In this document: positions 1 to 64,000 of the stretch, piece after piece
Layout: every line of letters begins with the position of its first letter
Position numbering within the stretch: the stretch's first letter is position 1
Source: Armatimonadota bacterium
GTDB taxonomy: Bacteria > Armatimonadota > Fimbriimonadia > Fimbriimonadales > Fimbriimonadaceae
Direction of reading: 5' to 3'
DNA length: 64,000 nucleotides
Assembly (NCBI GenBank): GCA_018268315.1
Contig: JAFDWU010000001.1
Location: 163,280 to 227,279 of the forward strand
Notes under the pieces: generated by a model
The model's input: only the letters and a program-made list of their open reading frames with translations
Told to the model about the DNA's origin: nothing
Database searches by the model: none
Translations under genes and position numbers: made by a program

Positions 1-422
1 AAGATGTGCTTTGTGGCGCCAAGAATCAGTTGATAGATTGGCCTGGATTTTTCGGCAACATGGACAACCCTCTCCATGTCGGATCCAGCTGAATCAAGCA
101 ACTCTTGTCCGGCTTCCTGAAAGTGCTTGATTACCGCCTCTCTGTTCTGAAATTCAGCAGGGGCCCTTAGCCACTCTTTGCCAAACTCCCAAGGCCACGG
201 ACCAGGATTCTCTTCGCGGCACCAAGACGCCAGCCATCGGTTAAGGACGCCGAGTTCGTAAGCTACATCATAAGCGGTTCGAGTTCCGGACCAGCTCTTG
301 CCCAGACTTTCTTCGCTAAGAGCTTGAAGGTCCTTGACAAACTCTTCGCTTGCTGTGTTGAACGAGTCGGTGGCGTAGGTTCGTAAGACCTCGGTCGTTG
401 AACTTGCCGTTGTAGTGTTCAT
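1..422 (-). CDS. DinB-like four-helix protein, 3' part off the window
   Basis: An open frame starts with ATG at 422 and runs off the left edge (about 140 codons seen, no stop). The visible protein is helix-rich with no signal peptide. A Trp/Leu-rich helix around residues 50-70 (YDVAYELGVLNRWLASW) and a later helix ending LILGATKH recall the DinB/YfiT superfamily, whose members use three His residues on a four-helix bundle to bind a metal, often for thiol transferase chemistry. The ligand set cannot be checked because the C-terminus is missing. It lies downstream of tRNA-Thr on the same strand. The family call is inferred from helix pattern only; another small helical-bundle protein is possible. 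Confidence 0.5.
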   Translation of the reverse strand, partial: MNTTTASSTTEVLRTYATDSFNTASEEFVKDLQALSEESLGKSWSGTRTAYDVAYELGVLNRWLASWCREENPGPWPWEFGKEWLRAPAEFQNREAVIKHFQEAGQELLDSAGSDMERVVHVAEKSRPIYQLILGATKHI

Positions 423-526
423 ATCAGCATGTTGGCACAACCACCGTGGAAGGTCCCTTCTGTGGGTTAACCTACGTCGTCGGAACGTTTTGTTACCCGT
501 GTGTCCGGAATGGACAATCAAAATGC
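423..526. other. spacer between tRNA-Thr and the DinB-like gene
   Basis: No gene is seen. The part next to the tRNA (490-526) holds a hairpin element that also occurs beside the initiator tRNA at 34905-34940. Confidence 0.5.
490..526. repeat. tRNA-adjacent hairpin element, copy 1
   Basis: Immediately 3' of tRNA-Thr (minus strand) is TTGTTACCCGTGTGTCCG, followed by a short loop and GGACAA. The TGTCC/GGACA arms form an inverted repeat. The same block, with about three quarters identity, lies immediately 3' of tRNA-fMet at 34905-34940. There is no U-run on the distal side, so a standard intrinsic terminator is not obvious. It could be a mobile-element end or a tRNA 3' processing signal. Confidence 0.6.
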
Positions 527-601
<75 letters not shown>

Positions 602-728
602 CCGGTTTCCAGACCCCCATGGGCGGGAGCCTGCGCGAAGGAGAATATACCCGCTGGACCCGCGCAATCTTGGGATTGGTTCGAGTATCATTTCTCTTCG
701 CTGCCCAACTGGGGCACGGGGATACGTC

Positions 729-998
729 ATGGCGAATATCTGTCAGGTTAGTGGAAAGAAAACGAACAACGCGAAGCACATTCGCAACCGGCACTCTCAG
801 GGCTGGAAATATAAGGCTCCTAAGAAGAACCGAACGCAGCTTCCGAACCTGCAAATCGTGCGCGTAAAGACCCCTCACGGCGTGGTTACCCTCAAGGTGG
901 CTACCTCCGTGCTCAAGAGCCCGAAATTTGCTGCGGTCCTTTGCGGACTCAAGCCGATGCCGAAGTCCTGGGCGAAGAAGCCGTCTTATAACCTTTAA
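729..998 (+). CDS. rpmB: 50S ribosomal protein L28
   Basis: The 89-residue basic protein opens MANICQVSGKK and continues with the R-N-R-H and K-x-N-x-Q segments typical of L28, a component of the large ribosomal subunit. Length fits the long form of the family. The classical zinc-binding Cys pairs are absent, as in the C-minus L28 type. A purine-rich GGGGA lies about 7 bases before the ATG. Its stop overlaps tail-to-tail by a few bases with the HDOD gene on the opposite strand. Confidence 0.96.
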   Translation: MANICQVSGKKTNNAKHIRNRHSQGWKYKAPKKNRTQLPNLQIVRVKTPHGVVTLKVATSVLKSPKFAAVLCGLKPMPKSWAKKPSYNL

Positions 999-1885
999 GC
1001 GGCCCTACGCGGCTCCATGATTTCGTAAACGTGGCGCGCCACGACTTCAATCGTCGTCTTTTCTTCCTCTTCGGAGAGCCCAACTTCGTGCTTGATGTCC
1101 GTAAGCTCTAACCTCTTGCGCGGCGCAGCGCCGCTCTCAAATCCACACTCTTCCGCCGCCTGATTGGCGTAAGTTAAGCACGCCAGGGGAGCGTAAGCTT
1201 CAGGGGCAAGCCAAGGAGCATCCATCTTCTCGATAACTACCCGGAAGATGTCGGGAAAGCCCCAAGAAGCGACCGTGGCGAGGGTCAACTCGCTCAATGC
1301 CGAGTTATAAATCTCAAGATAAGCGTTCGCAAAGCAGATTTCTCGCTTGTGGGCGTAAACGGCGACGCGGGTGTGGATATCGGGCGCGACGCGGAACATC
1401 AGCGCTTCACCGATATCATGCAGAACGCCTGCGGCAAACAGCTCTTCCGGCGTCCACTCCACTTCCTTCTCATGGTTTTCCAACCACTTTCGGTAGAGGA
1501 AGGCGCTATAGGTGCCTACGAACAGCGAGTGGCGGGCAAAACGCTCGGTGTTGAACATCATTCCGTTACCGAGTCCAGCCGTCATTGATTGCAGCGCAAG
1601 CGAAGCCGCAATGCTGCGGATTGAGCCAGAGCCAAGATGCATAATCGCCGCCCGGATGGTGGTGATATTCCCCGAAGCGCGCGTTTCGGCAAGCCTCGTA
1701 GCCGACCGAATGACCATGGCGGTAAGCGCAGGATCGGCGGCTACCGTCTTTTCAAATCGCTTGAGGTCCGTTCCGTCCTCGTCGATCTCGTTAAGCAAGC
1801 GCATGGCGCAATGCTTGAGGTGCGGCAACGCAGTGGAGCGCTGAAACAGCAGGCGAAGAGTTTCGGTGTCGTAGGCGTATGTCAC
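995..1885 (-). CDS. HDOD-domain signalling protein 1
   Basis: This 296-residue cytoplasmic protein is an HDOD domain over nearly its full length. The DPALTAMVIRSA block (51-62) and the degenerate HD motif LHDIGE (155-160) are diagnostic. HDOD proteins resemble HD phosphohydrolases but usually lack catalytic residues and act as scaffolds in stress, cell-cycle or motility signalling. No receiver, GGDEF or other partner domain is attached. It lies 5 bases downstream of a paralog on the same strand, so the two are probably co-transcribed. Function beyond the family is not known. Confidence 0.9.
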   Translation of the reverse strand: MTYAYDTETLRLLFQRSTALPHLKHCAMRLLNEIDEDGTDLKRFEKTVAADPALTAMVIRSATRLAETRASGNITTIRAAIMHLGSGSIRSIAASLALQSMTAGLGNGMMFNTERFARHSLFVGTYSAFLYRKWLENHEKEVEWTPEELFAAGVLHDIGEALMFRVAPDIHTRVAVYAHKREICFANAYLEIYNSALSELTLATVASWGFPDIFRVVIEKMDAPWLAPEAYAPLACLTYANQAAEECGFESGAAPRKRLELTDIKHEVGLSEEEEKTTIEVVARHVYEIMEPRRAA

Positions 1886-1890
1886 AACTT

Positions 1891-2784
1891 TTATGCCGCG
1901 TTGGCAGGAACGTAAGCGGCAGTGTGCCGAGAGACCAGCATGACGATTTCAGGCACGTCCTCTTCAGGAAGTCCCACCAGTTCAGCAACCGGCTCATTGC
2001 CGATTCTTTCGACTCTCCAACCTTCCAGGGCATGATCGTTCAGGTTTGCAATCTCATCCGCAAAATTGACGCAAGAGTACGCAATAGCTTCCTGGGTTTC
2101 GAACGGCTTCTCGTAATTCAAGATGAACTCGCGGAACATCGGCGGTAAACCCCAAGTTTCGCAAGCGAAGCCGGCAAGCTCGGTTATCGGCTTCTCGTAG
2201 ATTGTAAAGAACGCATCTTGGAACGGAATCTGTTCATTCTTTGAGAAGTCAGCAACCCGCTCAAAGGTGGCAAGGTCGACCGAGGCTAACAGGCCAACGC
2301 CCAAATCGTGGAGAACGCCGGCGGCGAAGACTTCGTCTCGACCCCACTTGCTTTGGAATGGTTCCTTCGCGAACTTGCATGCGTACAGATAGCGCGCAAA
2401 GAAGCCGACGAAGAGCGAATGCTTGGCAAACCGGGAGCGATCAAAGGAACTGCCGGCTGCAGTGTTTGCCATCAGGGCCTGAACGCCGAGAGAGACAGCA
2501 ACCGCTTGCACGGACCGAAAACCTAAGCGAGTGACCGCGCCGCGAACAGTGGTGATATCGCCGCTTCCGCCGTAAAGCGCGGATGAGGCTGCGCGGAGGA
2601 CCGCTGCAGTTAAAGCAGGGTCGCCGATAATGATTCGTTCAACTTCCGCGCCGGTAGCGTTATCGTCATCCAGAAGTTGGATAAGCCGAATGGCAGCGCC
2701 GGGAAGCTGCGGCAAAGTTGAAGCAGTCGCGAAAAGACCAGCCAACTGTTGGTACGTCTTCGTAGGTCCAGAATGCAAGCTCAC
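1891..2784 (-). CDS. HDOD-domain signalling protein 2
   Basis: This 297-residue paralog of the downstream HDOD gene shares the same layout: a helical N-terminus, GDPALTAAVLRAASS at about 55-69, KHSLFVGFFARYLY at about 121-134, and LHDLG at 158-162. No extra domain or membrane segment is present. The two are clearly related but well diverged, so the duplication is not recent. It precedes HDOD 1 in a two-gene unit and lies downstream of hspR on the same strand with a 65-base gap. Confidence 0.9.
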   Translation of the reverse strand: MSLHSGPTKTYQQLAGLFATASTLPQLPGAAIRLIQLLDDDNATGAEVERIIIGDPALTAAVLRAASSALYGGSGDITTVRGAVTRLGFRSVQAVAVSLGVQALMANTAAGSSFDRSRFAKHSLFVGFFARYLYACKFAKEPFQSKWGRDEVFAAGVLHDLGVGLLASVDLATFERVADFSKNEQIPFQDAFFTIYEKPITELAGFACETWGLPPMFREFILNYEKPFETQEAIAYSCVNFADEIANLNDHALEGWRVERIGNEPVAELVGLPEEDVPEIVMLVSRHTAAYVPANAA

Positions 2785-2849
2785 GTCTAAGAGTATCGGC
2801 GTGAGCTACCTCAAAGCTGAGGCTCTAGGGATAGTAATTTTGCCGAGTT

Positions 2850-3251
2850 TTAGACGTCGATGGCCTTGGCGCGGAACTTCGGCGTTGGCAGGAGGGATTC
2901 GTCTCGCCGGATCGGGATGTTTGGATTCGTCATGAGCTGCTGGATTCGTTGCTCCGCTTCCTGAACAAACTCCATCATTTGGGCTTCCATCTCCGCCCTT
3001 GCCTGGTCCATTTCATCAAGCAACCTGAGGATAACTTCAACGCCAGCCAGGTTCACGCCTAGTTCTTGGGTGAGGCGCTGAATCTTGCGTACTTTTCGAA
3101 TATCGGCCTCGCTGTACAGGCGGTTCTTTGCGCCAACGCGAGAAGGGATGATGAGCCCCAGGCGCTCATATTGCCTTAGTGTTTGAGGGTGCACGCCCGA
3201 GAGTTGGGCGGCCACGCTAATCATAAAGACGGGTTGATTCTCTTGCCTCAT
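2850..3251 (-). CDS. hspR: HspR-type MerR-family heat-shock repressor
   Basis: The 133-residue protein carries a MerR winged-helix motif near its N-terminus ([20 protein letters not shown], then [11 protein letters not shown]), followed by a coiled-coil helix rich in Glu, Gln and Met. HspR represses chaperone genes through an inverted repeat called HAIR and works with DnaK as co-repressor. Its ATG overlaps the dnaJ stop by 4 bases, the usual dnaJ-hspR order. dnaK and grpE are not next to it. The C-terminal tail is short and lacks any effector domain, as expected for HspR. Confidence 0.9.
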
Positions 3252-4177
3252 GAAATCTCCTCGATCTTCCTAAACTCTTCCAGCATCTTCCTTTGCACCT
3301 GCGACAGCTTCTTGGGAACAGTGATCTTGATCTTAGCCATCAAGTCGCCACGGCCGCGATTCAGCCGCGATATTCCCTGCCCCGCCAGCCGGAACACTTG
3401 CCCGCTTTGCGCTCCCTCGGGAATCTTCATTTTTAGGGAGCCGCGGAGGGTGGGCACACGGATCTCGCCGCCGAGAGCCGCGGTAGTGAATGGCACGTCC
3501 ACTTCGACTTCCAGGTGATCTTCGACCGGTTTGAATTGCGAATGCTTAGCCCACTTCACGACCACATAGAGGTCCCCAGCTTTGCCATTAATGCCCGCCA
3601 CACCCTTGCCAGGAGCGCGCAGCTTTTTGCCATCGCTGATACCGGCAGGGATCGTTATCTCCACCTTTTTGGTGGTAGGAACGGTGCTGATACCGCCTTG
3701 CATACGCACTTGATCCATGGTCTGATAAGTCAGGGTGCGCTTAGTGCCGGAGTCGATTTCTTCGAGCGGGATTTCGACGGCCTTCTCAACATCCTTCGGC
3801 TCGCCCGCCATCATGTCGTCGAAATTGAATCCAGGTCCCTTGCGGCCTCCGCTGAAGAGCTGCTCAAAGATGCTTTCAAAGCCGCCGCCGCCGAAGTCAA
3901 AGTGGGCGCCCATGTTGGGATCCATGCCTCCGCCGCCGGTTTGAGCATGCTGCATGGCTTCCCAATTGCCGCCAAATTGATCGTAAAGCTTGCGCTTTTC
4001 GGGATCACTAAGCACGGAGTGCGCCTCTCCGATTTCTTTGAACCGCGCTTCGGCGGTCTTATCGTTCGGGTTTACGTCTGGATGGAACTTGCGCGCAAGC
4101 CGCCGATAGGCGGCTTTGATCTCCTTTTCATCCGCGTTGCGTGGCACGCCCAATATATCGTAGTAGTTCTTCGCCAT
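3248..4177 (-). CDS. dnaJ: DnaJ-type co-chaperone without zinc finger (CbpA/DnaJ2 class)
   Basis: The chosen ATG at 4177 opens [15 protein letters not shown]. An upstream in-frame ATG at 4210 would add 11 residues unlike any J domain. The J domain occupies residues 1-70 with HPD at 32-34, followed by a Gly/Phe-rich linker (about 70-125) and two C-terminal beta domains. The CxxCxGxG zinc repeats are missing, so it is a type II (CbpA-like) Hsp40 of 309 residues. It delivers clients to DnaK and stimulates its ATPase. The stop overlaps hspR by 4 bases. A TCAAG-containing half-site resembling HAIR (ACTCAAG, 4189-4195) lies just upstream of the start. Confidence 0.92.
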
Positions 4178-4188
4178 AACAGTGATGG

Positions 4189-4195
4189 ACTCAAG
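4189..4195. promoter_or_regulatory. possible HAIR half-site upstream of dnaJ
   Basis: ACTCAAG is one arm of the HspR operator (CTTGAGT-N7-ACTCAAG). It lies 12 bases before the dnaJ ATG. The second arm is not recognisable, so this may be coincidence. Confidence 0.2.
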
Positions 4196-4317
4196 TCTAT
4201 GATACTGCAACGCTCAGGTCTAGGTCTAAGTTCCCTTGTTGGAGCCGCTGAGCAGCTGGATGAAAGTCGCAACAAAATCCCTAAAGGTGGCACCGCAATA
4301 ATGCCGAGAATAGGAGT

Positions 4318-5169
4318 GTGGACCTTGAGAGCATATCGCTATTAATATCGCGAAGCGAGAACCTGCCTACGTTGCCCAAGGTCGTCAATACCATCGTCGA
4401 GCTTGCCGAGGACCCCAATTCAAGCACGAAAGATTTCGAGCGGGTGATGTCCACCGACGCTGCGATTACTGCCAAGGTGCTTAAGGTTGCGAGTTCACCC
4501 TATTACGGGATGAGGCAAATCAATTCAGTCAGCCAAGCGGTGGGTGTTCTTGGGATGAAGACCGTTAAATCGCTTGTGATTGGCGCGGGTTTCCATGCGC
4601 TGATGGAGGGCAAGGAAACGAGTCGTCTTTTCTCCAAAGAAAAGTTGTGGAGCCACAGCCTTGCAACCGGCCTTGCCTCGCGAGTTATCGCGAAGCTCAA
4701 GAAACCTGGTCACGCGGAGGAAATGTACTGCGCGGGCATGCTCCACGATATTGGCTTGCTCGTTTTGGACCGATTTGCACCGGCTCAGCTTGATCTTGCG
4801 ATCAAGATGGCGGAAGAAGAAGGATTTAGTCTTTGGCAAGCCGAGACTCTGCTCTTTGACTTTACTCACTGCGCGGTTGGCGCGCTCCTTGCTGAGAAAT
4901 GGAAGCTCGCCGACGTCTTGACCGCCGTTATACGGCATCACCACGACCAACGTCCAAGCACGGAATACTCTTTTGAAGTCGCCATTGTTTCTCTAGCAAA
5001 CACCATGGCGCATCGCGCAGGCTTCACGAACTGCACGCCCCACCAGACACCCGAATATGACGAAGCGGTTTGCGAGACGGTTGGCCTGCCTATGGAACAG
5101 CTCGAGGTTATCGAGGACGTGGTGAAGCAGGAAGTGTTTAAGGCCGGCGAAACGTTCGGCTTGAAATAG
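4318..5169 (+). CDS. HDOD-domain signalling protein 3
   Basis: Third HDOD protein of the region, 283 residues. ENLPTLPKVV (about 14-23) is the canonical HDOD opening, followed by VLKVASSPYYG and the degenerate HD motif LHDIG (142-146). The GTG at 4318 is preceded by AGGAG but with only about one base of spacing, so the start is uncertain. No better in-frame start is visible before the domain. It diverges from dnaJ, with about 140 bases between the two starts, and is followed by the BMP transporter operon. Confidence 0.88.
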   Translation: MDLESISLLISRSENLPTLPKVVNTIVELAEDPNSSTKDFERVMSTDAAITAKVLKVASSPYYGMRQINSVSQAVGVLGMKTVKSLVIGAGFHALMEGKETSRLFSKEKLWSHSLATGLASRVIAKLKKPGHAEEMYCAGMLHDIGLLVLDRFAPAQLDLAIKMAEEEGFSLWQAETLLFDFTHCAVGALLAEKWKLADVLTAVIRHHHDQRPSTEYSFEVAIVSLANTMAHRAGFTNCTPHQTPEYDEAVCETVGLPMEQLEVIEDVVKQEVFKAGETFGLK

Positions 5170-5220
5170 CCCCCGCTGCGCGGCGCGATTTTTGTCACAC
5201 AAAGGTCGTATAGTTATCCT

Positions 5221-6243
5221 ATGAAAAATACGGTAATGACCTTCTTGGTCAGCGCCCTTGCATTTTGCGTTATCGGCTGTACGGGCGGCACCGACGCGGC
5301 CCCGAAAACGGCTTCAAATCAGCCTGCAGACCAGAAGCCTGCCAGCGGAGGATTTAAGGTGGCACTGATCACCCCAGGCCCGGTTAGCGACTCCGGCTGG
5401 AACGCGCTTGCCTATGATGGCTTAATGGCGATTCAGAAAGGGCTTGGCGCGGAAGTTAAGAACGACGACGCCACCGGCACCAAGATTAAGGACTCGATGA
5501 GGTCTTACGCCCAAGATGGCTACAACCTGGTGATCGGACACGGATTTGAATACAACGATCCTGAAGCGGAAGTTGCCGCCAACTTCCCCAAGACAGTATT
5601 TGTCTCCAGCTCTGGCGGAAAGACAGGCGCAAACTTTGGCGCGTTCCGGTTTGCGCTTGAACAGGGCTTCTATCTTGCGGGCGCGCTAGCCGCGGAAATG
5701 AGCAAGACGGGCAAGATCGCGATGATCGGCGGACCGAAGGTTCCCAGCATCGAAAGCACCTTCAACGCCTTTAGAGCGGGCGCGATGGCCGAAAAGAAAG
5801 GCATCCAAGTTTTCGAAGAGTTCACCGGCAAGGATAGCGACATCCAGGCCGCCAAGCAGCTTACGGAAGCTCAGCTTGCTAAGGGAGCGGACGTTGTTAT
5901 CCACCAGGCTAACGCGGCTGCCCAGGGCGTGTTCGATGCCTGCAAGGAAAAGAACGTTTGGGCGCTTGGCGCGAATCTGAACCAGAATGACAACGCCAGC
6001 GGCGTGGTCATTGCATCGGCAGTCATCGTGGCGCAGCCGGCATTTCTTGAGCTTGCGAAGGCAGTTAAGGCAGGGACCTACAAGGGCGAGATTACGACGG
6101 TCGGCATGGACAAAGGAGCGATCGACTTCATCGTGAACCCGAAGTTGCAGGCTAAGATTCCAGCCGACGTGCTTAAGAAGCTTGAAGACATGAAGGCGAA
6201 GATCAAGTCTGGCGCCTTGTCCGTTCCAATGGATAAGTTCTAG
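5221..6243 (+). CDS. BMP-family substrate-binding lipoprotein
   Basis: A lipoprotein signal peptide ends at VIGC (Cys20), then a Thr/Ala/Pro linker leads to a periplasmic binding fold of the basic membrane protein (BMP/Med) family. Typical segments are ALITPGPVSDSGWNALAYDGL, IGHGFEYNDPEAEVAANFP and FVSSSGGKTGANFG. BMP proteins usually bind purine nucleosides; some related proteins bind other small ligands. At 340 residues the length is normal. It starts an operon with an ATPase 6 bases downstream and two permeases. No clear Shine-Dalgarno precedes the ATG. Confidence 0.9.
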   Translation: MKNTVMTFLVSALAFCVIGCTGGTDAAPKTASNQPADQKPASGGFKVALITPGPVSDSGWNALAYDGLMAIQKGLGAEVKNDDATGTKIKDSMRSYAQDGYNLVIGHGFEYNDPEAEVAANFPKTVFVSSSGGKTGANFGAFRFALEQGFYLAGALAAEMSKTGKIAMIGGPKVPSIESTFNAFRAGAMAEKKGIQVFEEFTGKDSDIQAAKQLTEAQLAKGADVVIHQANAAAQGVFDACKEKNVWALGANLNQNDNASGVVIASAVIVAQPAFLELAKAVKAGTYKGEITTVGMDKGAIDFIVNPKLQAKIPADVLKKLEDMKAKIKSGALSVPMDKF

Positions 6244-6249
6244 CGCTCA

Positions 6250-7677
6250 ATGAATCTGCTTGAGGCCCGCACGCTTAGTAAGGCTTACGGGCCCGTGCAG
6301 GCGCTCGACGATGTAAGCGTTACCTTCGAGCGGGGCCAAATTCATGCCGTTCTCGGCGAGAATGGAGCGGGGAAATCGACCCTCATGGGCGTGCTTTCCG
6401 GCTTTGTGACGCCCGATTCGGGCGAAGTCCTAACCGATGGCAAGCCGCTTCGCCTTGGCGACCCTTCTGCTTGCCTAGCGGCGGGCATTGAGATAGTCCA
6501 TCAGCACTTCATGCTGGTGCCTGAGTTCACAGTCGCCGAGAACCTGGCCCTTCACACCCGCCCCCAGCTTCTTTCCGTTTTTGATCCTGCTCAGAGGGTG
6601 GCGAAGGCTTGCGAGTGGGCCAAGCAGCTCGGCTGGCCCCTAGACCTCGAGGCGAAGGTGCGTTCCCTGCCGGTCGGCGCGCGGCAGCGGCTAGAGGTGT
6701 TGAAGGCGCTCATCACGGAGTGCGACTTCTTAATCCTGGATGAGCCAACGGCGGTGCTATCGCCTCAAGAAGTGGAGGATCTCTTCTCTGCCCTGCGCAT
6801 CCTGCGCGACGGCGGTAAGGGCATCATCCTCATCGCTCACAAGCTCCGGGAAATCCTTGCGGTGGCAGAGCGCGCCACCGTTATGCGGCGCGGAAAGAAG
6901 GTCGCTGAGACATCGATTGCCGACACCAACGAAGAGCAGCTGGTTGAGTGGATGGTGGGCGAAGCAGTCGCTCCTTCCATGGTCGGCGAATGGACCACAA
7001 ACGAGGAGTCGGTGCTGAAGGTTTCGAACCTGCAAGTTGCAGGAGATCGAGGCGAGAACTCGGTGAATGGGCTTAGCTTCGAGGTGCGCCGCGGGGAGAT
7101 TCTTGGCTTTGGCGGCGTTGATGGCAACGGCCAACTTGAGCTGGCGGAGGCGGTGGTGGGCATTCGAAAGGCACGCGGCGGTGAGGTCTCACGGCCTGCG
7201 ACCGATGAGATTGCCTACGTGCCCCAAGACCGGCGTCACGCGGGCCTCGCCCTGTCCATGTCTATCGAGGAGAATTTCATGGTGGCGGGTCAGTTCCGTC
7301 GGGAGCTTTGGAGCTTGGGCCTCATCCGCTGGGGCAAAGCGCGGGAATGGATAAACGGGCTGGTGCAAAGATTTGAAATCAAGGTCGGGAGTCTTCGGCT
7401 TCCGGTAAGCAGCCTTAGCGGCGGGAACCAGCAGAAGATTGTTGTGTCCCGCAGTCTGAACTCGAACACGCGGCTGCTAGTTGCTTGCAATCCGACCCGC
7501 GGGCTGGATGTGAAGGCTTCGATGAACGTATGGCAGTCGATTCTGCAAGCCGCCGAAGGCGGTGCGGCGGTCGTGCTCATAACCGCCGATCTGGATGAGC
7601 TGGCGGCGCTGTCTCACCGCAAGTTCTTTCTCAATCGCGGCCGACTGGCGGCGACGATTGAGGAGAGTGTGGTTTGA
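6250..7677 (+). CDS. BMP-type importer ATPase, two ABC domains
   Basis: This 475-residue protein holds two tandem nucleotide-binding domains. Domain 1 has Walker A GENGAGKST (36-44) and Walker B FLILDEPTAVLSPQE. Domain 2 has the usual degenerate Walker A region (GVDGNGQ), an intact LSGGNQQK signature and CNPTRGLD instead of a full Walker B acid. This asymmetry is normal for the sugar/nucleoside (CUT2-like) class. It powers uptake of the BMP ligand. The next gene overlaps its stop (TTGA), so translation is probably coupled. Confidence 0.92.
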   Translation: MNLLEARTLSKAYGPVQALDDVSVTFERGQIHAVLGENGAGKSTLMGVLSGFVTPDSGEVLTDGKPLRLGDPSACLAAGIEIVHQHFMLVPEFTVAENLALHTRPQLLSVFDPAQRVAKACEWAKQLGWPLDLEAKVRSLPVGARQRLEVLKALITECDFLILDEPTAVLSPQEVEDLFSALRILRDGGKGIILIAHKLREILAVAERATVMRRGKKVAETSIADTNEEQLVEWMVGEAVAPSMVGEWTTNEESVLKVSNLQVAGDRGENSVNGLSFEVRRGEILGFGGVDGNGQLELAEAVVGIRKARGGEVSRPATDEIAYVPQDRRHAGLALSMSIEENFMVAGQFRRELWSLGLIRWGKAREWINGLVQRFEIKVGSLRLPVSSLSGGNQQKIVVSRSLNSNTRLLVACNPTRGLDVKASMNVWQSILQAAEGGAAVVLITADLDELAALSHRKFFLNRGRLAATIEESVV

Positions 7678-8690
7678 AGCGCTTCCTGATCACCTCGGTG
7701 GTCCTGCTCGCGACGATTTCGCTGGTGTTCGCGATTTTCCAGATGCCGATGTGGCCCTCGCTGCAACTGACCGCGCAGGGCGCATTTGGAGATCGATTCG
7801 GCATCACTCGCACGCTGGTTAAGACGATTCCCTTACTTACCGCGGGCCTGGGAATGGTGATCGCCTGGCGGGCGGGCGCTTACAACATTGGCGGCGAGGG
7901 GCAGTTCATTATCGGCTCGGTGGCGGGCGCGTGGATGGCCAAGACCATGATGTCCCTTGGTTCCGTAGGAGCCGCGGCAAGCTACGCCGTGCTTGCGGTC
8001 TGCGTACTGGGCGGGGCGATGTATGCCGCTCTGGCAGGATGGATTTCTTTCCGACGCGGACTCTCGCCGGTGATCGTGACCATCTTGCTGAATTTCGTGG
8101 CATCCCAGGTGCTGGACTACGCCGTGCGCGGTCCGCTCCAAGAAGACACCCATGCAGTGCCGCTCACGCAAACGCTGCCGCAGTCGATGATGCTGGCGCG
8201 GTTTGATCCTCAGCTTGACCTTCACAGCGGTATCTACATTACGATCGCGGCGATGCTCGCCGCCCAGGTGTTCCTGTTCCGAACGCGTAAAGGGTTTCAG
8301 ATTCGACTGGTTGGCGCGAGCCCGCAGGCGGCGCGCTCGGCGGGACTAAACGAGGTGCGCCTGAAGCTGCTGGCGATGGCGCTTTCAGGCGGGCTGTGCG
8401 GATTGGCGGGTGGCTTGGAGTATCTGGGACTAGCCGGGCAAATTGGGGTTAGCAGTTCCCAAAATTGGGGTTTCCTTGCGATACCGGTCGCGGTGCTTGG
8501 CGGGCTAACCCCGCTTGGATGCGGGCTCAGCGCGCTGTTCTTTGGGTCGCTGTTTGCAGGCTCTCAGCAGCTTGCGCGGTTCTCCAATTCGGGCTCGACC
8601 CTGATCTACGTAATGCAGGGGCTGGCGGTGCTGGCGTTCGTGATGATTGAGGCGCGCAACAAGCGGCTTGAACCGGCGGGGGAGGTGTAA
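7674..8690 (+). CDS. BMP-type importer permease A
   Basis: A 338-residue inner-membrane permease of the BPD_transp_2 fold with multiple hydrophobic helices and the family segment AWRAGAYNIGGEGQFIIG near residue 62. The start is TTG at 7674, overlapping the ATPase stop by 4 bases, with AGGAG about 8 bases upstream. It pairs with the following permease to form the nucleoside-type channel. Its last base is shared with the start of the next gene. Confidence 0.9.
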   Translation: MKRFLITSVVLLATISLVFAIFQMPMWPSLQLTAQGAFGDRFGITRTLVKTIPLLTAGLGMVIAWRAGAYNIGGEGQFIIGSVAGAWMAKTMMSLGSVGAAASYAVLAVCVLGGAMYAALAGWISFRRGLSPVIVTILLNFVASQVLDYAVRGPLQEDTHAVPLTQTLPQSMMLARFDPQLDLHSGIYITIAAMLAAQVFLFRTRKGFQIRLVGASPQAARSAGLNEVRLKLLAMALSGGLCGLAGGLEYLGLAGQIGVSSSQNWGFLAIPVAVLGGLTPLGCGLSALFFGSLFAGSQQLARFSNSGSTLIYVMQGLAVLAFVMIEARNKRLEPAGEV

Positions 8691-9559
8691 TGGCGACCTG
8701 GGATTCCGTTGCAAGCCTATTGAGATACTCCTCGCCGGTTGCCCTGGCGGCGGTCGGGGAGACGGTCGTTGAGGTCTCGGGGATTATCAACATCGGACTG
8801 GAAGGCATGATGCTGGCGGGGGCGTATGCGGCGGTGGTCGGCAGCTTGCAAACAGGCAACCCGTGGATTGGCGTGCTTTACGGCGTCGGCGCGGGGATTG
8901 CCTTCGCGCTTGTCAACTGCCTCGTCCTTGTGTATCTGAGGGTCGATCAGGTGCTTGCCGGAACCGCGATGAACCTGCTATCGCTGGGCCTTACCTCCAC
9001 GCTTTTCCGGGCGCGATTCGGGCAGAGCGGCCAGCTCATCAGCGCGCCCGAGATTTCGCGCTTCGCGGGGGTGGACGTCATCATCATAGGCCTTGCCGTG
9101 TTAGTGCTGGGGCTGCATTTCCTGATTCGCCGTAGCGGATGGGGGCTGGCGCTTCGGGCTTGCGGTGAATACCCCTCGGCGGCGCGAGCCTCGGGCTACT
9201 CGGTTGAAATGCTACGCTGCTCGGCGCTATTGATTGGCGGACTGTTTGGCGGGCTGGCGGGAGCGTATCTCTCAATTGGTATCGCGGGCAGCTTCGCCGA
9301 AAACATGACGAGTGGGCGTGGGTTTGTCGCCATCGCGCTGGTGACCTTCGGCCGATGGCGTACACCGTGGGTGCTGGCAGCAGCGTTGCTTATCGGCTAC
9401 GCGGAGTCTCTGCAATATTCCTTGCAAGGCACAAGCTCGATTCCCTACCAGTTCTTCCTCGCGCTGCCGTATTTGATTGCGCTGGCGGTCCTGGTTTTCG
9501 TCGGGAAAGGAGCGATCGCGCCGGAGTCGTTGGGAAACACGGAACTAGAGGTGGGGTAA
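8690..9559 (+). CDS. BMP-type importer permease B
   Basis: A 289-residue membrane protein, shorter partner of the preceding permease. It contains the typical NIGLEGMMLAGAYAAVVG stretch (about 34-51), GSFAENMTSGRGFVAIALVTFGRWRP-like cytoplasmic loop residues, and 8 or so hydrophobic helices. The ATG overlaps the upstream stop by one base. It ends the operon: a strong hairpin follows at 9563. Confidence 0.9.
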   Translation: MATWDSVASLLRYSSPVALAAVGETVVEVSGIINIGLEGMMLAGAYAAVVGSLQTGNPWIGVLYGVGAGIAFALVNCLVLVYLRVDQVLAGTAMNLLSLGLTSTLFRARFGQSGQLISAPEISRFAGVDVIIIGLAVLVLGLHFLIRRSGWGLALRACGEYPSAARASGYSVEMLRCSALLIGGLFGGLAGAYLSIGIAGSFAENMTSGRGFVAIALVTFGRWRTPWVLAAALLIGYAESLQYSLQGTSSIPYQFFLALPYLIALAVLVFVGKGAIAPESLGNTELEVG

Positions 9560-9562
9560 GTG

Positions 9563-9598
9563 CTGGCGCTGGGAAACCCAGCGCCAGTGGACCAGCCC
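9563..9598. terminator. bidirectional hairpin between convergent genes
   Basis: CTGGCGCTGGG-AAA-CCCAGCGCCAG forms an uninterrupted 11-bp stem (9563-9587), followed on the plus side by a short T-run (CCCTTTTGG). It separates the importer operon from the convergent PEP-CTERM gene. The U-tract is weak, so termination efficiency is uncertain. Confidence 0.6.
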
Positions 9599-9607
9599 TT
9601 TTGGGGG

Positions 9608-10159
9608 TCAGCGAGCCGCTTTGCGGCGCCGAGCAAGGGCAAGGATGCCGAGGCCAAGGGCAGCCATTGAGGTTGGTTCTGGCAGAACGCCATCACTGAG
9701 TCCCTCATAGCGAAATCCGAGGCCGGTGTCGTAGATACACCAGTTGTAACCCTCTCTACCTACCTCCGGCAGCACAAATACAGGATTTAGGTTCACCGGC
9801 AGACCGGTATCCGCGGGGGCGTCGATCGGGTCTTGGTCCGAGTAGAAGATCAGGTGAGCGGTAACCGCATCGTTAAAGAACCTGAAAGCATCGGAGTAGT
9901 CGTTGCTTGGCGGCTCAGTGAATGCGATATCACCCGGCACCAAGAGTTCCGGCATATCGTAGATCAAGACAGGGCCAGCGATGCCGCCGGTCGGGTCCGC
10001 CGCCAAATAACCCTTAACGTTATATTGGGACCCGTCGGGAAGCGTGAAGAACCCATTCCCCCACTCATCGAACGTGAAGGTGAACTGAGCCTGAGCGACC
10101 GCAGGAACCACCGAAAGAGCTACAACGACAGCAGTTGCGCTCCAGAATGTGCGTTTCAT
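9608..10159 (-). CDS. PEP-CTERM sorting-domain protein 1
   Basis: A 183-residue exported protein. Residues 1-24 are a signal peptide (positive start, VVVALSVVPAVAQAQ). The C-terminus has PEPTS, then a hydrophobic stretch (MAALGLGILALA) and RRRK, which is the PEP-CTERM signal recognised and cleaved by an exosortase in diderm bacteria. The body is Asp/Pro/aromatic-rich with no known domain. It stands alone between a terminator and a 200-base upstream region. No exosortase gene is in the window. Confidence 0.88.
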   Translation of the reverse strand: MKRTFWSATAVVVALSVVPAVAQAQFTFTFDEWGNGFFTLPDGSQYNVKGYLAADPTGGIAGPVLIYDMPELLVPGDIAFTEPPSNDYSDAFRFFNDAVTAHLIFYSDQDPIDAPADTGLPVNLNPVFVLPEVGREGYNWCIYDTGLGFRYEGLSDGVLPEPTSMAALGLGILALARRRKAAR

Positions 10160-10359
10160 TTTTCCTCCAATGAAGCCGCGTCAGACAGTCCAACCCAAGT
10201 GTTAAGTCCGCATCAGCGGCAACAAACGATAGATATTATAAGACGATTAATTGTAATTTTCTGGCAAAATTACTGTGGTCGACTAAACCTTCTTTGCCTA
10301 CAGGGAATATTGCCCATTTGCGGCTCGGCTTGCGCAACCACTGGGTAAAACGGAGTTCG

Positions 10360-10755
10360 ATGTCGGATAGCTTTGAGGAGCAGCAGGTTATCAAGCTGGG
10401 GGTGGCGGGCGCGCTTTCTCGCGAGTTCGCAGCGGACCAGACTCAGTTCCTGAACCTGATTGCGGAGACACTGAAGAAGGCCTTCCCGGCAGAGACGAAC
10501 GTGCTGACGAAAGGGCTGTTTACCAAGAAGACGGTCGGGTTCGAGCTAATGCTGGGCGACTGCAAGTACCGCCTTGAGCAGATGGGAAGCCGGCTGGAAG
10601 CCACCAAGGCAAAGATCGTGCGTGGCATCGCGTTGAAAACCGACTCAATCCCCGTGGAGCAGTGCTTAAGCGAGCTCTCGGAGCAGCTAGAGGCAAAGGC
10701 ACAACAGAGCGGCGTTGACCGCGCGGCGCTTGCCCGCCTGTTGGGCTTGGATTAA
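10360..10755 (+). CDS. uncharacterised small protein in the YbjQ-like operon
   Basis: The ATG at 10360 gives a 131-residue acidic-helical protein opening MSDSFEEQQVIKLGVAG. An in-frame start further upstream (10294) adds Arg/Gly-rich residues that do not look coding. No signal peptide or membrane segment is seen, and a heptad-like helix runs through the C-terminal half. I do not recognise a family. It ends 3 bases before the first YbjQ-like gene, so it is probably part of that operon. Confidence 0.7.
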   Translation: MSDSFEEQQVIKLGVAGALSREFAADQTQFLNLIAETLKKAFPAETNVLTKGLFTKKTVGFELMLGDCKYRLEQMGSRLEATKAKIVRGIALKTDSIPVEQCLSELSEQLEAKAQQSGVDRAALARLLGLD

Positions 10756-10758
10756 CCC

Positions 10759-11640
10759 ATGACCGACGAAGAGCGCGCGAGATTTGACGAAGCCAGCCAG
10801 GAGAGCATCCGCAACGGCGGGCTGCCACTAAACGCGATCGCGCGGCTGCAAGAGCAGGAAAAGCGGCACGGCACTCCAGAGCAGTTCTTCTCATCCGACT
10901 TAAGCGTAAACGAGCTTCTGCTAACCCGCCAATGCGGGTACGAGCCGCTTGGGCAGGTGATGGGAAGCTGCGTTTACAACGTGGGCTGGCAGTACATCCC
11001 GCAGGGCGTTTGGGTTTACAGTTCGCAGGAGTTCTCGGTGCTGAGCGGCGCGCACATGGAAGCGCGCAAACTCGCCTTTAACCGATTGCAGCAGGAGGCG
11101 GCGCTGCTGAAGGCAGACGGGGTGGTGGGTGTTCGCTTCATCCGGAAGGGCGAGGGGCTTTTCCAGAACGGGCTTGAATATATCGCCCTTGGCACCGCGG
11201 TGCGGGCGATTAACGAAAAGGATCGCTATCCTGGGCCTCCGTTTGTTTCCAACCTCACCGGCCAGCAGCATTACGCCCTAAGGCAGGAAGGCTTCCGGCC
11301 GGTGGGGTTTGTGTTTGGCAACTGCACCTGGCTTCAGTATCCAGACTGGCGAAGCCAGAACGCGCTCCTTAGTTTCCGCAACGCCGAGCTAACCAGCCTG
11401 ACCCAGGGCATGTACACGGCGCGCTCGCTGGCGGTGGGAAGGATGGAGGCGGAAGCTATTTCGCTGAGCGCGAAAGGGGTCGTGCAAGCGGTGATCGAGC
11501 ATTCGATCGAGGAGATCGAGGCCAACAACTCGCGCTACTTCCTCATGACATTTCTCTCGTTCGGCACCGCCATCGCATCGGATTATCGTTCTTCAGAGGT
11601 CGGCGAAGTGAAACCGATCGTCTCGCTATCCAGTAATTAA
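10759..11640 (+). CDS. tandem YbjQ-like (heavy-metal-binding fold) protein 1
   Basis: 293 residues with two related halves. Each half has a segment of the form SDLSVNELLLTRQCGYEPLG then VMGSCVYN, and a helix ARKLAFNRLQQEAALLKADGVVGVRF, which matches the YbjQ/UPF0145 core (ALxRMxxEAxxLGADAVVGV). The second half is more divergent (ARSLAVGRMEAEAISLSAKGVVQAV). YbjQ forms a pentamer; the heavy-metal-binding label rests on fold and is weakly supported. No signal peptide. It is followed 9 bases later by a paralog with the same duplicated layout. Confidence 0.75.
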   Translation: MTDEERARFDEASQESIRNGGLPLNAIARLQEQEKRHGTPEQFFSSDLSVNELLLTRQCGYEPLGQVMGSCVYNVGWQYIPQGVWVYSSQEFSVLSGAHMEARKLAFNRLQQEAALLKADGVVGVRFIRKGEGLFQNGLEYIALGTAVRAINEKDRYPGPPFVSNLTGQQHYALRQEGFRPVGFVFGNCTWLQYPDWRSQNALLSFRNAELTSLTQGMYTARSLAVGRMEAEAISLSAKGVVQAVIEHSIEEIEANNSRYFLMTFLSFGTAIASDYRSSEVGEVKPIVSLSSN

Positions 11641-11649
11641 GGAAACCCT

Positions 11650-12471
11650 ATGAGCCAATACGAACCAGGATCAACCACCGGCCTTCCCGAGGCAGCCGTC
11701 GCCCGCCTGCGCTCTATGCGCGGCGATGCCGCCGCCCCAAAGCTGTTCACAAGCGACCTTTCCACCAACGAGTTCCTGCTGATTCGGGAAGCGGGTTTCG
11801 ATCCGCTTGGGCTGGTGATGGGAAGCTCGATCTATCACATCGGGTTCCAGATGGCGAAGATCTTCCAGAACCAGGAGATGGACGTTCTTACCCAAGCGAT
11901 GTACGGCGCCCGCGAGCTTGCGATGAAGCGCATGGAAGAAGAGGCGGATATCCTCGGCGCGGATGGCATCGTGGGCGTTCGGCTGACGGTTAATCGCCAG
12001 GAATGGGGCGAGAATCTTGCTGAATTCATGGCGGTTGGAACCGCCGTAAAGCACCGCTCAGGCGACCATTATCGAACGGTGAAGAACCGGCCGTTCACCT
12101 CAGACCTTAGCGGGCAGGATTTCTGGACGCTGCTGAAGGCGGGGTACCAGCCGTCGGCGCTGGTGATGGGCACCTGCGTGTATCACGTGGCGCATCAGGG
12201 CTTTATGAAAGCGCTTCAGCGCGTTGGCCGCAACGTGGAGATGGAGAACTTCACCCAGGCCCTGTACGATGCGCGCGAGCTTGCGCTTTCGCGGATGCAG
12301 GCGGAGGCGGAATCGGAGCAGGCGGTGGGAATCGTGGGCGCGAGGGTTGAGGAGAGCAGCTACTCTTGGGGCAGCCACGTTATCGAGTATTTCGCGGTGG
12401 GCACGGCGGTTCGTCCGCTGCCTGGCGCGGGCGAGGTCCCCGAGCCCGCGATGGTGCTTCCGCTAACGTAG
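11650..12471 (+). CDS. tandem YbjQ-like (heavy-metal-binding fold) protein 2
   Basis: 273 residues, again two YbjQ-like repeats: SDLSTNEFLLIREAGFDPLG with ARELAMKRMEEEADILGADG in the first half, and SDLSGQDFWTLLKAGYQPSA with ARELALSRMQAEAESEQAVG in the second. Each ends with an AVGTAV strand. It is a cytoplasmic protein. Together with the upstream gene, the operon encodes four YbjQ-like domains. The second-half repeat retains a VGARVE strand while losing the usual acidic GADG turn. Function is unknown. Confidence 0.75.
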   Translation: MSQYEPGSTTGLPEAAVARLRSMRGDAAAPKLFTSDLSTNEFLLIREAGFDPLGLVMGSSIYHIGFQMAKIFQNQEMDVLTQAMYGARELAMKRMEEEADILGADGIVGVRLTVNRQEWGENLAEFMAVGTAVKHRSGDHYRTVKNRPFTSDLSGQDFWTLLKAGYQPSALVMGTCVYHVAHQGFMKALQRVGRNVEMENFTQALYDARELALSRMQAEAESEQAVGIVGARVEESSYSWGSHVIEYFAVGTAVRPLPGAGEVPEPAMVLPLT

Positions 12472-12494
12472 CCTAGCCCCGGAGGGGAGCCATC

Positions 12495-12692
12495 TTGGGA
12501 AGATTCGTTAAGGAAGTATCCACGTTTTGCCTTGGAATGTTGGGCGTTTTCCTATCCATTCTTGGGGTCAGCTATCTCTTGATCCCGCGACTCGGCTCAG
12601 GCTGGGTGACGCCATTCGCAACTCTCATTGTCGGCGCGATAATGCTTGCCGTGGCGGTGATCATCGCCTGGCGTTATCAGCCACCGAAATGA
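12495..12692 (+). CDS. small two-helix membrane protein
   Basis: 65 residues starting at a TTG with GGAGGGGA a few bases upstream, which supports the non-ATG start. Two hydrophobic helices (about 12-30 and 38-60) are separated by a short loop, ending in RYQPPK. It lies 24 bases after the second YbjQ-like gene and is probably the last gene of that operon. No family recognised. Confidence 0.6.
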   Translation: MGRFVKEVSTFCLGMLGVFLSILGVSYLLIPRLGSGWVTPFATLIVGAIMLAVAVIIAWRYQPPK

Positions 12693-12758
12693 CTCGATAC
12701 GTGCAAGAATCAGGCACTAAAGCGCATGCCGAATCGTTGAGGAGTGAACAAGGAATAC

Positions 12759-13421
12759 ATGATCGCACCTCTCCTCGTCTGCTTAGCTCTGGCCGTCCAG
12801 CAGGACGACATGGTTCCATCGGCAATGCCCGATGCGAAGGTAAGTGGCGTGGCATACCGACCCGGTTTCTCAGCAATAGTCGAATGGAAGCCTGGTCATG
12901 CAATCGAACCAATGGAGAGTTCACTCCAGATTGTTCTTCACGGACCCAACAACCTGAGGAAGGTCATTCATTCTCTAAATGACTTCAGGGGTTCGGTCGA
13001 TATTTCAACCCCCGACGAAGCCTTACGCTTTTGCCGCATTTGGACAAGCAAACGCTATATGTGGTACTTCGACCAAATAGCGCGTGAAGTTCACTGGGCC
13101 CCACCTATCGACCTTAGCCGCACTTTGAAGAAGTCAGGGGTGCGCCTGAACGGCCCAGTGATTCTGCCAAACGGTTTTGAAGGTGCAATACACGAACCTG
13201 CTTGGAAGAACCTTGTGACCAGGTATCCCAAGGTGTTCACTTATGGGAGCGGATTTGTTATTGAGCGCCTAATTATCAAGCCTGTGGACTACCGCAGATG
13301 CAAGTTGTACGTCTCACGCGAGGAAGTTGGGTTCGATGGAAGTTTTAGGGCCATACTCTCGACATTCAGAACTGGAACCTCGTTCGACCGGATCACGTGG
13401 TTCATTCCATTCCTCCTGTAA
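12759..13421 (+). CDS. secreted protein of unknown function
   Basis: The ATG at 12759 has AAGGA about 5 bases upstream and gives a 220-residue protein with a short signal-like N-terminus (MIAPLLVCLALAVQQ). A GTG at 12744 would add 5 polar residues and has a poorer ribosome site. The mature part is moderately Trp- and Arg-rich (CRIWTSKRYMWYFDQIAREVHW) with no motif I recognise. It sits alone between the YbjQ operon and the pterin-synthase-like gene. Its AT content is slightly higher than that of its neighbours. Confidence 0.6.
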   Translation: MIAPLLVCLALAVQQDDMVPSAMPDAKVSGVAYRPGFSAIVEWKPGHAIEPMESSLQIVLHGPNNLRKVIHSLNDFRGSVDISTPDEALRFCRIWTSKRYMWYFDQIAREVHWAPPIDLSRTLKKSGVRLNGPVILPNGFEGAIHEPAWKNLVTRYPKVFTYGSGFVIERLIIKPVDYRRCKLYVSREEVGFDGSFRAILSTFRTGTSFDRITWFIPFLL

Positions 13422-13461
13422 CCACCACAAACCCGCCGTTTGCTTCGTAGTATAGGTAGCC

Positions 13462-14313
13462 ATGCCGCACGACGCCTCCGCAAAGCCGGTCCGACTGACC
13501 CGCAAGGTCAGCTTCTCCGCCGGACACCGGTATTGGCTGAGCTCAAAAACCGAGGCGGAAAACCGCAAGCTCTTCGGGCAATGGGCGTCGCCCTTCAACC
13601 ACGGCCACAACTACGTACTGGCGGTAACGGTCGAAGGAACTGTCGAGCCGAGCAGCGGGATGGTGGTGAACATCAAAATCATCGACGACCTGCTGAAACG
13701 GCACGTTTTAAGCAAGTTTGACCAGAAAAGCCTGAATGATGAAGTACCGGAATTCATAGACCAAGCCCCTAGCCTTGAGAACCTGCTGCTGGACATCAAG
13801 AGGCGCATCACAGAAAGCAAAGAGCTAACCGATAGCGTCAAGTTAGTTCACCTAAGACTTGATGAAATGCCCACACTTTACGCCGAACTCGACCTAACCA
13901 AAGAACCCATGTTGACCATCACTCGCTCCTACGAATTCGCGGCCTCCCACCGTCTGCACAGCCCGGACCTTAGCCCGGAGGAGAACATCCGGTTATACGG
14001 CAAGTGCAACAACCCGGCTGGGCACGGGCACAACTATCTGGTGGATGTCACCGTCAGCGCGCCGGTGAACGCGGAAACCGGAATGTCGGTGGATATTGCC
14101 TGCCTGGACACCGTGGTGAACGAGCAGGTGGTGGATCGCTACGACCACAAGAACCTTTCTGAAGATTTGCCGGAGTTTAAGGGGCGGGTTGCGAGCAGTG
14201 AAATCGTCGCCCAGGAAATCTTCAACCGCCTAAAAGAAAACGTACCCGGCAAGCTTTGCCGAGTACGCCTTACTGAAACTGCGAGAAATATTTTCGAAGT
14301 AAACGCCGATTAG
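13462..14313 (+). CDS. two-domain 6-pyruvoyl-tetrahydropterin synthase / QueD-like protein
   Basis: 283 residues made of two PTPS/QueD domains (about 10-145 and 150-283). The second has all catalytic features of the family: zinc His163, His188 and His190, nucleophilic Cys182 in CNNPAGHGHNY, the Asp228-His229 pair and substrate Glu272. The first keeps the zinc His22, His47 and His49, Asp87 and Glu135, but has Trp41 in place of Cys and Gln88 in place of His. It therefore looks catalytically silent. The C-terminal domain likely converts dihydroneopterin triphosphate, for either the queuosine or the biopterin branch; the sequence does not decide. QueD is normally a single domain. Confidence 0.88.
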   Translation: MPHDASAKPVRLTRKVSFSAGHRYWLSSKTEAENRKLFGQWASPFNHGHNYVLAVTVEGTVEPSSGMVVNIKIIDDLLKRHVLSKFDQKSLNDEVPEFIDQAPSLENLLLDIKRRITESKELTDSVKLVHLRLDEMPTLYAELDLTKEPMLTITRSYEFAASHRLHSPDLSPEENIRLYGKCNNPAGHGHNYLVDVTVSAPVNAETGMSVDIACLDTVVNEQVVDRYDHKNLSEDLPEFKGRVASSEIVAQEIFNRLKENVPGKLCRVRLTETARNIFEVNAD

Positions 14314-14837
14314 GCTTCGACAGCCTCTTCTTCGTGCGCTTCTTCAACTGGAGCAGCTTCCGGCTCAGCAACTACTGCTACCGGAGCGTTCGGGTCGTAA
14401 ACCTCAACGATGATGTTGGCATCCACCGAACGGTGGAGATCGAGAACAACCTCGTGCTTGCCAAGTCGCTTGATCGGATCGTGAAGAGCGACCTGCTTCT
14501 TCTCAACCGTGAACTTATGCTGAGCCTTGAGGGCATCGACGATGTCCTGCGAGGTGATGGCGCCGAACAGTTTGCCGGCGTCGCGACCAACCTGGCCCTC
14601 GATTCGGACAACTGCGCCTTCGATCTTGTCTCGAAGAGCTTCAGCGGCGGCCTTTTCGCCCGCGGTCTTCTCTTCAAGGCGCTTCATTCGCTTCTCAAGA
14701 GCGGCGATCTGGTTCTTATCCGCAACGATGGCAAGGCCACGCGGGAAAAGATAATTGCGAGCGTAGCCATCGGCGACGGTGACCACTTGCCACTGCTTGC
14801 CAACCTTAGGCACTGTACTGTTCAGAATAACTTTCAT
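14310..14837 (-). CDS. rplI: 50S ribosomal protein L9
   Basis: 175 residues opening MKVILNSTVPKVGKQWQVVTVADGYARNYLFP, the L9 N-terminal domain that binds 23S rRNA. A long central helix (NQIAALEKRMKRLEEK) follows, then the C-terminal domain with GKLFGAITSQDI and KRLGKHEV. The tail is unusually acidic (Glu-rich, EEAHEEEAVEA). It converges with the pterin synthase-like gene, overlapping by 4 bases at the stop codons. It is not in the standard rpsF-ssb-rpsR-rplI order. Confidence 0.95.
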   Translation of the reverse strand: MKVILNSTVPKVGKQWQVVTVADGYARNYLFPRGLAIVADKNQIAALEKRMKRLEEKTAGEKAAAEALRDKIEGAVVRIEGQVGRDAGKLFGAITSQDIVDALKAQHKFTVEKKQVALHDPIKRLGKHEVVLDLHRSVDANIIVEVYDPNAPVAVVAEPEAAPVEEAHEEEAVEA

Positions 14838-14849
14838 CTCAAAACCTTC

Positions 14850-16256
14850 TTATTTCTCGACCCCAATCCCAAAGGTCGGGCTATTGCGCTTGAACACATG
14901 ATCCAGCCCGGCCCATCCGACGACTCCGTGGGAGAGATCCAGACGCATCCGCACATCCAACCTCGGCGCATTCAAATCGAACGCATCACCGACGGCATGC
15001 AGTCTCGGCGCAAGGAGATAGTCTACCCCCACAGATGGCTTACTGGCGTAAACCCCGTACAGAAACTCGCTTCCTTTAGAGAAAGGTTTGCCTAAGCGGA
15101 CGTTGATTTTGTTCGATTCGAAGGCATCGTAGATGCCTAGGTGGATGGTCGAATCGGGCAGCGGAAGCGAGAAGTTGGCGTCTTGTCGCCAGTGCTTGGG
15201 GTCTCGCTCGTGGATGACATCCATGCTCGCCTTGATGGTGGGGGTTTTCACGCCACTACCGCCCTTGTCGAAGAACCCTTTTAGCTTCTTCACAAGCTCT
15301 TTGGCTTCGTCTTCGATCTCGCCCGCCTTCTTGGCAAGTTCAATCGCCTGGCCGGACACCACCGCGCCGTTCTTGGAAATGATCTCCGTGTTCTTGGCGA
15401 TTTCCTTGCCGGTGGTAGTGATCTCTGCGATATTGGCGGCGGTCTGGGCGGCGGGGTCTCGCAACTTAGGATCGTTGATGAGGGCGTCGATAGAGGCAAC
15501 CAGCTTATCGGCGCGCTTGGTCATGGAGTTCAGATTCGCCATGATCTGCTCGCCCTGGTTCTGCAGCTTCCCTTCCTTCAGCAACTTGGCCACCATCTGG
15601 GTCGCCTCGTTTATGTTGTTCATCGCGGAAGACGCGCTGGCCATCGCGGTGTGGATGGCAAGCCGGTTTTCCGAAAGAGAGCCCTGCGCTTGGTGGGCAA
15701 GCAGCCCGAACTGCTTCATCGTCTCGCTGCTGTTCTTCAGCAGTTCCTTGATGTTGCCGGTCATCTGCTGGTCTTCCAGCAGCTTGCGGACGGCGGTGAG
15801 AGTCTTGGTGAATTCGGCGACAGTCTCTTTGCTGTTGGGGACCATCTGGTCGAGCGCGTTCGCGCGAACGCCTTCAAGGCGCGATTCTGGGGGAGCATCT
15901 TGGCTAGAGCTCGATGGCAAAATCGTGAGCGGGCTCTCGCCAAGGCTGAGGAAGCTGCCGGGGATGATGGCGGTGCTGCCAAGCGGAATTCGGAAGCCCT
16001 CGTCGATAGTCATCGTGAGGCGGGCGGTGGCGGGATCGGCCAGTTCGACCTTGGTTATGGTGCCGATCTTGACACCGGACATCAGGATGCGGGTTCCGGT
16101 GGTAATGCCACCGGCATCTTTGAAGTAGGCGTAGTAGATCGTGGTTTTTGGCGCTACCAGGAAACTGCGTCCGAGAAGATTGAACGCGCCGTAAAGCAGA
16201 GCGAGGAACACCAGAACCAACGCCCCAACTTTTGCTGCCCCTTGCATGACCAGCAT
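14850..16256 (-). CDS. MlaD-type MCE-domain lipid-transport protein
   Basis: 468 residues. A single N-terminal transmembrane helix (about 10-28) anchors a periplasmic MCE domain (DAGGITTGTRILMSGVKIGTITKVEL, about 46-75). A long helical region with heptad repeats (about 150-340) follows, and a C-terminal segment resembles outer-membrane strands (LGKPFSKGSEFLYGVYASK). MCE proteins form hexameric tubes that shuttle phospholipids between the membranes. Its partner permease MlaE is not adjacent, and the only ATPase of MlaF type is 5.7 kb away. It is 12 bases upstream of rplI on the same strand. Confidence 0.85.
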   Translation of the reverse strand: MLVMQGAAKVGALVLVFLALLYGAFNLLGRSFLVAPKTTIYYAYFKDAGGITTGTRILMSGVKIGTITKVELADPATARLTMTIDEGFRIPLGSTAIIPGSFLSLGESPLTILPSSSSQDAPPESRLEGVRANALDQMVPNSKETVAEFTKTLTAVRKLLEDQQMTGNIKELLKNSSETMKQFGLLAHQAQGSLSENRLAIHTAMASASSAMNNINEATQMVAKLLKEGKLQNQGEQIMANLNSMTKRADKLVASIDALINDPKLRDPAAQTAANIAEITTTGKEIAKNTEIISKNGAVVSGQAIELAKKAGEIEDEAKELVKKLKGFFDKGGSGVKTPTIKASMDVIHERDPKHWRQDANFSLPLPDSTIHLGIYDAFESNKINVRLGKPFSKGSEFLYGVYASKPSVGVDYLLAPRLHAVGDAFDLNAPRLDVRMRLDLSHGVVGWAGLDHVFKRNSPTFGIGVEK

Positions 16257-16402
16257 TTTAACCTGTATGGATTGCCGGGCGTATGCTCTCGCAAAGGAAT
16301 TCCTTTAACTGCGCCAAAAGCGCCCCCTACTGATAAAGCGTGCGGGTTCCCTGCGCGCGCCCATTTGGCTATCCGATTTGAGGCGATACTTGTTGCAAAG
16401 CC

Positions 16403-17947
16403 ATGAAACGCCTTATTTATCTTGCACTCCTTGCCGTTACCGCTCAGGTGGCCCTTGCCCAAACGGTTGAATCGCACGGGCATTCTATGACCGTTCAAAG
16501 TCGGCCATCCAAATTACAGGCCGGAGCGCCCACCGTTCTCCTCCTCTCCTATTCAGGCGATTTGGCAACGAGCAGGGTGACGGCCAGCCTCGCAATGCCC
16601 AGCATGGCGTCGATGATGCTCGATGCGCCCGAGGTCAAGGTGGTGGACGGCAAGGTTCGGATCGCCTTCGACTTCCCTCACCCAGGCAAATACGAGTTGA
16701 CGGTGGTGATCACTCCGGCGCAGGGCGAAGCAGAGCGATATGTATTCACGCTGAATCCGGAAGGGTTCATGCATGAGGAAGCTTCCATGAAGATGCGCGG
16801 AACCCTCGGGCCGTGGTCGATGAATCGCGAAAGCTCGGGAACCGCATGGCAGCCGGACGCCGCACCGATGATGATGAAGAACCTGCCCCCAGCGGGCGGC
16901 TTTGAGATCGACGCGATGGGGACATTCTTGGCAGGCTATGTTAATAGCGGCAGCAAGCGAGGTGAGCAGAGCCTCTTCAGCAACTCAATGTTCATGCTGA
17001 TGGCGCGCAAGGATGTTGGGGCGGGAACGCTCGGCTTCAATTTCATGACTGCCGCCGACGTTCTTCTGGACGGACCGAAGGGGGTGCCGAACCTATTTCA
17101 GACCGGCGAAGAATTGCATGGCTCGCCGATTGTCGACCGGCAGCACCCTCACAACATCTTCTCTGAGCTTTCGACCAGCTACACGTTGCCTTTTGGCGAG
17201 CGCTGGCAGGGCTTCATTTACGGCGGACCGGTCGGTGAGCCGGCGCTGGGAGGGCCAATGTTCATGCACCGAGCCAGCGGCAGTGAGGTTCCAGAAGCGC
17301 CGATTACCCACCACTGGTTCGATAGCACCCACATCAGCACGGGCGTGATCACGCTTGGCGCAGTTTATGATCGTAAATGGAAGCTGGAAGGCTCCGTTTT
17401 CAACGGGCACGAGCCGGGCGAGAATCGATATCCGATCGGGCCGGTCTCTCTGAATTCGTTCTCGGGTCGGCTTTCATACAACCCGAACGAGAATTGGTCG
17501 TTCCAGGGATCGTACGGCGTTCTGAATTCACCGGAGGCGACTGATCCAGGCGTCGATGTACACCGAATTACGCTGAGCGCGGGTTACGATAAGGACCTTG
17601 GGCAAGATCATCTAAGCGCTACCGCCTACATGGGCCAGAACATTCCAACCGGCGGCCATCGCTCAACCGCTTGGCTCGGCGAAGCAACGTTGTACAAAGG
17701 CAAGGAGTCTTACTTCGCCCGGTTCGAGCGGGTGGATAAAGACGAGCTGTTCGGCGTACCGGCAGGGGACTACATGATCAACAAGCTGCTGCTTGGCGAC
17801 ACCCACACCGTTTTGCGGCAGGACGGACTCGACTACGGTCTTGGCGCTTACGTTGGGCTGTATCAATTCCCTTCAGCCCTCCAGCCCTACTATGGCAAGG
17901 CCCCGGTTACGTTTGGCGTTTTCATGCGCATTCGGCCCGTGAAGTAG
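16403..17947 (+). CDS. outer-membrane protein with N-terminal YtkA/FixH-like domain
   Basis: 514 residues with a signal peptide cut near residue 20. Residues 22-120 look like a small immunoglobulin-like, Met-rich domain (AMPSMASMM), similar in style to YtkA/FixH. The rest resembles a beta-barrel: repeated aromatic strands, with conserved patches DRQHPHNIFSEL, YGGPVGEPALGGPMFMHRAS and THHWFDSTHISTGV. Those His-rich patches occur in a family often found beside metal, especially copper, resistance genes. It diverges from the mlaD-like gene and stands alone. The metal role is inference. Confidence 0.7.
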   Translation: MKRLIYLALLAVTAQVALAQTVESHGHSMTVQSRPSKLQAGAPTVLLLSYSGDLATSRVTASLAMPSMASMMLDAPEVKVVDGKVRIAFDFPHPGKYELTVVITPAQGEAERYVFTLNPEGFMHEEASMKMRGTLGPWSMNRESSGTAWQPDAAPMMMKNLPPAGGFEIDAMGTFLAGYVNSGSKRGEQSLFSNSMFMLMARKDVGAGTLGFNFMTAADVLLDGPKGVPNLFQTGEELHGSPIVDRQHPHNIFSELSTSYTLPFGERWQGFIYGGPVGEPALGGPMFMHRASGSEVPEAPITHHWFDSTHISTGVITLGAVYDRKWKLEGSVFNGHEPGENRYPIGPVSLNSFSGRLSYNPNENWSFQGSYGVLNSPEATDPGVDVHRITLSAGYDKDLGQDHLSATAYMGQNIPTGGHRSTAWLGEATLYKGKESYFARFERVDKDELFGVPAGDYMINKLLLGDTHTVLRQDGLDYGLGAYVGLYQFPSALQPYYGKAPVTFGVFMRIRPVK

Positions 17948-17959
17948 TAGTGTAAAGCC

Positions 17960-18304
17960 ATGCCGTTAAGTCCTCAGTTCTATGAGCAAACTCTCGCACG
18001 GTTTCAGCAGGTCCGCCCCGTTACAGCTAAGAAGATGTTTGGCGGAGCCAGCCTTTATGTGGGCGAAGTTGCCTTCGCGATTCTGGACGACGATCTGATC
18101 TTCTTCAAGACCGACGATGCCAACCGCCCGGATTTCGAGGCCCATGGCATGGGTCCGTGGCATGTCATGCCGAACAGTGAGAAGTATCGCGAGCTTCCCG
18201 CCCACGTGCTGGAATCCGACGACGTCCTTGCTGAATGGGTTGATCGCGCCTGCGAAGCATCTGCGCGGATTAGTGCGGCGAAGAAACCGAAAAGGAAGTC
18301 CTAG
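17960..18304 (+). CDS. TfoX N-terminal-domain protein
   Basis: 114 residues: residues 1-95 match the TfoX/Sxy N-terminal domain, with KKMFGGASLYVGEVAFAILDDDLIFFKTDD and the lysine-rich tail. Full-length TfoX regulates competence in gammaproteobacteria, but stand-alone N-terminal domains elsewhere have no settled role. No TfoX C-terminal domain is attached. The stop at 18302-18304 abuts the likely recO start, so translational coupling is likely. Confidence 0.85.
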   Translation: MPLSPQFYEQTLARFQQVRPVTAKKMFGGASLYVGEVAFAILDDDLIFFKTDDANRPDFEAHGMGPWHVMPNSEKYRELPAHVLESDDVLAEWVDRACEASARISAAKKPKRKS

Positions 18305-19060
18305 CTGGAGAATCTGATCGTCGAAGCGATCGTGCTGCGCCGGCGTCAGCTTGGCGAGCATGATCGGGCGCTTGCCATCCTTACTTTAGAAGAAGGGCGG
18401 ATGGAGGCGATCGCACGGGGCGCTCGCAAGGCAGGGTCTCGGCTCACCGGCATTTCGGAACCTCTTTTTCGCGCCCGGATGACCCTCGTGCGAACGAAGA
18501 AGAACTACTACGTGACCCAGGCGCAGCCGCTGCAATCCTTCCGAAAGTTGCGTGAGGATTACGAGCGGCTTAGCTTTGCGCTCGCCGTCACGGAACTTTT
18601 CGCGGAGGTGTTGCCGGAGCATCACGCAGAGCCCACCGCTTACGATCTGCTGCTTAAGACGATGGAGGCGCTCGAGACTCACGAGAAACCGTACTGCGTC
18701 TCGTGTTGGTGCCAGATGAAGCTGATGCAGATCACCGGCTACCAGCCGGTGCTTGGTGAGAGCGTGGTAACCGGGGAGCCGATTCGCCAAGCGAACGCGC
18801 TGGTGAGCCCTGAGGCAGGTGGCTATTTGGAACCGGATAACGCGGGGCAGTACCGCGACAAGTTCCTTGTCAAAGCCGAAGTGCTAAACATCCTTTCCAA
18901 GCTTCCCTCGCTTGAAGAGCCGCCGCCCAACTTCAAATTCGGGACCGAGTGCCTACAGGCAATCTTCCCGTTTTGGGTTCATATCATCCATAAGCGGCTA
19001 CCTGCGAACGAGGCTCTGCTTGCAGAGTTAAGAAGTGACGAGAACCAGCGTGTACAATGA
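18305..19060 (+). CDS. recO: DNA repair protein RecO
   Basis: 251 residues. The OB-fold N-terminus (EAIVLRRRQLGEHDRALAILT) and helical C-terminus fit RecO, which loads RecA on SSB-coated single-stranded DNA with RecR. I place the start at CTG 18305, directly after the TfoX stop, with AGGAAG about 8 bases upstream. The alternative GTG at 18332 cuts off the conserved EAIV strand and lacks a ribosome site. The zinc-finger Cys cluster seen in some RecO proteins is not complete (CVSCWC only). Confidence 0.85.
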   Translation: MENLIVEAIVLRRRQLGEHDRALAILTLEEGRMEAIARGARKAGSRLTGISEPLFRARMTLVRTKKNYYVTQAQPLQSFRKLREDYERLSFALAVTELFAEVLPEHHAEPTAYDLLLKTMEALETHEKPYCVSCWCQMKLMQITGYQPVLGESVVTGEPIRQANALVSPEAGGYLEPDNAGQYRDKFLVKAEVLNILSKLPSLEEPPPNFKFGTECLQAIFPFWVHIIHKRLPANEALLAELRSDENQRVQ

Positions 19061-19064
19061 GCGC

Positions 19065-20666
19065 ATGAAGCGCCTATGGCTTGCCGTCCTGTGCGTCGGC
19101 TCCCTTCTCATTGTTGGCTGCGGCAAGGGCAATTTCTCTGAGCAGCAGAAGGCTGCCTCGAACGGAAATATCTTCCGCTACCCAATTGTCACCAGCCCGA
19201 CGAAGCTTGACCCCGCGATGGTTCAGGATGGAGACACCCTGGACGCGCTCCAGCAGGTTTACGAAGGTCTCGTGGTGTGGAGCGAGGATAACAAGCCGGT
19301 GCCGTGCCTTGCGGACAGCTGGGACATTTCGCCGGACGGCAAGGTGTACACGTTCCACCTTCATAAGGGTGTGAAGTTCCACAACGGGCGAGAGATGGTT
19401 GCAGACGACTTCAAGTACGCCATTGAGCGCTCCTCGAACCCGAAGCTAGCTTCGCCAACTGCGGAGGACTATCTGAAGGACATCGTGGGTGTGATGGACA
19501 AGCTCCATGGCAAAGCCACCGAAGTGAAAGGCGTTCAGGTGATCGATAAGTACACCGTGAAGGTAACGCTGGATGCGCCGCATGCCTACTTCTTAGGAAA
19601 GCTCACCTATCTGGTGGCCGCGCCGGTTCCGAAGGAGTGCTTCCCTCCGGATAAGGAAGTCGATAAGGTTGAGAATTGCGTAGGCACTGGGCCGTTCAAG
19701 ATGACTCAGTACGTGCCGGACCAGCTTCTGACCATGACCGCGTTCAAGGATTACCACGGCGGCGCTCCGCTCATCGATGGCATTGAAAGGCCGGTGATCA
19801 AGGATGCGACGACTCGCTTAAACAAGTTCAAAGCGGGCGAGGTTGACCTTGTACAGCTTGAGCGAGGCGACGTGAAGGGCGTTCGCGAAGACCCGAAGCT
19901 GAAAGACCAGTTGAAGCTGTTTGACCGCCCGGCAATTTGGTATGTGGCGTTCAACCTGAAGATGGTGCCTCAGTTTGCGGACAAGAAGGTCCGACAAGCG
20001 CTTAGCTATGCGGTTGATCGCGACCGAATCGTGAACGAGGTGCTTGGCGGAGTCAATACTCCCGCGAACGGCATTCTGCCTCCTGGCGTTTTGGCGCATC
20101 GCGACAAGACCGCCATCCTTGGCTATGACGTTGCCAAGGCAAAGCAGCTTCTAGCTGAGGCGGGCTATCCCGACGGGAAGGGCTTCCCGCAACTTGAAAT
20201 GTGGTTCCGAGAGCAGCGACCGGATATCCAGTTCGTGGCAGAAGCGGTGGCGGCGGACCTGAAGAAGAATCTGAACATCGACGTAAAGCTGAAGACATTG
20301 GAATGGGGCTCTTACCTTGCAAAGAATAATGCGAAGGAGATTCCGTTCTTCCACATGCGCTGGTCGGCGGACTACCTTGATCCTCAGAACTTCCTGAGTC
20401 TTCTTCTCACCACCGACGGCAACGAGAACAAGACGTTCTATTCCAATCCGCAAGTGGATGCTCTCTGCGCGAAGGCGGATTCCTCGCTGGACGAAAAGGA
20501 GAGAATCACTCTTTACGCGCAGGCGGAAGACCTGATTCTTCAGGACGCCGCTTGGATTCCGGTTTACTTCCAGCGCGACGCCGAATTGATTAGCCCGAGA
20601 GTCAGCGGGCTGCGGGAGTCCCTTTTCGGACACTTGCCTCACACCACTGTAAAGCTAAAACCGTAA
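19065..20666 (+). CDS. oligopeptide-type (family 5) solute-binding lipoprotein
   Basis: 533 residues. The ATG at 19065 opens MKRLWLAVLCVGSLLIVGC; Cys at 19 is the lipobox cysteine. The body is a family-5 extracellular binding protein (DppA/OppA type): LDPAMVQDGDTLDALQQVYEGLV, TFHLHKGVKFHNGREMVADDFKYAIER, and RQALSYAVDRDRIVNEV. It would deliver peptides or related solutes to an ABC importer, but no permease or ATPase of that system is adjacent. An earlier in-frame start exists within recO but would spoil the signal peptide. Confidence 0.9.
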   Translation: MKRLWLAVLCVGSLLIVGCGKGNFSEQQKAASNGNIFRYPIVTSPTKLDPAMVQDGDTLDALQQVYEGLVVWSEDNKPVPCLADSWDISPDGKVYTFHLHKGVKFHNGREMVADDFKYAIERSSNPKLASPTAEDYLKDIVGVMDKLHGKATEVKGVQVIDKYTVKVTLDAPHAYFLGKLTYLVAAPVPKECFPPDKEVDKVENCVGTGPFKMTQYVPDQLLTMTAFKDYHGGAPLIDGIERPVIKDATTRLNKFKAGEVDLVQLERGDVKGVREDPKLKDQLKLFDRPAIWYVAFNLKMVPQFADKKVRQALSYAVDRDRIVNEVLGGVNTPANGILPPGVLAHRDKTAILGYDVAKAKQLLAEAGYPDGKGFPQLEMWFREQRPDIQFVAEAVAADLKKNLNIDVKLKTLEWGSYLAKNNAKEIPFFHMRWSADYLDPQNFLSLLLTTDGNENKTFYSNPQVDALCAKADSSLDEKERITLYAQAEDLILQDAAWIPVYFQRDAELISPRVSGLRESLFGHLPHTTVKLKP

Positions 20667-20678
20667 TAGATAAATAGG

Positions 20679-21923
20679 ATGTCAAAGAACCTAACGCTGG
20701 TCACCGGCAGGTTTTCAAGGCCCGTCATGGGGCACCAATGGACCCCTAAGGGCCAGGTGCCCGGTGGTTACAACTTCTCGGGCAAGCCAGCTTGGCAAGG
20801 CAATGGCGGCGGAAGCGCAGGCCACCCGGCTCGGTCGCTTCCCTTCACTTTGGAAATGCAAGTGCCAACCGATGTTGGCCAACTTGTAGCGGTGGAGTTG
20901 GTGGGGGTGTTCGCACTCTACGCCGACCCTGCGAACGAAACAGCAGGGACGCGCGGCGCGGCCCTTCAATTCCTGAGAAGCGGGCGCATCCTCCTAAGGC
21001 AGAACCTAGTGAACCAGCGCCACTACGGAGATGCCTACGACCTTGACCTCTCCCTTCCCCCAAGCGGCGATGGCATTACGCTTAAGCGCCTTGGCATAGC
21101 CGATATCGCGGGTGAACGCGCTCGCGTAGACCTGCTACGCATCGAGCTTCCTGAGAGGATGCAGGTTGACGAGTTTAGGCTCAAGGATCTTGGCGCTAGC
21201 TCCTCGTTTGTGATTTACGATGCCTTCTTTGAACTAGAGGCGGTGGGTGCCTGCCCATTCCACCCAAAGAGCAAGGGAATTTCTCTTTCCGAGCTAGCGT
21301 CGATCGTCCGGCTGGGCGATAGCGTTAAGTTCGGGGCGGCAATTTCTCAATTCGCCGATTCGATTGAACTTGCGGAGACGCTCGATGAAGCCCGCGGACA
21401 AGCGCTCACATTCCTTGCTGTCATCACGTCGTCAGCTCTCGAGATTGGCGGCGGAAGGCGCTACCACACGCTATTGCTTGAAGCCGCTCGGGCGCTTGAG
21501 ACCTGCCGATCTTCAAGCGATGTTGCCGCAAAATCGCGCGAGATAATCGCCCGATTGGATCTGCCGGTGGTTGGGCATGCCTCAGGGCCAAATGCGCGAC
21601 TGCTGGACCGCGCGCTGTCAATAATCGACCGCAACTTTGCCCGCGAGCTTAGCGACGATATGGTGGCTTCGCAGCTTGGTCTCAGCACCTCGCACTTTAG
21701 GCACCTATTCCGGCACGCCACTGGCCAGCCGTTCAACAAATATCTGACCGCCTTGCGACTTGAGAAAGCCAAGGAACTGTTGCTTGAGCAGGCGATTCCG
21801 GTTTCACAGGTGGCGGAGTCAGTGGGATTCAGTAGCCTTGCCCATTTCAGCCGAGCTTTCACGAGCCGGTTCAACGTTACTCCAACCTCCATCCGAAGAA
21901 ACGCCTCCACCGCCCACGCTTAG
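20679..21923 (+). CDS. AraC-family regulator with beta-rich N-terminal domain
   Basis: 414 residues. The last ~105 residues are a pair of AraC/XylS helix-turn-helix motifs (LSDDMVASQLGLSTSHFRHLF and VSQVAESVGFSSLAHFSRAF). The first ~190 residues are predicted beta-rich (repeated strand-turn patterns, few helices) and unlike the common AraC sugar-binding cupin. A helical middle region links them. It lies 12 bases after the peptide-binding lipoprotein and 2 bases before an MlaF-like ATPase, so it is probably co-transcribed with one or both. The ligand is unknown. Confidence 0.82.
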   Translation: MSKNLTLVTGRFSRPVMGHQWTPKGQVPGGYNFSGKPAWQGNGGGSAGHPARSLPFTLEMQVPTDVGQLVAVELVGVFALYADPANETAGTRGAALQFLRSGRILLRQNLVNQRHYGDAYDLDLSLPPSGDGITLKRLGIADIAGERARVDLLRIELPERMQVDEFRLKDLGASSSFVIYDAFFELEAVGACPFHPKSKGISLSELASIVRLGDSVKFGAAISQFADSIELAETLDEARGQALTFLAVITSSALEIGGGRRYHTLLLEAARALETCRSSSDVAAKSREIIARLDLPVVGHASGPNARLLDRALSIIDRNFARELSDDMVASQLGLSTSHFRHLFRHATGQPFNKYLTALRLEKAKELLLEQAIPVSQVAESVGFSSLAHFSRAFTSRFNVTPTSIRRNASTAHA

Positions 21924-21925
21924 CC

Positions 21926-22663
21926 ATGCCTGTTGTCGATGTTAAGAACCTAGTGATGCGGTTTGGCTCTGCCACCGTGCTGAAGGACATAGACCTTGCG
22001 GTTGAAAGCGGCGAGATGGTCGCGATCATGGGTTCTTCGGGCGGAGGTAAGACAACGCTCTTGCGGTGCATCAGCGGGCTTCATGCATCCACCTCTGGCT
22101 CGGTAACGGTTGATGGCATCAACGTTATTGAAGAGCCGGAGCTTGCCCGGACGCGGATGGGAATGGTTTTCCAGTCTTCGGCGCTCTTTGATTTCATGAC
22201 CGTATTCGAGAATGTGATGTTTGGCGTTCGAAGGCATTCCAAGGAGCCGCTGAAGGATCAGCGTCAACGGGTTGAAATCGCGCTAGAACGGGTTGGCTTA
22301 AAGGATGAGCATCACAAGATGCCCGCCGAGCTCTCAGGCGGAATGAGAAAGCGCGTGGGAATGGCGCGGGCGATCGTGCTGGAGCCTAAGGTGCTGCTTT
22401 ATGACGAACCGACCACGGGGCTCGACCCGATCACGACCTACACCATCGATGAGTTGATGGCGCGCATGCGCGGCGAGCTTGGAATCACGGGTTTAGTGGT
22501 TAGCCACGACGTTACAAGCGTTATGCGCGTGGCGGACAGGGTGGCATTCTTGCATCAAGGCGAACTTGCCTACTCGGGCGACAAGGAAGGGTTTCTCAAG
22601 TCGGAGCATCCCGCGATCAAGGAACTCCTCACGAAATCATCCGCGTTAGAATTTGCACGCTAG
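21926..22663 (+). CDS. MlaF-like ABC transporter ATPase
   Basis: 245 residues with Walker A GSSGGGKTTLL (about 35-45), signature LSGGMRKRVGMARAI, Walker B LLYDEPTTGLDP and switch His. The GSSGGGKTT form, SALFDFMTVFENVMF and LSGGMRKR are typical of the MlaF/Ttg2A phospholipid transporter branch. No MlaE permease follows. It starts 2 bases after the AraC stop. The orphan mlaD-like gene at 14850-16256 is a plausible partner, but that is inference. Confidence 0.85.
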   Translation: MPVVDVKNLVMRFGSATVLKDIDLAVESGEMVAIMGSSGGGKTTLLRCISGLHASTSGSVTVDGINVIEEPELARTRMGMVFQSSALFDFMTVFENVMFGVRRHSKEPLKDQRQRVEIALERVGLKDEHHKMPAELSGGMRKRVGMARAIVLEPKVLLYDEPTTGLDPITTYTIDELMARMRGELGITGLVVSHDVTSVMRVADRVAFLHQGELAYSGDKEGFLKSEHPAIKELLTKSSALEFAR

Positions 22664-22730
22664 GCCCTTGGTGAACAACCTTGGGGCGATTTCGTTTCAA
22701 GTATTGTTTGCTCGAGGTGTTACCAACAAT

Positions 22731-23213
22731 ATGAAGCGTTTACTAATTCTCTCACTGCTCGCAGTCTCAACAGCGAGCCTCTTAGCACAAGCCCCCGGTC
22801 CTAAGGCGGGCGCTCCTGGCCAGGGCGGCGCTGGCGGCCATGGCGAAAAGATGAACCGCATGGGCCAGATGGAGAAGGAAATTCTCTCCAAGCTGAACCT
22901 TACCGCCGACCAGAAGAAGCAGATTGCCGCTTTGCAGAAGCAGCTTAAGCCAAAGCGCGAGGCGCTGATGGCCCAGATGAAGGATGCCAAGGGTGATCGC
23001 ACAAAGATGCAGGCTCTGCGACCGCAATTCCAGGCTCTGCGAAAGGAGCACGAAGAGGGCCTTATGAAGATCCTCACCCCGGCTCAGCAGAAGCAGTTTA
23101 AGGATGCCATTGCTCAGTGGATGAAGGATCATCCGCGACCAGGCGGTGGAGCTGGAGGCGGAGGCGGACGACCTGGCCCTGGTGGCGCAGGCGGTCCTGG
23201 CGGCGGCAATTAG
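22731..23213 (+). CDS. Spy/CpxP-like LTxxQ periplasmic protein
   Basis: 160 residues from ATG 22731. The signal peptide ends near ALLAQ (residue 20). Two LTxxQ-type motifs are visible (LNLTADQKKQI and ILTPAQQKQFKD) around a Lys/Gln-rich helical pair. The C-terminal 25 residues are Gly/Pro-rich and low-complexity. Spy/CpxP family proteins act as ATP-independent periplasmic chaperones, some with metal-stress roles. An upstream TTG/ATG frame at 22653 adds a non-signal stretch and is unlikely. A terminator follows. Confidence 0.8.
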   Translation: MKRLLILSLLAVSTASLLAQAPGPKAGAPGQGGAGGHGEKMNRMGQMEKEILSKLNLTADQKKQIAALQKQLKPKREALMAQMKDAKGDRTKMQALRPQFQALRKEHEEGLMKILTPAQQKQFKDAIAQWMKDHPRPGGGAGGGGGRPGPGGAGGPGGGN

Positions 23214-23245
23214 CCAAGAGCTTTTTAAGTTGCTTCCACTACTAA

Positions 23246-23283
23246 CCCTGAGCGCCTCGCGCGCTCGGGGTTCCTTCGTTTTT
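23246..23283 (+). terminator. rho-independent terminator after the Spy-like gene
   Basis: The stem CCCTGAGCGC-CTCGC-GCGCTCGGGG (10 bp with one G-T pair) is followed by TTCCTTCGTTTTT. It lies 33 bases after the stop of the Spy-like gene. It overlaps the end of the convergent HD-GYP gene region and may serve both. Confidence 0.85.
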
Positions 23284-25417
23284 AAGCAGCCTTGTCGCGG
23301 CGAGTGCTGCGAATAATCTCGACAAAGACCTTCACCATTTCGGGATCAAACTGCGATCCGGCGCCCTTTTCGATTTCGCTGAGAGCGAAGTCGACATCGA
23401 GACCCTTTCGGTAGGGGCGGTCACTGGTCATTGCGTCATAGGTGTCGGCAATCGCAAGAATTCTAGCAAGCCATGGGATGCGGTCTCCCGCTAAGCCGTC
23501 CGGATAACCCTTGCCGTCGTATCGCTCGTGGTGATGGCGCACACCGGGAAGCGTTTCTTCTAAACCTGGGACCTTGCGAACAATCACCTCGCCCAAAGCA
23601 GGGTGGGTCTCCATGATCGCCCGCTCTTCGTCGGTCAGGCGGCCGGGCTTCTTCAAAATGTCATCGGGAACGCCGATCTTGCCAACGTCGTGCAAGGTGC
23701 CGGTGCGATACACAAGATCGACCGTGTCTTCATCCGCGCCGACCGCGCGGGCGAGATCAACCGCGTAGCGGGCAACCCGCTCGGAGTGGCCGTTCGTGTA
23801 GCTATCCTTGGCGTCAACCGCGGCAGCAAGCGCCTGGATGGTGGCAAGGCTTCCGTCCTTAAGGTAGCGGTGCAGACTCGCCGCATCAAGCTCCTCGTTT
23901 TCGTTCTGTGATTCAAACTTTCCAACCTGCCCGCGGCCCAACTGCTTGGCCCGATTCAGTGCGATTTCCGCGGCAAACAGGACGCTCTCGTAGTCGTCGC
24001 CTGGCTTTAGTTCGGCGCAACCGCAGCTTGCGGTTGGCTTCACTTCTGCGCTGATCCCGGTTAGCTGAGGAAGTATCTTCTTCGCAAATTCAGTGGCCGC
24101 ATCGACATCGCAATCCTGCAAAAGCAGCGCAAATTCTTCACCGCCGTATCGGCACGCAAGGACTTCGGGGGTTTGAATGCCGGCGAGGATTTTGCCAAAG
24201 CCCTTCAGGATTTCATCGCCTTGATCATGTCCGAAGCGCTTGTTGATTTCGCCAAGGCGGTCGATATCGAACATGATGATGGAAAGCGGCGTGCCTTCTT
24301 CGTTTGCCTTTGCAGCTGCTTCTCCCACTTCCTCTTTGAACCGTCTGTGGTTCACCAAGTCGGTAAGGGGATCGAGATACAGCATCGCCAGCAGCCGGTT
24401 CTGAGATTCGACAATGGTCTGCACCATCTCCTTCATCGCGGTCTGCAATCCTAAAATCTCGCCGCCGCCGGTCAGGCGAATTTCGGCGTCCCAGTTGCCT
24501 TTCTGAATCTCGTGGGCGTATTCGGCGGTTTCCTCGATGGGCTTGGAAATTTCGTCGGAAATCTTGGAGAACACCGCCAGCGAGAGCAAGCAGGAGACGC
24601 CGAGGATGATCATCAGAAGCACGAACAGCTTGCTGTACTTGCTTGCAGCCTGATCGAAGCTCTTGATAGCGATAACGCTGCAGCCGCCATCGAACATGCT
24701 TTGCTGGAGCGGCTGCATGTAAGAAAGGTAAACGTTGCCGTCTATCCGAACCGCTTCAATCGTGTCGGAGTGGCTGGGAAGCGATATCCCGTCAACCGAA
24801 GAGGCGATGATGCGGCCGTTCGACACAAAGGCAAGCTCGGAATCCAAGCTGGTTTTCAGCTCTTGAACGGTGCTGCGGTCAATCTTTGAAAAGCTGCTAA
24901 TGGAACCCTTGGTGTATTCGCCTACGGAGATTGGGATCGTTACCGCAAGCAGCAGCTTGCCATCGCTTTCGATGAGCCCGCCGGCTTCCTGGCCGTCCAA
25001 GGCATGAGCAATTCGGTCTTTTAGGCGCGCGGGCGTTGCGTGCACGCCGGACATGCCAATGACGTTGCCGTCTTTATCGGTTATCAGCAGGCCATCGGCG
25101 TCAGTCTGATCCTGGAGATACTTGGCGGCTTGGGAAATCGTGGCGGTATCCACTTTGCCATCGATAGTGGCGTGATCCATGATCGAACGCAGGATCGGGT
25201 TCTTGGCAACGAGGCGCGTCTCAGTGCGCAGGGTGCGGCCGCGGTCGATGATGAGGCTATTGAGGAGCGAGGTGACCGCTCCAACATCCTTGGTGATGGC
25301 GTTTTGCGCCTCGCGCAGGCCCAAAAATGCGAATGAAAAGGCAACGAGAACTGCAATCACCAGCGAGCTAAGCGCGGAGAGAAAGAGCAGTTTTCGACGC
25401 AGTTTCCAATGCTTCAT
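23282..25417 (-). CDS. Cache-HAMP-GGDEF-HD-GYP membrane sensor
   Basis: 711 residues. Transmembrane helices at about 10-33 and 264-283 flank a periplasmic Cache-like domain (35-255). A HAMP linker (about 285-340) leads to a diguanylate cyclase domain with GGEEF at 425-429 (active type), and then an HD-GYP domain with HD at 575-576 and HHERYDGKGYP at 628-638. One chain may thus both make and hydrolyse c-di-GMP. It is downstream of and overlaps by 4 bases a cupredoxin-like gene on the same strand. Length and domain order are typical of HD-GYP hybrids. Confidence 0.92.
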   Translation of the reverse strand: MKHWKLRRKLLFLSALSSLVIAVLVAFSFAFLGLREAQNAITKDVGAVTSLLNSLIIDRGRTLRTETRLVAKNPILRSIMDHATIDGKVDTATISQAAKYLQDQTDADGLLITDKDGNVIGMSGVHATPARLKDRIAHALDGQEAGGLIESDGKLLLAVTIPISVGEYTKGSISSFSKIDRSTVQELKTSLDSELAFVSNGRIIASSVDGISLPSHSDTIEAVRIDGNVYLSYMQPLQQSMFDGGCSVIAIKSFDQAASKYSKLFVLLMIILGVSCLLSLAVFSKISDEISKPIEETAEYAHEIQKGNWDAEIRLTGGGEILGLQTAMKEMVQTIVESQNRLLAMLYLDPLTDLVNHRRFKEEVGEAAAKANEEGTPLSIIMFDIDRLGEINKRFGHDQGDEILKGFGKILAGIQTPEVLACRYGGEEFALLLQDCDVDAATEFAKKILPQLTGISAEVKPTASCGCAELKPGDDYESVLFAAEIALNRAKQLGRGQVGKFESQNENEELDAASLHRYLKDGSLATIQALAAAVDAKDSYTNGHSERVARYAVDLARAVGADEDTVDLVYRTGTLHDVGKIGVPDDILKKPGRLTDEERAIMETHPALGEVIVRKVPGLEETLPGVRHHHERYDGKGYPDGLAGDRIPWLARILAIADTYDAMTSDRPYRKGLDVDFALSEIEKGAGSQFDPEMVKVFVEIIRSTRRDKAA

Positions 25418-25971
25418 TTACGGTAAACGAAATCTTTCTGGCCGTCGCCAGTGACCCTTACATCGAAGGTCTGGACCTTGCCGGTCTCGTGCCATACCTC
25501 GACCCGGTAGCTGCCGCTCGGAATTCCTGAAATCTTGTAGTTACCCTTGGCATCGGTCACCGCATAGTAGGGGGACTCGGTCACATAGATGTAGGCGCTC
25601 ATCGTTGGGTGAATGCTGCAAAGCAAACTCACGATTCCCGGCTTATTGAAGGTAACGACCTTCTTCTGGCCGCGCGGATACAGTCCGAGGTCAAATCGCT
25701 TGGCCTGATACTCCGCAAACACGTTGTGGAACACCACGTCGTTGTTCGGGAACGAAACTGCAGTACCTGCGGTAACGATCTTCACGTGCGGGATAAAGCT
25801 AATCGTGCGCTGATCGACCATGGCGCCCTTAAGTGGGCGCGCTGTCTCATCGCCCACGAAAATGACGCAGGCATCGCGCATCGGTTTTCCAGCCGAGTTG
25901 GTGACGTGGCCAGTAACCTGTCCGCCAGAGGCGTTGAGAGCGAGAACCGAAAGAAGAACGATTGGCTGCAT
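25414..25971 (-). CDS. cupredoxin-like exported protein
   Basis: 185 residues from ATG 25971. A signal peptide (MQPIVLLSVLALNASG) precedes a carboxypeptidase-regulatory-like strand (VTGHVTNSAGKPMRDA). A cupredoxin-style domain follows: V-F-H-N-V-F with a C-S-I-H-P-T-M motif (SLLCSIHPTMSAYIYV), matching the His-Cys-His-Met ligand set of type 1 copper proteins. It is probably a periplasmic copper protein. It lies between an outer-membrane protein gene (2 bases upstream) and the HD-GYP sensor (4-base overlap). An upstream in-frame ATG at 26010 is less likely. Confidence 0.75.
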   Translation of the reverse strand: MQPIVLLSVLALNASGGQVTGHVTNSAGKPMRDACVIFVGDETARPLKGAMVDQRTISFIPHVKIVTAGTAVSFPNNDVVFHNVFAEYQAKRFDLGLYPRGQKKVVTFNKPGIVSLLCSIHPTMSAYIYVTESPYYAVTDAKGNYKISGIPSGSYRVEVWHETGKVQTFDVRVTGDGQKDFVYRK

Positions 25972-25973
25972 GA

Positions 25974-26903
25974 TTAGAATGGAATCTGGACGAGGAGCGC
26001 CCCGGTCCAACCCTTTTGCCAGGCGACCATAGGCGAGCTGCTGCCGAAGGTGTTACCGATGGTTAGCTGGAAGTTCTCACCAATGAACTGGCGAACGCCA
26101 ACCGTTTGCAAATTGATGCGCGAAGAACCGGACAGCGAAGCTGACTGAGTTCGGGCGACGAATTCGGTTCGGTGCCAAGGCCGCGGCAAGCGATACGCGC
26201 CATCCACATACCAGCCGTTAGAGCTTGGAGTGGAATCGAAGCCCTTGATGTACTCCGCTCGCAGCTTCAGACGGTTCTCGTTGTAAAGCGCATGAACGGA
26301 AAGGCCCTTCTCCTTGGTGTCATCCGCATAGATGTTGTTGATCGGGCCGTAAATGCTCGCGCCGTACACCACTTTGCCGGTCCAAGTTTGGAGCTTCAAC
26401 GAACCATAGCTGAACTGGTTAGGAATGATTTTCCGGGTGTAGGTGGATTCAGGATCGACGATGCTTGCATCAATCTGGATTTTGCCGACGAGGTCGGAAT
26501 ACTGGATTCCCGTTTCAAGGCGTCCGATGTAGATGTCCGTTCCAAACTTGGAATAGCGGATGATCGGTTGGTAAATGAAGCCACGATAGGCGACCTCGGT
26601 CCAGTCGGAAAGGCCGAAGGCAGTTCGGAGGCGGCCAATTCGAAGGAAGCGCTGGTCTTTCGTGATTTGCAGATACGTTTCGTCTTGATAGAACTTGGTT
26701 GGCGTTGAAAGCTGAGTGTAAACAAAGCGTAGCGTCGGGTTCGGGTCGATGAAAACCTGAGTCCAGTTGTAGCCCTCGACAACGCCATGCGCTCCCGGCT
26801 CAGAGACGTACTGGCTTTCGTGAGTGCCGGATACGATGGAGTCCTGCGCCAAAACGCATGCAGGAAGCAAAACCAACCCAAATCGAAGAGCAAGACCCTT
26901 CAT
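25974..26903 (-). CDS. outer-membrane beta-barrel protein of unknown function
   Basis: 309 residues with a signal peptide ending near residue 20 (LLPACVLAQ). The remainder consists of alternating hydrophobic/polar beta strands rich in Tyr, Thr and Gln, and the final residue is Phe, as in many outer-membrane porins. No named porin family is recognised. It heads the three-gene unit that continues with the cupredoxin-like and GGDEF/HD-GYP genes, and it lies 51 bases downstream of the anti-sigma gene. Confidence 0.7.
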   Translation of the reverse strand: MKGLALRFGLVLLPACVLAQDSIVSGTHESQYVSEPGAHGVVEGYNWTQVFIDPNPTLRFVYTQLSTPTKFYQDETYLQITKDQRFLRIGRLRTAFGLSDWTEVAYRGFIYQPIIRYSKFGTDIYIGRLETGIQYSDLVGKIQIDASIVDPESTYTRKIIPNQFSYGSLKLQTWTGKVVYGASIYGPINNIYADDTKEKGLSVHALYNENRLKLRAEYIKGFDSTPSSNGWYVDGAYRLPRPWHRTEFVARTQSASLSGSSRINLQTVGVRQFIGENFQLTIGNTFGSSSPMVAWQKGWTGALLVQIPF

Positions 26904-26954
26904 CCTGATATTGTTATCGGGACAAGAGAGTCTGCTCTCTAGCAGTAATATTGG

Positions 26955-27680
26955 CTAGCGAAGGCTGACGTTCTGAGCGACGTTCCCGAGACGGCTGACT
27001 TCGCGATCTCCAACCAGAAGGAGCGAAGCGCCTTGGGCGTCCCACTGAACGCAGTTCAGGTCGCCGATTTGGCCGGAGCGATAGCCGTCGGCATCGGCAA
27101 GTCCTTCAAAAGCTTGCCCGCCTGGGAAGATGTAAAGCGCGAGGTTTCGGTCGCTATCCCGAAGGATTACGCGAAGCACACGCTTGCCATCCAGAGTGCC
27201 TTCGGCGCTGCCGAGGATCGGAAGCGAGGAGCTGAGGCCGGTGGGCACATGGCCAACATCGGCCAGCCAGCGCTGGACAACCGCGGGCGATTGCTCGTTC
27301 GAGCGGCCGAGGGAGGAGAACCCAGCGCTTGCACGAGAAACGTCCGCAGGACGCAAACCATTGGAATGCATTCGGCTATATCCAGCGCCGACTGCGATGA
27401 GCATAACAAAAGCGGTACTGAGGGTCCAGGCGTAGCGATCGACCATGCCGGTTACGCGGCGGGTTTTGTCGATTTCATCCAGGCGATGGACGCAACGAGT
27501 CCAGAGTTCACGATCCATGGATTGAGGACACTTCTCACGGACGGTGACGGTAAGGGACTGTATGTAAAGAAATTCGGCGGTAGAACGCTGACACTTCGCA
27601 ATCTCTGCTCTTAATTCTGCGGCTCGTTCTTTGCTGAGCTCGCCATCTGCCAACGCTTGTATTTCTAACGGATCAATCAT
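26955..27680 (-). CDS. transmembrane anti-sigma factor
   Basis: 241 residues: a short N-terminal helical domain (ALADGELSKERAAELRAEIAKCQRS) resembling the anti-sigma domain but without the HxxxCxxC zinc motif, one transmembrane helix near 85-105, and a periplasmic domain. The start overlaps the ECF sigma factor end by 8 bases, so the two are coupled. It would hold the sigma factor at the membrane and release it on signal. Genes further downstream (outer-membrane protein, cupredoxin) are candidate targets. Confidence 0.8.
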   Translation of the reverse strand: MIDPLEIQALADGELSKERAAELRAEIAKCQRSTAEFLYIQSLTVTVREKCPQSMDRELWTRCVHRLDEIDKTRRVTGMVDRYAWTLSTAFVMLIAVGAGYSRMHSNGLRPADVSRASAGFSSLGRSNEQSPAVVQRWLADVGHVPTGLSSSLPILGSAEGTLDGKRVLRVILRDSDRNLALYIFPGGQAFEGLADADGYRSGQIGDLNCVQWDAQGASLLLVGDREVSRLGNVAQNVSLR

Positions 27681-28278
27681 CCCATGTTCCTCTATTTAAA
27701 TAACCTTCTTCTCGTGCGAAAGATTCCAAGGACTTCCTAAGCGCCATTCTTCCACGTGCGAGGCGAGATCTCACAGTTCCGATCGGAACATTGGTGATGT
27801 CCGATATCTCCTGATAGCTCAAGCCTTCGATGTCGCTCAGGATTACTGCCATCCTGAAATCTTCTGGTACCCGGCTAAGGGCCTCTTCCACCTGCGCGCT
27901 CAGCATCTCATCGAGTAACGCTCGATCAGGAGCTTCCTGCTCGTCCGCCACCGGTTCGAGGGCATTTTCCTCGTCGAGAGAGTTCAACATTGGCCCTCTC
28001 TGTCGCTGGCGATACTTATTGATGTAAAGGTTGGTGACGATCCTTAGGATCCACGCTTTGAAGTTGGCGCCGTCGAAGCGTTCGTACGCTTCATAGGCGC
28101 GAACTATCGCTTCCTGAGCGAGGTCTTCTGCCTCCTCTTTGGACCGCGTGAGTCGCAGGGCCGTACCCAATACCGAAGGAAACGCCCGCTCCGCCTCTCG
28201 CTCAAATGCTTCGCGATTGCCGCGCCGTTTAAAGAGCATGTAATGCGGGGCGATTGTACCTTCGATGGGTTCAACCAA
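27673..28278 (-). CDS. ECF-family RNA polymerase sigma factor
   Basis: 201 residues from ATG 28278, or 188 from ATG 28239, which fits ECF factors better. Region 2 contains the core-binding segment EDLAQEAIVRAYEAYERFDGANFKAWILRIVTNLYINK, and region 4 the helix-turn-helix LSYQEISDITNVPIGTVRSRLARGR. It directs transcription of its own regulon and is controlled by the overlapping anti-sigma factor. It is divergent from the HPPD gene. Confidence 0.9.
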   Translation of the reverse strand: MVEPIEGTIAPHYMLFKRRGNREAFEREAERAFPSVLGTALRLTRSKEEAEDLAQEAIVRAYEAYERFDGANFKAWILRIVTNLYINKYRQRQRGPMLNSLDEENALEPVADEQEAPDRALLDEMLSAQVEEALSRVPEDFRMAVILSDIEGLSYQEISDITNVPIGTVRSRLARGRMALRKSLESFAREEGYLNRGTWDD

Positions 28279-28438
28279 AGTGCGTTAGGCCATAGTTCCC
28301 ATCACAACGCTGTAACAACGTGGATTGATTCGAACTGGTAGATTTGCGGGCGTTTGAGTGGTTTGAAACAGGCACATTTCGCCGCCGTACATAACTGTAT
28401 AATTGAACCTATCGGAATCTCGTTCGGAGACTATTCAA

Positions 28439-29524
28439 ATGCAAGACAGCTTTCCCATTCGCAAAGTAGACCACGTCCACCATTTCGTAAATAACGCCCG
28501 CCAGTCGGCTTATTTCTATCAGCACATTCTTGGGTTCAGCATCACGGGCTTTTCTGGACTGGAAACGGGCTCCAAGGATCAGGTGGACTACCTGCTGGAG
28601 CAGGCTGATTTGAAGCTGCTGTTCAGCGCTCCGGTCCGCCCGGGCCACGCGATGGCGGAGAAGATTGCCTATCACGGAGATTTCGTGCGCGACATCGCGT
28701 TTGAAGTCGACGATGTGGATTGGGCGTACAAGACGGCGGTCGAGCGCGGCGCGAAGGGTTTCCAGTCGCCGATTACGCTTGAGGACGACTTTGGCAAGGT
28801 TCGCCGGGCTTCCATCCACACCTACGGCGACGTTTTGCACAGCTTTATCAATCGCGATGGGTACAAGGGGCACTTCCTGCCGGGCTTCCGACGAGAGAAC
28901 GAGCCGGGCGACGCCATCGGTCTGGTGGAAGTTGACCACTGCGTGGGCAACGTCGAGCTTGGCCAGATGAACGTTTGGGTGAAGTTCTACGAGGACGTGC
29001 TGGGCTTTAAGCAGCTGATTTCCTTCGACGACAAGGACATTTCCACCGATTACACGGCGCTGATGTCGAAGGTGATGGCGAACGGCAACGGGCGCGTGAA
29101 GTTCCCGATCAATGAGCCTGCCCCGGGCAAGAAGCGCTCGCAGATCGATGAGTATCTGGACTTCTTTGGCGGTGCGGGCGTGCAGCACGTGGCGCTTCGC
29201 ACGGACGATATTGTTTACACCGTCAGCCGCATGAAGGCGCGCGGGCTTGAGTTCCTTTCGGTGCCGCGCTCTTATTACGACATGCTGCCGGATCGCGTGG
29301 GCCGCATCGATGAGGACATCGACGTGCTGGCGGAGCTTGGCATCTTGGTCGACCGCGACGACGAGGGGTATCTGCTGCAGATCTTCACGAAGCCGATCAC
29401 TGATCGCCCGACGCTGTTCTACGAAATCATCCACCGCAAGGGCGCGAAGAGCTTCGGCAAGGGGAACTTCAAGGCGCTGTTCGAGTCGATCGAGCGAGAA
29501 CAGGCGCTGCGCGGCACTCTGTAA
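28439..29524 (+). CDS. hpd: 4-hydroxyphenylpyruvate dioxygenase
   Basis: 361 residues from ATG 28439, with GGAG about 9 bases upstream. Two vicinal-oxygen-chelate domains are seen. The iron ligands are His in VDHCVGN, His in VQHVALRTDDI and Glu in LFYEIIHRKGA, with the C-terminal helix GKGNFKALFESIEREQALRGTL typical of bacterial HPPD. It converts 4-hydroxyphenylpyruvate to homogentisate in tyrosine catabolism. No hmgA or fah is adjacent. A strong terminator follows, marking the start of the accessory island. Confidence 0.95.
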   Translation: MQDSFPIRKVDHVHHFVNNARQSAYFYQHILGFSITGFSGLETGSKDQVDYLLEQADLKLLFSAPVRPGHAMAEKIAYHGDFVRDIAFEVDDVDWAYKTAVERGAKGFQSPITLEDDFGKVRRASIHTYGDVLHSFINRDGYKGHFLPGFRRENEPGDAIGLVEVDHCVGNVELGQMNVWVKFYEDVLGFKQLISFDDKDISTDYTALMSKVMANGNGRVKFPINEPAPGKKRSQIDEYLDFFGGAGVQHVALRTDDIVYTVSRMKARGLEFLSVPRSYYDMLPDRVGRIDEDIDVLAELGILVDRDDEGYLLQIFTKPITDRPTLFYEIIHRKGAKSFGKGNFKALFESIEREQALRGTL

Positions 29525-29537
29525 GAATCCGTTTGTA

Positions 29538-29576
29538 GTTGGCAAAGCCCACGTTGGCTTTGCCAACGTTCGTTTT
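29538..29576 (+). terminator. rho-independent terminator after HPPD
   Basis: GTTGGCAAAGCC and GGCTTTGCCAAC form a perfect 12-bp stem around a 6-base loop, followed by GTTCGTTTT. It lies 14 bases after the HPPD stop. Confidence 0.85.
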
Positions 29577-29754
29577 GGGTTGTTGATACTTTCCAAAACT
29601 GTTGCGATCTCACTATCCGGTAGACATAATGGTATATGCCTTCGCAATCAAAGGCCATGCTCATCGAGGATCAGCAACAAACTAGTTCCAGGTTTGCGAC
29701 CCCCACACACACTATTGAGGGCCGGTTGCCGACGCGATTACCGAAGGTGCAAGC

Positions 29755-31731
29755 TTGATTGAGCAACCGGAAGTTGTGGTCGAGGTCGGCCCTGACGTGC
29801 TAATGAGCAGCGCGAAATGCGATGCGCTCCAAGCGCTAGAGGAACTTATTTGGAATTCATTGGACGCAGATTCAACAAGGGTCCAGATAAGTTTTATTCG
29901 AAACGAACTCGAGTCAGTCACGACCCTAATAGTCAAGGACAATGGATCCGGATTTGAAGACAAGGCGAAGGGAATATTTGGTGCATTCGGTGACTCGCGC
30001 AAGAAACTACGATCCGAGACAGTCGGAGGCAGAATCCAGCACGGTAAGGAAGGCAAGGGGCGATATAAGGCTCTCTCACTCGGTGCGATTGCCGAGTGGG
30101 TAAGCATTGCAAACGAATTTGACGGGAGTCAGCGCAAGTGCTCCATAACAGTTACAGAGAGTTCACCAAACAAGTTCCGGCCTGTTGAGGAGCTTACAAA
30201 GACAACCGATGCGACAGGAGTCACCGTCTCAATTCGAGATGCAAATGATGAAGCAACGAAGCTTGCCGATAGTAATCTTGTTGACGAGCTCGCGCTGAGG
30301 TTTGCGCCATATTTATTCGCCTACCCGATGGTACAGATTTGGGTTGAGGATGAGAGGGTTGACCCTGAGAAGTATCTCGTGGAAAGGCACGAAACAAAGC
30401 TACACGCAAGTGCACTAGACACCTCTTGGGACGCCAATCTTCTTGTCTGCATTTGGAAATTCGGCGACCGAGAGGGTAACCCACTGAAGCGATTCTACTT
30501 CTGCACGGGTGAAGGGTTCGCGGTAGAGGACTATCCAAGTTACGTTCAAAGGCTGGGAATCTCATTCACTGCTTACATTAGAAGCGCCTTCTTTGACTTC
30601 CAGTCCTCAACGGGCTATTCCGGAATGGGACTTTCCGACCCGGTAGCGAGACAGCTGCTCGATGCAGCCAGAGAAACCGTAACCGAAATAAATCGCAACA
30701 GACTGGCGGAGTCAGCGAGAACATTTATTGATGACCTCAAGACCCAAGACCTCTACCCGTTCCAGATGGACGCGCAGGGCGTTGCTGAAGAACTAGAACG
30801 GAAAGTATTTGCAGTGGCAGCCGAGCAGCTTTTCACCCTTGATCCAAGCATCGCCAAGCTCCCAGCAAAAGAACGCAAGAGGCAGATGAAGGCTCTCCAA
30901 CTGGCAATTTCGTCGAACGAAGAAACGATCCAGTTCATCCTCCAGGAGGTTATGGACCTTAATGAGACGACCAGAAGGGAGCTATTCACCCTTCTAAAGC
31001 GCGTTTCATTGGAGAAGGTTATCTCCATTGTTCACACAGTTGTTGGTCGCCTTGACTTTCTTTCAGCCCTTGAACAGCTTCTCTTCAGCGAAAGCAAGAT
31101 CAAGGAACGAAAGCAGCTACATCCTTTTCTGGCTCAGCACATCTGGCTTTTCGGAGAGCAATTCCATCTGGCAACATCTGATAGCAGTCTGAAAAGCGTT
31201 CTCATAAAACACCGATCCGAGCTTGGGCTTGAGGAACCTGCTTTCGAAGAAGGGGCAGACTATTCCCGCCTGAACATAATTCCTGACCTAGTTCTTTCCA
31301 AGCAAGTTATGCTGCGTGAAGGCTACTTTGATCACTTAGTGGTGGAGCTCAAGGCACCCGGCACACTAGGAGAGAAGGAGTTCGCTCAGATTAAGAAATA
31401 TGCTCGTGTCGTCGGTGGCGACCCCATGTTTGACAAAGAGAGAACCAACTGGACGTTCGTGTTGATCAACAATGACGTTGATGAAGAAATGTACAAAGAG
31501 GCCTGCCAAAGAGGGAGACCAAGGGGCCTCCTGATAGACCAGGACAACTATCAAGTGTGGATCAAGCGGTGGTCAGAAGTGATCCAGGACGCAAAGGGAC
31601 GCCACGAATTCCTTAAGAAGCAACTAGACCTACAGATTGTCAACGACCAGAGCGGTTTGACATACCTGATGGAGAGTTTTCGCCAGTGGATGCCCGAATC
31701 AATTATTGAGCGCGCCGAGGGCCGAGAGTGA
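29755..31731 (+). CDS. GHKL ATPase fused to Shedu-like PD-(D/E)xK nuclease domain
   Basis: 658 residues. The N-terminal part is a GHKL ATP-binding fold: N-box ELIWNSLDAD (Glu30, Asn34, Asp37), DNGSGF (Asp62, Gly64, Gly66) and a Gly-rich lid KEGKGRYKALSLG (98-110). The C-terminal part (about 450-610) resembles the Shedu/DUF4263 nuclease: HPFLAQHIWLFGEQ, then Asp511 in IPDLVL, Glu531 and Lys533 in VVELKAPG, and Gln545 in QIKKYA. This fits a Mg-dependent DNA nuclease gated by ATP binding, as in anti-phage proteins. No helicase or methylase is adjacent. Domain assignment is by motif; function is inference. Confidence 0.7.
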   Translation: MIEQPEVVVEVGPDVLMSSAKCDALQALEELIWNSLDADSTRVQISFIRNELESVTTLIVKDNGSGFEDKAKGIFGAFGDSRKKLRSETVGGRIQHGKEGKGRYKALSLGAIAEWVSIANEFDGSQRKCSITVTESSPNKFRPVEELTKTTDATGVTVSIRDANDEATKLADSNLVDELALRFAPYLFAYPMVQIWVEDERVDPEKYLVERHETKLHASALDTSWDANLLVCIWKFGDREGNPLKRFYFCTGEGFAVEDYPSYVQRLGISFTAYIRSAFFDFQSSTGYSGMGLSDPVARQLLDAARETVTEINRNRLAESARTFIDDLKTQDLYPFQMDAQGVAEELERKVFAVAAEQLFTLDPSIAKLPAKERKRQMKALQLAISSNEETIQFILQEVMDLNETTRRELFTLLKRVSLEKVISIVHTVVGRLDFLSALEQLLFSESKIKERKQLHPFLAQHIWLFGEQFHLATSDSSLKSVLIKHRSELGLEEPAFEEGADYSRLNIIPDLVLSKQVMLREGYFDHLVVELKAPGTLGEKEFAQIKKYARVVGGDPMFDKERTNWTFVLINNDVDEEMYKEACQRGRPRGLLIDQDNYQVWIKRWSEVIQDAKGRHEFLKKQLDLQIVNDQSGLTYLMESFRQWMPESIIERAEGRE

Positions 31732-31809
31732 GCAAAAAGAAAATGGCTATCTGCCGTCTTCTGCTGTTCCTCCTCCAAATAGGTGCGCGAATGAGTGTAA
31801 CATTTTAGG

Positions 31810-32181
31810 ATGGCAGTTGCAAGTTTCGGTAACGTCAGCATTGAAGCTGTCGGATTCGATCCCTACCCGTCGGCCGCAATCCCGAAATTGAAGGGATATT
31901 CCAACCAAACCCTGATTTGGGAACTTCCGTTCGAGAGGAATGACATGCTGAGGGCCTGGCTGGTATTCAAGTCTTTCTTCGATATGGCTACTCAAGCGAA
32001 TGAGGTCCAAGGTAAAGCAAAGCAAGTGGCCTGGGTCGCCGATTCTCTCTCCTCAATGTACAGTTGGTTTTTTCAGTACCAGCAGGAGTTGAAGGAGCAG
32101 AACGCTTCAGCCGAGGAACAAAATGGCATCACTACGGTCTTGAACGATCTCACGAAAATGAAGTCGATGCTTGGCCTCTAA
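31810..32181 (+). CDS. small protein of unknown function in the island
   Basis: 123 residues, cytoplasmic, with a Trp- and Gln-rich helical middle (AWLVFKSFFDMATQANEVQGKAKQ) and a polar helix. No family recognised. AGG directly abuts the ATG, so ribosome-site spacing is poor and the start is uncertain. It follows the GHKL-nuclease gene by 78 bases on the same strand and may be its partner. Confidence 0.5.
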   Translation: MAVASFGNVSIEAVGFDPYPSAAIPKLKGYSNQTLIWELPFERNDMLRAWLVFKSFFDMATQANEVQGKAKQVAWVADSLSSMYSWFFQYQQELKEQNASAEEQNGITTVLNDLTKMKSMLGL

Positions 32182-32375
32182 TGGCGGCAAAAGACCATCC
32201 CACTGCCTACTGCCTGGAACTACGATTCCCGCAAGTGACCACTTGTACCTTTGCGGGAAGTGGGATTTGAAAGTGGCCGTTAGGAATAAGCGTGGTCCCG
32301 CACCCTAGATTTCCAGCAGGTCCGAGCCCTGGCATTTCCCTCTAAGTAGCAGACAAATTGGTTAAGGGATGTACT

Positions 32376-33062
32376 GTGCATAATGTTGGCATGGACTTGC
32401 CGCCAGCTCTCGAGCTGATAAAGGACCTTGGTAGCCCGCTGATCGCGGCCTCGGTGGTCTTGTTCGTTCAGCACCTGCAAAGAAGCAATGAGCGGTTTAA
32501 GCAACTCGCAGAGTCGCGGCAGGCTAGATTACGTGAGCGCCGGGATGCTGTGCATACAATAATCGGCGAGATATATAAATGTCAGTTCCTCAGTCTTGAA
32601 GCAGCCGATCATCAGTCGAACCTGGATAGCAGGAGCGAGTGGCTTGAAATGGGCAGCTTCCCTGACCCCGATTGGGGAGAGTTCAAGGCTGATGAACTCA
32701 GGGCGGAGCAACGCCATCTTCGCCTTCAACGTGACGAGAAGATCAAGAGGATCGAGCAATCGGTACTTTCCTGCATGATCCTCGCCGAACAGGCAGGGTT
32801 ACCCCAGTCTGAGTTGATAGATACACTCGCGGATTGGGGACCGAAGATCATCGCGGCGCCTGCGCACGGGCGGTGGTCTAACTCAAAGTACCCGGATGCG
32901 GACGGCATGAAGCGCCTCAATATGGCGTTGGTTGCACATTGCCGCGAACTAGTCAGACAGATCGAGGACGATCACGACAATTTGATCCTGCATGTGGCAC
33001 TTCCGAAAGGCAGCACAAGTTCTACCGAGAAAGCAATGCCACCGATGCGTTCGAGGTCGTGA
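32376..33062 (+). CDS. membrane-anchored helical protein of unknown function
   Basis: 228 residues from GTG 32376, which has AAGGGA about 6 bases upstream; an ATG at 32391 is the alternative. A single hydrophobic helix near the N-terminus (LGSPLIAASVVLFVQHLQ) is followed by a long charged helical region with many Arg, Glu and Gln residues. It looks like a small anchored signalling or effector protein. I recognise no family. It lies after the 123-residue gene in the island. Confidence 0.55.
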   Translation: MHNVGMDLPPALELIKDLGSPLIAASVVLFVQHLQRSNERFKQLAESRQARLRERRDAVHTIIGEIYKCQFLSLEAADHQSNLDSRSEWLEMGSFPDPDWGEFKADELRAEQRHLRLQRDEKIKRIEQSVLSCMILAEQAGLPQSELIDTLADWGPKIIAAPAHGRWSNSKYPDADGMKRLNMALVAHCRELVRQIEDDHDNLILHVALPKGSTSSTEKAMPPMRSRS

Positions 33063-33365
33063 CAATCCCTACGATATCAAGCTGGAGGATCGCGGCACGC
33101 TCTAAATGGGTTGGGGCAATCTAACGCGAGCCACTATCGTCTGCTCGCTGATTCTTCAACTTATTCAACTAGGTTATTCGAAAGGCAGCTACGCTGCCCG
33201 AAGCCTGGAGAGATGACTTTCGATGCCGAAGACGACAGAAATGGAGGTCGTAAAACTTAGGTGCGTGGAAGTCGTATTCCGAACCGATTGCGTGATTCCG
33301 TTGACAATCTCACCGGGGCGGTGCGTACCTCGACTTCACCTCTCCGGACTACGATATGAAAGCCC
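33063..33365. other. island spacer with possible coding remnants
   Basis: No intact gene. Two short plus-strand stretches read like protein ends: one ends LEDRGTL-stop near 33105, the other reads AYLDFTSPDYDMKALKPDTADRY-like residues to a stop near 33394, interrupted upstream. They may be degraded genes. Confidence 0.35.
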
Positions 33366-33881
33366 TCAAGCCAGACACCGCTGATCGATATTAATCAACC
33401 CCTGAATTTGCGCGTAAAGGTCCGTCTTCGGAATCGTCACCTTACCCAGGCGATGTTCGGCAAGCATGAACTCTGCTAGTACCTCAATCGCCTTCCAATT
33501 GGCATCATCATAAACGAGGGGCATGGCAAGCCCGACTCCAAGACCTAAGAAGAAGTTCGAATTTGAGCACGACTTTGTTGCCTTTAGCTTGGGGTCCTTC
33601 GGGTACAACTGCTCGACATTTAGCAAGTCTCCCCCAGCGTGCGCAAGGGCAAGATCATGCGGGGTATCGCATTTAACGTCGGAGACATAACCCGCTCCGT
33701 CAACGGCCATCAGGGTCGTGAATGGAAGCAGAGTTCGGTCTCCCATCTCGGCTCCGCCCTCAGCCGTCATACTCCCAACACCGAAGCACGTCAGCGTTGC
33801 TTGATGACAAACCATTCCGAGCAGCGCTCCCACGACAATGTGCGCAGCTTCATGGCGCGCTTTGATTTGTTCCTGCGTCAT
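33366..33881 (-). CDS. HEAAH-motif metallopeptidase-like protein
   Basis: 171 residues from ATG 33881. The second residue block contains HEAAHIVVGALLG (His10, Glu11, His14), which matches the zinc-binding HExxH of M41/FtsH-type peptidases. No AAA domain precedes it, so it would be a stand-alone peptidase-like fold. The C-terminus contains another conserved-looking Asp and Glu pair but the third ligand is not clear. It starts 1 base after the stop of the upstream gene on the same strand, so the two are an operon. Confidence 0.5.
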   Translation of the reverse strand: MTQEQIKARHEAAHIVVGALLGMVCHQATLTCFGVGSMTAEGGAEMGDRTLLPFTTLMAVDGAGYVSDVKCDTPHDLALAHAGGDLLNVEQLYPKDPKLKATKSCSNSNFFLGLGVGLAMPLVYDDANWKAIEVLAEFMLAEHRLGKVTIPKTDLYAQIQGLINIDQRCLA

Positions 33882-33882
33882 G

Positions 33883-34635
33883 TCAAGTATTTTGTAACGA
33901 CGGAGAAACATATTCGAGCCAAGCCCTTGCGATTCCGAAAATGATCTCCTTCGACTCGGCGACAGACATGCCAGGGTTTCCGCTCGGAATCTTGTCGATG
34001 TTCGCATGGCGTGCCTCATCACCAGCCAGATAGAAGTTATTAGCAGTCTCAGCAAAGCGGCGCAAGTCGGACACGGACGATAAATTACGCTCCGTAACCC
34101 ACTTGTGGAATGCTTCGACAGTTGCGAACCCACCGCAAATTAACTCATAAATCTTGTACAGCGATGCGTAGTTCTGGCTTTCTTGGCTCAAGTATTCCAA
34201 GAGCTTATGGATGCGCACGTCTTGAGAAGCTGCTCTCATGATCGCTCGTGATGCATGCACGGGTTCAAGAATCTCCTGTCCATCTGCCCCAATGACCGTC
34301 GCCTTAAGGAAAACTTGAACTCCCATTCTCGCTCTAATTTGGCCGAACACAGTCGAGCTCAAATGGCCGTCGACATGCTTCATTCGGACGGAACAAAGGC
34401 CAATCGGTCCCGCATTACAATACAGTGCCGCTACACCGTTCAAAAGAACGAGAAGCTCTCTTGCAGTCTCATACACCTCTCCGGAATCGCGGCAGTCTTG
34501 GAACTCCTTTGCTTGCAAGAACCAATCACCTGATTCATTTTTGAGAAGCAATTCTTGATCAGAAAACATGCCTTGGAGGCATTGCAACGTCAAGCTGTCG
34601 CCAGTCAGTTTGGCGAGCCAAGTAGAATCTGTCAT
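33883..34635 (-). CDS. uncharacterised island protein
   Basis: 250 residues, mostly helical, with no signal peptide or membrane segment. The C-terminal part contains FAETANNFYLAGDEARHA and GIARAWLEYV. The N-terminal part is mixed alpha/beta. I recognise no family, though the C-terminal helix pair is reminiscent of small defence-associated domains. It is the first gene of a two-gene unit with the HEAAH protein and lies about 300 bases from tRNA-fMet. Confidence 0.5.
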   Translation of the reverse strand: MTDSTWLAKLTGDSLTLQCLQGMFSDQELLLKNESGDWFLQAKEFQDCRDSGEVYETARELLVLLNGVAALYCNAGPIGLCSVRMKHVDGHLSSTVFGQIRARMGVQVFLKATVIGADGQEILEPVHASRAIMRAASQDVRIHKLLEYLSQESQNYASLYKIYELICGGFATVEAFHKWVTERNLSSVSDLRRFAETANNFYLAGDEARHANIDKIPSGNPGMSVAESKEIIFGIARAWLEYVSPSLQNT

Positions 34636-34940
34636 TCAACAAATTGTAGAGCATCTCACGAGGTCGAGATTGCCCCGCTTGAGCTCAAGCTCATCGGATA
34701 CGGAGGCACCATCATCAGCGGTCTTCTCCACACTTGGTCCATGCCCTGCGGCTTAGGGCTGAACTCGGCCACTAGGAGGCCGGGAGAATAACTGGCTCTC
34801 GCATGGAACGCAATCTGGGTTCCGTCGAGCTTGAAACAGACTCATTCAAAATCTCAAAAATCCGTTTTCCGGCAATAAAGTAAACTTTTTGCCCTAATAA
34901 GGTCTTGTTACCCATGTGTCCGTTACGGACAAGTAAAACT
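34636..34940. other. spacer between island and initiator tRNA
   Basis: No gene seen. The region is AT-rich near 34840-34900 (possible promoter or regulatory sequence), and its right end carries the hairpin element at 34905-34940. Confidence 0.5.
34905..34940. repeat. tRNA-adjacent hairpin element, copy 2
   Basis: TTGTTACCCATGTGTCCG-TTA-CGGACAAG forms a 6-bp stem (TGTCCG/CGGACA) immediately 3' of tRNA-fMet. It matches the element 3' of tRNA-Thr at 490-526 in the TTGTTACCC, TGTGTCCG and GGACAA blocks, with differences in the loop. The shared position suggests a common origin or function. Confidence 0.6.
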
Positions 34941-35017
<77 letters not shown>

Positions 35018-35043
35018 ACGCTTAGGAATGGAATGATACCAGC

Positions 35044-37746
35044 CTATGCCTTCCGTTTGCCGGACTTCTTGGCTTTAGACCCACCGGCCGTCTTTCCGCT
35101 CCCGCGAAAAGTCGTTTTCTTCTTAAATCGACCGCGTGGCGCGCTTGGCCCGGCTTCCATCTTCGCCCGGATCAGCGCCTCCGCTTCCTCGGCGGTGATG
35201 GTGGCGGGGTCCTTGCCCTTGGGCAGGGTGGCGTTGGTGGCGCCATCCGTCACGTAGGGGCCGTAGCGCCCGGCAAGCACGCGCATGGGGCCGGCAAGGC
35301 CATCGACGGCCGCAAACTCTTGGATCGGACCCGCCGCCTGACGGGCAACCTTCCCCGCCTTCGGCGTTGCGAGCACCGCCAGCGCTTCATCCAACGACAT
35401 GGTTAGGCCCGTGCGCCAATCTTCCAGCGTGCGCCGCTCCTCGCCGCTTTCCACATAAGCGCCGAACTTGCCCATTTTGTAAAGCACCTCCGCGCCGGTA
35501 TCCGGGTGCTTCCCGATTTTGCGCGGCAGATTGCATAGAAAGTCTAAGTCTTCCTGCGTAAGGTTGCGCGGATCGATACCTGGCGGGACGGAAATCCAGC
35601 GCGGCTTATCCTTGCGGTCGATCTCTTCCTGAGTTCGCTCCGCCTCAAGATAGTAACCCTGGCGGAAGCGCAGCAGCAACCGGCGGCCGGTTACCGGATC
35701 GATGCCGACGGACTCGGCGGCAGCGCCCTTGGCGCTAAGCAGCTCTTGGGCTTTCTCTAGGTTCAGGTCGGCAGGGGCAAGATCATCGGGCAGGTTCGCA
35801 AATTTGCGGTCCGTACCCTCGCCCACCTGGAGGAAAGCGCCGCCATCCTTGCTGTTTCGCACGAGGATTGGCTGCTGGGTCTCGGGGTGAATTCCAAGCA
35901 CGAACGCGGGATAGGGAATCTCTTTTCGCCGACCCTCGACCGCTTTATGCAAGCCGATGCGTCCATCCGATCCGAGGAAGAATTCCTGCAAATACTTGCG
36001 CGAATCCATCGAGCCATCGGCGATATCGTCCAGCGCCTCATCCATCTTGGAGGTGAAGCTGAGCTCCATGAACTCTTGGAAATTCTTCTCCAGCACTTCC
36101 ATGGTGAGGTAGGCCTTCCAGGTTGGAATGAGCTGCTTCTTTTCCAGCCGAACGTAGCCGCGATCTTGGATGGTGCTGATGATGGTGGCGTAAGTGGAAG
36201 GGCGGCCAATTCCCTGCTCTTCCAGCTTGCGGATGAGGGTGGCTTCCGTGTAGCGGGCGGGCGGCTTGGTTTGGTGACCCTGCTCGCCGAGCTTCTTAAG
36301 GTCGACCTCTTGGCCCTTCGCCAGCTTGGGCAGCACCCGCTCATCGTCATCCTCCGGCTCATCGTCCACGTCCTCGCGATAGATGCGCAGGAAGCCATCA
36401 AACAGGATCTGCTTGCCGGAGGCAAAGAAGGTGTAAGTCGTGCCCGCGGCGGTCGTAGAGACGTCGGCTTCGGTTCGCAGAACGGTCGCCGGTTTCATCT
36501 GGCTTGCCAGCGTTCTCTTATAGATTAAATCGTAAATCTTTAACTGATCCGCGTTCAGGAAGCGCGAAATATCGGACGGCTTGCGGTGGATATCTGTGGG
36601 GCGGATGGCTTCGTGCGCCTCCTGCGCATTACGGACCTTGCTGGTGTACTTCGCGGGCTTATCGGGCAGGCAGTCGGGATATTCCTTCTGGATATGGTGG
36701 CGAATGGATGCCACCGCCTCGTTGCTGAGGTTCAGGCTGTCGGTTCGCATGTAGGTGATGAGACCGACGGTTTCGCCGCCAATCGCAACGCCTTCATAAA
36801 GGCTTTGCGCGATGCGCATGGTGCGGTCAGCGCCAAAGCCGAACTTGCGGTTCGCCTCTTGCTGGAGCGTGGTGGTCATGAACGGCGCGGCGGGCCGCTC
36901 GGTTCCTTCTTTGGCTTCCAGGCGCGTAACGTTGTACGGCTTGGCGCCCTGCAATATGAGGACCAGCGCCTTGGCGTCGGCCTCGCTGAGCACGAGCACG
37001 TCCGCCTTCGGGCGAAGCTGGCCGGTGGTGTCTTCAAAATCTTTGCCCTGGGCCAGACGCTTATCGCCGATTGCGCGCAGGATGGCGGAGAACGGCTTCT
37101 TCTCGGCCTCAAATGCGGCTTTCAGGTCCCAGTATCCGGCGGCGACGAACCTGCGCCTGTCCTCTTCCCTATCCACAACCAGCTTCACGGCGGGGCTTTG
37201 CACGCGCCCGGCGCTTAGGTTCTTGGTAACCCGCGACCAGAGCACGGGCGAGAGGGTGTAGCCATAAAGGCGATCGAGGATGCGGCGGGTTTCCTGCGCC
37301 TCCACCAGCTTTTCGTCAAGCGGGCGCGGGTTCTGCATTGCCCGCAGGATCGCGTCCTTGGTGATTTCGTGGAAGGCGATGCGCTGCACGGTTACGCCCT
37401 TCGGCGGCTTAAGAACTTGGAGCAGGTGCCACGAGATGCTTTCGCCCTCGCGGTCTTCATCCGTTGCGAGCACGAGGGTGTCTTTGCCCTTCAGCGCGGC
37501 GCGGAGCTTTGAGACTTGGGCGGCCTTTTCGCGGGGAACTTCGTAGAACGGCTCGAACCCGGCATCGACGTCCACGGCGTAATCGGCCCACCACTTCTTG
37601 CGAAGCGGCTCTGGCAGCGATTTCGCGTTGCCTAGAAGGTCTCGGATATGGCCGATGCTGGCAAGCACCTCATAATCCGAGCCGAGGTAGCCGCCGATGG
37701 TTTTCGCCTTAGCGGGGGATTCAACAATAACTAGTTTTGTGGCCAT
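35044..37746 (-). CDS. topA: DNA topoisomerase I
   Basis: 900 residues. The N-terminal TOPRIM domain (KLVIVESPAKAKTIGGYLG and ATDEDREGE) is followed by the type IA core with catalytic Tyr in GLITYMRTDSL. C-terminal TOPRIM-C repeats (GRYGPYVTDG...ATLPKG) and a Lys-rich tail complete it; the classical zinc fingers are absent. It relaxes negative supercoils. The tail is basic and Gly/Ser-rich (RGSGKTAGGSKAKKSGKRKA). It diverges from the transglutaminase gene. Confidence 0.95.
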   Translation of the reverse strand: MATKLVIVESPAKAKTIGGYLGSDYEVLASIGHIRDLLGNAKSLPEPLRKKWWADYAVDVDAGFEPFYEVPREKAAQVSKLRAALKGKDTLVLATDEDREGESISWHLLQVLKPPKGVTVQRIAFHEITKDAILRAMQNPRPLDEKLVEAQETRRILDRLYGYTLSPVLWSRVTKNLSAGRVQSPAVKLVVDREEDRRRFVAAGYWDLKAAFEAEKKPFSAILRAIGDKRLAQGKDFEDTTGQLRPKADVLVLSEADAKALVLILQGAKPYNVTRLEAKEGTERPAAPFMTTTLQQEANRKFGFGADRTMRIAQSLYEGVAIGGETVGLITYMRTDSLNLSNEAVASIRHHIQKEYPDCLPDKPAKYTSKVRNAQEAHEAIRPTDIHRKPSDISRFLNADQLKIYDLIYKRTLASQMKPATVLRTEADVSTTAAGTTYTFFASGKQILFDGFLRIYREDVDDEPEDDDERVLPKLAKGQEVDLKKLGEQGHQTKPPARYTEATLIRKLEEQGIGRPSTYATIISTIQDRGYVRLEKKQLIPTWKAYLTMEVLEKNFQEFMELSFTSKMDEALDDIADGSMDSRKYLQEFFLGSDGRIGLHKAVEGRRKEIPYPAFVLGIHPETQQPILVRNSKDGGAFLQVGEGTDRKFANLPDDLAPADLNLEKAQELLSAKGAAAESVGIDPVTGRRLLLRFRQGYYLEAERTQEEIDRKDKPRWISVPPGIDPRNLTQEDLDFLCNLPRKIGKHPDTGAEVLYKMGKFGAYVESGEERRTLEDWRTGLTMSLDEALAVLATPKAGKVARQAAGPIQEFAAVDGLAGPMRVLAGRYGPYVTDGATNATLPKGKDPATITAEEAEALIRAKMEAGPSAPRGRFKKKTTFRGSGKTAGGSKAKKSGKRKA

Positions 37747-37910
37747 ATTAAAAGCAATGAATCGACATTAGTAACGGCACGTTGTATTTTCCAGGGCCAA
37801 ACGTCCCACAAAATAGGTTAAAATTCAGTCTAACCCGATAGGATGGAGACGCAGTAAAGCGCGAATTCGTCTTCATTTTTGGGTTTCCTCGACTTCTACT
37901 CTATTTAGCT

Positions 37911-39308
37911 ATGAAACGGTTTGCCGCCACCATTATCACTGCCCTGCTACTCCAATTTGGCGTTGCCGACCAGCATTTTGCCATTTTACTGGCGGGCCAG
38001 CGCATGGGCTCGGTGATTTATCGCGAGGCGACGAAGCCGTACCTTGGAAAGACGGCAAAGTGGACCCAGAATATCACAGCCATTAACAGTCAGCTTTTGG
38101 GGCAGGCCGTTCAGATGCATATTGTGGAGACTTCCTGGACGAAACCGACCGGGGAGCCGCTACGAATGCAGTACACGATGGAGAGCGGCGGGCGCACCAC
38201 CAGCATGGACGCCGTGTTTGGCGCCAAGACCGCCACCCTTGAGCTTTTGGATAACGGCAACCGCTCACGCCGGACGCTTGCGATTCCGAAGGACGCGCCG
38301 GTGGTGGATGACGCGATGATGGCCAGCCTGAGCTCGCCGGGCAAATCCACCGCCTACTACATTCTTGACCCCACCGTGAACGACTTCGTGAAGAACAGCG
38401 CGAAGACGATTGGCCAGCGCAAGTTCGATCTATTTGGGAAGTCGTACACAGCGACGGCGGTGGAGATTACCGATCCGCGAGCAGTGACGACGATTTACGT
38501 GTCCGCAAAAGGAGATTTCATTAAGGCGGATGCGCCGATGGGCATGGAGATTGTGCCCGAAGGGCTTTACGTGGCGAGTTCTCGCCACGACTTGCCAGCG
38601 ACGCTGGACCTTGCGGACGCCACCAGCGTGCCGACCGACAAGCCGATTAACGACACGGTTCCGATTCAGGAGCTTGATCTGCGCTTTACCGGCGCCAACT
38701 TTGGCCGCGCGCCAAGCGATGGTTTCCAGACGGTTACGCAATCGGGCGAGCGGACTTGGATGGTCTCTATCCACCCTCCCCAGAACGAAGGCGTAGCAAG
38801 CAAAACGATTGCTGAAGCCGCCGCCGCCGAACCGACTTGGACCAAGCCTGATTTGCACGTGCCGAGCGACGACGACCACATGAAGATGCTTGCGCAGCGG
38901 ATTGTGGGCGAGAAGACGAGCGCGCTGGATGCCTCGCTTGCGATTCGAAAGTATGTGTTCCAGCAGATGCGCCCGAACGCGGGCATTGGCGTACTGCGCG
39001 ATGCCCGAGAGGTGTTGAAGACCCGGGAAGGAGTCTGCAGGGATTACGCGATTCTGATGGCGACGCTTACCCGGGCGGCGGGAATACCAACGAAATTGGC
39101 GTCTGGGCTCGTCTACTTCAACGAGCGGTTTTACTATCACGCTTGGGTGGAAGTTTTCGACGGAAATCGGTGGATCGGGCTTGATTCAACTGTTCCGCAA
39201 GAACAGATCTCCGCAACTCACGTCAAACTAAGATGTGGAACGGTGGGGGACGCCGTTATGTTTCAGGTACTAGACGGGGCCAAAGCTGAAGTACTGAGGG
39301 TGAAATGA
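37911..39308 (+). CDS. exported transglutaminase-like peptidase
   Basis: 465 residues with a signal peptide (MKRFAATIITALLLQFGVA). The transglutaminase core is near the C-terminus: Cys376 in REGVCRDYA, His410 in FYYHAWVEVF and Asp425 in WIGLDSTV. The N-terminal half is a beta-rich domain of unknown kind. Such proteins usually act as proteases or crosslinkers in the envelope; the substrate is unknown. Its stop overlaps the PIN-TRAM start by 4 bases. Confidence 0.85.
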   Translation: MKRFAATIITALLLQFGVADQHFAILLAGQRMGSVIYREATKPYLGKTAKWTQNITAINSQLLGQAVQMHIVETSWTKPTGEPLRMQYTMESGGRTTSMDAVFGAKTATLELLDNGNRSRRTLAIPKDAPVVDDAMMASLSSPGKSTAYYILDPTVNDFVKNSAKTIGQRKFDLFGKSYTATAVEITDPRAVTTIYVSAKGDFIKADAPMGMEIVPEGLYVASSRHDLPATLDLADATSVPTDKPINDTVPIQELDLRFTGANFGRAPSDGFQTVTQSGERTWMVSIHPPQNEGVASKTIAEAAAAEPTWTKPDLHVPSDDDHMKMLAQRIVGEKTSALDASLAIRKYVFQQMRPNAGIGVLRDAREVLKTREGVCRDYAILMATLTRAAGIPTKLASGLVYFNERFYYHAWVEVFDGNRWIGLDSTVPQEQISATHVKLRCGTVGDAVMFQVLDGAKAEVLRVK

Positions 39309-40462
39309 GTCGACAAAGACCGGTAAAGATTCGAAGACCGCAAACCAGAACCGCCTTTTGGGTGCATCAAATTCTGGTAGTCGGCTCTACGGTTGTCGGC
39401 GCGTGGGCGGCATGGTCATCGTCCCTTGCAATCCTCCACGTAATCTATGATTTCGTCGTTGACCGGCTGAAGATTGGAGACCCCACTGCCGGCTTCAACG
39501 GCGCGAACGCTTTAAGCAAGTCCGCCATAGTGCTGCTGGGCGCAATGTTTGGCGCCTACGCGATGAACCTGGTAATTGACCGGTTCGACCGCTTCCTCGA
39601 TCGCTGGGACAAGATGGAGGTTGGCGAGCGCGTCACCATCGTGCTTGGAAGCTTCGCGGGAATTGTCGAGGCGCTGCCGGTCTACGTTCTTCTGAAATCG
39701 CTGGACATCAGCAATTTCGACGCCGCGGTGGCGTTCATGCTGATGATCTTCGGGTTCGCCGTGCTTTCGGTTTACGTACTGCGCTCGCTGGACGATATGC
39801 TGCCGTGGCAGCGCCGACGTCCGGGCCGCAAGAGCGGGATCAAGATTCTGGACACCAACCTGTTCATCGATGGGCGCATCTCGGAAGTCGCCAAATACGG
39901 CTTCCTTGAGGGACAGCTTTACGTGCCGCAGTTCGTGCTGGACGAGCTGCAGTACCTGGCCGACAGCCACGACACGATGAAGCGGCAGCGCGGGCGACGC
40001 GGGCTGGAAGTGCTTAAGCAGCTTAAGGCGGAGCTTCCGGTGGAGGTGGCAACCTATGACCGCCATGCGCCCGATAAGAGTGAACCAGTCGACAGCCGCC
40101 TGGTGCGGCTGGCGCAGGCGCTTGGCGCGGACATCGTCACTAACGATTTCAACCTGAACCGGGTTGCGCGATTGCAGGATGTGCGGGTTTTGAACATCAA
40201 CGACCTTGCGCTGGCGCTGAGAACGAACATCATGCCGCAGGAGGCGCTGAGCCTGCTGATTAGCCGCGAGGGCAACCAGGCCGGGCAGGGCGTGGGCTAC
40301 CTGGAAGACGGCACCATGGTGGTGGTCGATGGCGGTAAGCCGCACATGGGCGAGATGGTGGATGTGATGGTGACGCAGGTTATCCAGACCGAGCGCGGCA
40401 AGATGGTCTTCGCCGAGATTGAAGAGGGCCAGAAGAAGACCACCGGGCGGCGGGTCCACTAG
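39305..40462 (+). CDS. PIN-TRAM membrane protein (YacL-type)
   Basis: 385 residues. Four or so hydrophobic segments (about 20-55, 72-92, 110-130, 141-163) precede a PIN nuclease domain with acidic ILDTNLFIDGR (Asp183, Asp189) and DIVTNDFNLNRVA, then a TRAM domain (about 315-375) of beta strands. The PIN fold cuts RNA in many homologs; YacL-type proteins are widespread but their substrate is unknown. It overlaps the transglutaminase gene by 4 bases and precedes ispD by 6 bases. Confidence 0.9.
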   Translation: MSRQRPVKIRRPQTRTAFWVHQILVVGSTVVGAWAAWSSSLAILHVIYDFVVDRLKIGDPTAGFNGANALSKSAIVLLGAMFGAYAMNLVIDRFDRFLDRWDKMEVGERVTIVLGSFAGIVEALPVYVLLKSLDISNFDAAVAFMLMIFGFAVLSVYVLRSLDDMLPWQRRRPGRKSGIKILDTNLFIDGRISEVAKYGFLEGQLYVPQFVLDELQYLADSHDTMKRQRGRRGLEVLKQLKAELPVEVATYDRHAPDKSEPVDSRLVRLAQALGADIVTNDFNLNRVARLQDVRVLNINDLALALRTNIMPQEALSLLISREGNQAGQGVGYLEDGTMVVVDGGKPHMGEMVDVMVTQVIQTERGKMVFAEIEEGQKKTTGRRVH

Positions 40463-40468
40463 CCTTCC

Positions 40469-41116
40469 GTGTTTGCCGCAGTCATCCTCGCCGCCGGGAG
40501 CGGATCGCGAGCGGGATTCGATAAGTGCTTCGAGCAACTTGGCGATAAGCCGGTTTGGCGCTGGTCTTACGACTTCTTTTCCTGGCTTGGTTACGACACG
40601 GTGGTGGTGACCTCCTCTGAGCGGCTTAAGCTGGTAACTGAGGCGGGCGCGCGAGGTATTCCAGGAGGCGAGACGCGGCAGCAAAGCTGCCGTCAGGGCG
40701 CGCTTGCAGTCGGCTCTGAGTACGTGATCATTCACGACGCCGCGCGGCCGTTTCTGACCGCTGAGGTTTTGGACCGGGTGAAAGAGGCGGCGGTGCGAGT
40801 GGGGGCGGCGGCGGCTTCCCTGCCGATGACGGACACCGTTCGCATGAGCGACGAGGGCGGTTGGCGGTTGCTTGACCGCTCGGTTTTGCGCACGATGCAG
40901 ACGCCGCAGATTATTCGGCGAGACTGGCTGCTGGAGGCTCACTCGCACTTTGCGGATGAGAGCCTGACCGACGATATTGAGCTTGTTGCGCGGATGGGGC
41001 GGCCCATCGAGCTGGTGGACGGAAGCCCATCAAACTTCAAGATCACCTACGCGGAGGACTTCGAGACGGCCCGGAAGGTGGTAAACATGCCTCCGTGGAA
41101 TTCCGAGTTGGCCTAG
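40469..41116 (+). CDS. ispD: 2-C-methyl-D-erythritol 4-phosphate cytidylyltransferase
   Basis: 215 residues from GTG. The nucleotide motif AAVILAAGSGSRAGFDKCFEQLG matches the IspD GxGxR...K form, with HDAARPFL and the TDTV strand further on. It makes CDP-methylerythritol in the non-mevalonate isoprenoid pathway. The C-terminal 22 bases overlap the start of ispF, as is common for the pair. Confidence 0.93.
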   Translation: MFAAVILAAGSGSRAGFDKCFEQLGDKPVWRWSYDFFSWLGYDTVVVTSSERLKLVTEAGARGIPGGETRQQSCRQGALAVGSEYVIIHDAARPFLTAEVLDRVKEAAVRVGAAAASLPMTDTVRMSDEGGWRLLDRSVLRTMQTPQIIRRDWLLEAHSHFADESLTDDIELVARMGRPIELVDGSPSNFKITYAEDFETARKVVNMPPWNSELA

Positions 41117-41583
41117 GCTACGACATCCACCCGTTTTCCGAATCTCCTGACCGGGAGCTTTGGCTGGGGGGCATTCGGTTTCCGGATGCGCGCCCGCTGG
41201 CGGGTCATTCCGACGCGGACGTGATTCTGCACGCGGTGGTGGATGCTCTGCTTGGTGCGGCGGGGCAAGGGGACATTGGCCAGCACTTTCCGAACACGGA
41301 CGCGCGGTGGAAGGACGCCAGCAGCAGCGCGTTCCTCACCCACGCTGTGCAGCTCATTTCCCGCCTGGGTTGGCGGGTGATGAACATCGATATCGCGGTG
41401 GTGGCGGAGGAGCCGAAGGTGATGCCGCGCGCTCAGGAGATGCGGGAGAAGATCGCGGAGATTGCGGCGATCACCGCGGATCGGGTGAATTTGAAGGCGA
41501 CGACGAACGAGAAGCTGGGCGCGATTGGTCGGGGCGAAGGCATCGCGTGCTTCGCCACGGCGTTACTTCAGAAGTCGTCGTAG
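41095..41583 (+). CDS. ispF: 2-C-methyl-D-erythritol 2,4-cyclodiphosphate synthase
   Basis: 162 residues. Start GTG at 41095 inside ispD. Metal ligands Asp10 and His12 (GYDIHPF) and the GHSDADVILHAVVDALLGA helix are intact, as is the C-terminal ATTNEKLGAIGRGEGI trimer segment. It closes the ring in the non-mevalonate isoprenoid pathway. Its last ten codons plus stop are repeated three more times downstream (42115, 42655, 43699), so this end is copy 1 of a repeat array. Confidence 0.93.
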   Translation: MEFRVGLGYDIHPFSESPDRELWLGGIRFPDARPLAGHSDADVILHAVVDALLGAAGQGDIGQHFPNTDARWKDASSSAFLTHAVQLISRLGWRVMNIDIAVVAEEPKVMPRAQEMREKIAEIAAITADRVNLKATTNEKLGAIGRGEGIACFATALLQKSS

Positions 41584-41589
41584 ACGTCT
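41549..41589 (+). repeat. ispF-end repeat, copy 1 (native ispF 3' end)
   Basis: Contains GACGGCGTTACTTCAGAAG-like core (here CCACGGCGTTACTTCAGAAG), then TCGTCGTAGACGTCT. It encodes the IspF C-terminus FATALLQKSS-stop. ACTTC-A-GAAGT is an 11-bp inverted repeat, and GTAGACGTCTAC-like bases follow the stop. Confidence 0.85.
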
Positions 41590-41607
41590 TAGGTTTGGGA
41601 CACACGA

Positions 41608-42102
41608 ATGGGCCAGATTAGAATGCGGCTTTCCCTCCTCATTATGGCGACGGCCATTGGCTGCCAAAAGAGTAGCCCTCCTGCCACGTTGCCAGTCGGT
41701 CTTGCGACCGTGAGTGGTGTGAGGCTGCGACTGATGAAATATGGAGCTGGGCTATGGATATTCTTTCAGAACAACGGGCGCCGAACGGTTATGCTAAAGC
41801 GCGAGGGGGATGCCTTTGGCAGGATAACCTTCTTCAGGAGAGACTCGGGAAACTGGAAGAGGGTTGAGGAAGTTGATCCGAATTTACGTTTGACAGACTT
41901 GATGGCGGAGCCAGATTCCAACTGGGTAACGCTCAAAACGCGCGATAAGACCATGTGGATGACAGTGCACAACTACACGGGAAACATCCAGCGCGGTGAT
42001 GACATCCGTGTAGATATGAAGCCAGCAATCTTGCCTCACGGTAAAGAAGGGATGGCTCAGTTTCCGCCTCACGAGGTTAGTTTCGAGTGTATTGTCGAAT
42101 AA
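41608..42102 (+). CDS. cassette gene A: small lipoprotein of unknown function
   Basis: 164 residues from ATG 41608; ATG 41623 gives a tidier lipoprotein signal (MRLSLLIMATAIGC). Cys19 counting from the first start is the lipobox Cys. The mature part is beta-rich and contains Asn/Arg-rich strands (LWIFFQNNGRRTVML). It begins 19 bases after the first ispF-end repeat. No family recognised, and its sequence is unrelated to the following cassettes. Confidence 0.65.
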   Translation: MGQIRMRLSLLIMATAIGCQKSSPPATLPVGLATVSGVRLRLMKYGAGLWIFFQNNGRRTVMLKREGDAFGRITFFRRDSGNWKRVEEVDPNLRLTDLMAEPDSNWVTLKTRDKTMWMTVHNYTGNIQRGDDIRVDMKPAILPHGKEGMAQFPPHEVSFECIVE

Positions 42103-42114
42103 CGGGGCGCAAAT

Positions 42115-42152
42115 GCTTCGCGACGCTGTTACTTCAGAAGTCGTAAACGTCT
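42115..42152 (+). repeat. ispF-end repeat, copy 2
   Basis: GCTTCGCGACGCTGTTACTTCAGAAGTCGTAAACGTCT, split here as GACGCTGTTACTTCAGAAG and TCGTAAACGTCTACACATTT (which runs on to 42160). Read in the ispF frame it gives FATLLLQKS-stop. The bases after the stop also match copy 4. Confidence 0.85.
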
Positions 42153-42163
42153 ACACATTTGCA

Positions 42164-42634
42164 ATGACTGCAATTGCCATTCTCGGGCTCTTGACGGCTG
42201 GGCACCGCGACACGGTGATCCCGATTGAGAAGTGCCTACGCCTTAAGTGCGACGTAATTCAAGACAGGGGCTACTTGAAGTCCTTCGTCATCAATGTGAA
42301 AAACATCTCAAAGCGCACTCTCGTCGCTGCTGATTTGTCGCATGCTGGGGGGCTTTGGATTGAAAAGGTGAGATACGATGATGGGATAGAGCGTAACTAC
42401 GGATTGAACCATCAACTCAAGCTCGGACCTGGGGAATCGATAAGCACGACAATCCTTGCGGGTGGCTTCAGTGACTTTAAGGGTAGTCATCAAACCGTCC
42501 ACTTTGAATACAGTCAGCCAGACGGATACCAAGTACTTGACCCGCACCACGTGAGGCTAAAGGGAAGTCTGATCTCTAAGAAATACAATCTCACCTATAG
42601 CTCGCAAGGTATCCGAGTGAGCACCGTAAAATGA
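42164..42634 (+). CDS. cassette gene B: small exported protein, paralog of cassette D
   Basis: 156 residues from ATG 42164, chosen because the paralog at 43745 cannot extend further upstream. A short hydrophobic N-terminus (MTAIAILGLLTAGHR) suggests a signal peptide. Shared features with the paralog: TVIPIEKCL, NISKRTLV, YGLNH, ES, FKGSH.TVHFEY, QPDGYQ.LDP, HVRLKG, ISKKY.LTY, GIRVSTVK. Beta-sandwich-like. Function unknown. Confidence 0.7.
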   Translation: MTAIAILGLLTAGHRDTVIPIEKCLRLKCDVIQDRGYLKSFVINVKNISKRTLVAADLSHAGGLWIEKVRYDDGIERNYGLNHQLKLGPGESISTTILAGGFSDFKGSHQTVHFEYSQPDGYQVLDPHHVRLKGSLISKKYNLTYSSQGIRVSTVK

Positions 42635-42654
42635 AAATTGCCACCATGTGGCAA

Positions 42655-42695
42655 GCTTCGCGACGGCGTTACTTCAGAAGCAGTCGTAGACGTCT
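42655..42695 (+). repeat. ispF-end repeat, copy 3
   Basis: GACGGCGTTACTTCAGAAG is identical to the core consensus, followed by CAGTCGTAGACGTCT. In the ispF frame it reads SFATALLQKQS-stop, with an in-frame extra Gln codon relative to copy 1. It lies 18 bases after cassette gene B. Confidence 0.85.
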
Positions 42696-42783
42696 GAACA
42701 TACATCGAGTGCGCGATGCAACCAGATTTAACAGGCACGATATTGGCCCGGCTCAGTTGCCCAAAGTGTATGAAGGGAGTTAG

Positions 42784-43626
42784 TTGTATTTCCTGACCAT
42801 CGCTGTACGCTTGCTTCTGGCTAGAGCCGTTTGGCTATTCCATGCAACTGCAAGCCCCGCGGGCTCGATATGGCTCACTGCGAATACAGTCACCGCAAGT
42901 GAAGTTGCACGGGCGGCGAAGATCCCGCTTCCGAATTCTCAAGGATGGCGTGTTGAAAGGATCATTGCGAACAAAGAAGGCTCCCTTATTGCGGTAACGG
43001 GAAGACAAAAGGAAAGGTCCAGCATTTGGTTTGTCAGCCCGGATGGGTTAAGGGTTGTGGGGCGGGCAGATTTCCGCAACCCGATTTCGGATCCAATTTG
43101 GACTGACAAGTTAACCCTGGTGCTGAATCAGAGCGATGTGCATGGGCAATCTGCTGTGGTGCAGGTCAATAGAGGCACGTCGTGTCGGGTCACTTACACC
43201 CCGCTGCTGTCACACCAAGAAGAAACGCTGCATGCAGCTGAGGCAGTGGAGGTTGTGAACCGCCAGAACCTCAAGCAAACGAGGACTCTTCACGCACCGA
43301 GTGGTTTCAGCTCGGATGCATTCGGCAATCACGCAGGAACCCTTCTCGTCTCCCCGAATGGGAGGGTGATTGCAGTAAATGCACAAAGCGGGTTGCCAGG
43401 AGCAGTCTCCCAGGTGCAATTGTTCGTCATTCAGAGAACAGGGCATGGCTGGAACTCAAACAGCCTCGGGCCGCTGCCACACACAGCTTGGCTTGTAATG
43501 GCGGATCGCTTTCTCGCTGCTCTAAGCAATATGGCAGCTGGTGGTACGTGCGTGGTTTACAATCTAGAAACCTTACGGCCGATCGCGGCGTTCGACGCCG
43601 ACGCGGTTGAGCTCGTAAGTAGGTAG
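42784..43626 (+). CDS. cassette gene C: exported protein, propeller-like
   Basis: 280 residues from TTG 42784, preceded by GGGAG. A long hydrophobic N-terminal stretch (ITVRLLLARAVWLF-like) suggests export. The rest is beta-rich with repeated patterns (IAVTGRQKERSSIWFVSPDG and LLVSPNGRVIAVNAQSG) resembling a WD40/TolB-type propeller. No family named. It follows the third ispF-end repeat by 88 bases. Confidence 0.6.
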   Translation: MYFLTIAVRLLLARAVWLFHATASPAGSIWLTANTVTASEVARAAKIPLPNSQGWRVERIIANKEGSLIAVTGRQKERSSIWFVSPDGLRVVGRADFRNPISDPIWTDKLTLVLNQSDVHGQSAVVQVNRGTSCRVTYTPLLSHQEETLHAAEAVEVVNRQNLKQTRTLHAPSGFSSDAFGNHAGTLLVSPNGRVIAVNAQSGLPGAVSQVQLFVIQRTGHGWNSNSLGPLPHTAWLVMADRFLAALSNMAAGGTCVVYNLETLRPIAAFDADAVELVSR

Positions 43627-43698
43627 CGACCCTGTGAGTGCGGAACGAGTAGCATGGAATCTCAGAGTTAGTGAACAGGAGTATCCTCAAAGCTGATT

Positions 43699-43740
43699 GG
43701 CGACGGCGTTGCTTCAGAAGTCGTAAACGTCTACACATTT
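43699..43740 (+). repeat. ispF-end repeat, copy 4
   Basis: GACGGCGTTGCTTCAGAAG then TCGTAAACGTCTACACATTT. In the ispF frame it reads LATALLQKS-stop. One synonymous change (TTA to TTG) separates its core from copy 3. The downstream bases are identical to those after copy 2. Confidence 0.85.
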
Positions 43741-43744
43741 ACTT

Positions 43745-44212
43745 ATGAATGCAATTGCCATTCTCGGACTCCTGACGGCTGTTCACCACGACACGGTGAT
43801 CCCGATTGAGAAGTGTTTGGAGTTTCGGTGCGACCTTTCCCAACGGTTGGGTTTTCTTCAAGAATTCAAAGTAACTGTCAGGAATATTTCAAAGCGCACT
43901 CTTGTCACTGGTGACTTAAGCTTTGGCGGTGGGCTTTGGCTTTATATGGTCCGAGATGATGGCATTGAGACCAATTACGGTCTAAATCACTCGTATAGGC
44001 TCAAGCCAGGAGAATCCCTTAATCGCACGTTCAGCGCTAAATCCTTTAGCAACTTCAAGGGAAGTCACCGCACCGTTCAATTCGAGTACAGGCAACCCGA
44101 CGGCTATCAGGACCTTGATCCAAATCACGTTCGGCTGAAGGGCAAGTTCCTTTCAAAGAAGTACGATCTCACCTACACGTCTCTAGGAATCCGCGTGAGC
44201 ACCGTAAAATGA
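43745..44212 (+). CDS. cassette gene D: paralog of cassette gene B
   Basis: 155 residues, about 60% identical by eye to cassette B, with the same hydrophobic N-terminus (MNAIAILGLLTAVHH), YGLNHSYRLKPGESL, FKGSHRTVQFEYRQPDGYQDLDPNHVRLKG (as shorter blocks) and GIRVSTVK end. No Shine-Dalgarno is evident. An in-frame stop just upstream fixes the start. Copy and gene together resemble copy 2 plus gene B, so this is a duplicated unit. Confidence 0.7.
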   Translation: MNAIAILGLLTAVHHDTVIPIEKCLEFRCDLSQRLGFLQEFKVTVRNISKRTLVTGDLSFGGGLWLYMVRDDGIETNYGLNHSYRLKPGESLNRTFSAKSFSNFKGSHRTVQFEYRQPDGYQDLDPNHVRLKGKFLSKKYDLTYTSLGIRVSTVK

Positions 44213-44248
44213 AATTCATTGTTCAAATTCGATCTTGCTAGGATATCG

Positions 44249-44989
44249 ATGATAGGTTTGCTGGCCGCCCTTGGGATCGCACAGGCAACAACCTTGGTCG
44301 CCGCGCCGCGGCTGATCGACGTCAACGACCAACGCCCGTCGGCTGGTGTTGAGCGCGCCAGATATCTCGAATCTCAGCGGTTACGATTCCTCGAAGCCAT
44401 CCAAGCAAAGTATATTTCAGAGCCTATTGCAGCGCACTCGGACGTCCTGTTTCCGTTCTGCAGATCGGACATGGTGTATGTGCTCGTTGGAGACAGTGAA
44501 GGTGAGAATCGAATACCTTATCAGAGAGCACTTTACTGTTTCAGCTGGAACGGAACGCGCTGCACTAAGAAATTCTGTCTGGAGCTGGTTGAACGTTCTC
44601 GAAGGGGAACAGGAAAGCCTCATGTCAGCATGTTAGATTATTTAGAGCATCCAGCCTTTATCCAAACTTCCACTGTTTTGCTCCCAAAGAAGACCAGTAA
44701 GTCAATTCACTCCGAGTTGGCTCGGCCGTTAGAGCTTATTGAGTATAGTTATTCCGAGGTTCCTGGAATCCTTTGGATTCATAGGATTTTGCCAGAAGAT
44801 TCCTATGGACCGGCCCCATTCTACCAAAGTGCTGACGCCTACGATCTTAAAACGCCTAACGGCAATTACAACCTCTTAAAGCTTATGGCTGTTGAGTACG
44901 GGCTCCCACTCCATAGAACTGAGGTTATGGCCCTGACGGGGCAAGCGGTTTTACCGGGACAGCGACCGCCGGATTCAAGCACGAAGTAA
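44249..44989 (+). CDS. exported protein of unknown function
   Basis: 246 residues from ATG 44249, which has AGGAT about 6 bases upstream; the TTG at 44219 adds 10 residues. A signal peptide (MIGLLAALGIAQATTLVAAP) is followed by a mature part with Cys pairs and Tyr-rich stretches. No family recognised. It follows the paralog B/D gene by 36 bases without an ispF-end repeat in between. Confidence 0.65.
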   Translation: MIGLLAALGIAQATTLVAAPRLIDVNDQRPSAGVERARYLESQRLRFLEAIQAKYISEPIAAHSDVLFPFCRSDMVYVLVGDSEGENRIPYQRALYCFSWNGTRCTKKFCLELVERSRRGTGKPHVSMLDYLEHPAFIQTSTVLLPKKTSKSIHSELARPLELIEYSYSEVPGILWIHRILPEDSYGPAPFYQSADAYDLKTPNGNYNLLKLMAVEYGLPLHRTEVMALTGQAVLPGQRPPDSSTK

Positions 44990-45047
44990 ATCTTGCAGTA
45001 TCTGTGCCGCTAAGTCCACATTAGAAGAGTATGTAGAGCGGTGCTCC

Positions 45048-45704
45048 TCAATAGTCCTCGTAATCGAAATCCATATCCGGGCGCCCGCTGGCGTAGACCA
45101 CGCCCATCACCACGCTCGCTCCTGCTCGCTTGAGCTCCTGCGAGCAGAGGCGCATGGTCTCGCCGGAGGTGAAGACGTCGTCCACCAGCAGCACCGATAG
45201 CCCCTGGCAAGGCTGCGCGCGGAACGCCCCATCCAGGTTCTTGCGTCGATCCTCTTGGCTTAACCCCGCCTGAGAGCGGGTGCGCCGCACGCGGCGCAGC
45301 AGAGACGGCTGCACAGTGAAGGGCAGATCGCGGCAAAGCAGCGTCGCCTGGTTGAAGCCTCGGTGGGCGGCGCGAGACCAGTGGATGGGCACCGGAACCA
45401 CGACGTCAGGCGCGAGGCGGTTATCCCGAACCAATTGGGCGATCTCGGCCCCCATCGGCGCGGCAAGCGCGGTTTGGCGATGGTATTTCAGGCGTCGGAT
45501 CGCTTGGCGGGCGCGGGATTCGTAGGCGTAGACGGCGAGGATGCTGTCAAGGTCCGACGGGACGGCGTCGAGGTCCATGGAAGCGGGGACCATCTCGCCC
45601 CGGCAGCTATCGCATATCGGCGAAGGGGAATCGAGCCCACACAAAGCGCACACAGGCGGATAGGGCAGGCTTATCGCAAACTCGGCCAGCTCCCGCACGG
45701 TCAT
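45048..45704 (-). CDS. comF: ComF-family phosphoribosyltransferase-like protein
   Basis: 218 residues. A Cys-rich N-terminus (CALCGLDSPSPICDSC) resembles the ComF zinc finger, and the C-terminal part is a PRTase fold with LLVDDVFTSGETM, the PRPP-binding loop. ComF acts in natural transformation downstream of DNA uptake in Gram-positive and other bacteria. It is separated from the next gene by a terminator. A DprA-like gene lies 700 bases away, which fits a competence link. Confidence 0.85.
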   Translation of the reverse strand: MTVRELAEFAISLPYPPVCALCGLDSPSPICDSCRGEMVPASMDLDAVPSDLDSILAVYAYESRARQAIRRLKYHRQTALAAPMGAEIAQLVRDNRLAPDVVVPVPIHWSRAAHRGFNQATLLCRDLPFTVQPSLLRRVRRTRSQAGLSQEDRRKNLDGAFRAQPCQGLSVLLVDDVFTSGETMRLCSQELKRAGASVVMGVVYASGRPDMDFDYEDY

Positions 45705-45733
45705 GTTTATAGATTACTGGTCGGGGACAAATG

Positions 45734-45771
45734 AAAGCGCCCCGCCGGCATCCATGCCAACAGGGCGTTTT
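45734..45771 (-). terminator. intrinsic terminator downstream of the LuxR-type gene
   Basis: AACGCCCTGTTGGCAT and ATGCCGGCGGGGCG (minus strand) pair as a long imperfect stem with a two-base loop, followed by CTTTCATTTG. It lies 24 bases after the LuxR-type stop. Confidence 0.7.
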
Positions 45772-45794
45772 CAGAATTCAGAGACTAACTGTGA

Positions 45795-46070
45795 TTAGGA
45801 CTCTGCTCGAGCGTGACCGAAGGTCGGCTCGAAAGGAATCAGACCAAGACGCGTCGCTGCGCGGAAAGCTTGGACTCGATTGTTCACCTGAAGCTTGTCG
45901 TAGATATTCGCAAGGTGAAAATCGACGGTTCGCTTCGAAACGTACAATGAATCTGCGGCCTCACGGCTGCTATGACCCTGAGCAATCAGACTTAAAACTT
46001 CAATTTCTCTCTTAGTGAGTCGGACTGCTCGACTAGAAACATCCGCTCGTGCTGCATTTGGCATTGGCAT
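45795..46070 (-). CDS. solo LuxR-type (GerE) DNA-binding protein
   Basis: 91 residues, essentially only a LuxR-type helix-turn-helix (LTKREIEVLSLIAQGHSSREAADSLYVSKRTVDFHLANIYDKLQV) with a short C-terminal tail. No receiver or autoinducer domain is present. Solo GerE domains often act as response regulators of unknown input. The upstream 340 bases are free of genes and hold a TATAAT at 46281. Confidence 0.85.
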   Translation of the reverse strand: MPMPNAARADVSSRAVRLTKREIEVLSLIAQGHSSREAADSLYVSKRTVDFHLANIYDKLQVNNRVQAFRAATRLGLIPFEPTFGHARAES

Positions 46071-46411
46071 TAACCCACCCCTCTCGTTTGATTTAAACCG
46101 CCTTACCTATGTCTTTCCATGCTCCAACGCAAATTTGAGATGAAAATCCAGAATTTACAAAAAAACCTTCTCCAGCGGGCTCCTGCCTGCGATCCAGCCT
46201 TTCATCGGGCCTTCTCGCTCCCTCAATCCATTGCGGGCCGGGAGTCGGTTAACGTTCTATATTGTGTAACATACACCTATTATAATTGCGAGGTTTTTTG
46301 TTGCAATAAGCATAAGAACCTTTGATTGCGATTGGGAAAGTGCGGCTCCTCATTATCTTTGTCCGTGAAACTCGCCTCTTTGTTTCAGAACCTTAGTAGA
46401 ATTTCCAAACA
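46071..46411. other. intergenic region of the LuxR-type and DprA-like genes
   Basis: No gene is supported. A perfect TATAAT at 46281-46286 lies 126 bases before the DprA-like start, but no good -35 is seen at 17 bases. The stretch is AT-rich around 46260-46310. A GC-rich segment near 46170-46250 is not clearly a hairpin. Confidence 0.4.
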
Positions 46412-47287
46412 ATGGGGATGAGCCGCCGGAGCTTTGCGACCGTTTTGGCCTTAACGCCGGGTATCGGCGGGCGCACGGTTAGCCGCATCCTTGCCAGGAA
46501 CGAACTGCTGGGCCGCAGCCCGGAGGAGTTCTGGAAGCTTTCGCCGGAAAGCTGGCGCGAGGAGTACCGCTTAAACCAACGGCAGGTGGCCAACCTCACG
46601 CGCTCGAACGGGGACGACCGCCGCTCGCTGGCGGATATGGAGAAGCGGCTGACCACGCTGGGGGTTCAAGTGGTGACCTCGGTTGATGCACATTACCCTT
46701 CCCTGCTTGAGGAGATGGACCCGGATCCGCCAGGAGTGCTGTTCCTTTACGGCAACACCAAACTGCTGGATGCCAACACATTTTCAGTGCTGTGCTCGCG
46801 CGGCTCTCGACCTAGCGATTTGGATTTGATCGAGGAGCTAGCGAACGAAGGCGTGTTGGCGGGCGAAATACTGGTGACTGGCCACGACCGGCCTGAGTAT
46901 CAGCGTTCGGCCGTAGTGCCGCTTCGCTGGGGCTCTCCGCGGATCCTGTGCCTTGATCGAGGATTGTTCCAGGTGCTAGGGGAGGACTTGAAGAGCGAGG
47001 CGTTCCGCGCCGCCCGGCTTTGGCGATACGAATTCGACCCGACGACCGACCTTGTGATCTCCCCCTTCCGCCCGGAGGCGGATTTCATCGGCACGAACAA
47101 CCAGTTGCGGGACCGGCTAATTGGCTGCCTATCCAAACGCATCGACTTTGTGCAGGTTCAATCGGGCGGCAACATGCAGCGGATTTTGACGATGGCGTTG
47201 AAGTGCGGGCGCAAGGTGCGGGTGAGCGATCTCACCCTTGAGTACCGAAAACTTGCAGAATTGGGCGCAGAGATTCTGTCTCGCTAG
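46412..47287 (+). CDS. divergent DprA-type DNA-binding protein
   Basis: 291 residues. The N-terminal half has helix-hairpin-helix-like motifs (LTPGIGGRTVSRIL). The core shows DprA landmarks: YPSLLEEMDPDPPGVLFLYG near 115, and ISPFRPEADFIGTNNQLRDRLIGCLSKRIDFVQVQSGGNMQRILTMALKCGRKV near 205-260, corresponding to the DprA Rossmann segment. The SGLARGID loop of standard DprA is replaced. DprA loads RecA in transformation; whether this variant does is unknown. It is 26 bases before tRNA-Ser. Confidence 0.65.
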   Translation: MGMSRRSFATVLALTPGIGGRTVSRILARNELLGRSPEEFWKLSPESWREEYRLNQRQVANLTRSNGDDRRSLADMEKRLTTLGVQVVTSVDAHYPSLLEEMDPDPPGVLFLYGNTKLLDANTFSVLCSRGSRPSDLDLIEELANEGVLAGEILVTGHDRPEYQRSAVVPLRWGSPRILCLDRGLFQVLGEDLKSEAFRAARLWRYEFDPTTDLVISPFRPEADFIGTNNQLRDRLIGCLSKRIDFVQVQSGGNMQRILTMALKCGRKVRVSDLTLEYRKLAELGAEILSR

Positions 47288-47313
47288 CGCGTGCGTCATA
47301 ATAGACCAGTCGC

Positions 47314-47406
47314 GGAGTGGTGTCCGAGTGGTCGAAGGAGCGCGACTGGAAATCGCGTAGTCGGTGTTGAGCCGGCTCGTGGGTTCGAATCCCACCTACT
47401 CCGCCA
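47314..47406 (+). tRNA. tRNA-Ser (anticodon GGA)
   Basis: 93 bases with the long variable arm of serine tRNA. Acceptor GGAGTGG/CTACTCC, anticodon loop CTGGAAA (GGA, reads TCC), discriminator G and an encoded CCA at 47404-47406. Confidence 0.95.
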
Positions 47407-47414
47407 TCCTTCTT

Positions 47415-47813
47415 ATGCCCATGCTCACCGTATCCGGTCCCGAACAAGACCAGCGGGATACGGTTATGCGTAAGGTTGTCGAGGCCATCGAGACCAATGT
47501 GCGCATCCTGCTTCCCGCATTTGACCGCAACGCGGAGGATGTGGGCGCCGAATTTGCCCTGGCGCGGATTATCCCGAACCCTTACGGCGGGGTGATTGGG
47601 CCGTATCGTTATCAGTTTGAGGGCGAGGAAGACCTGCTGCACCTTATCGTCGCGCGTTCAGATGATGGCGTCTTGACTCCGGAAGAGGGCCAGGACGTGG
47701 CCAACTTTCTACTGAACGGGGTGCCGTCGGGCTTGATTTGGCTAAAGCCGGGGCAGAGAACGCAGCACTTCTACGTTGGGCACGACGATCTGCTGGATTC
47801 GCTGGTTCGCTAA
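47415..47813 (+). CDS. small acidic protein of unknown function
   Basis: 132 residues from ATG 47415. Cytoplasmic and acidic, with a hydrophobic strand set (NPYGGVIGPYRYQFEGEEDLLHLIVARSD). No family recognised. It ends 4 bases inside the convergent P-type ATPase gene end, and starts 9 bases after tRNA-Ser with no ribosome site visible. Confidence 0.55.
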   Translation: MPMLTVSGPEQDQRDTVMRKVVEAIETNVRILLPAFDRNAEDVGAEFALARIIPNPYGGVIGPYRYQFEGEEDLLHLIVARSDDGVLTPEEGQDVANFLLNGVPSGLIWLKPGQRTQHFYVGHDDLLDSLVR

Positions 47814-49741
47814 GAGCCGGGCCCGCGCAGCAACCTTAGACCGTTAAGGATTACCAGCACCGTCGAGCCCTCATGCCCCACTACCGCGATGGGAAGCGGG
47901 AGCTGGATGATGAAGGAGCTGACGGTGAGGGCGATGATCACCGACGAGGCGAAGATGAGGTTGGCTCTAATGATTCGGTTAGTGAGCTTGCCCAGCCTGA
48001 TGAGTTCGGGGATTCGGTCCAAGCGGTCGTTCATCAGCACCACATCGGCGGCGTTTAGGGCAATATCGCTACCCAGTCCACCCATGGCGACACCGATCGA
48101 GGCACGGGCAAGACTCGGAGCATCGTTGATGCCATCGCCCACCATCATGGTGATCGCCTCCTCTGAGAACTGCCCGATCAGGACCTCCTTATCTTGAGGC
48201 ATCAGGCTGGCGTGGACATCCTTGATGTTCAGCTCGTTAGCCACGCTGTTCGCGGTCTGCGGGTTGTCGCCGGTGATCATGACGATCTTCTTAACTCCCA
48301 CATCCTCTAGCTGCTTAAGGACATCGGCCGCTTCCGGGCGGGGGGCGTCTGCAAGGCCCATGGCGGCGAAGTCTCCTTCGTGATGGACGAGGGCTACCGA
48401 CATGCCTTTATCCGCCATCGCGAAGGCGTGGGCGCGGAAATCCTCACTTGGCATGAGGCCTAGCCGTTCGAAAAGCTTAATTTGCCCCGCGGCAAGCGGC
48501 TTGCCGTTGATGATGGCGGTGACGCCAAGACCCGGATGCGCCTCGTGGTGATCAGCGCGCGCAAGCGGAAGATCGTTCGCCTGGGCGGCGTTCACGATGG
48601 CGGTCGCCACGGGATGGGCGCTGTACTGCTCAACGGCGGCGGCTTCAGAAAGGATGTGGCGAGCCTGCTCGCTCATGGCTTTGCCTCGCTTCCAGCACGC
48701 GCCGTCGTCATCGCAATTAAGCGGTTCAGAGACGCCGACAGACACAGGGGCCTCGTGGCAAACGCAAATCTCGACAAGCTCCGGCTTACCGCGGGTCAGG
48801 GTGCCGGTTTTGTCAAGCGCGATGGTCTTCACCTGTCCAGCAAGCTCGATGAATTTGCCGCCCCTAATGAGCATCCCTCGGCGAGCAGCAAAGGCAAGCG
48901 CGCTGAGCGTGGTGGCGGGCGTTGAAATCACGAGCGCGCAGGGACTGAGCGCAACCAGCAGGGTGATCGAACTGTAGAGGGCGGTGTTCAGGTCCCGACC
49001 TTCCGCGAAATATCGGATGGCGAGGGAAACGGCAAAAGCAAGCAAGACGAACTTGGTGTAGCTTTGGCCAAACCAACTGCTGACCCGCTCTCCGCTGGCC
49101 TTGTTGTCCTGGGCGTCCTTCACCAGATGCACCACCTTGTTCAGCGTGCTGTCCTCGATGGTCGCGGTGACTTCAACAATGAGGGTTCCCGATTGGTTTT
49201 GGGTGCCACCGATTACTGTCTCCCCAGCGTATTTCTCAACAGCGCGGGCTTCGCCGGTCATTGCGGATTCATCAACCGAGCTTTCGCCGCTGATCACGCG
49301 CCCATCGATGGGAATCGTCTCTTGGGGCGGGATCTTCACTTGCTGCCCTAGGATGAGCTCCTCAACCCGCACCCGCTCTTCCCCGCTTTCGGTAACGAGG
49401 ATCGCCTCATCGGGCCGAAGGCGCATCAGACCCTCAATCGCGTTTCGCGTTCGGCTCATCGCGTAGCTTTCAAGCGTGCTTGAGAGGCTAAAGAGGAAAA
49501 GCAAGACGCCTGCTTCAAGCGGGCGATGGACGATGATTGCGCCGATGGCGGCAAACACCATCAGGAAGTTCACGTCAAGCTCTCGCGCGGCTAGCGAGGA
49601 CCACGTTGACTTGAATGCGTAATAGGAACCGCAGGCGATCGCCGCGTACGCAAGAGGATCGCTGTGGAAAAGGAAGGCAAATATCAGCGATAACCCGCAA
49701 AGCGCGGTTAGAACACTTTGCGGGTCTCGCAGGAAGCGCAT
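47810..49741 (-). CDS. P1B-4-type heavy-metal efflux ATPase
   Basis: 643 residues. Phosphorylation site DKTGTLT at 310-316, the GDG(VINDAP) hinge further on, TGE in the actuator domain, and six-plus membrane helices. The metal site is SPC (266-268) instead of CPC, and TM8 carries HEGST at 623-627: both are marks of the P1B-4 subgroup, which exports Co, Fe or similar divalent metals. No N-terminal metal-binding domain is present, also usual for this subgroup. The gene stands alone. Confidence 0.9.
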   Translation of the reverse strand: MRFLRDPQSVLTALCGLSLIFAFLFHSDPLAYAAIACGSYYAFKSTWSSLAARELDVNFLMVFAAIGAIIVHRPLEAGVLLFLFSLSSTLESYAMSRTRNAIEGLMRLRPDEAILVTESGEERVRVEELILGQQVKIPPQETIPIDGRVISGESSVDESAMTGEARAVEKYAGETVIGGTQNQSGTLIVEVTATIEDSTLNKVVHLVKDAQDNKASGERVSSWFGQSYTKFVLLAFAVSLAIRYFAEGRDLNTALYSSITLLVALSPCALVISTPATTLSALAFAARRGMLIRGGKFIELAGQVKTIALDKTGTLTRGKPELVEICVCHEAPVSVGVSEPLNCDDDGACWKRGKAMSEQARHILSEAAAVEQYSAHPVATAIVNAAQANDLPLARADHHEAHPGLGVTAIINGKPLAAGQIKLFERLGLMPSEDFRAHAFAMADKGMSVALVHHEGDFAAMGLADAPRPEAADVLKQLEDVGVKKIVMITGDNPQTANSVANELNIKDVHASLMPQDKEVLIGQFSEEAITMMVGDGINDAPSLARASIGVAMGGLGSDIALNAADVVLMNDRLDRIPELIRLGKLTNRIIRANLIFASSVIIALTVSSFIIQLPLPIAVVGHEGSTVLVILNGLRLLRGPGS

Positions 49742-49757
49742 ACCTTATATTACGGCT

Positions 49758-52700
49758 CTAGGGCTCCCGAAGCACACGGGTCGGCTCATCTTCTGAAGAA
49801 GTTGACCTCGCCGGAGGCGGTGTACCTTCCGTGCTGCGACGCAGGCGTCCCATAACCTTACCGATCCCAATGCTCAGGTCATCGAAGATGGTGTAAGAGC
49901 ACGGGATAACGAGCAGGGTCAGCAGGGTGGAGAGGCTGATACCGCCAATGATCGTGATACCGATCGTTTCGCGGAACTCAGAACCTCGGCCGAGCGCGAG
50001 CGCGACCGGCAACGTGCCGAGCACGAGAGCCAGGGTGGTCATCGTGATCGGGCGTAATCGGGTTGGACCTGCTTGCACCAGCGCGTCGTGGCGGTTAAGG
50101 CCGCGCGCGCGCAATGTGTTCGTGTAGTCCACCACCAAGATTGCATTCTTGCCCACGAGGCCGATAAGCGAGACGAGGCCGATGAAGCCAACGAGACTGA
50201 ACGCCTTATCGGTAAAGATGAGAGCGAGTAGCGCGCCTACCATCGCCTGCGGCTGGGCAAGCTGAATGATGAACGGGTAGAGCAGGTTATCGTAGAGTGA
50301 AGCGAGAACCATGTAGACCAGCATCAAGCCGAACAGGAACGCGCTGATCATGTATCCCGATTCGCGCGCCTGGGCGTCAGCCTGACCAAGCGGCTTGTAT
50401 TTCACGCCGTCTGGAACAAGGTGCTCATCCTTGATGAGCTTATCGATCTGAGCCTGCACGGTTCCCGCGGCGTAGCCGGGCAACATGCTGGCGTTCAATC
50501 GAAGTTCCTCGATTCGGTCACGTCGATCGATCTTGTCGAGCGCGGGCTTGTTGATGGTGGTCATCACCGAGCCAAGCGTGATCGGCAGACCGTGATTGAA
50601 CTTCACCGGTACATCGGTGAACAGATTCGGATTGTTACGGTCGGAGTAATCCATCATCACGCGGATCGGATACTCGCGGCCGTTCAACCTGTATTTGGTG
50701 TCGTCGTTGCCTTGGTAAAGGGTTCGGACGGCATTGCCAACTTCTGCCACCGTCAGGCCGGCATCCGCTAGGCGGCTGCGATCTGGCACCGCTTGAAGCT
50801 CAGGCTTACCAGGCTTGGAAGTGATTTCGGGATTGATGACGCCCGGAATGGCATGATCGGCGAGCCGCTGATAGATCTTATTCACCGTTTGGGTGAGAAG
50901 CTCGCGGTCGTCGCATCGGAACGACATCTGAAGCGCCGCGCCAAACCCGAACGAGTCCGCCGCGGAGATTCGCGTGATTGCTCCCGGAATCTTGCCAACC
51001 ACCCGGGTGGTTTCAGCGGCGACTGAGGTGTCATCGCGAAGGCGGAGAGCGTCATTCGACTTTTGGCCGAATGCCATCTTCAGTCGATCCATAAAGGAAG
51101 CCTTGTCGTTCAGCGCTAACTGAATCTGGGCGTAGTTCGAGCCGGAGTTTCCGGTTGAGAATGAACCCGCGCTCTGCGAACCGATGTTGGAGAGAACGTA
51201 CTTTACGTCCTTGATATCCTTGATCTTGTTCTCGATGAGGCGGACAACCCGGTCGGTTGCCTGCAAGTTCGAATCAGCCGGCATTTCGATGTTGATCGCA
51301 ACCTGACCTGAGTCGGAGCTCGGCAGGAAGGCGAATTTGAACGGGGCGTCCTGTTTCCATCTTCCGAAGAAGAAGCCAACCACGGCGACGGCCGGGAAGA
51401 TCAATCCGAACAGCAGGGCGTTCACGAAGAACTTTGGCTTGAGCCTGCGGAAGAAGACGAGGTTGCAGACGAAGGCGATGAGGGCAACAATTTCCGCAAT
51501 GACGATGTACTGAATTTCGCCCTTGATGACGTCGCCGATGCTCGCCTTCGGATTGAGGCCGGTGAAGCCACCGCCAATGAACTGGAACACCGTCACCAGG
51601 GCGATGTTGCCGAGAATGAAGACGAACCAGCGATGGTTGAGCGCCCACTCTAGAACCCTTCGGTAGAGTTGCTCAAGGCTGTGGAAGGTCTTCTCGAACC
51701 AGACTGAGAACTTGCCGGTCACGTTTTCCATGTCTTCACCCGCGCGGTACCAGCGGGAGGCCAGCATCGGAGTGAGGGTGAAGGAGACGAACAGTGAGAA
51801 GAGAGTCGCTGCAACAAAGCTCAGCGCCAGAGGCTTGAAGAACTGGCCAACAATGCCACCCATAAAGCCGATGGGCATGAAGACGACAACGTCCGCCATC
51901 GTAATGGCGATCGCCGCAAGGCCGATTTCGGCTCGTCCGTTAAGGGCGGCTTCCTTCGGGTCTTCGCCAAGGCGCAAGTGACGGTTGATGTTCTCAAGAA
52001 CAACGATCGCGTCGTCTACAAGCACGCCAATCGCAAGCGACAGGGCGAGCATGGATAGGTTGTTGACAGTGAACCCGAGGCCCTTCATCGCGATGAAGGT
52101 CGCGAAGATAGAAGTTGGGATCGCCAGACACACGATCAGCGTCCCTCGGAAGTTGTGGAGGAATAGGTAAACGATTACCGCAACCAGCACGATGCCGAAG
52201 AACAGGGCAAAGCGAAGGTCATCGAGCGACTCGGTAATGAGCTTGCCAGATTCAAAGGTCTTGACGATGCCAATGTTCTCGTCTGCGTATTCCTTCGATA
52301 TTCCTTTAATGACTTCGTCGGCTCGAGAGGTGATATCCACCGCGTTGCCTTCTTTCGTCTTCGAAAGGGCAAGGACGATACTGTCGTTCCCGTTCATACG
52401 GGCGATACGGGTTCGCTCGGCAATCGTGTCTTCAATCGTGGCGACATCGCTTAGATGAACGAGCTGACCCTTACCGCCGGGATTGCGAGGATTGGAGACT
52501 GAGAACACGAGGTTGCGGAGTTCGTCAACGCTCTTGAATTCGCCTTGTACGCGAACGGAATACTCTTGCGTTCCCGAGAGCAGCTTGCCTGCCGGAACGT
52601 TCAAAGTGGCGGCGTTCACAACCCGCTCGATATCGGCGATGCCGATGCCGTACTGAACCAGCTTATCTAGCTTCAGGCGAACCTGGATTTCTCTCAGGTC

Positions 52701-53237
52701 GCCGCCGAGGACGTCAGCAGAGGCGACGCCGGGAATCTGGCCGAAGCGGTCTTTGAGCTTATCGTCGATCAGGTCGCGAAGATCGCGGCTGCTGAGCTTG
52801 GAACTTGAGAAAGATAGGTACAGAACCGGCTGGCTTGAGGTGTCCTGCTTGCTAACGGTTGGCTTGAGCGCATCTTTCGGCAAGCTGTTGATGACGGTAT
52901 CGACCTTGGAGCGGACATCATTAAGCGCTCGGTCGGCGTCGACGCCGATTTCAAAAGAGCAGACGACCAGCGAGAAGCCTTCTCTCGAAGTGCTCGTTAC
53001 CTCGCGGATGCCTTCAACGCCGGAGACCGCCTCTTCAACCTTTCGGGAAACCAGGTTGTTGATTTCTTCCGGTCCCGCGCCCGGGTACGACGTAACAATC
53101 GTGACGACGCCGAAGCTAACGTCTGGGTTTTGCTCCAGACGCATCGAGGTGTACGACTTCCAGCCGAGGATGATCGCGGCCAGCATGATCATCAGCACGA
53201 ATACTGGCCTGGTTATTGCAGCTTTTGTTAGGTTCAC
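49758..53237 (-). CDS. RND-family efflux transporter (HAE1/AcrB type)
   Basis: 1159 residues. The typical RND duplicated layout is present: 12 membrane helices, two large periplasmic loops, and charged residues in TM4 and TM10 (LSLAIGVLVDDAIVVLENI). An extra 70 or so residues in the central linker (near 560-640) are longer than in AcrB. It pumps drugs, metals or bile-like compounds with an adaptor and TolC. It is the last gene of the abrB-tolC-adaptor-RND operon and starts 28 bases after the adaptor stop. Confidence 0.9.
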   Translation of the reverse strand: MNLTKAAITRPVFVLMIMLAAIILGWKSYTSMRLEQNPDVSFGVVTIVTSYPGAGPEEINNLVSRKVEEAVSGVEGIREVTSTSREGFSLVVCSFEIGVDADRALNDVRSKVDTVINSLPKDALKPTVSKQDTSSQPVLYLSFSSSKLSSRDLRDLIDDKLKDRFGQIPGVASADVLGGDLREIQVRLKLDKLVQYGIGIADIERVVNAATLNVPAGKLLSGTQEYSVRVQGEFKSVDELRNLVFSVSNPRNPGGKGQLVHLSDVATIEDTIAERTRIARMNGNDSIVLALSKTKEGNAVDITSRADEVIKGISKEYADENIGIVKTFESGKLITESLDDLRFALFFGIVLVAVIVYLFLHNFRGTLIVCLAIPTSIFATFIAMKGLGFTVNNLSMLALSLAIGVLVDDAIVVLENINRHLRLGEDPKEAALNGRAEIGLAAIAITMADVVVFMPIGFMGGIVGQFFKPLALSFVAATLFSLFVSFTLTPMLASRWYRAGEDMENVTGKFSVWFEKTFHSLEQLYRRVLEWALNHRWFVFILGNIALVTVFQFIGGGFTGLNPKASIGDVIKGEIQYIVIAEIVALIAFVCNLVFFRRLKPKFFVNALLFGLIFPAVAVVGFFFGRWKQDAPFKFAFLPSSDSGQVAINIEMPADSNLQATDRVVRLIENKIKDIKDVKYVLSNIGSQSAGSFSTGNSGSNYAQIQLALNDKASFMDRLKMAFGQKSNDALRLRDDTSVAAETTRVVGKIPGAITRISAADSFGFGAALQMSFRCDDRELLTQTVNKIYQRLADHAIPGVINPEITSKPGKPELQAVPDRSRLADAGLTVAEVGNAVRTLYQGNDDTKYRLNGREYPIRVMMDYSDRNNPNLFTDVPVKFNHGLPITLGSVMTTINKPALDKIDRRDRIEELRLNASMLPGYAAGTVQAQIDKLIKDEHLVPDGVKYKPLGQADAQARESGYMISAFLFGLMLVYMVLASLYDNLLYPFIIQLAQPQAMVGALLALIFTDKAFSLVGFIGLVSLIGLVGKNAILVVDYTNTLRARGLNRHDALVQAGPTRLRPITMTTLALVLGTLPVALALGRGSEFRETIGITIIGGISLSTLLTLLVIPCSYTIFDDLSIGIGKVMGRLRRSTEGTPPPARSTSSEDEPTRVLREP

Positions 53238-53265
53238 AAGTTCCTCTACCCTTGATTAAGAAAGA

Positions 53266-54738
53266 TCAGCCTTGTCCGGCTTCAGATTTGTCCTTGGTTG
53301 CAACTTTGGAATCCTGGGTGCGCACCGTATCGCCATCCTTCAGGTTGTTTTGTCCCTCGATGACTAACTGAGCTCCCGCCTGAACGCCCCGGATTTCAAC
53401 AACGTCGTTCTCGCGCACGCCAAGCTCTACCTTCACCCACTTGGCTTTGCCGTTCTCCACAACAAACACACCCTTTGCTCCGTTGCGCTCGACGACAGCG
53501 GCGACCGGCGCGCTGAGCGCGTTGGCAACCGTCTTTGTCTTAATGAGTCCCGCGGCGAACATTCCCGTTTGGATGCGGGGATCGACTCGGTCAAGCTGGA
53601 TGCGCAAGTTATACAAGCGCCCTACTTCGGAACCGACCGGGCTAATAGCAGCCACATGGCCGGAAATCGGCTGGTCTATGGCGTTAATCTTAACGACAAC
53701 CTGCTGACCGACGTGCACGTAGGGCACCTTGTCTTCTGCGACTTGGCCCTCAAAGTAGAGGCCAGCGTTTCCGACAATGCGGGCAACTACGCCGCCGGCA
53801 GAGAGTTGAGTGCCGATTTGAGTTGGGCGGCCGGAGATCCTGCCGCTATACGGAGCGCGAATGATCGCGTCGTCAAGCTGCTGCTTGGCGATGGTTGCTT
53901 GGGCAAGCGCACCCTGAAGGGCGGCACGAGCGCCAAGCACCTGATCGTTATAGAGCACGTCCAGCTTCTTCGAAGCGCGCGCGCTGTTCAGGCTCTCTTG
54001 GGCCTGACGCACAGCCTCTCTGGCAACTTGGATGTCCTCGTCGCGCGAGCCGTTCTTGATCATTAGCTGGTTCTGCAGAGCAGAGTTATAAGCCGTTTGC
54101 GCGGAGATAAAAGCGTTGGTGTCTTGATCCAGCCGCTGCTTGGTGATCGCGCCTTGATCGAACAGAACCTTTGTGCGGTCCAGCTGTTTCTGCGCTGTTT
54201 CCATCGCCGATTTGGCGCTTCTGACGGCCCATTCAGACTGCGTTCGCTCTTCGGTTCGTGCACCAGCGAGCAGCTTCGCAAGGTTTGCCTTGGCTGACCG
54301 CAACGAGGCGTCCGCCTGCGCAACCTGCGCGCTCGACTTGTCGGGGCCGATCTGCGCGTTCGCCATCGCCTGAGACACCTGAGAGCGAGCGGTTTCAACC
54401 GCGGCAAGCGCGCTTTGGTAACCAGCCATCAGGTTGGTGGTTTCTTGGCGGGCAATTTCCTGCCCTGCGCTGACCTGATCCCCATCCTTCACGCTGACGG
54501 AAACAAGGCGACCGGCAAGCTTTGCACCTACCGAAGAATCGTCGGACGTGACCATGTCACCGGAGATCGAGATTGATTCGCTCAGCTCTCGGGGAGTGAT
54601 GGGTTGGGTTACAACCAAGCTGGTCTTATCAGAGAGTAGCGCTTGGGTTTCCCGCGCCTCTTTTTGTGCTTGGCGGTTTACGCAGCCAACCGCAAGGATG
54701 GCCACGAAGCCGGAAAGAATGATGTTTGCGCGTCTCAT
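53266..54738 (-). CDS. RND periplasmic adaptor (membrane-fusion) lipoprotein
   Basis: 490 residues with a lipobox (ILAVGC, Cys19). Lipoyl-like and barrel domains flank a long alpha-helical hairpin (about 120-260, heptad-rich), then a C-terminal membrane-proximal domain. It links the inner-membrane RND pump to TolC. Its start overlaps the TolC gene end by 4 bases. The helical hairpin is longer than average, as in HlyD-like or extended RND adaptors. Confidence 0.88.
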   Translation of the reverse strand: MRRANIILSGFVAILAVGCVNRQAQKEARETQALLSDKTSLVVTQPITPRELSESISISGDMVTSDDSSVGAKLAGRLVSVSVKDGDQVSAGQEIARQETTNLMAGYQSALAAVETARSQVSQAMANAQIGPDKSSAQVAQADASLRSAKANLAKLLAGARTEERTQSEWAVRSAKSAMETAQKQLDRTKVLFDQGAITKQRLDQDTNAFISAQTAYNSALQNQLMIKNGSRDEDIQVAREAVRQAQESLNSARASKKLDVLYNDQVLGARAALQGALAQATIAKQQLDDAIIRAPYSGRISGRPTQIGTQLSAGGVVARIVGNAGLYFEGQVAEDKVPYVHVGQQVVVKINAIDQPISGHVAAISPVGSEVGRLYNLRIQLDRVDPRIQTGMFAAGLIKTKTVANALSAPVAAVVERNGAKGVFVVENGKAKWVKVELGVRENDVVEIRGVQAGAQLVIEGQNNLKDGDTVRTQDSKVATKDKSEAGQG

Positions 54739-56012
54739 TTAGATTTCTCCTGGTTAGGGGTCACGTATGCGATTCCCAGCGCGCGGTTCAGGTCCGCGAC
54801 CGCGCTGAGGTAGTCGTATCGAGTGTTTACGTAATTCGTTCGAGCCCTCGTTAAGTTGGTCAGGGCGTCGGTTACTTCGAGGCGGATCGCTTCACCGGCG
54901 TTGTAGCGCAACTCGGCAAGGCGATAGGTTTCTTCGGCGAAATCGAGCTGATGCTTGGCAACGTCCAGCTTGCTGGCGATGTTGCGCAGGTTCGTCGCGT
55001 CTTGGCTAACCTCTAAACTGACCGCCAAACGGGTTTGGTTGAGCGTGTTCAGATTGAGGTACTCGTCCTGTTTTGCTTCCGCCACTCGGGCATGGGTGAT
55101 GCCGCCATCGAAGATCGGCCAGGTTAGGCCAACCGTAACAACCGTCAGGTGATTCGGGCTGACCGATGGGAATAATGTGCGATTATGGTTGGCACTCACT
55201 TGCATACTCGGCGCGAGACCCAATGATTGACCTTTTGTAACCTGGTGAAGCGCGATGCCGGTCTGCACCAAGCCGAGGATTTCCGGTCGGTTCTCGTCAG
55301 CCTGCTTCTTGAAGGCCGACTCATCGAGATTAATCACGGCGACATCAGTCGTCGGCGCGAGGGTGAAGGGAGTGTCGATAGGGCGCCCCAGGGTGCTATT
55401 GAAAGCCTGCTTTGCCTGGTCTAAGTTATTCTGCGCGGTGATCAGGTCCGACTTCGCTTGCTCGGCCTGGGTGGCGAAGTTGAGCACATCCACCTTAGCC
55501 TTCGTTCCGACCTTGAGCTCCAATTCGGCGTTCTTAAGGCTCAAATTGGCCGCATCGAGCGCCTTCTGGCTGACATCGACAAGCTCCTGAGCTTGCAGCA
55601 CCCGGTAGAAAGCCTTTCGGATATCGCGGGCGACGTCGTTCTCCGCCGCTAGCATGGCGTACGACTGGGCGCGCAGGCCCGCATCCGCGGCCTTGATACC
55701 GAGCCGGAGAGTGCCGTTGATATCGACCGGGAATGTCAAACTTGCTTGACCCAACCGCTGAAGACGCGAAGATGAGTTTAAGTCTGCAGAGAGCTGGGTT
55801 GGCAAGTCGGCGTATTGCGTTTTGTACGTGAGCCCAATCTGCGGATAGAGGGCGCCGTAAGCCTCGCGCAGCCTCTGGCGAAGCTTCTCGTAGCCGATTT
55901 TCGTTGCCTTGACCGTGAAGGCGTTTTGAATGCCGATGTTTACGGCTTCATCCACCGTGAGCGCAGGCGTCTGCGCTGTTAAAACTAAACCAATCGCTGC
56001 TGGCCAAATCAC
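54735..56012 (-). CDS. TolC-family outer-membrane efflux channel
   Basis: 425 residues with a signal peptide and the OEP repeat pattern: two similar halves of amphipathic helices separated by beta strands (ALTVDEAVNIGIQNAF near the start, then LNQTRLAVSLEVSQDATNLRN). It forms the trimeric exit duct. Start overlaps the AbrB-type gene end by 4 bases; end overlaps the adaptor by 4. Confidence 0.88.
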   Translation of the reverse strand: MIWPAAIGLVLTAQTPALTVDEAVNIGIQNAFTVKATKIGYEKLRQRLREAYGALYPQIGLTYKTQYADLPTQLSADLNSSSRLQRLGQASLTFPVDINGTLRLGIKAADAGLRAQSYAMLAAENDVARDIRKAFYRVLQAQELVDVSQKALDAANLSLKNAELELKVGTKAKVDVLNFATQAEQAKSDLITAQNNLDQAKQAFNSTLGRPIDTPFTLAPTTDVAVINLDESAFKKQADENRPEILGLVQTGIALHQVTKGQSLGLAPSMQVSANHNRTLFPSVSPNHLTVVTVGLTWPIFDGGITHARVAEAKQDEYLNLNTLNQTRLAVSLEVSQDATNLRNIASKLDVAKHQLDFAEETYRLAELRYNAGEAIRLEVTDALTNLTRARTNYVNTRYDYLSAVADLNRALGIAYVTPNQEKSK

Positions 56013-56233
56013 CCTTTTGTCTCCTCCTGTGCTTCTAATCCTTTCATGTGGCCAAGCATTTCTTCGAAGAACTCACGCGCGGCTTCAAACTTGAAGATCA
56101 TGAGGCCGGCGCCGGTTGGGTGTTTCACCACCAGCAGCTTGTCCCCCGCCACAATCTTCATGTCCGACCTTGCCTCAGCGGGGATGACGATTTGACCTCG
56201 CTCTCCCACCGTGGCAGTTCCGTAGAACCCCAT
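56009..56233 (-). CDS. AbrB/SpoVT-type DNA-binding regulator
   Basis: 74 residues from ATG 56233, chosen over 56260/56248 because AAGGAG lies 6 bases upstream. The swapped-hairpin AbrB fold is seen in GTATVGERGQIVIPAEARSDMKIVAGDKLLVVK. It likely represses the efflux operon it heads. The C-terminal tail is helical and charged. A perfect TATAAT is at 56281-56286 (minus). Confidence 0.85.
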   Translation of the reverse strand: MGFYGTATVGERGQIVIPAEARSDMKIVAGDKLLVVKHPTGAGLMIFKFEAAREFFEEMLGHMKGLEAQEETKG

Positions 56234-56280
56234 GTCGCACTCCTTCATGCTTTGCACCACATATCACACATTTCACACTT

Positions 56281-56286
56281 ATTATA
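56281..56286 (-). promoter_or_regulatory. -10 box of the efflux operon
   Basis: TATAAT on the minus strand, 48 bases before the AbrB-type ATG. No good -35 at 17 bases; the region upstream is AT-rich and shared with the divergent gene at 56328. Confidence 0.4.
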
Positions 56287-56327
56287 CACGTCATTCTGAT
56301 CGCGTGTTTCGTATCTTGTGATATCCA

Positions 56328-57275
56328 ATGCTTTGGCCTGCCGTTATCATAGCCGCGTGTTCGTACATTCCCAATCTGAATGAGGGCTTTGGGCCCATCG
56401 ACAGCCGCAACCATAGGGCCTTAAGCCTCACCTTCCTACGCTTCAGCCCCTCGGATCGTGTGCTTTCAAATCGCGAAAGAGAGTTCAGTTTTAGAGTTAC
56501 AAGCGCGAACGATTTTCGCCAAGTGCCTGGACTGCTGGAGGACCAGGAGACCGAGCGGCTGGCGTTTAAGTGGAAGCGCGGCTTTGCCAAGGGCGATTTG
56601 GAAGTGGAGGTTCCCTTCCTGTTTCGCGGCGGCGGATTCTTGGACCCGATTATCCTTGGCTGGCACGAGCACATCCTGCACTGGGTCGAGCCGGGCCGGG
56701 CGGAAGCGCCCAGCGGACGCTCGATTGTTGAAGGTCCAGGATTTAGTTTTGGGTCTGCGGGCGGTCTCGGCGATATTTCCGTGTTTTGGAATCAGCGATT
56801 GAACGGGCATTGGTCGTGGTCGTCGGGCGTTAAGGCGCCGACCGGCAACGCGCATACGCTGATGGGCAGCGGGGCGTTTGATGCGGGTCAGATGATGAAG
56901 TATGTGGGGCGATTGGGCAAGGGCTGGTCGTTTCACGGCGAGTTGGGTTTGATCGCTCAAGGCAAGCCGACGGTGCTGCCGGGCGGACGCGGGCTGGTGC
57001 ATCAGGAAGGCATGGCGCTGACGTGGCAGCCGAACTCGCGGGATAACTGGGTGGCTCAGTGGCAGGCGGAGGCTTCGGCGTTGCAGCTTGGCATCCCCGG
57101 CAGCGACGCCACTCACCGGATGTTGGTGTTTGGGTATCAGCGGCGGCTTTCTAATCGTGAAGTGCTGGAGCTCTGCTTTATGGAGGATCGGGACGTCTTT
57201 AACGGCCGCTGGCCGGAGGGTGCGAATATCGCGCCAGACTTCTCGATTCAGGCGGGCATTACGCTTCGCTACTGA
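56328..57275 (+). CDS. DUF3187-like outer-membrane protein
   Basis: 315 residues with a short signal-like start, then strands typical of a beta-barrel (GSAGGLGDISVFWNQRL, GWSFHGELGLIAQG) and a terminal Tyr. NLNEGFGPIDSRNHRALSLTFLRFSP near the start resembles DUF3187, a family of predicted outer-membrane proteins. It diverges from the AbrB-type gene and stands alone. Confidence 0.65.
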   Translation: MLWPAVIIAACSYIPNLNEGFGPIDSRNHRALSLTFLRFSPSDRVLSNREREFSFRVTSANDFRQVPGLLEDQETERLAFKWKRGFAKGDLEVEVPFLFRGGGFLDPIILGWHEHILHWVEPGRAEAPSGRSIVEGPGFSFGSAGGLGDISVFWNQRLNGHWSWSSGVKAPTGNAHTLMGSGAFDAGQMMKYVGRLGKGWSFHGELGLIAQGKPTVLPGGRGLVHQEGMALTWQPNSRDNWVAQWQAEASALQLGIPGSDATHRMLVFGYQRRLSNREVLELCFMEDRDVFNGRWPEGANIAPDFSIQAGITLRY

Positions 57276-57322
57276 TTCGGCTTGGCGCAGCCGATAACGT
57301 AGTGGTAGAATTGCAGACTCGC

Positions 57323-57396
57323 TGCCCGCTCGTCTAATGGCAGGACGACAGGTTCTGGCCCTGTTAATCGAGGTTCGAATCCTTGGCGGGCAGCCA
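57323..57396 (+). tRNA. tRNA-Gln (anticodon CTG)
   Basis: 74 bases: acceptor TGCCCGC/GCGGGCA, anticodon loop TTCTGGC (CTG, reads CAG), T arm GAGGTTCGAATCC, discriminator G and an encoded CCA (57394-57396). Its last 19 bases are repeated twice more downstream (57478, 57576). Confidence 0.95.
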
Positions 57397-57403
57397 AAGT
57401 TTC

Positions 57404-57419
57404 ATTAGCATCAGCTAAT
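57404..57419 (+). terminator. hairpin 1 after tRNA-Gln
   Basis: ATTAGC-ATCA-GCTAAT, a 6-bp stem immediately after the tRNA. It opens the first 100-base repeat unit. Confidence 0.4.
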
Positions 57420-57477
57420 AAACCTGGCTCGCGCGGCACGGATCATTGAAGTCGCGAGCGAAGCGAGAGACGCCAAT

Positions 57478-57496
57478 AATCCTTGGCGGGCAGCCA
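57478..57496 (+). repeat. tRNA-Gln 3'-end repeat, copy 2
   Basis: AATCCTTGGCGGGCAGCCA is identical to the last 19 bases of tRNA-Gln, including CCA. It ends a 100-base unit that contains CACGGATCATTGAAG at 57437-57451. Confidence 0.9.
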
Positions 57497-57500
57497 CTAT

Positions 57501-57519
57501 TGTTGGCCTTTGGCCAACA
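57501..57519 (+). terminator. hairpin 2 after the copy-2 repeat
   Basis: TGTTGGCC-TTT-GGCCAACA, a perfect 8-bp stem. It has the same position in its unit as hairpin 1, but a different sequence. Confidence 0.4.
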
Positions 57520-57575
57520 TATTTGTCTCCCGACACGGATCATTGAAGCTTCGAGCGTCAGCGAGGAGCGCCAAT

Positions 57576-57594
57576 AATCCTTGGCGGGCAGCCA
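57576..57594 (+). repeat. tRNA-Gln 3'-end repeat, copy 3
   Basis: A third AATCCTTGGCGGGCAGCCA. Its unit (97-98 bases) shares CACGGATCATTGAAG (57534-57548) with the preceding unit, at the same offset. Confidence 0.9.
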
Positions 57595-57633
57595 AATTCC
57601 CTTTTGACGTCAGAAGCTATCAGAGCTTGATCC

Positions 57634-58653
57634 TCAGTCTTCGCTCTTAATCCCAGGATGCTCTGGCGAAGCCATCTGTCTTGCCAACTTGAATATCTGG
57701 GACCCAAAGTCTTCAATCTCGCGATGCTTCACATTCGAGGCCATGACCACCGTGAGGTCAAGCGATTGGTTGAAGTACGCCACGGTATCGAAGTATCCAT
57801 TGCCGCCGGCGAAAGCCCAACCGCTGCCGGGCTTCGCGCTCGGGCCATACACATTCGGGAGCCAAAGGCCAAGAAGCTTTTGAGAAAAGACCTTGCCAGG
57901 GGTTCCGACCGCCCGCGCCCACTTTGCGAGATCGCTCATTGTGGAGAGCATGCCGCCGTTCCCCCGCAGATTCCAGCCGGGGCCATCATAGAACCAGAAG
58001 TGATCCAGCGGCGAGCCCCAATCTTCCCCGCCAAGCTCGTAGCCGTGAGTGAGCATTCGGCGACTCCACCGCGGGCGAATATAGCCTATCGAGGGGCAGT
58101 CGGCGGGCCCAAATTCCACTTTGCGCAACTCATCTTCAAACTTGCCATTTGTAATGCGCTCGATGACCATCGCGAGCAGCGAGTAGCCCGAATTTGAATA
58201 CAAATATCCCTTCCCGGGCGGATAGACCAGCTTGCACTGATTGATCTTTTCGAGAAGACCCTCTCGGGTCATCGGCTCGTAGTCATCGCCAAAGATATCT
58301 GGCAGCCCGGCGCGATGCTTCATGACGAGGTCGATGGGCAAGGCGGCTTTGTTGCCTCTCAGCGGCAGGTATTTGCCGAGGGTGTCGCTCGTCGAAAGCC
58401 TCCCTTTGACCACAAGATCCCATAACGCAAGCTGGGCCATGGGCTTTACGATCGAGCCGATATCGACGACCGTCTGGCCAGACCAAGGCACGTTGAGCGC
58501 GCGGTTGGCAAGGCCGAGACCCCGCTCATAGACCGGAACGCCATGAACCTCCACCCGCACGTAAGCTTGGTAACCCTTTGACTCCGCTTGTGCGAGCAGC
58601 GCCGACATATCGGCCTGAGCGGAGAGAGCAACCAAGAGTAATCCAGCGCGCAT
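57634..58653 (-). CDS. class C beta-lactamase-type serine hydrolase
   Basis: 339 residues from ATG 58653, which gives a signal peptide (MRAGLLLVALSAQA). Catalytic Ser67 and Lys70 (GSIVK), Tyr152-Ser-Asn (YSN) and the following GGN-type loop match the serine beta-lactamase/DD-peptidase fold. Whether it hydrolyses beta-lactams or another ester or amide is not decided by sequence. It diverges from a winged-helix regulator, a common arrangement. Confidence 0.85.
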   Translation of the reverse strand: MRAGLLLVALSAQADMSALLAQAESKGYQAYVRVEVHGVPVYERGLGLANRALNVPWSGQTVVDIGSIVKPMAQLALWDLVVKGRLSTSDTLGKYLPLRGNKAALPIDLVMKHRAGLPDIFGDDYEPMTREGLLEKINQCKLVYPPGKGYLYSNSGYSLLAMVIERITNGKFEDELRKVEFGPADCPSIGYIRPRWSRRMLTHGYELGGEDWGSPLDHFWFYDGPGWNLRGNGGMLSTMSDLAKWARAVGTPGKVFSQKLLGLWLPNVYGPSAKPGSGWAFAGGNGYFDTVAYFNQSLDLTVVMASNVKHREIEDFGSQIFKLARQMASPEHPGIKSED

Positions 58654-58700
58654 TTGGCAAGATTGTGATTGATGGTCAATAAAAATGAAAAACTTTGACC

Positions 58701-59222
58701 ATGCCGATGACGATTCCTCAGATGCGGGCATTAAGCGGCCCGACCACGGTTGCGATATTCGACCTCATTTCAACGAGCGGTCCGCTAACGCCAATTCAAA
58801 TTCAGCGGGGCGTTCGGATGCGATCAAAGGGGGTGTTCTACCATCTGCATAAGCTGCAGGAAGTTGGGCTGATTGAGCGTATTGAGGCGGGCGGTAAGAC
58901 GTGCTACCGGAAAAGGAGCGGCGTGGATAATTTGGAGCAAGGCTATGCGGGCCCAGAGTATGAGAAGATGGCTGCGAAGTTCGTGAACGCGCGGCTAAGG
59001 GATGCTAGTCGGCGGTTTAGTGAAGCGGCTTCGTTGAGCGCGTCTCAGCCTGAGTTGGTGGCATTTCAGAAGATCGTAACGGCGCGAGTGAGGGTTTCCC
59101 GCGGGAAGGCGGAGGCATTCGCGAAAGGGCTCGAGACCCTTGTGCGAGAGTTCTCAGAGCACGGAAGTGGGCAGTTGGCTCAGCTGACGTTGGTCGTCAG
59201 CCCAATTGTTGGCGCGGATTGA
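58701..59222 (+). CDS. winged-helix transcriptional regulator
   Basis: 173 residues. Residues 12-70 are an ArsR-like winged helix (TTVAIFDLISTSGPLTPIQIQRGVRMRSKGVFYHLHKLQEVGLIERI). A helical C-terminal part follows. It is adjacent to and divergent from the serine hydrolase gene, so it probably controls it. An ATG at 58707 is an alternative start. Confidence 0.8.
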   Translation: MPMTIPQMRALSGPTTVAIFDLISTSGPLTPIQIQRGVRMRSKGVFYHLHKLQEVGLIERIEAGGKTCYRKRSGVDNLEQGYAGPEYEKMAAKFVNARLRDASRRFSEAASLSASQPELVAFQKIVTARVRVSRGKAEAFAKGLETLVREFSEHGSGQLAQLTLVVSPIVGAD

Positions 59223-59232
59223 AGGCGAGTCA

Positions 59233-60027
59233 TCAATTGCTAAGCCGGATCTTTGTGACTAGCGCACCAATGCGATTTACCGCTGCTTCGGGCGAGCAGG
59301 TGGCGGTGTCGATGCGCAAGTCAGCGGTGGGCAAGGGCTCGTATTCCCGGTTTGCCACCGCTTCCCAGTCGGGCAGCTTGTGCCCCTCAATATCGGCTTT
59401 TCGAGTCTCGACGCGCTGCTTGTGCTGACTGGCGTCCGAGCAGACGATTTCCACCTCGATGCACGGGACTCCTGCCTCGGTGGCGACCGCCTTCCAAGCT
59501 TCGCGAGTGATGGCGATTGGGTTTACGGAATCGGCGATTACTGTTCGGCCAAGAACCAGGTTGTCTTTGGCAATTTCATACGCCGCGCAATAGCCGGCAG
59601 GGCCGATATCGCCGGTGATGAGGCCGGAGCGGATGATCGCCTGCTCGATGGAGTCGATTCGGATGAGGGTCGCGCCGAGCTGCTGCGCCAACTGGCGGGC
59701 AATTGTGGTTTTGCCGACGCCGGGCAGTCCTCCGAAGACGATGAGCACGGGTTGGAGACTCTCCAGACTGTCGGAGTCTGCCTCCAAAAGAAGTCTGGCA
59801 AAAAACGCAACGCGATCCGTGCCTTTAGCTACTTCCGTAAGCCCTACCCGTCCGTGCCTCCCGTTGGATGCTGCAAACTCTTGTAGCGAACTCAAGTACA
59901 TTCTCTCGTTAAGGGAAAGACCTGGATATGAATGAATCAGATCCATAAAGTCGCGATAGCTGAGGAGCATGCTGTCCTCATAATGATTTGCGCAAAACTT
60001 TCGAAAGGCCTCGGTTGCTTCATCCAT
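59233..60027 (-). CDS. P-loop nucleotide kinase with N-terminal extension
   Basis: 264 residues. Walker A GGLPGVGKTT at 99-108, then Asp in RIDSIEQ and a conserved Arg-rich lid region place it in the AAA_33/zeta-like small-molecule kinase group. Residues 1-90 are a helical extension without a known domain; they appear genuinely coding. The substrate is unknown. It converges with the regulator gene at 59222. Confidence 0.7.
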   Translation of the reverse strand: MDEATEAFRKFCANHYEDSMLLSYRDFMDLIHSYPGLSLNERMYLSSLQEFAASNGRHGRVGLTEVAKGTDRVAFFARLLLEADSDSLESLQPVLIVFGGLPGVGKTTIARQLAQQLGATLIRIDSIEQAIIRSGLITGDIGPAGYCAAYEIAKDNLVLGRTVIADSVNPIAITREAWKAVATEAGVPCIEVEIVCSDASQHKQRVETRKADIEGHKLPDWEAVANREYEPLPTADLRIDTATCSPEAAVNRIGALVTKIRLSN

Positions 60028-60146
60028 TAGCAGACATCATGCGTCAAGCATTGCCCAGATTGTAACGCTAACGACCATCAAGTCAGGCAGTCTGCCTGTT
60101 CCTTCAACGATAAGCACCGGCCGGACTCTACTCAGCGCTCTCGATC

Positions 60147-60704
60147 TTAATGAATCGACGGCGGGATATCGGGCAGGCTGTCATCTTCCTCGTCGTCGAA
60201 ACCTAGAACAATCTGAATCAGCATGCCCGCCTTGAAGGTGTAGGTGTTATCGACCGTTGCTCCCTTATGGTCGAAGTGGTAGTTGTATTCAAGAAAGCCC
60301 GCCTTGTTATGAATTGTTGAGGGCTTGCCAAGCTTCTGGACCACCATCTCCGACGTATCGCCGATCTTCACTCCTTTACCGGTCGCCAGCTTCGTGAGGG
60401 AGCGATGCGTGAGCTTGCGGTCACCGTAACTGTCGTCACTACCCGTTGCTCCAAGGGACGGAACGGCGTAGCCTTCTTGCCGAACAAGCTTGCGATCCCT
60501 GGTCAGGATCAATGATTGGATTGCTCCATCGCAGTCGTAGCTCCTGACCAGATACCAACCACTCGCCTTATCCCAAACCGCGATATTCTTGTCCTGCTTT
60601 GGGCTGAAGACGTAGCCCGCCAGGGACTTTTCCTCCCACTTTGGCCTCGCGGGGCCGTGATGACCCCCGTGCAAGAGGAGGAGGGCGATCAAGACCTTTG
60701 TCAT
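60147..60704 (-). CDS. exported small protein with BamE/SmpA-like fold
   Basis: 185 residues. A signal peptide (MTKVLIALLLLHG) precedes a mature part with GVKIGDTSEMVVQKLGKPSTIHN, the BamE/SmpA-type strand-helix pattern, and an acidic end (DDEEDDSLPDIPPSIH). The cysteine of a lipobox is missing, so a secreted form is more likely. No partner gene is adjacent. Confidence 0.6.
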   Translation of the reverse strand: MTKVLIALLLLHGGHHGPARPKWEEKSLAGYVFSPKQDKNIAVWDKASGWYLVRSYDCDGAIQSLILTRDRKLVRQEGYAVPSLGATGSDDSYGDRKLTHRSLTKLATGKGVKIGDTSEMVVQKLGKPSTIHNKAGFLEYNYHFDHKGATVDNTYTFKAGMLIQIVLGFDDEEDDSLPDIPPSIH

Positions 60705-60759
60705 AGAGATACGATATCACAGAATTAGAGGAGTCGCGGCTAGTTGGAGTTCGGAAACA

Positions 60760-60975
60760 TCATCGCAAGTCCTGGGGCGTCAATCCAGTCTTCTTAGCAA
60801 TCCTGGAAAGCATCTTCGGACCTACTTCCTCGCGATCATGAAACGCAAAGACAAAGTCTGGAAAAGACTCATGGCTCAAAACGCGGTGTGATCCGGTTGT
60901 TCGCTTTATTTCCCATCCCTTGCCGATTAGCACCCTCAACAGTTCCTTGGCGCTAACGGAAGTCCATTCGCTCAC
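60760..60975 (-). CDS. hicA: HicA-family toxin (mRNA interferase)
   Basis: 71 residues. The dsRBD-like fold with catalytic His in GSHRVL and the GPKMLSRIAKKTGL helix match HicA, a ribosome-independent mRNA interferase. Its start overlaps hicB by 4 bases. No obvious inactivating change. Confidence 0.85.
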   Translation of the reverse strand: MSEWTSVSAKELLRVLIGKGWEIKRTTGSHRVLSHESFPDFVFAFHDREEVGPKMLSRIAKKTGLTPQDLR

Positions 60976-61181
60976 GCTGCTTCAAAGGACACGGATAATA
61001 GCTGCCCCGACTGGTCATTCTCAAGTCGATCAGCGAGCACGCGCAACGCTAATGCCTGAACCTTTTGGATTGCTTCGTCGCGCGTTGATCCGTAAGCCAT
61101 GACTCCAGCAAGTTCTGGCGCCTCCGCGATCCAGCGGCCGTCAACTTCAAGCTCGGTTTCAATTAGAACCGTCATACGCAA
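60972..61181 (-). CDS. hicB: HicB-family antitoxin
   Basis: 69 residues: the RNase-H-like HicB N-domain (ELEVDGRWIAEAPELAGVMAYGSTRDEA). It lacks the C-terminal DNA-binding domain of long HicB proteins. It precedes hicA and shares 4 bases with it. Confidence 0.85.
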   Translation of the reverse strand: MRMTVLIETELEVDGRWIAEAPELAGVMAYGSTRDEAIQKVQALALRVLADRLENDQSGQLLSVSFEAA

Positions 61182-61328
61182 TCTATTGTATCGCGAGTCT
61201 GGCGCCAGATCAGAAGTGGATGGACGGTGCCGGAAGATTTGCCGGGTTTTGTCCCTATTATCCTGGTGTGAATGCGGGCTTTTCGAACGCTAGTGATAGA
61301 ATGTAACTTGATTTGGAGATTATTTGAC

Positions 61329-62060
61329 ATGTTTTTTAAGAGACTGTTTTCTGTTTGCTCCCTTGTGAGTGTTGTCGTTTCCGCGCAGGCGCAGATAGCG
61401 GTTAGCCTCGCCAACGATTTCAGCATCAGTAACGGCAATCCAAACGGGGCATGGGCCTATCAGGATGACTCCACCTACCTGAGCGTCCAGATTCCCCTTA
61501 ACAACGGCAATCCGCTGTACCCAGCAGTGTCAAACGGCTATTGGGGACTGGGAAACAACCTTAATACGGACACGCCTGACTTGTTCAAAGCACAGGTGAG
61601 TGGCTCAAGTGCGGGAGAGACCGATTTAGATTTTCTGGCGGGGGACATCGTTGGCCACTCGCCGAACAACGGCACTTATCTGTACGAGCGTTGGATTGCC
61701 CCTTCTAACGGATCGATCAGCAACCTATCGATGCTTGTTTGGTACGCGCACTCGGTTGTGAATCGCTCCAGCGATTACGTCCTGCTGGACAATGCAACAT
61801 CGCTGACTTCTGGCACGGCTAGCAAAGGCAATTCTGACCGCAGCAATGCATTCTCCTACAACAATGCCGGATTCTCCGTAGTTGCGGGCGATGTGATTTC
61901 GTTTGGAATTAGGAAATCGCCTGGGCAGGACTTCGGTTCGCTCATCGGCGAATCGTTGGACTTCACCTTCACGCCAACCGCTGTACCGGAGCCCGCCAGC
62001 ATGGCATGCCTGGGCCTTGGTGTGGCGGCGCTGATCCGAAAGCGACGCGCTACGAAGTAA
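61329..62060 (+). CDS. PEP-CTERM sorting-domain protein 2
   Basis: 243 residues from ATG 61329 with a signal peptide. The mature domain is beta-rich with Asn/Ser-rich repeats. The end has VPEPASMACLGLGVAALIRKRRATK, a PEP-CTERM signal (PEPAS, hydrophobic run, RKRR). It is followed by a terminator hairpin. No relation to PEP-CTERM protein 1 beyond the tail. Confidence 0.88.
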   Translation: MFFKRLFSVCSLVSVVVSAQAQIAVSLANDFSISNGNPNGAWAYQDDSTYLSVQIPLNNGNPLYPAVSNGYWGLGNNLNTDTPDLFKAQVSGSSAGETDLDFLAGDIVGHSPNNGTYLYERWIAPSNGSISNLSMLVWYAHSVVNRSSDYVLLDNATSLTSGTASKGNSDRSNAFSYNNAGFSVVAGDVISFGIRKSPGQDFGSLIGESLDFTFTPTAVPEPASMACLGLGVAALIRKRRATK

Positions 62061-62073
62061 GAGTCTTTGCTTG

Positions 62074-62106
62074 AACGGGGAAGGAAGCTAGGCTCCTTCC
62101 CCGTTT
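62074..62106. terminator. bidirectional terminator
   Basis: AACGGGGAAGGA and TCCTTCCCCGTT form a 12-bp stem with an 8-base loop, with TTTTG after it on the plus side. It separates convergent genes ending at 62060 and 62112. Confidence 0.8.
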
Positions 62107-62111
62107 TGCTG

Positions 62112-63122
62112 CTAATTGGGTTGGACGCTTACGCTGGTGGCGTGAACGAATCCGCTGGCAATCTTCCACCGCTTGCCGGTGCGGATGTCTCCGGCACAGA
62201 CGTCACATACCCAGACCTGAATCTTGCCCATCGTATCTGTGTTCTTGTTGGTGGTGAGAGATGCCCAAGTCCCCAGATCGCCGCCAAAGTCGATGTCCAA
62301 TACGTTGGCGATCACGCACTTGCTTGTGCCGGTCTTCCAATTGACCTCGTACATCCATTCTTCGCAACCTGCCGAACCTGCGTAAAATCCGTCCCGAATC
62401 CAGCATCGATCAGACCTGGCACTTGTATAAGCAACCCGGTGGGGACCATCAAGATCAAAGCAGAGATTGTACTTACGCCCGCTTCGTTCAACTATTGCGG
62501 TATCCATCGACTCGGTTCTGCCCGTTCTATCCGCGCGTGTGGTCACTGGGCCGTTGCCAACGACTCTGATTGTATGACCGTCAAGGACAAAGTAGTCCTC
62601 ACCACCATTAATATTGAAGCTGACGTCCCTTCGCGGAGGACGGCTATGACTCAACGCTAGACGGCCGTTCTTCGTTACGTACGCTTCAAAGTCGAAGGGC
62701 GGAGACCATCCGTGCGAAGTTCCCCTCTGGACCGCATGCCATCGGTCAAAGATTGCTACACCGCGCGCGGGCCAGCCGAGATCTCTTGTGTTGATCGCGC
62801 TGAAACATCCGGTAGCGACGATCCTCCGCCGCTTTGTTCTGATGTCGTATTCAACAAGGCGGTGACCAGAGTCACCATGAGGACCTATGCCGCGTGGCAC
62901 CGTATCGCACTCAATCCACGCAATGCGGTTCTTACCGACCCACTGAACTCCCCAGCGGTCGCCACGCCCGTGGGTTAGCGCGCGCCGCGACTTGCCATGG
63001 AAGTCGGACAGATACACCTGATAGTAGCTGCGCCGATGATCTTGATAATAGAAGCGCGCAGAATAGGCTACCAGCGGCTCGAACTGATGCCTAGAAAGGA
63101 GGAGCGCGGCGAGGGCAAGCAT
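62112..63122 (-). CDS. TolB-like exported propeller protein
   Basis: 336 residues from ATG 63122 (MLALAALLLS), which gives a signal-like start; the in-frame start at 63296 adds an unlikely extension. It has propeller-like blades (VYLSDFHGKSRRALTHGRGDRWGVQWVGKNRIAWIECDT, in parts; VYTSARSDRCWIRDG). No partner is adjacent. The opposite-strand frame at 62067-62660 is its shadow. Confidence 0.65.
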   Translation of the reverse strand: MLALAALLLSRHQFEPLVAYSARFYYQDHRRSYYQVYLSDFHGKSRRALTHGRGDRWGVQWVGKNRIAWIECDTVPRGIGPHGDSGHRLVEYDIRTKRRRIVATGCFSAINTRDLGWPARGVAIFDRWHAVQRGTSHGWSPPFDFEAYVTKNGRLALSHSRPPRRDVSFNINGGEDYFVLDGHTIRVVGNGPVTTRADRTGRTESMDTAIVERSGRKYNLCFDLDGPHRVAYTSARSDRCWIRDGFYAGSAGCEEWMYEVNWKTGTSKCVIANVLDIDFGGDLGTWASLTTNKNTDTMGKIQVWVCDVCAGDIRTGKRWKIASGFVHATSVSVQPN

Positions 63123-63180
63123 GTCTTGATTAGATTGTAACGCTGACGACCATCGCATCGGCGGTCCGTCTGTTCCTTCA

Positions 63181-63759
63181 ATGACTACCGAGCGGCTGGA
63201 GGCGTTTACCGATGGCGTGATCGCTATCATCATCACCGTCATGCTGCTGGAGTTCAAGACACCGACCGGGTCCAGCATCACCGACTTGCAGGCCACGTGG
63301 CCGCTTCTGGTCAGCTACACACTGAGCTATGTCAATCTCGGCATCTACTGGAACAACCACCATCACATGTTTCAGGCGGTGGAGCATCTTAACGGCAGGG
63401 TTCTCTGGGCAAACCTGCACCTATTGTTCTGGCTTTCGATGATTCCCTTTGCAACGAACTGGGCAAGCGTGAGTTCCTACGCGCCGACTCCGGTGGCGAT
63501 TTACGGAATAGTTCTACTGCTTGCAGGGGCCGCGTACTCCCTGCTCACGCGAGCGTTGGTGAGCGCGAACGGGAAGGATTCGGTATTCGCGAAGGGCTTG
63601 GGCAGCGATACGAAGGGATTCGCCTCGCTGATTATCTACACCATCGGGGTGGGGGTGGCCCACTTCCAGCCCTACGTTGCGTTCGGACTTTACGTGGTGG
63701 TTGCAGTCATGTGGTTCATTCCAGACCGCCGCTTTGAGCGCGCTCGCCAAGAATCTTGA
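63181..63759 (+). CDS. TMEM175-family potassium channel protein
   Basis: 192 residues. The N-terminal motif ERLEAFTDGVIAIIITVMLLE is the signature helix of the TMEM175/DUF1211 family, which forms K+ or proton channels. About five more hydrophobic helices follow (WPLLVSYTLSYVNLGIYWNN, IYGIVLLLAGAAYSLLT). Starts just after the TolB-like gene's upstream region. Confidence 0.85.
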   Translation: MTTERLEAFTDGVIAIIITVMLLEFKTPTGSSITDLQATWPLLVSYTLSYVNLGIYWNNHHHMFQAVEHLNGRVLWANLHLLFWLSMIPFATNWASVSSYAPTPVAIYGIVLLLAGAAYSLLTRALVSANGKDSVFAKGLGSDTKGFASLIIYTIGVGVAHFQPYVAFGLYVVVAVMWFIPDRRFERARQES

Positions 63760-63895
63760 ACGTTCTTACGAAACTCAGTAGCCGGAAACCAGTTGGCGCT
63801 GCGCGCAATTTACTAGGAACAGGCCTCCACACAGCTAACGCTTGGTTTTAGCCATCCACGCGGTCATTGGACCTCCTCTATCTAGGCAATAGTCG

Positions 63896-64000
63896 TTAAC
63901 CTCGACCAAAAGTCTGAGCGCTGTACTGCTCGGGAACCGTGGGAGTTGGAACGACGGGCGGCTTTCCATTCCACCAAGCCTTTGGATGAGCGTTTGCCCA
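63896..64000 (-). CDS. C-terminal end of a truncated gene
   Basis: The last 34 codons of a minus-strand gene whose start lies beyond the window: WANAHPKAWWNGKPP then PTPTVPEQYSAQTFGRG and stop. Pro/Trp-rich. The rest is missing, so the family cannot be named. Confidence 0.4.
   Translation of the reverse strand, partial: WANAHPKAWWNGKPPVVPTPTVPEQYSAQTFGRG

Follow-up and report, generated by a model that had tools for sequence, protein, structure and literature searches.

A divergent GHKL ATPase-Shedu nuclease of the paraMORC3/VcSduA type, probably a single-gene defence protein, in an Armatimonadota genome

A gene lying between those for HPPD and topA in the 64,000-nucleotide stretch of Armatimonadota DNA analyzed here (the window) encodes a protein that a first-pass annotation, made from the sequence alone, described as an ATPase fused to a Shedu-like nuclease and as a candidate for defence. 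Two questions are raised by this locus: to which family does the protein belong, and what would it do for the cell that carries it? The fusion of both domains in one protein was confirmed by the reading frame, by a HATPase_c_3 match, by residue conservation and by an AlphaFold2 model (Table 1). Its occurrence by chance is excluded by far, because the whole architecture recurs, mostly over the full length, in distant homologues of 20-34% identity from Pseudomonadota, Bacteroidota, Actinomycetota and other groups. The PHROGs v4 family phrog_6203, with no function assigned there, matches residues 26-627 of the window protein (E 4.9e-55), that is a full-length match, and no difference between the two was seen.

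Table 1. Positions in the window of the GHKL-nuclease gene, its predicted domains and residues, and the edges of the surrounding stretch
Feature	Position	Strand	Basis
Predicted single-gene system: GHKL ATPase + Shedu-type PD-(D/E)xK nuclease (paraMORC3/VcSduA-like), 658 aa, TTG start	29755..31731	+	ORF list, Pfam, alignment, phrog_6203, AlphaFold2
Shine-Dalgarno-like GAAGGTG, 5 bases before the TTG of the GHKL-nuclease gene	29743..29749	+	Read from sequence
GHKL ATPase domain (~residues 10-205); motif I E30/N34, motif II D62-x-G64-x-G66, lid G97xxG100xG102R103, G155	29782..30369	+	HATPase_c_3, invariant columns, Hsp90/MORC fold match
S5/transducer-like domain and start of long helix (~residues 206-330)	30370..30744	+	MORC2/MORC3 structure alignment over residues 10-320
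Helical middle/clamp region (~residues 331-445)	30745..31089	+	DSSP of AlphaFold2 model
C-terminal PD-(D/E)xK nuclease domain, Shedu type (~residues 446-625)	31090..31629	+	hhalign to SduA_C, HSDR_N_2/SduA_C matches in homologues, model topology
E468, E of the E-D-ExK set, in WLFGEQFH motif	31156..31158	+	Conserved in 39/45 sequences
D511, predicted metal-binding Asp	31285..31287	+	Invariant in 45 sequences
E531-L-K533, predicted catalytic ExK	31345..31353	+	Invariant in 45 sequences
Q545, conserved Gln in helix after ExK	31387..31389	+	Invariant in 45 sequences
Intrinsic terminator after HPPD, upstream edge of variable stretch	29538..29567	+	12-pair stem
tRNA-Met(CAT)	34941-35017		tRNA call

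The N-terminal half is that of a GHKL ATPase. HATPase_c_3 covers residues 26-136 (E 1.4e-12) and is the only significant Pfam match in the window protein itself. Residues E30, N34, D62, G64, G66, G97, G100, G102 and R103 are invariant in 45 diverse homologues; among them are N34, D62 and G66, which the first-pass annotation had named with correct numbering, and residues of a conserved glycine-rich lid, HGKEGKGR (residues 96-103), absent from that annotation. E30, likewise missing there, is the probable general base for ATP hydrolysis. The AlphaFold2 model of the full-length protein, built with a 45-sequence alignment, has a mean pLDDT of 86.9 and a pTM of 0.58. Its residues 10-320 match structures of MORC2, MORC3 and the Hsp90 family (Z 17-18 over 250-280 residues, rmsd 6-7), and the ATPase domain alone superposes on MORC/Hsp90-family structures over ~175 residues at 2.6 Å. 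Structure prediction had been recommended in the first pass, and the model returns a GHKL and S5 fold match for the N-terminal part and a PD-(D/E)xK topology for the C-terminal part. In the latter, a helix (451-460) precedes strands 470-475, 512-516 and 525-532, a second helix (540-555) and strand 564-572. D511 stands where the second strand begins, E531 and K533 where the third ends, and Q545 within the second helix; the predicted topology is the arrangement of the PD-(D/E)xK restriction fold. The full-length fold search was uninformative on the C-terminus, because Hsp90, MORC and topoisomerase structures fill its list. A separate model of the nuclease domain alone, folded without an alignment, reached a pLDDT of 43 and was discarded.

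The relation of this C-terminal half to the Shedu nucleases is visible only through the profile of the family, and not with the window protein alone. The curated SduA_C profile (PF14082, formerly DUF4263) matched neither the window protein, in Pfam or PADLOC, nor anything else in the source genome. As for the homologues, SduA_C matches one of them at 3.3e-4, below the Pfam cut-off, the PADLOC SduA profile matches 5 of 32 (best 9.2e-7), and most match the Pfam family HSDR_N_2, which is another PD-(D/E)xK family. When the nuclease profile was aligned by hhalign with a comparison profile made of eight SduA_C proteins taken from other genomes, the match was scored at 92.7% for the whole family and at 95.3% for the clade of the window protein (E 4e-7 to 2e-8), with D, E-x-K and Q in register, whereas the controls (N-terminal and middle segments, and reversed profiles) gave 0.07-0.14%. 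The pieces common to both are (N/H)xW(I/L)FG, an Asp, VE(L/I)K-x-P and a Gln. Since the match holds at profile level with these residues in register, the window nuclease is homologous to the Shedu nucleases, yet it lies outside the curated profile, and the Shedu-like assignment made in the first pass is supported in this form. The residues given there, D511, E531, K533 and Q545, were numbered correctly, and E531 and K533, whose lack of conservation had been named as one finding that would speak against the assignment, do not vary among the 45 sequences. Shedu SduA itself (PF14082; PDB 8ti8, 8ps4) carries the (N/H)xW(I/L)FG motif, D, E-x-K and Q in register with the window protein, but has other N-terminal domains in place of GHKL and is 17-19% identical to it, the window protein being below the Pfam cut-off.

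The fusion, presented as new by the first-pass annotation, has a domain plan described since 2008 as paraMORC3. ParaMORC3 proteins consist of GHKL, S5 and a nuclease with an E-D-ExK motif; they are widespread but sporadic, a subset of them standing alone, and were reported as prevalent in Proteobacteria and Bacteroidetes (Iyer, Abhiman & Aravind 2008; PMC2292703). The window protein has in common with them the intact GHKL motifs, the S5 domain that follows and the C-terminal E-D-ExK nuclease (E468, D511, E531, K533), and no difference was found. The same one-gene plan, with GHKL upstream of a DUF4263-type PD-(D/E)xK domain, is that of VcSduA from the WASA lineage of V. cholerae, a GHKL ATPase with a Shedu nuclease that protects against Drexlerviridae in E. 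coli (Adams 2025; PMC12137116) and protects its own host against vibriophage X29. The mutation E27A, in the ATPase, or K557A, in the nuclease, abolishes the protection in E. coli, growth curves suggested that the phage is restricted directly while the host survives, and the authors classed the protein as type I-D Shedu (PMC12137116). VcSduA and the window protein, compared here by architecture and residue roles only, differ in host phylum and in sequence; E27 and K557 of the former correspond in role to E30 and K533 of the latter. Hence the domain plan is known, and the window protein adds a divergent sequence to an established immune family rather than representing a new kind of system.

Taking into account: (i) the presence of both domains; (ii) their conserved active sites; (iii) the family to which they belong, and (iv) a mobile, defence-like context, we propose that the window gene likely encodes a single-gene nuclease of the paraMORC3 or VcSduA kind (type I-D Shedu) with a role against mobile elements, phages being the most likely targets. 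The role of the window gene itself in defence is thus put as probable, while a requirement for the two active sites has been shown in VcSduA. In the model, the window protein would form a GHKL dimer in which the binding of ATP would close the N-terminal gate, so that the S5 domains and the helical clamp would move around DNA or around a structure made by the phage. Closure would in turn reposition the paired C-terminal PD-(D/E)xK domains, and the invading DNA, the presumed target, would be cut in response to a putative trigger of this sort while the host is spared. A distinctly less probable reading, although one still to be weighed, takes the protein for a bacterial relative of the eukaryotic MORC DNA clamps that serves in immunity: ATP-dependent closure of the dimer would trap or compact phage DNA and might sense the topology or the ends of that DNA, and cutting would occur only in the clamped state. 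If true, this would be MORC silencing in a prokaryotic form, with the nuclease built in. With the paraMORC3/VcSduA assignment, the GHKL-Shedu family gains a divergent sequence from a further bacterial group, and phrog_6203 becomes annotatable as a GHKL ATPase with a Shedu-type nuclease.

Many of the homologues sit on mobile elements. They occupy 27 loci in named genomes (Sphingomonadales, Bacteroidota, a Gracilibacterium and a Chloroflexi genome) and are present on 46 plasmids, nearly half of these from Streptomyces and some conjugative or mobilizable. A further 57 loci in viral contigs were found with the family alignment as query; a search of the viral contigs by pattern with the window protein alone gave no match. 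A homologue is present in 11 of 5426 E. coli genomes. One E. coli homologue (WP_021536577.1; locus L041, 12001-13986, NZ_CP080070.1) lies in a P4-like satellite at ssrA, where nothing else is carried as cargo between psu and int, and further P4-like satellites carry a family member as cargo (L042, L050, L064 and L098). L064 and L098 are P4-like elements in viral contigs with members from a much more distant branch, and the L064 member is also located between int and psu. In the Pasteurella phages Pmp14 (L039, 7989-9947) and Pmp3 (L040, 7989-9947) the member lies among tail and baseplate genes; the two phages are unlike each other, and in both it is flanked by hypothetical genes, resembling an inserted cargo slot.

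Residence on plasmids, phages and satellites, together with the GHKL and S5 fold common to MutL, would also suit a MutL-like DNA-repair or recombination enzyme that mobile elements had co-opted to replicate or maintain themselves. This explanation is decidedly improbable: the nuclease is of the PD-(D/E)xK and not of the MutL C-terminal type, the gene is present in few members of any one lineage, and VcSduA, which has the same plan, protects against phages (PMC12137116). Members of the family moreover occupy the psu-int slot of P4, a demonstrated hotspot for antiviral systems in which one defence system takes the place of another (Rousset et al.; PMC9122126). The main text of that paper uses none of the terms GHKL, HATPase, 'ATP-binding protein' and Shedu. 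The 'ATP-binding protein' cargo of the E. coli P4-like satellites is here tied to the GHKL-Shedu family, and the copy in a proven antiviral hotspot would offer a handle on the generality of the mechanism and on its trigger.

Other genes of defence adjoin some of the homologues: Drt2 and an LlaMI restriction-modification pair on a Psychrobacter plasmid, a type ISP restriction-modification gene in Phaeobacter and an abortive-infection gene in Bradyrhizobium. The Psychrobacter and Phaeobacter neighbours are what would be expected if the protein were the nuclease and ATPase part of a restriction-modification system, either BbrUII/HgiDII-like or a paraMORC in a restriction-modification operon, with a methyltransferase marking self DNA. 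The BbrUII/HgiDII enzymes (NF050001) do resemble the window protein in length and in their N-terminal GHKL ATPase, and a weak N-terminal likeness extends to the PADLOC REase_II profile. However, the likeness to BbrUII/HgiDII is confined to residues 28-203 (E 1.4e-12), thus to the ATPase, and reaches 47 bits against an NCBIfam cut-off of 550. The homologues are single genes with no fixed partner, and most of them, those of the E. coli satellites included, stand alone. There is no methyltransferase among the genes flanking the window gene, and the methyltransferase-family matches of the genome are separated from it by 340 kb or more, or belong to different contigs, which counts against a pair of this kind. 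A restriction-modification role is therefore highly improbable.

Among 61 sampled relatives the gene was present in one, the source genome itself, and two further clear cases were found among 291 genomes of the phylum. A tree of 51 members places the window protein on a long branch beside a viral-contig protein (L043; support 99/98), and the two members from the same phylum elsewhere. The scattered distribution fits horizontal transfer. The base composition of the gene (GC 0.50, GC3 0.55) departs from that of the flanking HPPD and topA genes (0.58-0.61, GC3 0.75-0.78). A long branch and a GC content that has not been ameliorated might equally be expected of an inactive remnant carried along by drift, but this is very improbable and the least likely of the explanations considered: the frame is full length without an internal stop, every invariant catalytic residue is kept, a plausible ribosome-binding site precedes the start, and the upstream neighbour is ended by a terminator.

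The gene was placed by the first-pass annotation in an island between the HPPD terminator and the initiator tRNA. The terminator, a strong one, the lower GC and a tRNA-Met at the far end were all found, and orphan genes fill the stretch from the GHKL-nuclease gene to the tRNA-Met. An integrated element was not: no second copy of the 3' end of the tRNA-Met turned up at the opposite edge, and searches against Pfam, NCBIfam, PADLOC and PHROGs gave no integrase-family match for any ORF in between. Hence 'island' is fair in the sense of a variable stretch, and not of a demonstrated integrated element. Within the window, no known defence gene adjoins the GHKL-nuclease gene, and the island shows no mobility gene. 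A similarly arranged relative (G025) likewise has ~5 kb between HPPD and topA, and neither that interval nor the corresponding interval of the other relatives compared gave a convincing match to that of the window; with no convincing counterpart, the spot is variable.

Several small genes accompany the GHKL-nuclease gene in this stretch. Two orphan ORFs of 123 and 234 aa lie directly 3' of it on the + strand (31810-32181 and 32358-33062), with no significant family match. On the - strand, an adjacent orphan pair (33366-34635) consists of a 250-aa protein (34635-33883) and, one base later, a small protein (33881-33366), neither of them with a significant match in Pfam, NCBIfam, PADLOC or PHROGs. 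The small protein begins MTQEQIKARHEAAHIVVGALLGM, and its HEAAH resembles a zinc motif of the M41/FtsH type. A second stretch of low GC (0.51), with several short genes, extends downstream of topA at ~41600-45000.

Follow-up and report, generated by a model that had tools for sequence, protein, structure and literature searches.

We begin by considering the described systems that come closest to the locus of this study. In the T6SS immunity-gene arrays of Vibrio cholerae, old material has been pushed downstream, once together with the 3' end of an old effector gene, and the relevant sections of the paper show no sign that an integrase took part (PMC5361080). Orphan cdiA-CT/cdiI or rhs modules are likewise attributed, in the cited part of the source, to sequential displacement behind an anchor gene (PMC6336857). 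The minimal mobile elements of Neisseria, as the relevant section presents them, are whole-gene cassettes between two conserved genes and move by homologous recombination (PMC3082526). SGI1 is described as an integrative element that sits at the 3' end of trmE and leaves this protein-gene end complete (PMC8409611). Finally, a study of short variable segments finds, in the portion used here, that known mobile elements do not account for most of them and that 10-18% have flanking direct repeats, mostly <30 bp, for which illegitimate recombination is proposed (PMC2884548).

The stretch of DNA that we analysed (the window, 64,000 nucleotides) comes from an Armatimonadota bacterium of the Fimbriimonadaceae. 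In it, a 3.4-kb array sits between ispF and a gene that we take to be comF-like, and contains four copies (R1 to R4) of a short repeat, R, and five small genes (g1 to g5):

41095..41583, plus strand: ispF (IspF, YgbB family), an ORF with a match to Pfam PF02542 (E 8e-64), with R1 at its 3' end
41549..41589, plus strand: R1, 41 nt, the native ispF end, its stop, then ACGTCT
41608..42102, plus strand: g1, an ORF of 164 aa, N terminus lipoprotein-like by eye, no Pfam or PHROG match
42115..42152, plus strand: R2, 38 nt, from the repeat alignment
42164..42634, plus strand: g2, an ORF of 156 aa that aligns with g4, exported-protein-like by eye
42655..42695, plus strand: R3, 41 nt, from the repeat alignment
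42784..43626, plus strand: g3, an ORF of 280 aa
43695..43732, plus strand: R4, 38 nt, its leftmost 5 bases less alike
43745..44212, plus strand: g4, 155 aa, a paralog of g2 (69% identity)
44219..44989, plus strand: g5, 256 aa, a fifth orphan gene directly after g4, with no R behind it
45048..45704, minus strand: comF-like gene, the right border of the array; comF lies <=3.5 kb from ispF in 17 of 35 relatives

The repeat consists of the last ~10 ispF codons, the stop and 6 bases, and its four copies of 38-41 nt are all in frame. A sequence-only reading of this DNA had already noticed four ispF ends with core spacings of 566, 540 and 1040; the copies are borne out and the spacings are exact, while the start it gave for the fourth copy (43699) falls in the inner part of R4. 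Pairs of R score 18-32; when the bases of the 5.5-kb region are shuffled 200 times, the best pair reaches 16. The copies are 82-93% alike in BLAST pieces. The genome search that the same reading proposed finds a 20-base core (<=3 mismatches) at four sites in 2.8 Mb, all in the array and with 0-2 mismatches each, so that R by this measure is absent elsewhere in the genome; the reversed pattern, used as a control, gives 2 matches genome-wide. A 15-base core has at least 120 matches in viral contigs, which we take as chance. As had been claimed, frame and stop are kept in every copy, but the differences are not all synonymous: in copy 2 a GCG codon is replaced by CTG (Ala to Leu), and where copy 1 reads TCG, copy 3 reads CAG (Gln). 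The extra codon, assigned earlier to copy 3 only, is present in copies 1 and 3 and missing from copies 2 and 4. The edges are nearly sharp, in that R2 and R3 share their left start base and all four copies share their right end base.

The stretches between copies hold single genes, as first described, of 495, 471 and 843 bases including stops, a cassette-like tandem cargo of low GC (array 0.51, flanks 0.60). An R copy precedes each of g1 to g4 and does not precede g5. None of g1 to g5 has a significant Pfam or PHROG match, and the predicted structures of g2 and g3 (mean pLDDT 46 and 47.5) are too poor for a structure search. Weak relatives of g1 (22-30% identity) and of g3 (23-24%) each occur in 2 of 290 other genomes of the phylum; one distant g1 relative, in L341, sits after an Rhs-like gene, so named by eye. 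For g3 we find no relative in plasmids, and for g2 none among 112 other genomes of the class and none in viral contigs or phages. The sole relative of g5 in 291 genomes of the phylum (G000:C2:204173-204832, 32% identity, E 6e-21) lies in the same genome as the array, where it is the cargo of another repeat-flanked insert.

Can the array be a plain tandem duplication of the ispF end with its following gene, which then diverged? The paralogy of g2 and g4, in line with the two paralogs noticed by the sequence-only reading, is what such a duplication would leave. We also looked for hidden homology of g1, g3 and g5 to this pair and detected none; only g2 and g4 are related, although the R copies are 82-93% alike, and g1 and g3 each have their own distant relatives elsewhere in the family. 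A simple duplication covers at most R2-g2/R4-g4 and leaves g1, g3 and g5 unexplained, and we regard it as highly improbable.

The R2-g2 and R4-g4 blocks nevertheless deserve a closer look. They form one longer homologous block of 528 nt (71%) whose likeness begins inside R. Between R2 and R4, 5 of the 17 left positions differ and 0 of the 29 right positions (Fisher p=0.0045, with the breakpoint picked after looking); without the doubtful left edge of R4 the contrast is 3/12 against 0/29 (p=0.02). The contrast suggests a crossover within R. One may then ask whether recombination between short repeats alone could have built the array, with RecA-type or slippage events duplicating, deleting and exchanging cassettes among relatives once a first R-gene-R unit was present. 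The 29 identical bases of R2 and R4, and a length of R above 30 bp, the E. coli RecA threshold quoted in the part of PMC2884548 used here, are consistent with such events. The other five R pairs now match exactly over 11-18 nt at most, however, and the origin of the first repeat pair and of the loci described below would be left unexplained, so that as a full account this is rather unlikely. The same match lengths bear on mis-assembly, which we have considered: 11-18 identical bases in five of the six R pairs would be few for the usual graph joins, while R2 and R4 share 29.

We turn our attention to the relatives. The flanks of ispF were compared, as had been proposed, in 35 relatives, with no second genome of the same genus among them, and the ispF end is unrepeated in 35/35. 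The ribosome-hibernation gene hpf (family confirmed) adjoins ispF in 26/35; where comF is near, hpf is beside ispF in 14/17 and is lacking there in 3/17. In our genome hpf has no match anywhere. Since the relatives lack a repeated ispF end and most have hpf beside ispF, while here hpf is absent and the array is present, the array is, as judged by this comparison, an insertion relative to these relatives. The earlier proposal, that DNA was inserted repeatedly behind a protein gene whose 3' end each insert restored, is supported by this, by the retained frame and stop and by the low GC of the cargo. We know of no relative with a single cassette.

How does this arrangement compare with the described systems? 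Like the arrays grown by sequential displacement, it has an intact anchor gene followed by cargo, with a remnant of the anchor's 3' end before each of g1 to g4. Unlike the T6SS, cdi and rhs arrays, its anchor gene encodes the housekeeping protein IspF and not a polymorphic toxin or secreted effector; the displaced remnant covers just ~10 codons and has an edge that recurs, and the cargo has no family match or known function. The Neisseria elements are described as alternatives at one place, whereas the ispF cassettes are stacked. Nor is stacking behind one gene end described for the short variable segments in the portion of PMC2884548 used here. As in SGI1-type islands, a block of identity restores the gene end; such islands are large and encode an integrase, whereas the units here are of one or two genes, with no integrase gene (PF00589 or PF00239) among g1 to g5. 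With integrons and CALIN the array shares tandem single-gene cassettes between related short sites, but here the sites are the 3' end of a protein gene. Integron attC sites carry inverted core boxes, RYYYAAC and GTTRRRY, and as single strands they fold strongly. Neither box occurs in R1 to R4 on either strand, and R folded as single-strand DNA gives z-scores of +0.25 to -1.56 over 8 strands, that is, no stable fold. Given the missing boxes and weak folding we reject the attC reading, as the sequence-only reading had done.

In a less likely reading, a tyrosine recombinase that has since been lost, or that works in trans, would use R as its attachment site; each cassette of R and its gene would integrate through a crossover in R, in the manner of an integron but at a gene end. 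The shared edges, the single R before each of g1 to g4 and the possible crossover within R would fit, and the proposed search of the genome does give three matches to the general PF00589 model. None is in the window, which also lacks a PF00239 match, in agreement with the earlier statement that no integrase is nearby. Two of the three are presumably XerC/XerD-like; the third, a phage-type integrase, belongs to an island at a tRNA-SeC gene that has a 20-bp repeat of its own, distinct from R. The lack of a stable fold and a length of R that varies by 3 nt speak against an attachment site.

The next question is whether inserts of this build exist at other gene ends. In a sample of 59% of the genome we find four more. 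The imperfect direct repeats on their flanks (32-76 nt) represent unrelated gene ends, and the inserts sit at 5' as well as 3' ends. The own-genome total of five includes the ispF array, which our script sets aside since its repeats are coupled; two of six uncoupled candidate pairs (174188, 814447) have no outward gene end and are left out. A second locus of the window reads as follows:

60057..60110, no strand assigned: displaced 54-nt copy of the 5' region of the TMEM175 gene, 83% identical to 63132-63184 at a distance of 3075
63132..63184, plus strand: the 5' region directly before the TMEM175 gene (63181-63759; PF06736, E 3e-30)

Of two sampled relatives one, G020, has a like case at mscL and at two gene starts, and its mscL repeat is 100% identical and spans the ends of two convergent genes. 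An automatic gene-end rule passes 4/9 pairs in G020, two of which we inspected (the others being 286370 and 332397), and 1/8 in the other relative, G009; the G020 pair 248283 is counted by eye although it fails the rule, and G009, where one region was viewed in context, has no clear case. No motif common to the various repeats is seen. There are no gene-end loci in 0.33 Mb around ispF of the 35 relatives, and none in 0.82 Mb of other bacteria, a weak difference (P=0.08 at the own-genome rate). Because the other inserts share the build but not the repeat sequence, the "site-specific" part of the earlier proposal is not supported, and an attachment site in R is unlikely. End joining by Ku was also considered as a cause and rejected, as G009 has Ku but no clear case; it is not required, because G020 has the pattern without a Ku match.

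Around inserts at unrelated sites in our genome and in G020, the repeats measure 30-91 nt and are 80-100% identical. These values, and the mscL repeat covering two gene ends, would be expected of insertions with a long, variable target-site duplication (by filling of a staggered break or by some unknown transposition) followed by selection at gene ends. Such duplication alone cannot yield four copies with one right edge. The differences between gene-end copies also tell against it: by hand tally, 12/19 coding differences fall at third codon positions (p=0.007 vs 1/3), namely 3/7 in ispF, 5/6 in a 156-aa gene and 4/6 in a dehydrogenase gene. If the three changes of the dehydrogenase gene that lie immediately beyond its BLAST alignment are taken out, the tally is 10/16 (p=0.016); two changes within the five doubtful bases at the left of R4 are not in it. 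Because the differences favour third codon positions, it looks as if both copies once served as gene ends. We consider target-site duplication decidedly unlikely.

Our preferred reading is that the array grew by stepwise additive insertion at the ispF end, probably through homology-anchored illegitimate recombination, and we give it a probability of about 0.52. Incoming DNA would carry the ispF end of a related bacterium and the gene behind that end. On recombination at ispF the newcomer's end would complete the gene, and the old end would be shifted rightward together with the gene that had followed it. R1 would then be the ispF end that arrived last, and R2, R3 and R4 earlier ones. The likely route is homology-anchored illegitimate recombination, possibly with later exchange from one short repeat to another, and purifying selection on ispF would leave as survivors the insertions with a complete end. 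The order of insertion, the donors and the route are what we infer. The same route is proposed for the immunity-gene arrays in the sections cited from Kirchberger et al. 2017 (PMC5361080), a proposal that counts in favour of stepwise insertion along with the insertion relative to relatives, the low GC, the third-position bias, the like build elsewhere and the g5 relative.

Several observations count against stepwise insertion. Homology-anchored joins should give widely varying fragment lengths, whereas the displaced fragments counted in our genome are all <=91 nt (one scan was limited to 120 nt; another had no upper limit over 584 kb, and the longer pairs it gave are tandem paralogs). The common edges of R, at the start of R2 and R3 and at the end of all four, would not be expected from random joins. 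No ispF homology is detected upstream of the R copies: we looked there for decayed longer ispF copies and found no signal past R (anchored gapped alignment, P 0.2-0.8 vs 600 genomic samples). The possible crossover inside R, the lack of a known one-cassette relative and the weak control difference also weigh on this side.

The family of g5, common to the ispF array and another insert, suggests that units may pass between gene ends. A wider picture, which we hold to be doubtful, would be an integrase-free cassette economy in the Fimbriimonadaceae, whose units combine an orphan gene with a ~40-nt end of a housekeeping gene. The end would serve both as entry homology and as a spare part for the host gene, and units would stack at favoured ends such as that of ispF and move to other ends.

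Most likely, the several unrelated small genes behind ispF, most of them preceded by a copy of its end, come from repeated end-restoring insertions. Growth by displacement is already known from arrays of toxin and effector genes; the present array is anchored on a gene of core metabolism and its displaced piece is a short in-frame gene end, with like inserts at further genes of this genome and in one of the two relatives sampled. Orphan genes bordered by short, imperfect direct repeats of a gene end form a simple sequence signature, which offers a way to count additive acquisition without mobility genes in any genome.

The 3' end of ispF occurs four times in tandem, with the spacings (566, 540 and 1040 bases) that the sequence-only reading gave it; the start given there for the fourth copy, 43699, falls inside that copy. 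The ispF-frame ending that it described, an LLQK-type reading with the stop at the same place, is kept in all four copies.

Copies of the ispF 3' end in the window
R1: 41549-41589, end of ispF (last codons, stop and six more bases)
R2: 42115-42152, imperfect copy of R1
R3: 42655-42695, imperfect copy of R1
R4: 43695-43732, imperfect copy of R1

The right edge (ACGTCT) is common to the four copies; the left edge is identical in R2 and R3, and R4 is less alike over its first five bases. Upstream of the repeats no likeness to ispF is found beyond this left edge, and a search of the genome for the repeat core, which had been suggested, places it at this locus only.

We compare this arrangement with the ispF region of 35 relatives, covering about 9 kb downstream in most and less in some at contig ends; 36 genomes of the host family were available, none of the host genus. 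The ispF end is repeated in this manner in 0 of 35; nine contain an 18-base match or two, scattered and each with 3 mismatches, and these look like chance. The ribosome-hibernation gene hpf adjoins ispF in 26 of the 35, and comF lies within 3.5 kb of ispF in 17, in 14 of which hpf is beside ispF as well. In the window, a 3.4-kb array fills the interval between ispF and comF (a comF-like gene, 45048-45704, minus strand) in place of that arrangement, with a GC content of 0.51 versus 0.60 in the surroundings. The ispF array is an insertion. Neither a protein search nor the PF02482 model (positive in 11 of 14 control genomes) finds hpf in the host genome. Its absence from the ispF locus is not special, because three relatives with comF near ispF (L122, L125, L132) also have no hpf there; it is possible that the host lineage has lost the ribosome hibernation factor.

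Between and behind the repeats lie five cargo genes, g1 to g5, all on the ispF strand and without a significant match in Pfam or PHROG. Two were rightly taken for paralogs (g2 and g4, 69% identity), and profile comparison finds no kinship of g1, g3 or g5 with them. Relatives of g2/g4 are found in none of 112 other genomes of the class, while those of g1 and of g3 each occur in 2 of 290 other genomes of the phylum, all in the host's family, at 22-30% identity. At one locus (L341, 536-1998), a distant g1 relative lies directly behind a gene that by eye ends in an Rhs-like repeat; g1-type proteins could be immunity proteins.

Does this kind of insert exist elsewhere in the genome? With a single BLAST-based script, 1,654,068 of 2,805,137 bases were scanned. 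Apart from the ispF array, this yielded four loci in which a repeat contains an outward gene end (a gene start or end); two more repeat pairs are without one.

Other repeat-flanked inserts in the host genome (repeat length, identity, distance)
(a) 32 nt, 91%, 320; between leuB-like and glycosyltransferase-like genes (named by eye); cargo, a 72-aa gene
(b) 76 nt, 92%, 1690; start of a gene resembling dehydrogenases (PF03446, PF14833); cargo, a serine hydrolase of the beta-lactamase family (PF00144) with further paralogs elsewhere in the genome
(c) 54 nt, 83%, 3075; window 60057 and 63132; start of a TMEM175 gene
(d) 45 nt, 87%, 1073; 3' end (13 codons and the stop) of a 156-aa gene that matches nothing in Pfam; cargo, a g5 relative

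The inserts at (a)-(c) have a GC content of 0.52-0.54, with a weak contrast at (c), where the flank is 0.57. The sole cargo of (d) (contig C2:204173-204832) is the one relative of g5 among 291 genomes (32% identity, E 6e-21), and nothing else ties the loci together as strongly as this common family; no terminal DNA sequence is common to the inserts. Other repeated gene ends were also seen: tandem paralogs with similar 3' ends, mostly about 830 bases apart and PEP-CTERM-type by eye (L277 1212-4700; contig C1, ~124.5-128 kb), and two adjoining PEP-CTERM-type genes (by eye; C2 273150-274123) with unlike bodies that have in common a 148-nt stretch, 87% identical, comprising the 3' end and the hairpin behind it. 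Just behind a tRNA gene in the window (57323-57393), a sequence of ~97 nt stands in two head-to-tail copies (57429-57594).

In 400 kb of one relative (G020), nine pairs passed, seven of which were inspected: an identical 30-nt repeat spans the ends of a glyoxalase-like gene (by eye) and a convergent mscL (PF01741), and two other repeats are gene starts. In 400 kb of another (G009), eight pairs gave one automatic gene-end call, and most look like GC-rich hairpin-type repeats or paralogs. This genome also has a tandem paralog array (C1 1229837-1242645) in which a ~107-nt segment recurs, 87-89% identical, at several places. In the 329,660 bases of ispF regions from the 35 relatives, the scan found 3 pairs, none with a gene end; for 72 control loci from other bacteria (821,092 bases) the figures were likewise 3 and 0. 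Since the chance of 0 control gene ends at the host genome's rate is 0.08, the enrichment over control bacteria is only suggestive.

The sequence-only reading had proposed site-specific insertion. A single recombinase acting on a single site is inadequate for the class, because the repeats of different loci have no visible sequence in common, differ in length and include 5' gene ends. The sole phage-type integrase of the genome (374 aa) lies inside an island of ~15.4 kb with terminase-like and DNA-methylase-like genes (named by eye), at a tRNA-SeC gene that follows a prmC-like gene; this is an ordinary arrangement.

Repeat bounding the integrase island
20 bp: L284 (C2) 11356-11375 and C2:559943-559962, 3' end of the tRNA-SeC gene and a site 15.4 kb off

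For the ispF array we favour additive, stepwise displacement. An incoming molecule would anchor in the conserved gene by homology, its far end would join without homology, and the old ispF end with its gene would be shifted downstream. On this view two donors would have supplied g2 and g4 as versions of a single gene linked to ispF. Coding differences between gene-end copies, tallied over ispF, the 156-aa gene of (d) and the dehydrogenase-like gene of (b), fall on third positions in 12 of 19 cases (hand tally, p=0.007 against an expectation of 1/3), or 10 of 16 (p=0.016) when three changes that lie beyond the end of an alignment are left out, a bias that fits each copy having formerly been the end of a working gene. 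A purely random join of incoming DNA at ispF meets its main objection in the shortness of the displaced ends. The shared repeat edges, together with a switch, partway through the repeat, in how alike R2 and R4 are (breakpoint chosen after looking), speak for recombination within the repeat, and it is likely that later exchange between repeats was mixed with displacement.

For T6SS immunity arrays, the route favoured here at ispF was put forward by Kirchberger et al. (PMC5361080); for cdi orphans it is a hypothesis (PMC6336857). Arrays of this kind are already known. In the open-licence literature searched, no report was found of displaced housekeeping-gene ends forming a cassette array. What is new is that ispF serves as anchor, that the recurring end is tiny, and that other genes show the pattern too.

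Follow-up and report, generated by a model that had tools for sequence, protein, structure and literature searches.

Tandem tRNA-tailed repeats behind a tRNA-Gln gene of an Armatimonadota bacterium are probably rtT-like RNA hairpins

Why does the end of a tRNA gene recur twice directly behind the gene itself? The question arises in a window of 64,000 nucleotides from an Armatimonadota bacterium (family Fimbriimonadaceae; contig JAFDWU010000001.1, positions 163,280 to 227,279 of the forward strand), where tRNA-Gln(CTG) is followed by two tandem units (Table 1) that an earlier note had read as stacked attachment scars or mini-cassettes. The string AATCCTTGGCGGGCAGCCA, the final 19 nt of this tRNA, occurs at all three places with zero mismatches, bearing out the exact recurrence described in that note. 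Its units of about 98 to 100 bases, each ending in the tRNA tail, were likewise confirmed, with the copies spaced by 100 and 98 bp in accordance with the unit lengths. No further copy of the 19-mer was found within the window, and shuffled sequences contained a mean of 0.01 occurrences, which is the chance expectation.

Table 1. Features of the tRNA-Gln locus, numbered from the first base of the window
Feature	Positions	Strand	Basis
Promoter-like site (TTGGCG, 18 nt, TAGAAT; TG preceding the second hexamer), just 5' of tRNA-Gln	57282-57311	+	Consensus match only
tRNA-Gln(CTG), CCA encoded	57323-57396	+	ARAGORN
Genuine tRNA-Gln tail, 19 nt, source of the repeat	57378-57396	+	
Unit 1, 100 bp	57397-57496	+	
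Unit 1 hairpin A (GTTT.ATTAGC..GCTAAT.AAAC), without a T run	57399-57423	+	Fold
Unit 1 hairpin B: tail copy as 3' arm, its complement as 5' arm, GAGCGAAGCGA tip (57456-57466)	57425-57496	+	Fold
Tail copy 1, 19/19 identical	57478-57496	+	
Unit 2, 98 bp	57497-57594	+	
Unit 2 hairpin A (TGTTGGCC TTT GGCCAACA), terminator-like	57501-57519	+	
Unit 2 hairpin B, GAGCGTCAGCGA tip (57553-57564)	57524-57594	+	Fold
Tail copy 2, 19/19 identical	57576-57594	+	

Each unit folds into two hairpins. Hairpin A stands directly after the CCA and differs in sequence between the units; that of unit 2, being terminator-like, could stop transcription ahead of unit 2. In hairpin B, the 5' arm is an imperfect complement of the tail, and a conserved GA-GC-loop-GC-GA tip lies between the arms. 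The layout given in the earlier note, namely, a differing first hairpin, a shared CACGGATCATTGAAG, and a GC-rich block, was present in full, but the parts that it listed separately belong to one structure: CACGGATCATTG forms the 5' arm opposite the tail copy, with which it pairs, and the GC-rich block makes up the hairpin tip. In unit 1, TGGCTCGCGCGGCACGGATCATTG of the 5' arm pairs with CAATAATCCTTGGCGGGCAGCCA of the tail copy with a mismatch every few pairs. Folded as RNA, the units gave z scores of -3.85 and -3.80, and none of 200 shuffles was as stable for either unit; as DNA, the folding was weaker (z of -2.5 and -1.4, the hairpin of unit 2 being weak).

The two units occur nowhere else in the 2.8-Mb genome. 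Among the 46 tRNA genes scanned there, and neighboring tRNAs aside, only tRNA-Ser(CGA) has another exact downstream tail copy; this copy lies in a 115-bp unit. A weak Rfam match to RtT (18.9 bits) downstream of tRNA-Ser in this genome first pointed to rtT. Behind tRNA-Gln(TTG) lies a similar 5' half that lacks the tail copy, and a candidate 319 bp behind tRNA-Arg(CCT), which mismatches at 2 of 16 positions and shows no clear core, was left uncounted. Behind tRNA-Val (GAC) of this genome, the frame of a small GIY-YIG nuclease starts inside the tRNA and continues past the CCA (L044, 1606-1914), and the same kind of gene is found behind tail copies in one relative (G114).

To our knowledge, the function of the E. 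coli rtT repeats, which have been known for decades, is still not settled, and the open-access literature that we searched contained only passing mentions of rtT. The E. coli units follow the same plan as those of the window, each closed by a 19-nt tRNA tail copy with CCA, and they are annotated as processed RNA. Since the E. coli units carry this annotation and each tail copy in the window is built into a hairpin of the same type, the term attachment scar misses the main feature, and the window units are not plain attachment scars. The core is common to relatives and to E. coli rtT: hairpin B of unit 2 and one E. coli rtT unit have a 15-nt core string, TCGAGCGTCAGCGAG, in common, the longest shared string in 2,000 mononucleotide shuffles being 14. 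A tandem GA motif has been described for RtT (PMC7657543). Traits of RtT found in the window units are the tandem position directly behind a tRNA, the copy of the tRNA 3' end, and the closing helix of 5' arm and tail. Nonetheless, the Rfam model RF00391 had no match in positions 57200-57720 up to an E value of 10, so that we call the units rtT-like rather than filing them as RtT members. Over 291 genomes of the phylum, the model had no match above the Rfam gathering cutoff; its best subthreshold match, found blind in a genome of the same family (27.1 bits; E value, 0.011), lies directly behind tRNA-Ser(CGA) and ends in a 19-nt tail copy. The Gln-type motif was also sought in 84,980 genomes; none of its 74 matches had an upstream tRNA, and they were taken as chance.

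A pattern search combining tip and tail detected units behind tRNA-Ser, -Ala, and -Val in relatives and a displaced one behind tRNA-Gln; since the reversed pattern, used as a control, also gave about 20 matches over the phylum, matches unlinked to a tRNA mean little. From three of the relatives found in this way, we built a covariance model, R1. This model recovered every E. coli rtT copy, although weakly (E values of 0.05 to 0.54), and window unit 1 at 57431-57496 (cmsearch, 14.7 bits; E value, 0.42), a weak match to a model trained on relatives. Unit 2 was absent among the matches listed, and on the tested loci R1 matched only one relative beyond the E. coli copies and unit 1. Over the phylum, R1 matched 24 of the 291 genomes, with units behind Ala, Val, Lys, Arg, Pro, Ser, Gln, and Glu tRNAs. 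A piece of the tail of an upstream tRNA was carried by 21 of 59 examined matches, 35 of the 59 had no tRNA near, and in the sample of match-bearing loci a tail copy lay downstream in 17 of 40 tRNAs and upstream in none; these are not genome-wide rates, as the loci were picked because they held a match.

In 64 aligned matches, every one of the 13 pairs of helix 1 had changes in both partners, and none of 500 shuffles was as good by any measure; fitting the alignment to the structure favors such a signal, but it was lost when the partners were slid by 1 to 3 columns. Furthermore, the 5' arms matched the tail of their own tRNA better than the tails of others (permutation P of 5e-5 for 10 units, not all of them independent). 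Two viral contigs (L222 and L175) carry rtT-type units after prophage ends at tRNA 3' parts, with two units in L222; the remaining matches of the viral-contig scan were mostly coding and were set aside as chance. Copies of the core also lie inside long opposite-strand reading frames in one relative (G109; L335, L343, and L346). The earlier note had extended its logic to the ispF array of the same window (41548-43740), in which the ispF 3' end recurs four times between open reading frames without Pfam matches. This parallel did not hold, as R1 had no match there and the ispF repeats lack the core.

At least some units are tRNA copies broken by the core, as seen in Val, Pro, and Ala copies. The tRNA-Val copy of G019 runs from the anticodon loop into the T-loop (30 of 30 positions), is followed by the core, and resumes for 15 of 15 positions to the CCA. 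In G123 and G125, copies of tRNA-Pro and tRNA-Ala are interrupted at this T-loop site as well; one of the Pro copies spans nearly the entire tRNA, its core being placed in the anticodon stem. In the window units, the sequence 5' of the core is too diverged for a T-arm copy to be read.

In our view, the pair of units probably represents rtT-like RNA hairpins, repeated in tandem and anchored to a tRNA, like those that follow tRNA-Tyr in E. coli. Hairpin B mimics the helix that the acceptor and T stems form in its own tRNA: the tRNA tail from about position 58 to the CCA makes up the 3' strand, a matching complement the 5' strand, and the conserved GA-GC-loop-GC-GA core stands in for the T-loop. 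Such a unit may have arisen when a core came to occupy the T-arm of a tRNA 3' part present downstream as a redundant copy, with tandem duplication following, and the units would be transcribed together with the tRNA. By holding the tail copy folded, the 5' arm might keep it from competing for the 5' acceptor strand of the tRNA, and the CCA-ended helix might let tRNA-processing enzymes free the unit as a small RNA. This tandemly duplicated, tRNA-anchored hairpin is the most likely reading, with its job inferred.

The reading as stacked attachment scars, in which each tail copy is the displaced right end of an element that had integrated at the tRNA 3' end before losing its body, is in our judgment unlikely. 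tRNA tails are classic integration sites, and in relatives long tRNA copies start near the anticodon like attachment blocks, 1.7 to 9.5 kb downstream, some of them core-less, with toxin-antitoxin or Schlafen-type genes between tRNA copies. Specifically, nucleotidyltransferase/HepT and DUF433/DUF5615 genes lie between tRNA-Gln and the unit in G121 and G126, tRNA-Pro of G123 has four to five tail copies with HicBA and DUF433/DUF5615 pairs among them (some DUF5615 and HicB scores being just under the Pfam cutoff), and an SLFN_AlbA_2 gene stands ahead of a core-less tail copy at tRNA-Ser in G126. These stretches may be ordinary islands; at tRNA-Ser of G123, the flanks were not alignable within the genus for an empty-site comparison. 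The window, however, has two units of 98 and 100 bp with a shared core, no cargo between the copies, and no integrase adjoining, the three tyrosine recombinases of the genome (Phage_integrase matches at C1:249888, C1:541272, and C2:574218) all lying away from the units. Besides, a tail-complementary 5' arm is not expected of a scar, and E. coli has an RNA of this architecture. The only integrase of this genome that is not of XerC/XerD size and score lies directly behind tRNA-Sec (C2; L035, 1450-2574). In favor of the reading in the earlier note, the units are not conserved beside this tRNA across relatives, and members of six genera with the identical 19-nt tail have a single copy within 1.5 kb. 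The cassette idea gains some support outside the window, as a few arrays enclose toxin-antitoxin genes; for the window units, which have neither cargo nor an adjoining integrase and show no sign of mobility, it found none. The mechanism proposed in the earlier note is partly right for the relatives and unsupported for the window. A broader version appears rather unlikely: in it, rtT-type hairpins would serve as the sites of a tRNA-anchored cassette system with an integron-like layout, to which both the window units, as empty cassettes, and the E. coli tyrT repeats, as a worn-down form, would belong; if true, the system would collect toxin-antitoxin and other defense genes in relatives.

It seems quite improbable that the units are REP-like palindromes mobilized by a Y1 (RAYT) transposase, an enzyme with a preference for hairpin loops, tRNA T-arms among them. 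Dispersed cores do stand within inverted repeats, such as TTGTGAGCG[core]CGCTCACAA in L336 and GGTGGGCT[core]AGCCCACC in L342, two of them have a Y1_Tnp gene within a few hundred base pairs, and core-interrupted tRNA copies show no target duplication, but a Y1_Tnp match is absent from the window genome (G000) and from the unit-bearing G109, G011, and G001, and the window genome has only two units of this sequence. The copy in L342 (3012-3079; G114), set in a REP-like palindrome, lies about 50 bp behind ispDF and adjoins the Y1 transposase gene. A neutral, functionless tandem duplication of a tRNA 3' fragment with its flanking hairpins is very unlikely: short tandem arrays arise easily, and E. 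coli strains differ in the number of rtT units (3 versus 5), but the tip shared with E. coli and the covariation across relatives argue for selection on the hairpin.

For the preferred reading, that of rtT-like RNA hairpins, the recurrence of one plan behind many different tRNAs of a distant phylum, with arms that track the local tail, indicates that the tail copy is integral to the unit and not an accident of tRNA-Tyr. The T-arm-interrupted tRNA copies suggest how rtT-type units form, and the few toxin-antitoxin arrays connect a question of tRNA processing with gene capture.

Among known systems, integrative elements and islands likewise place direct repeats of a tRNA 3' end behind the intact gene, with cargo between copies in relatives, whereas the window lacks both integrase and cargo, and its copy belongs to a hairpin with a conserved core. 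Integron attC arrays likewise have folded imperfect palindromes at unit ends, and a few relatives have same-strand toxin-antitoxin arrays, which is a resemblance only; no attC box pattern was seen by eye, the three recombinases of the genome were classed as Phage_integrase matches with none assigned to IntI, and most units are empty. On the first two points, we rejected an integron reading of the window. REP/RAYT systems share short palindromes at several places, with a Y1_Tnp gene adjoining two copies in relatives, whereas in the window the tail copies and arms are tRNA-specific and the genome has no Y1_Tnp. Compared with RtT RNA (RF00391), the 178-bp repeats behind E. coli tyrT/tyrV, the window units stand behind tRNA-Gln in a distant taxon, are about half as long, lack the extra inner hairpins, carry a separate hairpin A right after the CCA, and score under the Rfam gathering level. 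Like RtT RNA, however, they lie in tandem right behind a tRNA, and they have the 19-nt tail with CCA at the unit end, a 5' arm pairing with that tail, and a GAGCGNNAGCGAG tip.
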